Notes under the pieces: generated by a model
What the model was told of the DNA's origin: nothing
Databases searched by the model: none
The model's input: the letters and a program-made list of their open reading frames with translations, nothing else
Translations under genes and position numbers: made by a program
Shown here: one piece after another, positions 1 through 21,411 of the stretch
How positions within the stretch are numbered: the first letter of the stretch is position 1
Layout: each line of letters opens with the position of its first letter
Origin: a virus
Reading direction: 5' to 3' (one strand)
DNA: 21,411 bases
IMG/VR virus record: IMGVR_UViG_3300042888_002524
Coordinates: 1-21,411 of that record

Positions 1-70
1 GTAGCTGTTCTTTGACGCCCAAGTCCAGACCGGGTATTGCACCGTTCCTCAATGGGGTTGGATCATGCAT
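1..70 (-). CDS. possible 5' end of a further minus-strand gene, truncated by the window edge
   Basis: A minus-strand frame opens with ATG at 70 and stays open to base 1, giving about 23 residues that begin MHDPTPLRNGAIPGLDLG. It lies 17 nt after the stop of the GIY-YIG gene and would continue the minus-strand operon at the same tight spacing. There is no convincing Shine-Dalgarno sequence before the ATG, and I do not recognise the product. The plus strand of the same stretch carries a stop-free frame only to about position 110, with no start. The call rests on gene packing alone. Confidence 0.35.
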   Translation of the reverse strand, partial: MHDPTPLRNGAIPGLDLGVKEQL

Positions 71-87
71 CCAACACAGAGTCGTAA

Positions 88-516
88 TTAAATTTTATCT
101 TTGATGTGTGAGCCATGTACACGTACTTGTATATGGCCGTTGTAATAATCTGTTGATTCCAATACTCGTCTTGCAAATTGCTCTCGTGCCTCAATGTATG
201 AGCATTCACTTTTGCTTTTGCAATAGTAGAGTATCTCTCTGGTGAAGTTTGCGGTGCCTAGTTTGATTACGTCTGCGGTTAATTCTGGGCTTGACCCGTA
301 GTACTCACGCCAATCACTATCGATCTTGGTGCGTATCTTTTTCCGCTTTTTGATGCCGTTCTTTTGTTTTACTGTCTTGTACGTTGTTTTTGAAAATTTT
401 GCTAATTTTTTGCCTATGTACTTGCGTCCAGATAGATTATTTGTGATCTGATAAACAAATCCCACACATTCTTCGGGTAAAGTCTCAACTGGGGTGTCTT
501 GATATCGCCATGTCAT
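88..516 (-). CDS. GIY-YIG nuclease-domain protein
   Basis: This 142-aa protein has the hallmarks of a GIY-YIG endonuclease domain. The first strand carries GFVYQITN (residues 19-26, the GIY half) and is followed by RKYIGKK (31-37, the YIG half). A catalytic Arg is likely at R93 in FTREIL, and the metal-binding Glu is likely E109 in SYIEAREQF. Between the halves and the Arg there is a strongly basic stretch (about 38-64) that could contact DNA. The length fits a bare catalytic domain with little room for a separate DNA-recognition module, unlike long homing enzymes such as I-TevI. In T4-like phages such proteins are usually homing (Seg-like) or repair nucleases. It is the last complete gene of the minus-strand operon, 42 nt after the aminotransferase-like gene and without overlap, so it may be a later addition. 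The domain is fairly secure; a homing role is inference. Confidence 0.75.
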   Translation of the reverse strand: MTWRYQDTPVETLPEECVGFVYQITNNLSGRKYIGKKLAKFSKTTYKTVKQKNGIKKRKKIRTKIDSDWREYYGSSPELTADVIKLGTANFTREILYYCKSKSECSYIEAREQFARRVLESTDYYNGHIQVRVHGSHIKDKI

Positions 517-558
517 GTGAGTTTGGGAAATTGCCTTTCGTGTTATAGTTATGCTGCC

Positions 559-1620
559 TTAATATAAATTGAGTTTTTTCAAGAGATTTTGATTTTCGTA
601 TAACATGCCTAAATTATAGCGGTTTTGTTGCTGGTTAAACGGGCTACACCATGCAGTTTCACTGTGTCTGCCGTGGGCAGTGTAGTCAGTTCCCAGGCCA
701 AAATGCACCACTTTTGTAGGCTCAAGTCCTAGTTTGCTACACCAGTATTTCTGCTGATCTTGGTATTTTTTAACATTGTAGTCTGGGGGAAACTGTTGTA
801 TAATGTCCCATGCAAGTCCTGCACTGAGTCGATTGCAGATGTTCTCATCATTGCTCATCTGCATGGGATCTTCAGGTTTGATCTTGCACATGCGCACTGC
901 TATTTTGGCACACTGCACAGGGAAAGTCTTTGAGAAACTAAACGTAATTTGTTTGATACATTCTGCTGACAAATCAATATCCACAGCACCTGCACTGTTG
1001 GGCAAGTAGATAAAATCCACCAGCAGTTCTATGCCTGTGCGATTGCACTGTTCTATTAACCAGTCAAAGTCTCGGTGTTTGTCTCCAGTTAGTGCAAAAG
1101 GATAACTGCAAATGCAAATGTCTCCGGGACGCAGTGTATCATCTTCGATATACGCCCAGTTGGTACCAATGCGTGTCCATATGTCCATGTGCCACCAATA
1201 GTCGCCACGAAACACTCTGAAACGACGGTTATTATTGAACAAATAAAAATTAATAAATGATTCTTGTGTGCCGGCACTGAATCCCACGTACCGGAACAAT
1301 TCAAAGTTTCTCAGTTGATAATTTGCACTGCTGGCAATCCATGCAGGAAACTCTGATTCAAATTGTTCCACAATCCAGGGATTTAACAAATGCCGACTGA
1401 GATGAAGTCCTTGCACATAGTCAATGACCTCAGGATCTTTGATACTGTTGCCACTGCTGAATATACTGCGACTTCTGGCACGTACTGAATCAAATTGATC
1501 AGTGGCAGGAAATGCCCAGACATATTCGCCTGGTACGTCCAGCTGATCAGTGGCACTGGCCTGAGCCAATGTCCATGCCAACTGCCTTACTTGGTCAACA
1601 TCAGTTGTAAACGTTTGCAT
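559..1620 (-). CDS. PLP-dependent aminotransferase-fold protein, diverged paralogue (copy 1)
   Basis: This 353-aa protein looks like a short fold-type I PLP enzyme (class I/II aminotransferase-like). Visible landmarks are FSAGTQE (114-120, the cofactor-phosphate turn), the Asp that would pair with the pyridine nitrogen in LLVDFIYL (D202), and the Schiff-base Lys in SFSKTFP (K231). It aligns along most of its length with the protein at 2044-3060, sharing RRFR..RG-Y and HxDxD segments and the Lys loop, so the two are paralogues. The Arg that normally follows the Lys loop (SxSKxFxxxxLRxG) is replaced: here the text is CAKIAV, with K239 at that site. Either the cofactor site is altered or this copy is less active. 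Family members are usually near 400 aa, so the C-terminal small domain is abbreviated. Its start overlaps the end of the preceding small gene by 34 nt. No signal peptide is seen, so it is probably cytoplasmic. The substrate is unknown. Confidence 0.72.
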   Translation of the reverse strand: MQTFTTDVDQVRQLAWTLAQASATDQLDVPGEYVWAFPATDQFDSVRARSRSIFSSGNSIKDPEVIDYVQGLHLSRHLLNPWIVEQFESEFPAWIASSANYQLRNFELFRYVGFSAGTQESFINFYLFNNNRRFRVFRGDYWWHMDIWTRIGTNWAYIEDDTLRPGDICICSYPFALTGDKHRDFDWLIEQCNRTGIELLVDFIYLPNSAGAVDIDLSAECIKQITFSFSKTFPVQCAKIAVRMCKIKPEDPMQMSNDENICNRLSAGLAWDIIQQFPPDYNVKKYQDQQKYWCSKLGLEPTKVVHFGLGTDYTAHGRHSETAWCSPFNQQQNRYNLGMLYENQNLLKKLNLY

Positions 1621-2066
1621 GCTTGTTGATAATATTCAAAATCTTCTTCCCAATGTGGGTCATTGTTGTTTCTTTTATGTCGACTGTGCAAAATCCAACG
1701 CAGCGGTGGATTTTCAAAATTCAATTGAAATTCACCGTTGGGACCAAAAAACAAACAACTTTCATATACTTGTCCGTTGTCGGCAACAAACTGACTGTTC
1801 CATATCAGTTCCTGCAAATCATATCCATCTAACATACATCGTTCTAGTTCAAAGCTGCGATCTCGCACAATTACACCATGTTCTACCTTGGTATGTTCGG
1901 GCAGTTTGTTCCAGTGTTGGATTGTTAATCGACACGGACCCAACGCAACATTGATATCATACATATGTTCAGGCTGCGTTATTCCAGAAAACAATATTTC
2001 TTCATTGACTCGAATTGTGCAACAAGGTTCGTCAATGATATTTTTAAATTGCAGTTGTAGTTTCAT
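1587..2066 (-). CDS. small, probably beta-rich protein of unknown function between the two aminotransferase-like genes
   Basis: This 159-aa protein has no catalytic motif I can name. The N-terminal two thirds alternates short hydrophobic and polar stretches (KLQLQFKNI, CRLTIQHWNK, GVIVRDRSFEL), as a beta-sandwich would. A conserved-looking FGPNGEFQLNFENPPLRWIL segment (107-126) leads to a charged, helical C-terminus. It resembles small jelly-roll or carbohydrate-binding-like proteins I recall from marine phages, but that resemblance is weak and from memory. The gene overlaps both flanking aminotransferase-like genes (23 nt with the one before, 34 nt with the one after), so all three are very likely translated together, and a shared complex or pathway is a reasonable inference. 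No signal peptide or membrane segment is seen. The ATG at 2066 is chosen because it is the first in frame and continues the overlap pattern. Confidence 0.65.
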   Translation of the reverse strand: MKLQLQFKNIIDEPCCTIRVNEEILFSGITQPEHMYDINVALGPCRLTIQHWNKLPEHTKVEHGVIVRDRSFELERCMLDGYDLQELIWNSQFVADNGQVYESCLFFGPNGEFQLNFENPPLRWILHSRHKRNNNDPHWEEDFEYYQQACKRLQLMLTK

Positions 2067-3060
2067 TTTTTAACAATTCAAACAAGTCCCAGTTTTCAAA
2101 AACTGAGGTTAGACTGATTCTATTTGCAAACAAGTTAGGATCAAAGCTCAATTGATATTGCTGCAATAAATTGCTGCGGTTGTATTCATTCCATGTGGCA
2201 TCGCCTGTTGCAAACAACACAGAGTCACTGGCAGTGATGCCCACAGTGTTGCAAAATTCCAACTGTTGTTCACGGTAGTGATTGTAAATGTAATCACTGC
2301 TGTAGTTGCGAATCAACATGTTGCCAACTTGTGCAGACAGTGTGTTGTTATAATTTATATTGTCATGCAGACTTTGTCCATCAAATACACCGGAACGAGT
2401 ATACCGCATACCAATGCGCAAGTTGGCAACAGGAAATGCTTTGCTCAAACTAAACGCCACAGTATCAACGCATTCAGCAGTGACATCCAATTCAATACCG
2501 CCACTGATAACATAGTAGCATGCATCAATCAACACTGGTATGCCTAGCTGATTGCAGCGCAAAATGGCAAGATCATAATCTGGATGCATACTACCTGTGT
2601 CACAGAACGGTGCAGAGATTACCAAGGCATCACCGGTGACCAATGGATCATTGTCAGTGATAAAACTCCAGTCAACATCGTTGCTGAGCCATGTTTTCAA
2701 GTGATAAAAATATTCACCTACAAAACATCTAAATCGTCGGGTGCGATGTCTAAAGTAAAAACTATCAAAGGCCTGTGTGGTACCTGCGCTAAAATTAGGT
2801 TGGTATTGTGCCAGGCCTGTGATACGATTACTGCTGTGCTCTTGCAACCAAGGTGCAAAGTCTTGTTTGAAGTAGGTCAAGTGGTCAGTATGTTGCCAAG
2901 TATTGCGAGCCAATACATGATTGACTTTGTGCAAGATCGATATATCACTGATGGCTTTTGAGCCTTGATACAAGTGGCGTACCTGATCGCGATTGACATA
3001 AAAGTCTGACACATCGCGAGCAGCAATTACCCATGCTAGTTGTTTATGCAATGTCAACAT
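2044..3060 (-). CDS. PLP-dependent aminotransferase-fold protein (copy 2)
   Basis: This 338-aa protein carries a full set of fold-type I PLP signatures: SAGTTQAF (91-98) as the cofactor-phosphate turn, D179 in VLIDACYY for the pyridine nitrogen, the Schiff-base lysine K207 in SLSKAFP, and R215 in NLRIG for the phosphate. That spacing is typical of class I/II aminotransferases and related decarboxylases, although the chain is shorter than the usual 380-430 aa. It is the better preserved of two paralogues that flank the 159-aa gene. Its start overlaps the end of gp46 by 17 nt and its end overlaps the next gene by 23 nt, placing it in the recombination operon. Possible roles are amino transfer to a sugar, nucleotide, lipid or amino acid during infection; nothing in the sequence settles the substrate. 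Assignment to the fold is firm; the reaction class is inferred. Confidence 0.8.
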   Translation of the reverse strand: MLTLHKQLAWVIAARDVSDFYVNRDQVRHLYQGSKAISDISILHKVNHVLARNTWQHTDHLTYFKQDFAPWLQEHSSNRITGLAQYQPNFSAGTTQAFDSFYFRHRTRRFRCFVGEYFYHLKTWLSNDVDWSFITDNDPLVTGDALVISAPFCDTGSMHPDYDLAILRCNQLGIPVLIDACYYVISGGIELDVTAECVDTVAFSLSKAFPVANLRIGMRYTRSGVFDGQSLHDNINYNNTLSAQVGNMLIRNYSSDYIYNHYREQQLEFCNTVGITASDSVLFATGDATWNEYNRSNLLQQYQLSFDPNLFANRISLTSVFENWDLFELLKNETTTAI

Positions 3061-5125
3061 CTGTGTTATAACTGGTAAAACCGTTTTCTTTCACTACCTT
3101 GAGTATGTTCTCCACACGTCCAGCCAGTTCGTCTCTATGACTTACAAGCCATATACTCTTGTGGCGCTCACGAGTCATTTTCTTCAATAGTGCAAGACTG
3201 GCTTCTACACCCTGTGTATCCAAGCCCGAATCAATCATCTCATCAATGAACAAAATATTGATGGGATGATACAAACTTTCCCACACATCGCGGAATGCCC
3301 AACTCATACTGAGGATCAAACGATTGCGTTCACCACGACTCAAGTTGTCAAAGTCCAGCTCACGTCCCAGTTCCTCAATACTCACACTCAAATCGTTTTG
3401 GAACTTCACAGTGTGTGGCAATCCAATGCGATCCAGATAGTGGGTGAGTCGTGCGTTCAAGTAACTCAAGTTCTGATCAATAATTTTCTTGCGAACAAAA
3501 CTGTCTTTGCTGGTCAATAACTTCAATAAAAATTCTTGATGGTCTTGTACTTTGGTTAGTTCATTGATCCGGTTGTAGTCTACTGTCTGCAAGGCTTGTT
3601 GTTGCATGTCCTCAATTTGTTCGCTGTAAGGATCAGTTTCGGCGTGTTTGCTGGTAATCTGTTGCAGCAAATTGTTGACCTGTGTGGAGTGTTTGATGGC
3701 CTGTGCTTCTGTGTCGTAGTGGGTCACAGGCTGTGTGCCTAGTTCCACAGTGACATAACCCACAAGTTGTTCAGCATAAGGATCAGTTTCTGCTGCTTTG
3801 GCACTGATCTTTTGTTGTATGTTTTCTAATTCACTGCTGTGACGAATAGCTTCAGCTTCAGTCTTGTAATGTGTTGTGGGTTTGGTGCCTAACTCACCTA
3901 GTGCCTGAAGTGCTGAAGTATTTTCTATCCACTGACCATTGGTGGCCAGGGTTTGTAGTGCAGACTCTTGCAATGCTTTTCGTTTGGTTTCCAGCACAGT
4001 TTCGTGGGCACCGTCGTGAAACTCTTGACCGCAAGCATAACACTTGTGTGCTTCTAGTTCGGCAATCTCTGCTCGGAGTTTGTCCGAAGTCTTTTGTTCT
4101 CGGGCTTCATCCGCTACACAACGAGCAATGAGTTTTTCAAGTTCGGCAATGTCCTTGGCTCGTTGATTGTATGCAGCCAAGTCTTGATGTGCTTGTAGCT
4201 CTGCAACAATATCAATATGACTGAGTTGATCATAACTGACTTTTAATGCAGTAATTTCTTTGGTTTGTGTTTGTTGCCATGCAGTTTGATATGCCAGCAG
4301 TCTACCATGTGCATCTGCTTGCTTTTTGCGTTCGTTCCATAGTGCAAGTTCTTTGTGTGCCAACAGCTCTGCGTCGATGTTGACTCGGGCTAGCTCATCG
4401 TATTGACCCACTAGATATGCCAAGTCACTGTTGTATTTCTTTTGCCACAGGCCTTGACGTCGACGCAGACTTTCAATTTGTTCTTCAATTCGCTTGTTGG
4501 CTTCTTGAACAGCACGTACTCTAAACTCCTCAGAAGTAATAGCGTCCTTGGTTACTCTGTTGAGTTCTTTGATGCGTTCAGCACGTTCGCTCAACACTGT
4601 GATGCCCAACAACTGTTCAATAATAGTTCTCTGTTCATTGGCCTTCAAACTCAAAAACGGTTCAGTGTAAGTGTTCAGGGCCAGGATATGTTTGAACATG
4701 TCGTGACTCATGCCAAACACACGCTCAATGGCATCTTGTGTTTCTCGACTGTCGCCTTGTGCATTATCTGTAACAGTTTGTTCTTCACTGTCTACATAAA
4801 AACGCAACACATTGGGTTTGCGTCCTCGTTCAATCTTGTATGTCTTGCCGTTGACAGAAAAGTCCAAACTGACCAACATGCCTTTGGTGTTGGTCTTGTT
4901 TACTAGATTGTCCTTGCGAATGTTACTCAATGCTTGTCCGTACATGGCATAACTCAATGCATTGATGATTGTGGTTTTGCCTGTGCCATTGCGACTGCCA
5001 TCACCACCTAGGTCCAAATTTTCACCCAATACCAATGTAAGATCTTGACGGTCAAAGTCAATGCCTTGTGTGGCTGCACCCACACTCATGAAATTACGTA
5101 CAGTGAGATTTTTAATGTGTATCAT
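3044..5125 (-). CDS. 46: gp46 recombination nuclease ATPase subunit (SbcC/Rad50-like)
   Basis: This is the ATPase partner of gp47, forming an Mre11/Rad50-like complex that resects DNA ends for phage recombination-dependent replication. The order is classic: Walker A GDGSRNGTGKTT (41-52), a long coiled coil, a zinc hook CYAC (C362, C365), the return coil, ABC signature LSRGER (595-600), Walker B INILFIDEM (622-630) with D-loop SGLD, and an H-loop Ser-His at 662-663 (WLVSHRDE). At 693 aa it is longer than T4 gp46 (560 aa). The extra length lies in the coiled-coil arms, which contain internal repeats (residues 411-454 and 461-504, and a looser pair near 243-267 and 299-323). The start at 5125 overlaps the SGNH gene by 14 nt; no strong Shine-Dalgarno is visible, so translation is probably coupled. 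Confidence 0.97.
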   Translation of the reverse strand: MIHIKNLTVRNFMSVGAATQGIDFDRQDLTLVLGENLDLGGDGSRNGTGKTTIINALSYAMYGQALSNIRKDNLVNKTNTKGMLVSLDFSVNGKTYKIERGRKPNVLRFYVDSEEQTVTDNAQGDSRETQDAIERVFGMSHDMFKHILALNTYTEPFLSLKANEQRTIIEQLLGITVLSERAERIKELNRVTKDAITSEEFRVRAVQEANKRIEEQIESLRRRQGLWQKKYNSDLAYLVGQYDELARVNIDAELLAHKELALWNERKKQADAHGRLLAYQTAWQQTQTKEITALKVSYDQLSHIDIVAELQAHQDLAAYNQRAKDIAELEKLIARCVADEAREQKTSDKLRAEIAELEAHKCYACGQEFHDGAHETVLETKRKALQESALQTLATNGQWIENTSALQALGELGTKPTTHYKTEAEAIRHSSELENIQQKISAKAAETDPYAEQLVGYVTVELGTQPVTHYDTEAQAIKHSTQVNNLLQQITSKHAETDPYSEQIEDMQQQALQTVDYNRINELTKVQDHQEFLLKLLTSKDSFVRKKIIDQNLSYLNARLTHYLDRIGLPHTVKFQNDLSVSIEELGRELDFDNLSRGERNRLILSMSWAFRDVWESLYHPINILFIDEMIDSGLDTQGVEASLALLKKMTRERHKSIWLVSHRDELAGRVENILKVVKENGFTSYNTDVDIA
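3614..3895 (-). repeat. diverged tandem duplication inside the gp46 coiled-coil arm
   Basis: Two copies of a 44-residue unit (gp46 residues 411-454 and 461-504) start exactly 50 residues apart. Each begins ELGT-P-THY-TEA-AI and ends AETDPY-EQ. The DNA copies (3764-3895 and 3614-3745) are similar but diverged, so the duplication is old and kept at protein level. Confidence 0.85.
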
Positions 5126-5822
5126 GTGCTAAAATGTATTTTGCAATGTGTTCATGTCCTTGGGACAAATAGTGACCAGTGGCACCAGTGGCAAACGGGT
5201 CTTTCATCAACCACCATGTGTTCCAACCAATGTAACGATCAAAATTTATTTGTGACAACAGTTGCTGAATTTCTTTGTGTTCCTGATACAATTGATCATC
5301 ATTCATGAGATCAAAGCACAATAGCGATTGTACACTATAATTAAAGTTTTCCCAAGAAGTAGTCCACCGATCAATTTGATTGTTGTCGGTGTTCACCATT
5401 ACGTATGGTTTCTTTACAGACTCTAAATACCGCTGCACCATGATTATGTTTTGTAACCATAATTTAAAACTATACAAGTCGTTGTGCCATACAGCATAAT
5501 GCATTTTTCCATAATTGACAAAATTTGAATCATTGCCATACAGACTGTTGGCTAAATTGGAATTGAAATTTACAACATAATTGTTGTCAGCTCGATATCG
5601 TGTGAATCTTTCGATATAAGTCCAAGCAATATAAATTTTATCAAACTCATGAGCATTTTTTATTGCTCTGTATATGATGTGATCATTTGCATTGCCACTC
5701 ACAGCATCATTCAAAAAGTCACAACCAACAGTGTTGGCCAAAATTGCAGGCCATGCTTGAGATTTAGGTTGGCTTAAATCATCGCCATATGTGTGACTAC
5801 ATCCGTTGAAATACAATCTCAT
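5112..5822 (-). CDS. SGNH/GDSL-family hydrolase-like protein
   Basis: This 236-aa protein opens with FNGCSHTYGDDL, the block I motif of SGNH hydrolases, with Ser9 as the likely nucleophile. Block II is represented by the GN pair in AVSGNAND (G43-N44). A block III-like strand reads IYIAWTYIERF (63-73), with W-T-x-x-E-R where classical members have GxND. Near the C-terminus TGHYLSQGHEHIA (216-227) resembles block V, with H217 the likely catalytic His. Family members cleave esters on carbohydrates, lipids or acyl groups, or act as acyltransferases. There is no signal peptide, so it should act in the cytoplasm or be packaged in virions. It sits between 47 and 46, overlapping gp47 by 4 nt (ATGA) and gp46 by 14 nt, where T4 has only small genes. 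The fold is well supported; the substrate is unknown. Confidence 0.8.
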   Translation of the reverse strand: MRLYFNGCSHTYGDDLSQPKSQAWPAILANTVGCDFLNDAVSGNANDHIIYRAIKNAHEFDKIYIAWTYIERFTRYRADNNYVVNFNSNLANSLYGNDSNFVNYGKMHYAVWHNDLYSFKLWLQNIIMVQRYLESVKKPYVMVNTDNNQIDRWTTSWENFNYSVQSLLCFDLMNDDQLYQEHKEIQQLLSQINFDRYIGWNTWWLMKDPFATGATGHYLSQGHEHIAKYILAHDTH

Positions 5823-6835
5823 AAGTTTTGGTATATTTGCAACAGCAGTTTGTTGTCGTAGAATTCACTTTCAATATTGGTGAGTTGGTCTGTGACAATT
5901 TGATCCACGCTTTCAAATTTCACATCACCAGGTGCAAGGTCCACGTCCACTCCTGAAGTTTTGTTTGGTATCAAAGCCATTTCACGTAGTTGATAGTCTC
6001 GAATGAATGTTTCTTTGATGAAATTGGCTTCTTCGTATGAAATTTCAATATCTAAATTTACACGCACATGCATCCGGGGAGCCAGCAGCGTGGCAGCATT
6101 GTCAATCAAGTTGGCCAAGCCATGTACTCGGTATCTGGGTTGATCAGGCCAGGCATGATATTCGGGCTCCTTGCCCCATTCTAGTATCATCATGCCACGT
6201 TCGTCATCACCAGCGTCAGCATAGTTGTGAGGAAAGCAGTTGCCAATGTAGGTGATGTTGTTGGCAGTTTGACGTTTGTGAAAGTGTCCGGTAAACACAT
6301 GATCAAAGCCGCCAAAGTCTCCACGTTGTACTGTGCCATGATCTGGCATCTGTACCATGGCATTCATGTAGTAACCGGGCAATTCGAAATGTCCAAACAT
6401 GTACCGGCCGGTCATCTTTGGAATACGCTTGTGGTCATCGCCGCATAGCCAAGGAGCAATAACAACGTCACCGTCACTGAACCAGTCGTTACATATTGTA
6501 ACATTTGGGAGATGTCGTGCCCATTCCACGCTCTGTATATCGCGGTTATCTCGGTAATATAAATCGTGATTGCCAGGAATAAAATATACCCGATCAAAGT
6601 TGTCATTCATGTGCTCCAAGGCTCGAAGACTGTAGCTCAGGGTAACAATATTTAAGCTGGCCCTGTTGTTGTGCCAGTCACCAAGAAACATGCAAGTTTC
6701 GCAACCTTGTTCTTTTGCAGTAGCGGTTGCCCATTTGACAAAGTCCAAACAGTCGTCATTGTGTGTTTGGCTGTTGCTTTTAAGTCCGAAATGTATGTCT
6801 GTGAAGACCGCAGCCTTCTTGAATAGATTTGTCAT
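5819..6835 (-). CDS. 47: gp47 recombination endonuclease subunit (Mre11/SbcD-like)
   Basis: This is the metallophosphoesterase nuclease that works with gp46 on DNA ends. All phosphoesterase motifs are present in order: FTDIHFG (D13, H15), FLGDWHNNR (D53, H55), PGNHD (N89, H90, D91), GHFE (H149) and TGHFHKRQ (H184, H186). The length of 338 aa nearly equals that of T4 gp47 (339 aa). It starts 12 nt after the gp55 stop and ends with an ATGA overlap into the SGNH gene. Conserved motifs are intact, so it should be active. Expression from the promoter upstream of gp55 is likely, as no other promoter is evident between them. Confidence 0.97.
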   Translation of the reverse strand: MTNLFKKAAVFTDIHFGLKSNSQTHNDDCLDFVKWATATAKEQGCETCMFLGDWHNNRASLNIVTLSYSLRALEHMNDNFDRVYFIPGNHDLYYRDNRDIQSVEWARHLPNVTICNDWFSDGDVVIAPWLCGDDHKRIPKMTGRYMFGHFELPGYYMNAMVQMPDHGTVQRGDFGGFDHVFTGHFHKRQTANNITYIGNCFPHNYADAGDDERGMMILEWGKEPEYHAWPDQPRYRVHGLANLIDNAATLLAPRMHVRVNLDIEISYEEANFIKETFIRDYQLREMALIPNKTSGVDVDLAPGDVKFESVDQIVTDQLTNIESEFYDNKLLLQIYQNL

Positions 6836-6847
6836 CTACTTAGTATA

Positions 6848-7744
6848 CTACTCTTCGTAGGTAGTTACAACCGGACCGGACATGGCTGCCATACTTGCTC
6901 GTCCAGAATTCTGTCGGGTCCATGAAGGATTCAAGCCGTTCATTTCCAAAATATCATCACGGATGTTTTGATTTTTCTTTTCAATGTTCAGGATGCGAGT
7001 AAAGCTATTAGTGATAGCGGCAGTATAATACGCAAAAGGGTTCTGCGATTTAGACTCGTCGAATTGCAATCCGATTTGACTGAGTTGTAACAGGGCTTGT
7101 CCGCGCATTTCTTCATTGTAAGTGTAACCTCTCCAGTTTGATCTTGTGGCATAACGTTCGCACAGTTTCATAAACATAGTGGCCAGTTTGCGTGTCATGT
7201 TGCCATGATCCTTGCAAAACTCACCTGAGTCTAAATCTCCCCGCCAGTGGCTTTTGCCCACCAGCACAGGTGTTTTGTTTTCGTCTAGTCGGTAATGCCA
7301 AAACGGGGGAAAGTTCACACGCATGTGAGTGGGATCCAGCACAACGTCTTCAACTAAATCCGCCAAAGGATCTTCCACAACATCATCTAGGTCTAGTATG
7401 TCTTCGATCTTTTTCTTTTTGGCAGCAGTTTTAGGCACTTTCTTGGGCGCCATGGGTATGTGTTCCCATGTCATGACGCGGAAAACCACTTCTGTGTTGG
7501 GTATTTTTTTGGGATCAATCACTTCACCAGTTTCACGTTTGTGACGGTCAGCACGATTGCGGCGTGCTTCTGCCGTGGTCTTTTGATTGATTTTGCTCAC
7601 TGACGGCAGGATCATGTCAAACTGATGATCAGTTGTTCGATCCCGGAAACTACAGTAGGTGTTTTTGCTTAGATGTATTTCTTTTAAGATGTCACGGTTG
7701 TTAAGGTAGTTGACCTTGGCAGCGGGTTTGGCGATTAAAGTCAT
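6848..7744 (-). CDS. 55: gp55-like sigma factor for late transcription, with long N-terminal extension
   Basis: gp55 directs host RNA polymerase to late promoters together with the sliding clamp. The C-terminal third (about residues 184-269 from the 7744 start) shows the conserved gp55/sigma core: helices with NWRGYTYNEEMRGQALLQLS, then SQNPFAYYTAAITNSFTRIL and KKNQNIRDDIL. The protein is 298 aa, against 185 aa for T4 gp55. The extra N-terminal part has a VNYLNNRDILKEIHLSK motif (11-27), a Lys-rich patch (near 101-112) and an acidic stretch (near 114-134). The open frame extends to an ATG at 7792, but that ATG lies inside the -35/-10 spacer. The start at 7744 has TGGAG 11 nt upstream and is preferred. 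It leads the minus-strand operon. Confidence 0.92.
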   Translation of the reverse strand: MTLIAKPAAKVNYLNNRDILKEIHLSKNTYCSFRDRTTDHQFDMILPSVSKINQKTTAEARRNRADRHKRETGEVIDPKKIPNTEVVFRVMTWEHIPMAPKKVPKTAAKKKKIEDILDLDDVVEDPLADLVEDVVLDPTHMRVNFPPFWHYRLDENKTPVLVGKSHWRGDLDSGEFCKDHGNMTRKLATMFMKLCERYATRSNWRGYTYNEEMRGQALLQLSQIGLQFDESKSQNPFAYYTAAITNSFTRILNIEKKNQNIRDDILEMNGLNPSWTRQNSGRASMAAMSGPVVTTYEE

Positions 7745-7771
7745 CGGCGGGGTTTCTCCAGATATGTACTT

Positions 7772-7799
7772 ATTGTAGCACAAATACAACAATTGTCAA
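7772..7799 (-). promoter_or_regulatory. sigma70-type promoter for the gp55-47-46 operon
   Basis: On the minus strand a perfect -35 hexamer TTGACA (7794-7799) and a near-perfect -10 TACAAT (7772-7777) are separated by 16 nt. Transcription would begin near 7765, giving a leader of about 20 nt that includes TGGAG (7756-7760) before the ATG at 7744. Such a promoter would be read by unmodified host RNA polymerase early in infection. No other promoter of comparable quality was seen in the minus-strand operon. Confidence 0.82.
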
Positions 7800-7830
7800 C
7801 CTCTTGTTAAACTGCGTGGTTAAAAAAATG

Positions 7831-7838
7831 GTTAAATA
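7831..7838 (+). promoter_or_regulatory. T4-late-type promoter element upstream of the structural genes
   Basis: GTTAAATA matches the T4 late -10 consensus TATAAATA at 6 of 8 positions and lies 17 nt before the first structural ATG. AGGA (7845-7848) follows at good spacing for a ribosome site. It is the weakest match of the three late-type elements noted, but its position at the head of the operon is right. Confidence 0.55.
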
Positions 7839-7855
7839 AGGCATAGGAATAAAAA

Positions 7856-9283
7856 ATGGTCACACGAGCCCCAGCTGAACAAAATCCCGCAGTAGACCCT
7901 GAACTGCCACAGCCGCCAACAACTACACCAGGACCGCCTGTGACGGATCCGGAACCTTTGTCTCCATTGCAAACTGGTGATGTGAATCCATTTGGGCCAG
8001 TGGTCAATGTTGATCTGACTCGACAACCTGAACCTGTGCCTGCTGTGGCTCCAGGTGCTGACTCGCCATTTGGTGGTGTGTTTTTCAATGATGCAACTGC
8101 ACGAGCTCCTACACCTGTGGCTCCAGGTGCAACCAGTCCATTTGGTGGTGTGTTTTTCAATGATGCAACTGCACGAGCTCCTACACCTGTGGCTCCTGGA
8201 GCCACATCACCATTTGGTGGTGCAGTCTTCAACGATGCAACTGCACGAGCTCCTACACCTGTGGCTCCTGGAGCCACATCACCATTTGGTGGTGCGTTTT
8301 TCAATGATGCAACCGCAAGAACTCCTACACCTGTGGATCCCACAGTTGATCCTGCTGTGGCGCCCGGTGCAACCAGTCCTTTTGGTGGTGGTGCTTTTAA
8401 CCGTGCGGCAGCACAAAATCCTGAGGCAGTGGAAGCTGCACTGCAAGCCGCGCAAGAAGCACAACTCCGACAACAAGCAGCAGTGCAGGCTGAGTTTCAG
8501 TCTCCAGGCAACAATGACTGGCGTGTAAAATTGAAACTGGCGTCTGGGGCCACATATCTGTACAAAGACGCAGATGCAAAGAATGGCATATTGGCGCCAT
8601 TGGCGGCCAGCAATGGTGTGGTGTTTCCCTACATGCCCACCATATCAACCTCGTACAATGCCAACTATGATCAAACAGACCTCACACACTCAAATTATCG
8701 TGGACAGTTTTATAAAAGTTCATATGTGGGTGACATCCAAATTTCTGGAGAATTCACTGCGCAAGACACAGCTGAAGCCAATTACTTGTTGGCAGTGATA
8801 CATTTCTTTCGCTCAGTGACCAAGATGTTCTACGGTGCCAAAGATGCTTTTCGTGGTACCCCGCCTCCACTGGTATATCTCATGGGCCTGGGACAGTATC
8901 AATTCAACAATCAACCTTGTGTGGTCAGAACATTCAACTACAGCATGCCCAACAATGTTGATTACATACGCACCAAGCCCAACAACTACAATGTGAATCT
9001 AAACGGTCGGCAAGAAAAACCACAAACTGGCCTCAACCCCATTGAGGCTGTGATTGGTCGACTGCGAAATTCTGGGCTCAAAAAAGGTGCCTTGCCCAAT
9101 GTTCCATCACAGACTTTGCTGGATCTACAAAGTGTAACCAACATTGACAATAGTACCTATGTGCCCACTCGTTGTGACATATCCATCACTCTCATGCCCA
9201 TACAAACACGCGACCAACAAAGCACGTTGTTCAACATGAAAGAATATGCCAGTGGACAATTGCTCAAAGGAGGGTTCTGGTAA
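7856..9283 (+). CDS. tail/baseplate structural protein with N-terminal PFGG repeats (tube cap/initiator-like)
   Basis: This 475-aa protein has two parts. Residues 1-215 are rich in Pro and Ala and contain four near-identical 24-residue units plus a diverged fifth, followed by a Gln/Ala-rich helix (190-214). Residues 220-475 form a folded domain with FTAQDTAEANYLLAVIHFFR, a PPPLVYLMGLGQYQFNNQPC segment and a C-terminal beta stretch DISITLMPIQTR. This layout (helix with aromatic pairs, then a strand-rich 'conditions of the tube' section) resembles T4 gp48/gp54, the tail-tube cap and initiator, but no signature proves it. The ATG at 7856 has AGGA 7 nt upstream. The gene is first in the structural operon and joins gp53 by a TAATG overlap. 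A structural role is near certain; the gp48/54 equivalence is tentative. Confidence 0.75.
   Translation: MVTRAPAEQNPAVDPELPQPPTTTPGPPVTDPEPLSPLQTGDVNPFGPVVNVDLTRQPEPVPAVAPGADSPFGGVFFNDATARAPTPVAPGATSPFGGVFFNDATARAPTPVAPGATSPFGGAVFNDATARAPTPVAPGATSPFGGAFFNDATARTPTPVDPTVDPAVAPGATSPFGGGAFNRAAAQNPEAVEAALQAAQEAQLRQQAAVQAEFQSPGNNDWRVKLKLASGATYLYKDADAKNGILAPLAASNGVVFPYMPTISTSYNANYDQTDLTHSNYRGQFYKSSYVGDIQISGEFTAQDTAEANYLLAVIHFFRSVTKMFYGAKDAFRGTPPPLVYLMGLGQYQFNNQPCVVRTFNYSMPNNVDYIRTKPNNYNVNLNGRQEKPQTGLNPIEAVIGRLRNSGLKKGALPNVPSQTLLDLQSVTNIDNSTYVPTRCDISITLMPIQTRDQQSTLFNMKEYASGQLLKGGFW
8045..8428 (+). repeat. 72-bp coding tandem repeats (24-aa VAPGATSPFGG units)
   Basis: Four contiguous 72-bp units (8045-8332) encode VAPGA-SPFGG-FFNDATAR-PTP with few changes. 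After an 8-residue insertion a fifth diverged unit follows (8357-8428). A weaker precursor unit around NPFGPVVNVDLTR precedes them. DNA identity between units 3 and 4 is high, pointing to recent copy-number change. Confidence 0.92.
9266..9273 (+). promoter_or_regulatory. strong ribosome binding site for gp53
   Basis: AAAGGAGG lies 9 nt before the ATG at 9283, inside the last codons of the upstream gene. It is the strongest Shine-Dalgarno noticed in the window and fixes the gp53 start. Confidence 0.85.
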
Positions 9284-9582
9284 TGGCCAACTATGACGCA
9301 ACCAGTCCGTATTTTCTCACAGGATACAATCAATTCTATCTTGATGTCATGGCCAACAGACCCTTGCCCAAAGAAAGCGACGATTTGAGTTTTACCATCA
9401 ATCTCACTTATCAATATCGTCCAGACTTGCTGGCACATGACTTGTATAGTGATGCTAGACTGTGGTGGGTATTTTATCAACGCAACCCCAACACACTGAC
9501 CAAACCACCCTTGGATTTTGCAGTGGGTACCACGATCTACCTGCCTAAAATTACCACACTTAAATCTGTATTGGGATTCTAA
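9283..9582 (+). CDS. 53: gp53-like baseplate wedge protein
   Basis: This 99-aa protein contains the gp53/LysM-like core: YRPDLLAHDLYSDARLWWVFYQ (44-65) followed by RNPN and a strand ending TTIYLPKI. In T4, gp53 joins neighbouring wedges at the baseplate periphery around the hub. T4 gp53 is 196 aa, so this is a compact version with just the conserved module. It starts by TAATG overlap with the preceding structural gene and is followed after 3 nt by the 885-aa gene. The neighbours (gp5, gp25 and gp6 downstream) support the call. Confidence 0.87.
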   Translation: MANYDATSPYFLTGYNQFYLDVMANRPLPKESDDLSFTINLTYQYRPDLLAHDLYSDARLWWVFYQRNPNTLTKPPLDFAVGTTIYLPKITTLKSVLGF

Positions 9583-9585
9583 CAC

Positions 9586-12243
9586 ATGGCTGATGCTCCA
9601 CCCAAACTACCCAACTCCGAAGACCAGTCACCATCTTGGAAAGTAGAGATTGACGGTTTTGATCGCACTCAGGATGATGACAAAACATTATCAGAGGTCA
9701 TAGTCACAGCCGAACAGACCCGGGCCGATGTGTCAGGCAATCTCACAGCCACAGACGAAATAACACCACAGCCTAATGTGCTGGACAGATTTGCCAGCTA
9801 TACCTACAGCGCCAGTGTGTATTTAATGAGCACCTTGCAGTATGAACGCTTGTTGCGCAGAAAGAAAAAAGACATCAACGGATATTTTTTGCTGTTTCAA
9901 AGTGGTGGTGCGCCCACCAACCGAGGTGGATTCCTGGGCAAAGGATCAGGTGAGGTAGGTGGTCGAAACCCAGGCACTGAGGGCCTTGATGCTGAGGACG
10001 TTGACGACTTTGGAAGAAATCCTGCGTTTCCCCAGGATTTTTATATTGACTCAATCACTGTGGACAATGCTTTGCCTGGCAAGGCCACGCAAACAGCCCA
10101 CATGGTCACAGATCTCAAATTCACTGTGATAGAGCCTGGCAACATCACCTTGTTGGACCGACTGTATCGTGCAGTGCAAGATGCTGGACAAGTGCAAGGT
10201 GAGAATCAGCCCATCAATTACACAGCAGCAGCCTATCTCATGGTCATACGTTGGTATGGATATGACATCAATGGCAATCTGTTGGCTGTGGGTGCTGCAG
10301 ATCCCAACACAGGGCTGACAGATCCCAATGCTGTGGTTGAAAAGTTCATACCATTTCTCATTAAAAAAATTGACTGGAGTGTGAGCTCAAAACTGGTCAC
10401 TTATGATTTTGACTGCGCACCCATTGGTCAAATGGTTGCTGGCGGCACCCGTCGCGGCACTGTGCCTTATGACACACAGTTTACAGCATCATCAGTGAGT
10501 GCGTTGCTGGGCAATGGTTTGCAGTACACAGCCGGCACAGCACCCAATGCCAGTCCTGGAAACTCCACAACCACAGGTGGTGTATTTTCTCGGCCAGACT
10601 TTTCTCAACAGGCTGTTTCTGGATCCGCAGCACAGCCACCTCCGCCCAAAGCATCTGCGGCACCCAGTTCCAAGCTGGTGATCAAACAAGGACTCATGGG
10701 AGCCATGAATGCCTATCAGCAAGAGTTGGTAAAGAAAGGCATTTATAATGTGGCAGACACTTATGCCATTGAGTTTAGTGGTGGCATTGGCGATGCTACA
10801 CTGATATTGCCCGGACGAATTAAACAGTCAGACGATGGCCCTATGGGACCTCCAGATCCCAATCAAGCACTTGATCCAGAAAAAAACCCGGTAGACATCT
10901 CAAATCGCAACTACAGTATCACTGCTGGCATGCAGTTGGTGCAGGCCATTGATCTGGTGATTAGAAACAGCAGTTACATACTGAGTCAACAGTTGACAGT
11001 GATAGATGCCAAGACTCAAATTGAAACTACCAATCCCAACCTGGACCTGACAAAGCCCATGAAATGGTATGAAATCAGTTTTGAAGCCACGCAAGGCGAT
11101 TATGATCCCAAACGTAGGGATCATGCCTATGACATTTTGTTCATTGTGACTCCTTATCTTTTGCAAAACTTTGAATCTAGATACTTTCCACTCACAAGAT
11201 TTCGTGGCATTCATAAATCATATCCTTATTGGTTCACTGGTGCCAATACCGCAGTGCTGGATTTCACTGCCAACTTCAACAGTCTCTACAACCTCACAGT
11301 AACTGGCACCACTGCAAAAGATAACATAGCAGCAGCACAGAGAGAAGCGAGTACTTCCAGCATGCGAGAAATAGCCAAGTACACTTACATGGCTGCCAGC
11401 TCTGAAAGCAGACAAGGTGAACAAGGTCGTGCCTTAGAAGTGCAAGCCAATGCCGCTGAATATCTCTACAGTCCCAGCAACATGGGCACTACCAAAATGC
11501 GAATCATAGGAGATCCGGCCTGGATTCAACAAGGCAGCATATCCGGTGGTGTCAATGCCAAAGAATTCAGTTTTTCACCGTTTTTTGCTGATGGCACCAT
11601 AAATTTTGATGCTGAACAAGTGATGTTTGAAATTTCCTGGCAACGTCCCAAAGACTATGATATAAACACTGGGCTGGCGGACCCTTATGCGGGGGGAAAC
11701 GCCAAAGACCGACTGCCAATACAAAGCACAGTGTATCAGGCCACACGAGTGATCAGTGAGTTTAGACAAGGAAAATTTGAACAGACAATTGAAGGCTCTT
11801 TGTTCATGTTTCCCAAACCTGATGGCACCAACACTGTGGGCAAGTCCACTGGGCAGACCACTGCACAAACCACAAATCAACGCACAGACGGTACCACAGA
11901 TGTGGCGGACTCTACTAGGTCAAATGCACAGTCACCCACAGTGGCACAAAACTTTGTGACCAACACCAACACCAGCGTGGTCAACAGCATCACCAATGGA
12001 GCAGCATTGTCCTCTACTGGCACTAGACCAGCCACTGCACCTCCACCCACCAACATTGTGGCCTCTACCACACCACCAGCCACTGTCAATAGCAACAGCA
12101 CAGTTGGTCCGTCATCATATCCGCGGGCATCCACTGGATCTGGTGTAGTCCCTATCCAGACCACAGAATCGTCGCCACAGCCACTGAATGTCAACCCATT
12201 TGTCACAGCAGGCCGTACACAAACCATAGTAAGAGAAAGTTAA
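9586..12243 (+). CDS. large baseplate/tail structural protein next to gp5
   Basis: This 885-aa protein belongs to a family found beside gp5 in marine T4-like phages (sometimes annotated VrlC-like; recalled from memory). Features seen are YTYSASVYLMSTLQYERLL (72-90), NGYFLLFQSGG, the pair FPQDFYIDSITVDNALPG and FTVIEPGNITLLDRLYRA, and NYTAAAYLMVIRWYGYD. The middle region contains an Ala/Pro linker (about 340-365) and an ESRYFPLTRFRG segment. From about residue 745 to the end the chain is low complexity, rich in Thr, Ser, Asn and Pro, and ends with NVNPFVTAGRTQ. No transmembrane or signal segment is evident. Location between gp53 and gp5 suggests a hub or inner-wedge role, possibly the place of T4 gp27, which is inference. 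It starts 3 nt after the gp53 stop with only a weak ribosome site. Confidence 0.75.
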   Translation: MADAPPKLPNSEDQSPSWKVEIDGFDRTQDDDKTLSEVIVTAEQTRADVSGNLTATDEITPQPNVLDRFASYTYSASVYLMSTLQYERLLRRKKKDINGYFLLFQSGGAPTNRGGFLGKGSGEVGGRNPGTEGLDAEDVDDFGRNPAFPQDFYIDSITVDNALPGKATQTAHMVTDLKFTVIEPGNITLLDRLYRAVQDAGQVQGENQPINYTAAAYLMVIRWYGYDINGNLLAVGAADPNTGLTDPNAVVEKFIPFLIKKIDWSVSSKLVTYDFDCAPIGQMVAGGTRRGTVPYDTQFTASSVSALLGNGLQYTAGTAPNASPGNSTTTGGVFSRPDFSQQAVSGSAAQPPPPKASAAPSSKLVIKQGLMGAMNAYQQELVKKGIYNVADTYAIEFSGGIGDATLILPGRIKQSDDGPMGPPDPNQALDPEKNPVDISNRNYSITAGMQLVQAIDLVIRNSSYILSQQLTVIDAKTQIETTNPNLDLTKPMKWYEISFEATQGDYDPKRRDHAYDILFIVTPYLLQNFESRYFPLTRFRGIHKSYPYWFTGANTAVLDFTANFNSLYNLTVTGTTAKDNIAAAQREASTSSMREIAKYTYMAASSESRQGEQGRALEVQANAAEYLYSPSNMGTTKMRIIGDPAWIQQGSISGGVNAKEFSFSPFFADGTINFDAEQVMFEISWQRPKDYDINTGLADPYAGGNAKDRLPIQSTVYQATRVISEFRQGKFEQTIEGSLFMFPKPDGTNTVGKSTGQTTAQTTNQRTDGTTDVADSTRSNAQSPTVAQNFVTNTNTSVVNSITNGAALSSTGTRPATAPPPTNIVASTTPPATVNSNSTVGPSSYPRASTGSGVVPIQTTESSPQPLNVNPFVTAGRTQTIVRES

Positions 12244-12247
12244 GGAG
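12242..12247 (+). promoter_or_regulatory. ribosome binding site that sets the TTG start of gp5
   Basis: AAGGAG overlaps the TAA stop of the preceding gene and lies 5 nt before a TTG at 12253. There is no in-frame ATG nearby; the next Met is residue 34, inside the first domain, so TTG is the likely start. Confidence 0.8.
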
Positions 12248-12252
12248 CAATT

Positions 12253-13755
12253 TTGTCAGAAGAAATACAACGCAGCAGAGGCCGACCACAAAATTACAAA
12301 TTAGATCGTGGCGGTGTACCCTCAGAATTTGGTCCATTCGTAGGCATTGTGATGAACAATGTGGACCCCACACGAGCAGGACGTTTACAGGTATACATAG
12401 AAACGTTCAGTGGTGGTGACATGAATGACCGTACCAAATGGACCACTGTGCGATATTTGCCAGGATTTTATGGCTACACGCCCGCAGGCAACAACGCAGA
12501 AAATAATGTAGGTGAATATACACAAAATCAAAATGCCTATGGCATGTGGTTCACTCCTCCTGACATTGGCATCACAGTGCTGTGTGTGTTTGCCAATGGT
12601 GACCGTCAACTGGGCTATTACATTGGTGTTGTGCCTGACACAGGACTGGGACACATGGTTCCTGCTGTGGGCAGCAGTAACAAAAAAGTAACCACCAACC
12701 AAAATCAAAAAACATACTTTGTCAACGATGAGTACTTGCCAGTCACAGAAATCAACGTCAACAACGAAAAAATAGTTAACAATGAGAAATTTTTTAATCA
12801 GGAGAAGCCAGTACACAATGTAGTTGCAGGTGTGTTGTTTCAACAAGGGCTCAACCGGGACATTGAACGTGGGCCCATAAGATCTACCAGCCAACGTGAA
12901 ACACCCAGCACTGTGTTTGGTGTCAGCACTCCTGGGATACCCGTGTACAACGGTGGTATGAAGCCCAATGATATACGTAAAAAAATTCAAAACAATGAAC
13001 TCGACCCTGCGGATGCTCGAGTGATTGGTCGCATGGGCGGACACACTCTTGTTATGGACGATGGTGACCTTGACGGTAAAAATGCCTTGTTTAGACTGCG
13101 CACACCCAAGGGTCATCAAATCACCATGAACGATTCAGGTGACTTTTTCTACATCACCCATGCCAATGGACAGACTTGGTTGGAGTTTGGCAAAGAAGGC
13201 ACAGTAGATGTGTTCAGCACTAACTCTGTGAACATACGCACCAATGGTGACATCAACATGCATGCTGACCGCGACATCAACATGTATGCTGGTGGCAACA
13301 TACAGGTCAAAACTGCCAATGCCATGACTGTGGAAGCCATGACTGATCTCAATTTGTCTGCGCAGCGAGATTTCAAAATCTACAGCAAAAACACCATTGG
13401 CATCAAGTCTGATGGTACTCTAGCTTTGAACAGTGCTTCAGGATCATGGAACGGTGGTGATGCATTGTTGTTCACAGCCGGTGGCATTGATTTGAATGGT
13501 CCTGCTGCACCCGAAGTCACAGCACCCAAGCCCATTGCCAAGATCTTGCTGTCAGACACCGAGTTTGACACTGCCAAAGGCTGGCAAGTCAAGGACAGTG
13601 CGTTGGAAACCATTGTGCCTAGAGCACCCACACATGAACCTTATCCTTATCACAACCTAGGAGTTGATGTAAAGGTCAAGTTAGAACAAGGAAAACCACC
13701 ACCACCACCAGGTGCGCCGGCTGTGCCAGCTGGGGTAGTGGTCAGAGCATTATGA
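12253..13755 (+). CDS. 5: gp5-like baseplate hub/central spike protein lacking the lysozyme domain
   Basis: This 500-aa protein has an N-terminal OB-fold domain (about 22-135; GPFVGIVMNNVDPTRAGRLQ, then WFTPPDIGITVLCVFANGD), as in T4 gp5 and VgrG-type spikes. A linker with Asn/Glu-rich repeats follows (about 145-190). Then comes MGGHTLVMDDGDL and RLRTPKGHQITM (261-292), and a C-terminal beta-helix with repeating dipeptide spacing such as NIRTNGDINMHADRDINM and GGNIQVKTANAMTV (about 318-416). T4 gp5 (575 aa) has a lysozyme domain between the OB fold and helix; I see no lysozyme motif or room for one. The C-terminus is Pro-rich. Translation begins at TTG. It ends with an ATGA overlap into the 370-aa gene. 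Confidence 0.92.
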   Translation: MSEEIQRSRGRPQNYKLDRGGVPSEFGPFVGIVMNNVDPTRAGRLQVYIETFSGGDMNDRTKWTTVRYLPGFYGYTPAGNNAENNVGEYTQNQNAYGMWFTPPDIGITVLCVFANGDRQLGYYIGVVPDTGLGHMVPAVGSSNKKVTTNQNQKTYFVNDEYLPVTEINVNNEKIVNNEKFFNQEKPVHNVVAGVLFQQGLNRDIERGPIRSTSQRETPSTVFGVSTPGIPVYNGGMKPNDIRKKIQNNELDPADARVIGRMGGHTLVMDDGDLDGKNALFRLRTPKGHQITMNDSGDFFYITHANGQTWLEFGKEGTVDVFSTNSVNIRTNGDINMHADRDINMYAGGNIQVKTANAMTVEAMTDLNLSAQRDFKIYSKNTIGIKSDGTLALNSASGSWNGGDALLFTAGGIDLNGPAAPEVTAPKPIAKILLSDTEFDTAKGWQVKDSALETIVPRAPTHEPYPYHNLGVDVKVKLEQGKPPPPPGAPAVPAGVVVRAL

Positions 13756-14864
13756 GTAAATTTACTTTTGATCTTGCTGGTATAAAAACAGCGATTGGCG
13801 CCGGTCAATCAAAGGTTTTTGAAGTCAGCGGCCCTCCAAACATGACACGTGAACAGGCCTTTGCTATTTTTCAAAAGCAAGCGTCAGCAGGTGGGCTTAC
13901 TGGTTTTCAATCTGGTGACATACTCAGCGCACAAACACAAGCCGCTGATGGCCTTGAAGCGGCTCGGGCTGAAGTGACACAAGGGTTTGCTGGATTTGCT
14001 GGCACAGATCAAGGAACACAGAATCAGTTTGTGAGTATTGCACAAAGTGCCAAGCAGTCATTGGCTGCAGGTACCACAGGAAATTTGCAAAGTCGCATCA
14101 CCAATGGTGGTACCATACTGCAACAGACCACAGCTAAAATTGGCGCTTTGCTTGGTGTACCAGTGACCAATGGTATTACCACTGCGGATTTTGCCAAAAC
14201 AGCCACAGCAATCATGCCCATGTCAGGTCTCGATACCACTGATGTTCGTGCCACCATGGCATCAGTAGGCACTGCCACTGGACAAAATTTTGATCAAATA
14301 ACCAATGCAGTGGGAGTTGGCAAGTTTGGATTTGATGCTACACAGTTGGAAACAGCAGGACTACTCAAACCAGGCACAGCCAGCACGTTTCTAAAACAAG
14401 GCATAAACAATCTAACATCAGTGTTGAAAAGTCCTGCTGTGTGGACTGGTGCAGGCGGTGTCACCGGTCTTGACAGTTTTTTAAAAAATCCTGCGGCGCA
14501 GAATTTGACACAGCAAAATTTAATGAACTCAGGGTTGGCCACGGCCAGTTCATTGGGAGTGCCGCTGGATGTATTCAATGCCAAAGAACTTGGAGGCATA
14601 TCATCGGTGTTTGCCAAAAATTCAGCAGCTGGTACTGACTGGATTCGAGGACAGTTGCCGCCAGACAAGCAGGCTGAATTTGATGCCAAGTTTAAAGAAG
14701 CACAATTTGCCGTTGGTACAGCAGAACAAAAACTAAATGATGCTGTGTTACAACAGGCACCACCAGGAGAAGCAACTGACACAGTTGACCGAATCACCGT
14801 TGATGCTGCTACTACCAGAATCGTGGGCAACGACAAAGTTCCTGATCTCAATTATGGCAGTTAA
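13752..14864 (+). CDS. structural protein of unknown function between gp5 and gp25
   Basis: This 370-aa protein is rich in Ala, Gly, Thr and Gln and mostly helical in character. A central segment reads KFGFDATQLETAGLLKPGT (about 194-212) and is followed by LKSPAVWTGAGGVTGLDSFL and NPAAQNLTQQNLM. I recall similar 'QLE-AG-LKPGT ... WTG' segments in proteins from other phage tail clusters, but I cannot name the function. The start overlaps the gp5 stop by ATGA, so it is coupled to the hub gene and probably belongs to the hub or its assembly. No signal peptide or catalytic motif is visible. Confidence 0.65.
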   Translation: MSKFTFDLAGIKTAIGAGQSKVFEVSGPPNMTREQAFAIFQKQASAGGLTGFQSGDILSAQTQAADGLEAARAEVTQGFAGFAGTDQGTQNQFVSIAQSAKQSLAAGTTGNLQSRITNGGTILQQTTAKIGALLGVPVTNGITTADFAKTATAIMPMSGLDTTDVRATMASVGTATGQNFDQITNAVGVGKFGFDATQLETAGLLKPGTASTFLKQGINNLTSVLKSPAVWTGAGGVTGLDSFLKNPAAQNLTQQNLMNSGLATASSLGVPLDVFNAKELGGISSVFAKNSAAGTDWIRGQLPPDKQAEFDAKFKEAQFAVGTAEQKLNDAVLQQAPPGEATDTVDRITVDAATTRIVGNDKVPDLNYGS

Positions 14865-14871
14865 ACTACAC

Positions 14872-14879
14872 CATAAATA
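14872..14879 (+). promoter_or_regulatory. T4-late-type promoter element before gp25
   Basis: CATAAATA matches TATAAATA at 7 of 8 positions. It ends only 5 nt before the gp25 ATG, so a transcript from it would be leaderless or nearly so. Confidence 0.6.
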
Positions 14880-14884
14880 TCAAC

Positions 14885-15259
14885 ATGACCACATTCATTG
14901 GCTTCAACACTATCAATCAAAACAAAAAGTTCACACTCACTGACTTTGAGTTGATTCAGCGCGACCTATTGAATGCCTTCAACATTCGTCAAGGTGAACT
15001 GCCAGGGCGTCCTGGCTATGGCACCACAATTTACAGTTTTTTGTTTGAAAATCAAGTAGAACAATTGCAAGAAGATTTGCGAGCTGAAATACAACGTGTG
15101 GCTGCTGGTGACCCCAGACTCACCATCAATGACATACAGGTATTCCCCCAAGAAAATGGTATATTGATACAGTTAGAAGTCACAATAATAAACACCACCA
15201 ACGCTGAAATACTCAGCATATTCTTTGACGAAACCACTCGCAATGCCAGTTACGTATAA
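14885..15259 (+). CDS. 25: gp25 baseplate wedge protein
   Basis: This 124-aa protein matches gp25, which with gp6 and gp53 forms the inner baseplate core that starts sheath assembly. The hallmark is NIRQGELPGRPGYGTTIYSFLFE (about 33-55), preceded by IQRDLLNAFN and followed by the helix LQEDLRAEIQRV. T4 gp25 is 132 aa, so the length fits. It lies between the 370-aa gene (20-nt gap) and gp6 (46-nt gap). The ATG at 14885 has no clear Shine-Dalgarno and follows directly on a late-promoter-like octamer. Confidence 0.95.
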   Translation: MTTFIGFNTINQNKKFTLTDFELIQRDLLNAFNIRQGELPGRPGYGTTIYSFLFENQVEQLQEDLRAEIQRVAAGDPRLTINDIQVFPQENGILIQLEVTIINTTNAEILSIFFDETTRNASYV

Positions 15260-15278
15260 CTACGCCGTTTTTATTACG

Positions 15279-15286
15279 AATAAATA
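15279..15286 (+). promoter_or_regulatory. T4-late-type promoter element before gp6
   Basis: AATAAATA matches TATAAATA at 7 of 8 positions and lies 19 nt before the gp6 ATG, in the 46-nt gap after gp25. A start near 15292 would leave a leader of about 14 nt containing GACGAGA. Position and match support a late promoter. Confidence 0.65.
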
Positions 15287-15305
15287 AAGCACGGACGAGA
15301 CAAAA

Positions 15306-18300
15306 ATGGCAACAACCACAAGACAAACAGCAATATTTGGTGTAGAAGATTGGAAACAAATCTACCAAACTTATCGCGAAGCCGACTTCCAAAGTTACGA
15401 CTTTGAAACTCTTCGCAAAAGTTTCATTGACTATTTGCGTTTGTATTATCCTGAAACATTCAATGACTACATTGAAAGTTCAGAATTTATTGCTTTGCTG
15501 GACGTCATGGCGTTCATGGGCCAGGCCCTGGCTTTCCGCACTGACTTAAACACTCGTGAAAACTACATTGACACTGCTGAACGCAGAGACTCAGTGGTCC
15601 GACTGGCCAATCTTGTGAGCTACACAGCCAAACGTAATTCAGCAGCTGAAGGTTTTCTCAAAGTATTCAATGTAACCACCACAGAAAACGTTGTGGACTA
15701 CAATGGTGTAAATCTCAGCAATGTCACTGTAAATTGGGCCGACCCCACCAATCCAGATTGGCAAGAACAATTCACTACTATTATTAATGCCAGCTTGGTA
15801 GACAGTCAAAAAGTGGGACGTCCTGGCAATCGTCAAACCATACTGGGTGTGCGCACTGACGAATATGGCATTAACTTGGTACCTGGTTTTTTGCCTGTGA
15901 TACCTTACACTGCCACGGTTGATGGCATCAATATGCCATTTGAAGCCACCACTTCCACCAGTATTGGAAGGGACTATGTGTATGAGCCAGCGCCACAGCC
16001 CAACACAGTGTTCAACGTGTTGTTTAGAAATGATCAACTGGGATTTCAGTCAGCCAACACAGGATATTTTTTCTACTTCAAACAAGGTATTTTGCAAAAT
16101 CAAGATTTTAACTTGGCCGAGCGTATTGCCAACCGCACAGTGGATATCAATGTCGAAGGTGTCAACAATGAAGATCGTTGGTTATTTCAATTGGACGACT
16201 TGGGCAATATCAGCCGCGAATGGCAATATGTGGAAAACGTTTATACCGCTGCTGAACAACGCAACAATGTACTACAACCGATTTATAGTGTAACGTCAAG
16301 AACCAATGACCAGATCACCATGGTGTTTGGTGACGGGGTGTTCAGTGAAATTCCAGTGGGTATATTCCGCGCTTATGTACGTGCCAGCAACGGTTTGCAG
16401 TATATTATCAATCCTGAAGAAATGCAAAACGTTGTGTTGCCCATCTCATACACTGACCGCAACGGCAACTTGCAAACCATTACATTTACCTGTGGTATCA
16501 CACGTCCTGTGTCAAACAGCCAAGCACGTGAACCCATTGGCGAAATCAAACAACGTGCTCCTGCAGGTTACTACACACAAAATCGCATGGTCAACGGTGA
16601 AGATTACAACCTGTTCCCATACACACAATACAATTCAATTATCAAGAGCAAGGCGTTGAACCGTGCTAGTATTGGTACCAGTCGCTATCTTGACTTAGTA
16701 GACAACACTGGCAAGTATAGTTCAACCAACACATTCTCAAGTGATGGTGCGCTGTGGCGTCAAAACATTCTGCCTACCATATTGTTTTCTTATGACAATC
16801 GCAATGACATTTCTGATGTGATTACCAATCAAGTACAACCTGCCTTGATTGGGCCCACAGTCAAACAATTTTATTACGAAAACTTTCCACGAATAACCAG
16901 CACCACAGTGCCCACAAATATCACATGGTTGTCTGGATACACCTGGAATCAGAGTACCACCATGGCCAATGAAACCACTGGCTACTTTAGAAATACCACC
17001 ATCAGCACCACATGGCCCAACGGCACACCTATTCCTGTAGGCGATACTACCACCACAATGTTCAAATATGTGATTCCAGGAGCATTGATAAAGTTTGTGC
17101 CACCCACTGGCTACTACTTTGATCGCAACAACAGATTGGTACAAGGAACAGCTACTCGTGCAGATGAACGCATGGAGATCTGGGCCAGCCCACAGGCCAT
17201 TGTGGGTGATGGCTACAACGGTGGCCTGGGTAACCTACCTTCAGGTGCAGGTCCTGTGACCATAAACAACTTTGTGCCCACTGGCGCCATTGTAGACAGT
17301 ATTATTCCACTGTTTGTGACAGACTTGCCCAATTCTGTAGAACAGGCCATGACCGAACAAATTTTGTTGAATCGCAACTTTGGTCTGGGCTACGACAGCA
17401 ATGGCGACATCACCGGTACACCTTACACCTGGTACATCATAACCAGCACCAATCTCAAAGTTTATGAAAGCAATGGCACCACTGTTGCTGCCTGGAGCCA
17501 GCAATATGCTGATCAAAATGCTCCTGGTCTGGACTCATCTTGGTTGGTATCATTTGTAATACAAAATCAAAACTACACCATCACATTCCGTGGGTTGGCC
17601 TATAACTTTGGTTCAGTGTTGCAAACACGTTTCTTCTTCTACGAAGATCAACTGATCTATGACAGCCGCACAGGAACCATTATCAAAGACTTTGTCAACA
17701 TCTTGGCGGTAAACACACAGCCTGACTCAACAGAGCCATTGCCTGGTGACATCTACACCACCATAATTGGACAACCTGTGGAAAGCGATGGCTATGTAGA
17801 CGACTTTCAAGTGCTGGTAAGTTATCGTGACTCAGACAACGACGGTGTACCCGACAATCCAGACTTTTTTAACGAAGTAGTGGGACCAGCTACCACTGCA
17901 GGCCCTTACGTGTTCCTGCAAGAAACAGTGGACTTTGACAATTTGCAACGTTATTTGTTGGTTGAACAAGGTGTGGTGATCTATGATTACAGTACGCTGG
18001 ACGAAATTGAATTGGCTAAAACTGAGTGGACTCCGGGACAGGTGTTCTACGCCTATGGGGAAGATGCATTTTATCAACTCAGCATTTCAGCCACAGGAGT
18101 TCGTACTATTGTTGCAGTATCAGGATGGATTGCTAGAACTGGCAGACAAAGTTTGTATTTTCAGTATCGTCACAATAGCCCGTTAACCAATCGTATTGAT
18201 CCAGGAACCACCAACATCATTGACTTGTATGTTGTCACGCTGAGTTATTACACTGCTTATCAAAACTGGTTGCGTGACACCACAGGCACTGTGCTTGAGC

Positions 18301-18785
18301 CTGAAATGCCCACCATAGATGAACTCAGCACAGAATACCAACGATTACAAGACTACAAAATGATTTCAGACAACATTGTGATCAATTCAGTGGTATTCAA
18401 ACCCTTGTTTGGCGCCAAGGCAGCACAACAATTACGAGCCACAATCAAAGTTATTCGTGCGCAGAATTCAACAGCCAGTACCAGTGAAATAAAAAGTGCG
18501 GTGTTGGCAGAAATGAATGCATATTTCAGCATTGACAAATGGAACTTTGGTGATACATTCTACTTCTCTGAACTGGCAGCATATTTGCACAGACAGCTGG
18601 GTACTATTATTAGTTCAGTTGTGTTGGTACCACTGGACCAACAAAAAAGTTTTGGCGACTTGTATGAAATTCGTAGTCAGCCAAATGAAATTTTTGCCAA
18701 TGGCGCTACCATTGACAACATTGATGTAATTGAAGCATTGACCAGTACTAACTTGCGTACTGCACCAGGCAGCGGAGTAATTTAA
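15306..18785 (+). CDS. 6: gp6 baseplate wedge protein, greatly extended
   Basis: gp6 forms the dodecameric ring that holds baseplate wedges together. The N-terminus is typical: DWKQIYQTYREADFQSYDF (16-34), SLIDYLRLYYPE-like text at about 40-50, then MAFMGQALAFRTDLNTRE and RRDSVVRLANLVSYTAKRNSA. The C-terminal domain is also recognisable, with DNIVINSVVFKPLFGAKA from residue 1022 and KWNFGDTFYFSELAAYLHRQ. At 1159 aa it is much longer than T4 gp6 (660 aa); the added length lies roughly in residues 480-1010 and is strand-rich. It contains DSDNDGVPDNPD (842-853), a calcium-binding-loop-like motif. The stop overlaps the next ATG (TAATG). Confidence 0.95.
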   Translation: MATTTRQTAIFGVEDWKQIYQTYREADFQSYDFETLRKSFIDYLRLYYPETFNDYIESSEFIALLDVMAFMGQALAFRTDLNTRENYIDTAERRDSVVRLANLVSYTAKRNSAAEGFLKVFNVTTTENVVDYNGVNLSNVTVNWADPTNPDWQEQFTTIINASLVDSQKVGRPGNRQTILGVRTDEYGINLVPGFLPVIPYTATVDGINMPFEATTSTSIGRDYVYEPAPQPNTVFNVLFRNDQLGFQSANTGYFFYFKQGILQNQDFNLAERIANRTVDINVEGVNNEDRWLFQLDDLGNISREWQYVENVYTAAEQRNNVLQPIYSVTSRTNDQITMVFGDGVFSEIPVGIFRAYVRASNGLQYIINPEEMQNVVLPISYTDRNGNLQTITFTCGITRPVSNSQAREPIGEIKQRAPAGYYTQNRMVNGEDYNLFPYTQYNSIIKSKALNRASIGTSRYLDLVDNTGKYSSTNTFSSDGALWRQNILPTILFSYDNRNDISDVITNQVQPALIGPTVKQFYYENFPRITSTTVPTNITWLSGYTWNQSTTMANETTGYFRNTTISTTWPNGTPIPVGDTTTTMFKYVIPGALIKFVPPTGYYFDRNNRLVQGTATRADERMEIWASPQAIVGDGYNGGLGNLPSGAGPVTINNFVPTGAIVDSIIPLFVTDLPNSVEQAMTEQILLNRNFGLGYDSNGDITGTPYTWYIITSTNLKVYESNGTTVAAWSQQYADQNAPGLDSSWLVSFVIQNQNYTITFRGLAYNFGSVLQTRFFFYEDQLIYDSRTGTIIKDFVNILAVNTQPDSTEPLPGDIYTTIIGQPVESDGYVDDFQVLVSYRDSDNDGVPDNPDFFNEVVGPATTAGPYVFLQETVDFDNLQRYLLVEQGVVIYDYSTLDEIELAKTEWTPGQVFYAYGEDAFYQLSISATGVRTIVAVSGWIARTGRQSLYFQYRHNSPLTNRIDPGTTNIIDLYVVTLSYYTAYQNWLRDTTGTVLEPEMPTIDELSTEYQRLQDYKMISDNIVINSVVFKPLFGAKAAQQLRATIKVIRAQNSTASTSEIKSAVLAEMNAYFSIDKWNFGDTFYFSELAAYLHRQLGTIISSVVLVPLDQQKSFGDLYEIRSQPNEIFANGATIDNIDVIEALTSTNLRTAPGSGVI

Positions 18786-21411
18786 TGGCACGTACAAGAT
18801 CAGTAGATTTTCTTCCACAGATATTTCAAACACCAGTCAACAAACAATTCTTGGCCGCCACGTTGGATCAAATGGTTCAAGAGCCCAAGTTTAAAAAGAC
18901 ACAGGGCTTTATAGGCCGCACAGTGGGCCCAGGAGTAAACCCCAATGACAAATACGTGGTCGAACCAAGCAAAACACGCCAAGACTATCAACTAGAACCA
19001 GGCGTTGTCAGCTTAGAACCTGACACCAACAATATCAAAAATGTCATAACTTATCCTGGTATCAATGATGCCATTGGATTTCAAGGTGGCGACCAAAACA
19101 GACCAGATCAACTGTACAACAGCGAATATTACACCTGGGATCCATTTGTTGACTATGACAGTTTTGTAAACTTTAGCCAGTACTTTTGGATGCCATCTGG
19201 GCCGGATGTTGTAGAAGTTAACGCACCTACCATACCCGACACTGACAATTTCACAGTGGTACGTGCCAATGGCGTTTACACCTTTTCAGGACTGTCAGGA
19301 GAAAATCCCACAATTAACCTAGTACGCGGCGGCAGCTACACATTCCAAGTGGCACAAAACACTAAGGAAACAGTGAATTATCGTGTGACCAACAATGGTA
19401 TCACATCATACATTATAGATCAACAAGCCAATCCTACTTTGACTCTAACACGTGGTAACACCTATGTGTTCAACATCACGCTCAATGGAGTGTATCCTTT
19501 TTGGATTAAGACTGATCTGACCCTGGGCACTGGTAATGCCTATAATTCTGGAGTCAGTCGTAATGGCAGTAGTTTTGGTCTAGTAACATTCACTGTGCCA
19601 CAAGATGCGCCTGATACCTTGTACTATGTCAGCGAAAATCAAATAAATCTACGAGGCTCAATCAACATTGTTGATGGCACGCCAGGAACCGGTCCAGGTT
19701 TTTGGATTCAGACTAGTCCAGGTATTGCAGGGGTAGTACCTGCCACCCCCAATATCAGCAATCGTGATGTGTTGGGAGTAACCAACAATGGTGAAGACCT
19801 TGGCATTATCACATTCAATGTGCCACAAAAAACTGCACAGCAATTCTACTACAATCTCACTGATGTGGGACCAATTGATCTATTGACCACACTGGAATAC
19901 AATCAGATCAACAATCAACCTTTGAATACATTCATTGCCACCTATGGTGGTATTGATGGTATCACATATCTCAGCACCAGGACTTTGGTATTTGTCAATG
20001 ACACCAATGATACCAATGTGTATCAAATCAGCATTGTTAATGTGGCCGGAGTTGATATTATAAATTTGACCAGTATTGCTGTGGTAGCAGTCAATGAAAA
20101 ATTCACCATCAGTTATGGTATCACCTACAGCAATACTAGTTGGTATCGAATTGCTGCAGGCAATTTTGAACCCATTCCGTTGCTGACTGCGGCTGCTGAT
20201 GAATTGTATTATCAAGACGGTACTGATTCTGAAATATATGGACGCATAGTGTTGTTGGACCCTGTACAAGACAGCACAATTTTCATCGACCAAATCATTG
20301 GACAACCAAGCTATACTTCTTCCAATGGAGTTAGCTTTACCAATGGTTTAAAAGTCAAATTCACAGGAGACGTTGTTCCAGCCAACTACGGATCAGGTAC
20401 TTTGTCTGTTGAATGTTCAGCTACTACTGGTGGTAGCAATTATTTTACTTGTAGCACCACTGCGGGATTATACCAAGGCGAGCAAATTATATTTCCTGAA
20501 ACAGGCAATGGTGTGGTTGCAGGACAAATTTATTATATTAAAAGTATATCAGCCAATGGTATTCAATTTTCTGTCAGTAATGTAGCTGACGGTGCCACTG
20601 TGCCGTTGACCACTGACATATACCAAAATACTGCCACTGCATTCAGCAACAATGAATTTTATGTGGCTGGAGTAGGCACTGCAATTGAACTGTTGCCTGT
20701 TAGAAATTTTGTTACCCCTGAAAGTTATGTGGAAGACGCCAATGACAGTACCATTGCTGCAGAACCTGATCAACTTGACTATCTTACCATTGATCGAGCC
20801 AGTAAAGATCTCAATGCCTGGACTCGCAGTAACCGTTGGTTTCATGTAGACGTATTATTGGCCACAGCAGAATACAACAATGTAGTTGCTGTGCTGGACA
20901 ACAATTATCGAGCCAAACGTCCAATTATCAATTTCAGACCAGACATCAGATTATACAACATGGGCACCCAAGGCAAACAGCCAGTTGATGTCATTGACTT
21001 TGAAGAAACAGATGCTTTCAGCAACATCGAAGGATCAACCGCGTACAGTGTTGATGGTTATACATTTGTTGATGGTAGTAGAGTAATTTTTGCTGCAGAC
21101 GAAGATTCCGTAGTACGCAACAAAGTTTATGTGGTGCAATTCATTGTGCCAGACACTGTGCCTCCGTTGATAGCACAACCAATTATACACTTGGTCTTGG
21201 CAGACGATGGCGAAGTATTGGCTGATCAAAGTGTGTTATGTTTGCAAGGTAACAGTCTAACAGGATTAACATTTTGGTACAATGGTACTGTTTGGACAGA
21301 ATCACAACAAAAAATTGCAGTACAGCAAGCACCTTTGTTCAATGTCTACGACTTGGATGGTGTAAGTTTTAGCGATCCTGTCAAGTATCAATCAAGCACG
21401 TTTACAGGCAG
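18785..21411 (+). CDS. giant gp7-position baseplate/virion protein, 3' end outside the window
   Basis: The frame opens by TAATG overlap with gp6, has GGAG 7 nt upstream (18774-18777), and stays open to the last base, giving at least 875 residues. It begins RTRSVDFLPQIFQTPVNKQF, a start I recall for large structural proteins next to gp6 in marine T4-like phages; T4 gp7 has this position. Residues 174-187 (NPTINLVRGGSYTF) and 305-360 (GFWIQT ... TFNVPQKTAQQFYY) look like two halves of one cupredoxin-like module. A complete second module (216-293) sits between them. Near 660-720 there is LNAWTRSNRWFH and RAKRPIINF, also typical of the family. The protein is partial, so total length and C-terminal domains cannot be judged. 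Confidence 0.85.
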   Translation, partial: MARTRSVDFLPQIFQTPVNKQFLAATLDQMVQEPKFKKTQGFIGRTVGPGVNPNDKYVVEPSKTRQDYQLEPGVVSLEPDTNNIKNVITYPGINDAIGFQGGDQNRPDQLYNSEYYTWDPFVDYDSFVNFSQYFWMPSGPDVVEVNAPTIPDTDNFTVVRANGVYTFSGLSGENPTINLVRGGSYTFQVAQNTKETVNYRVTNNGITSYIIDQQANPTLTLTRGNTYVFNITLNGVYPFWIKTDLTLGTGNAYNSGVSRNGSSFGLVTFTVPQDAPDTLYYVSENQINLRGSINIVDGTPGTGPGFWIQTSPGIAGVVPATPNISNRDVLGVTNNGEDLGIITFNVPQKTAQQFYYNLTDVGPIDLLTTLEYNQINNQPLNTFIATYGGIDGITYLSTRTLVFVNDTNDTNVYQISIVNVAGVDIINLTSIAVVAVNEKFTISYGITYSNTSWYRIAAGNFEPIPLLTAAADELYYQDGTDSEIYGRIVLLDPVQDSTIFIDQIIGQPSYTSSNGVSFTNGLKVKFTGDVVPANYGSGTLSVECSATTGGSNYFTCSTTAGLYQGEQIIFPETGNGVVAGQIYYIKSISANGIQFSVSNVADGATVPLTTDIYQNTATAFSNNEFYVAGVGTAIELLPVRNFVTPESYVEDANDSTIAAEPDQLDYLTIDRASKDLNAWTRSNRWFHVDVLLATAEYNNVVAVLDNNYRAKRPIINFRPDIRLYNMGTQGKQPVDVIDFEETDAFSNIEGSTAYSVDGYTFVDGSRVIFAADEDSVVRNKVYVVQFIVPDTVPPLIAQPIIHLVLADDGEVLADQSVLCLQGNSLTGLTFWYNGTVWTESQQKIAVQQAPLFNVYDLDGVSFSDPVKYQSSTFTG
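19307..19870 (+). repeat. nested cupredoxin-like modules in the gp7-position protein
   Basis: The inner module (residues 216-293) has NPTLTLTRGNTYVF, YPFWIKT, FTVPQDAPDTLYY and RGSINIV in the order of plastocyanin-like domains. The outer module shows the same elements split around it: NPTINLVRGGSYTF before, and GFWIQT, TNNGEDLG, TFNVPQKTAQQFYY after. Metal-ligand positions are not conserved. Confidence 0.6.

Follow-up and report, generated by a model that had tools for sequence, protein, structure and literature searches.

Fold-type I enzymes use signature Asp, Lys and Arg residues for PLP, and class I/II of this fold (PF00155) includes HisC, CobD, C-S lyases, Plu4 and RohP/MppP. Phages M6 and ViI hypermodify thymidine with a combination of PLP and radical SAM enzymes, which reshape amino acids attached to 5-hydroxymethyluracil. 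CBM60 and CBM36 modules (2xfd, 2xhh; PF16841) are calcium-dependent, carbohydrate-binding beta-sandwich modules of glycoside hydrolases. The T4-like marine Pelagibacter phage Mosig encodes a putative aminotransferase (Mosig_00079) in a cluster with oxygenase, radical SAM, carbamoyltransferase and DegT-type genes. Many radical SAM and PLP genes of unknown purpose occur in uncultured T4-like phages, and a conserved partner common to such dissimilar enzymes, at a defined swap site, would help to find their targets.

The locus described here encodes two paralogous PLP-family proteins, AT1 and AT2, on either side of a small CBM60-fold protein. The initial annotation knew of no described system with this layout, and our search of the open-access literature found none. 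The comparisons below point to an undescribed mix-and-match modification system.

Organisation of the operon

The window (the whole stretch of DNA analysed) is a 21.4-kb virus record of a T4-like phage. Its features are as follows:

88..516, minus strand: SegE-type GIY-YIG protein, 3' border of the cassette slot (PF19835, E 2.7e-32; position kept in relatives)
559..1620, minus strand: AT1, paralogue of AT2 by alignment, 353 aa (K231, D202, Y205, S228, K239, R334)
1587..2066, minus strand: CBM60-fold putative partner protein, 159 aa, with invariant K54 and nearly invariant D69 (model, alignment)
2044..3060, minus strand: AT2, fold-type I PLP-family protein, 338 aa (PF00155 above cut-off, model, residue alignment); key residues K207 (Schiff-base equivalent), D179, Y182, S204, R215 and R314
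3044..5125, minus strand: gp46-like recombination endonuclease subunit (SbcC-like), 5' border of the cassette slot
5112..5822, minus strand: SGNH-hydrolase-like/DUF6071-like protein in a second variable slot between gp47 and gp46 (weak sub-cut-off Pfam match; GCSHT motif by eye)
5819..6835, minus strand: gp47-like recombination endonuclease subunit (SbcD-like; synteny with phage Paride)
6848..7792, minus strand: gp55-like late sigma factor (synteny with phage Paride; listed start TTG, the true start may be downstream)
7772..7799, minus strand: candidate extended -10 sigma70-like promoter ahead of gp55 (11 of 12 matches)

The order along the minus strand is gp55-like sigma factor, gp47, SGNH-like gene, gp46, AT2, the 159-aa protein, AT1 and the SegE-type gene. 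The gene overlaps reported previously are exact in the ORF coordinates, all on the minus strand: 34 nt between AT1 and the 159-aa protein, 23 nt between the latter and AT2, and 17 nt between AT2 and gp46. Given the single strand, these overlaps and the strong promoter candidate before gp55, it is plausible that AT2, the small protein and AT1 are co-expressed with gp46, gp47 and gp55. A motif search of the window found no T4-type late promoter (TATAAATA); relatives may use another motif. The plus strand carries a long run of large ORFs that appear virion- or tail-like by eye and by synteny. One of them (7856-9283) contains a tandem array (8043-8340; 72 bp, 4.1 copies, 88% matches) that encodes a 24-residue APGATSPFGG-type repeat.

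In the Pseudomonas isolate Paride (Arenbergviridae), gp55, gp47 and gp46 likewise form a run opposed by baseplate genes, and the gp46 of this phage is 44% identical to that of the window. Only opposite-strand genes lie 3' of gp46 in Paride, which is without the PLP unit or the radical SAM modules described below.

Fold, active site and ancestry of AT1 and AT2

AT1 and AT2 align over their full lengths (29% identity, 152 bits, E 6e-48) and are true paralogues, as had been claimed. The AlphaFold2 model of AT2, built from a 32-sequence alignment (pLDDT 90.2, pTM 0.89), contains the fold-type I core that the initial annotation had set as a check; AT1 is placed in this fold through its alignment to AT2. 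Comparison of the model with solved structures using Foldseek identified hundreds of PLP enzymes (E down to 2.5e-10), and VIA-align superposed it at near full length on PLP enzymes with Z ~22. The matches include HisC-like aminotransferases, kynurenine aminotransferases, C-S lyases, the O2/PLP desaturase Plu4 and the O2/PLP arginine hydroxylases RohP and MppP. Because all of them are tied, the fold does not tell the reaction type of AT2; decarboxylase, lyase, desaturase and hydroxylase all have it.

The signature residues named previously, D179, K207 and R215 in AT2 and D202 and K231 in AT1, were correctly assigned: they align with D222, K258 and R266 of aspartate aminotransferase, and the residue of AT1 that corresponds to R215 is K239. 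The equivalents of Asp222 and Lys258 (D179 and K207) are invariant in all 98 homologues, which comprise AT1, AT2 and single-copy forms, and those of Tyr225 and Arg386 are found without exception in the 86 AT1 and AT2 proteins. The Arg386 equivalent (R314/R334; substrate carboxylate) is kept in only 6 of the 12 single-copy forms. Across 36 AT2 and 50 AT1 proteins, G93, Y117, D179, Y182, K207 and R314 (AT2 numbering) do not vary. As in class I/II aminotransferases, the equivalents of Lys258, Asp222, Tyr225, Ser255 and Arg386 are all present. AT1 and AT2 are predicted to bind PLP, with K231 and K207 as the respective putative Schiff-base lysines.

In other respects the pair departs from class I/II aminotransferases, with which it shares 8–17% identity. 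The equivalent of Asn194, which hydrogen-bonds to the PLP ring oxygen, is absent and is replaced by Cys in 36/36 AT2 and by Ala in 50/50 AT1 proteins. The Arg266 equivalent is Arg in AT2 and Lys in 37 of the 50 AT1 proteins; both changes count against the modification cassette proposed below. The phage proteins also differ in forming a duplicated pair with a partner protein and in having only viral relatives among those found. AT2 passes the curated cut-off of PF00155 (Aminotran_1_2; 21.6 versus 19.7 bits), which matches 13 of 32 members of the family at E up to 1, and AT1 of the window has no Pfam match.

In a maximum-likelihood tree AT1 forms one clade (100/100) and AT2 another (92/78), and therefore the duplication is older than the sampled pair-carrying phages; the positions of the single-copy ATd forms, which sit on long branches, are unsure. 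Two scans of 84,980 species genomes, which depend on short conserved peptides, found no relative of either protein in cells, and plasmids likewise yielded none. Because no cellular relative was found in these scans, AT1 and AT2 are not considered recent host enzymes, and a cellular origin was rejected. Phages hence possess a PLP-fold family whose cofactor site is altered, with Cys or Ala at the Asn194 position, and for which the sampled cellular genomes yielded no relative. Among isolated phages the sole AT-like match is the distant, AT2-like Mosig_00079, a single-copy protein of 262 aa that is 25% identical to AT2 over part of the protein and has no CBM60-fold partner seen adjoining it. Searches of isolated phages with AT1 (two groups), the small protein (three kinds) and the B12-radical SAM protein found no real counterpart; Streptomyces phage SF3 matches the last only over part of its length.

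The 159-aa protein adopts a CBM60 fold

The model of the 159-aa protein (pLDDT 89) is beta-rich, as had been guessed, and ends in two C-terminal helices. Its beta-sandwich matches those of vCBM60 2xfd (Z 11.9, rmsd 2.4, 101/109 residues) and 2xhh (Z 11.3), and only these two CBM60 entries exceed Z 6.2, the score of the next match, which has an unrelated fold. The strand motifs LTIxHxN and FELxxIxxDG of CBM60/CBM36 modules match the small protein as well. PF16841 (CBM60) gave weak matches in 3 of 20 relatives (best E 0.0076, 17.1 versus a cut-off of 28.2 bits) and none for the protein of the window; a PDB profile search with the small protein alone returned nothing useful.

The calcium-site stretch of 2xfd reads FTND...RD, and we take the Asp of its ND to be a calcium ligand in CBM60. 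At this place, after the F-x-N motif, all 84 small proteins carry a lysine (K54), positioned by short profile anchors on both sides whose own scores are not significant. G111 is also invariant (84/84), and Asp69 is present in 82 of the 84. Because the calcium-site Asp is replaced and Pfam scores stay below the cut-off, we name the protein CBM60-fold and not CBM60, and because the replacing Lys is invariant, we do not expect calcium-type sugar binding as such. Unlike CBM60/CBM36 modules, the protein stands alone, carries the two helices as an addition, and would be partnered with PLP and radical SAM enzymes and not with a glycoside hydrolase module.

Arrangements of the unit in uncultured phages

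Scanning IMG/VR with profiles recovered 73 loci; a single profile covering all small proteins was too diverse for such a contig scan. Each of the 36 distinct AT2 genes is followed downstream by the small protein and then AT1, which answers the proposal to look for the three-gene order in related phages and metagenomes. Of the 50 distinct AT1 genes, 49 have the small protein before them; in the remaining case the contig starts within AT1. This recurring order and low dN/dS values against relatives (0.06-0.18 for AT1 and AT2, ~0.04-0.11 for the small protein, with several dS values saturated) indicate that the trio is not a product of chance.

Four arrangements were observed, with gene neighbours named partly by eye. 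In arrangement A, which includes the window, the order is gp46-AT2-small protein-AT1-segE. In arrangement B, AT2-small protein-AT1 lies behind a glycosyltransferase-like gene in a QueD/HesB-like neighbourhood. Arrangement C (18 marine-type loci) comprises the small protein and AT1 only, in a QueD/HesB-like or carbamoyltransferase-linked neighbourhood. Arrangement D comprises shorter, single AT2-like genes without the small protein, which overlap or abut a SPASM radical SAM gene in five loci. Whole-record searches of the group C records, which are fragments, found no AT2 elsewhere; one of them (G025) has one further, distant AT-like gene. The three-part unit proposed in the initial annotation stands as regards its gene order and the partner in the middle. 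As an obligate trio it was rejected, since AT2 is missing in group C and AT2-like genes occur by themselves or with SPASM radical SAM genes. Because the marine group keeps only the small protein and AT1, these two form the core pair.

These contexts bear on whether AT1 and AT2 are conventional amino-acid aminotransferases of ordinary auxiliary metabolism, with the small protein as an unrelated passenger. The PF00155 score of AT2 and the retained Lys258, Asp222 and Arg386 equivalents would suit such enzymes. We nevertheless consider this explanation quite unlikely, as the small protein adjoins AT1 almost without exception in several genomic contexts and also pairs with other enzymes, and the AT proteins have no cellular relative among the genomes scanned. 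Less likely still is a model in which the small protein forms part of the virion or of an adhesin, with the enzymes decorating the virion. The CBM60 fold of the protein, the tail-fibre-like genes adjoining the unit in groups B and C and the location of some paralogues in structural-looking regions fit this idea; against it, the unit in the window and over 20 relatives overlaps DNA-metabolism genes and not tail genes, and every enzyme has its own copy of the small protein.

The gp46-segE slot exchanges PLP and radical SAM modules

The interval from gp46 to segE serves as a cassette site. In relatives it holds either the plain PLP unit, the PLP unit with a B12-radical SAM gene and a second small-protein paralogue placed before or after it, the PLP unit with a 300-aa radical SAM gene, or, in place of the PLP unit, a run of B12-radical SAM gene, small protein and radical SAM gene. 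Each enzyme module in the slot brings its own small-protein paralogue. Pfam Radical_SAM was confirmed in three representatives; the B12-binding domain was below the cut-off in one, and SPASM just below it in another. In the collected loci, most of which were fetched with PLP or radical SAM queries and are biased accordingly, a neighbouring PLP-type or radical SAM gene accompanies 74 of the 75 distinct small proteins. Searching 34 whole records added 12 further small-protein paralogues, half of which (6) adjoin radical SAM genes and half (6) do not, according to gene calls and our own reading. Sharing of the small protein between enzyme classes is thus real but not universal.

The main rival to a recognition partner is a substrate. 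Here the PLP pair, the B12-radical SAM enzyme and the SPASM radical SAM enzyme would each modify their cognate copy of the small protein, in the manner of RiPP maturases, and the modified protein would act in infection. Radical SAM enzymes of the B12 and SPASM types frequently have peptides or proteins as substrates, and the own paralogue in every module together with the invariance of K54 and G111 is in keeping with this role. Other observations disagree: the conserved positions are mostly fold-type residues, the small protein is without a leader-like region, the copy beside AT1 is otherwise similar with or without AT2, and fold-type I PLP enzymes rarely act on folded proteins. On balance we judge a substrate role unlikely, while giving it more weight than the other alternatives.

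A putative modification cassette

From the folds, the conservation of active-site residues, the gene order, the exchange of slot contents and the sharing of the small protein, we infer a phage modification cassette in which interchangeable enzymes work with a CBM60-fold recognition partner on a glycan or sugar-like target. We favour this reading tentatively and with somewhat less than even confidence. AT2 and AT1 would act as ancient paralogous fold-type I PLP enzymes, probably as a heterodimer or in two successive steps. The 159-aa protein would bind AT1 as an accessory and either recognise the target or present it. In relatives, related partners would serve the unrelated chemistries of B12-dependent and SPASM radical SAM enzymes, so that the slot after gp46 may swap the chemistry and keep the recognition principle. 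Several small-protein paralogues in other gene regions, where no enzyme adjoins them, count against a partner role.

The likeliest target class would be a glycan or sugar-like group that the phage handles, whether on the host surface, on the virion or soluble. It is favoured because of the CBM60 fold and the sugar-type neighbours in groups B and C. A glycosyltransferase-like gene overlaps the unit in locus L041, a carbamoyltransferase overlaps the small protein-AT1 pair in groups B/C, and genes judged by eye to be DegT-like, epimerase-like and PIG-L-like lie near the unit in L054. The window, on the other hand, has no glycosyltransferase or other sugar gene near the unit, which, like the replaced calcium-site Asp, counts against a sugar target. 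Aminoglycoside pathways combine PLP enzymes, B12- and SPASM-type radical SAM enzymes, and carbamoyl- and amidinotransferases, and the enzyme mix at the unit recalls them by analogy.

The mix of enzyme classes and the location inside a DNA-metabolism operon would also suit a pathway that hypermodifies DNA bases as in M6 and ViI, on which the literature search returned only reports that describe base-modifying genes of the M6 type. Such hypermodification is less likely because a gene of the thymidylate synthase/hydroxymethylase family (PF00303) occurs in only 4 of 34 records, most of them fragments. None was detected in contigs of 151, 125 and 148 kb that carry the unit (and may be fragments), and TET/JBP was found in 0 of 17, in a search run without a positive control. 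A CBM60-fold partner is not known to have a role in these pathways, which also weighs against this explanation, and we regard it as improbable.

The modification cassette could be one instance of a more general, undescribed phage system, in which the invariant-Lys CBM60-fold family would serve as a common recognition or acceptor protein for paired PLP, B12-radical SAM and SPASM radical SAM enzymes, whose genes would occupy fixed swap sites in uncultured T4-like phages. We put this forward as a possibility that is more doubtful than the cassette itself.

Second variable slot and related loci

The interval between gp47 and gp46 also varies, holding the SGNH-like gene in the window and, in relatives, a different SGNH-like gene, a SPASM radical SAM gene or genes of unknown kind. 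Directly before gp46 in an 84.5-kb phage contig (L008, 1-3803) lie genes for an AMP-ligase-like protein, a TctC/Bug-like solute-binding protein and a Rieske ring-hydroxylating dioxygenase pair, of which the alpha subunit was confirmed. Three small-protein-like genes lie close together in a 354-kb contig (L134, 2393-4627) with no adjoining modifying enzyme. Single AT2-like genes overlap or abut SPASM radical SAM genes in L071-L075, L145 and L146, and in L146 an amidinotransferase-like gene (by eye) adjoins the pair. Loci L041, L045, L052 and L139 share a common order of QueD-like gene, 380-aa protein, glycosyltransferase-like gene, variable cassette, HesB-like gene and DUF115-like gene, with tail-fibre-like genes adjoining; the cassette in L139 consists of a B12-radical SAM gene and a small protein.
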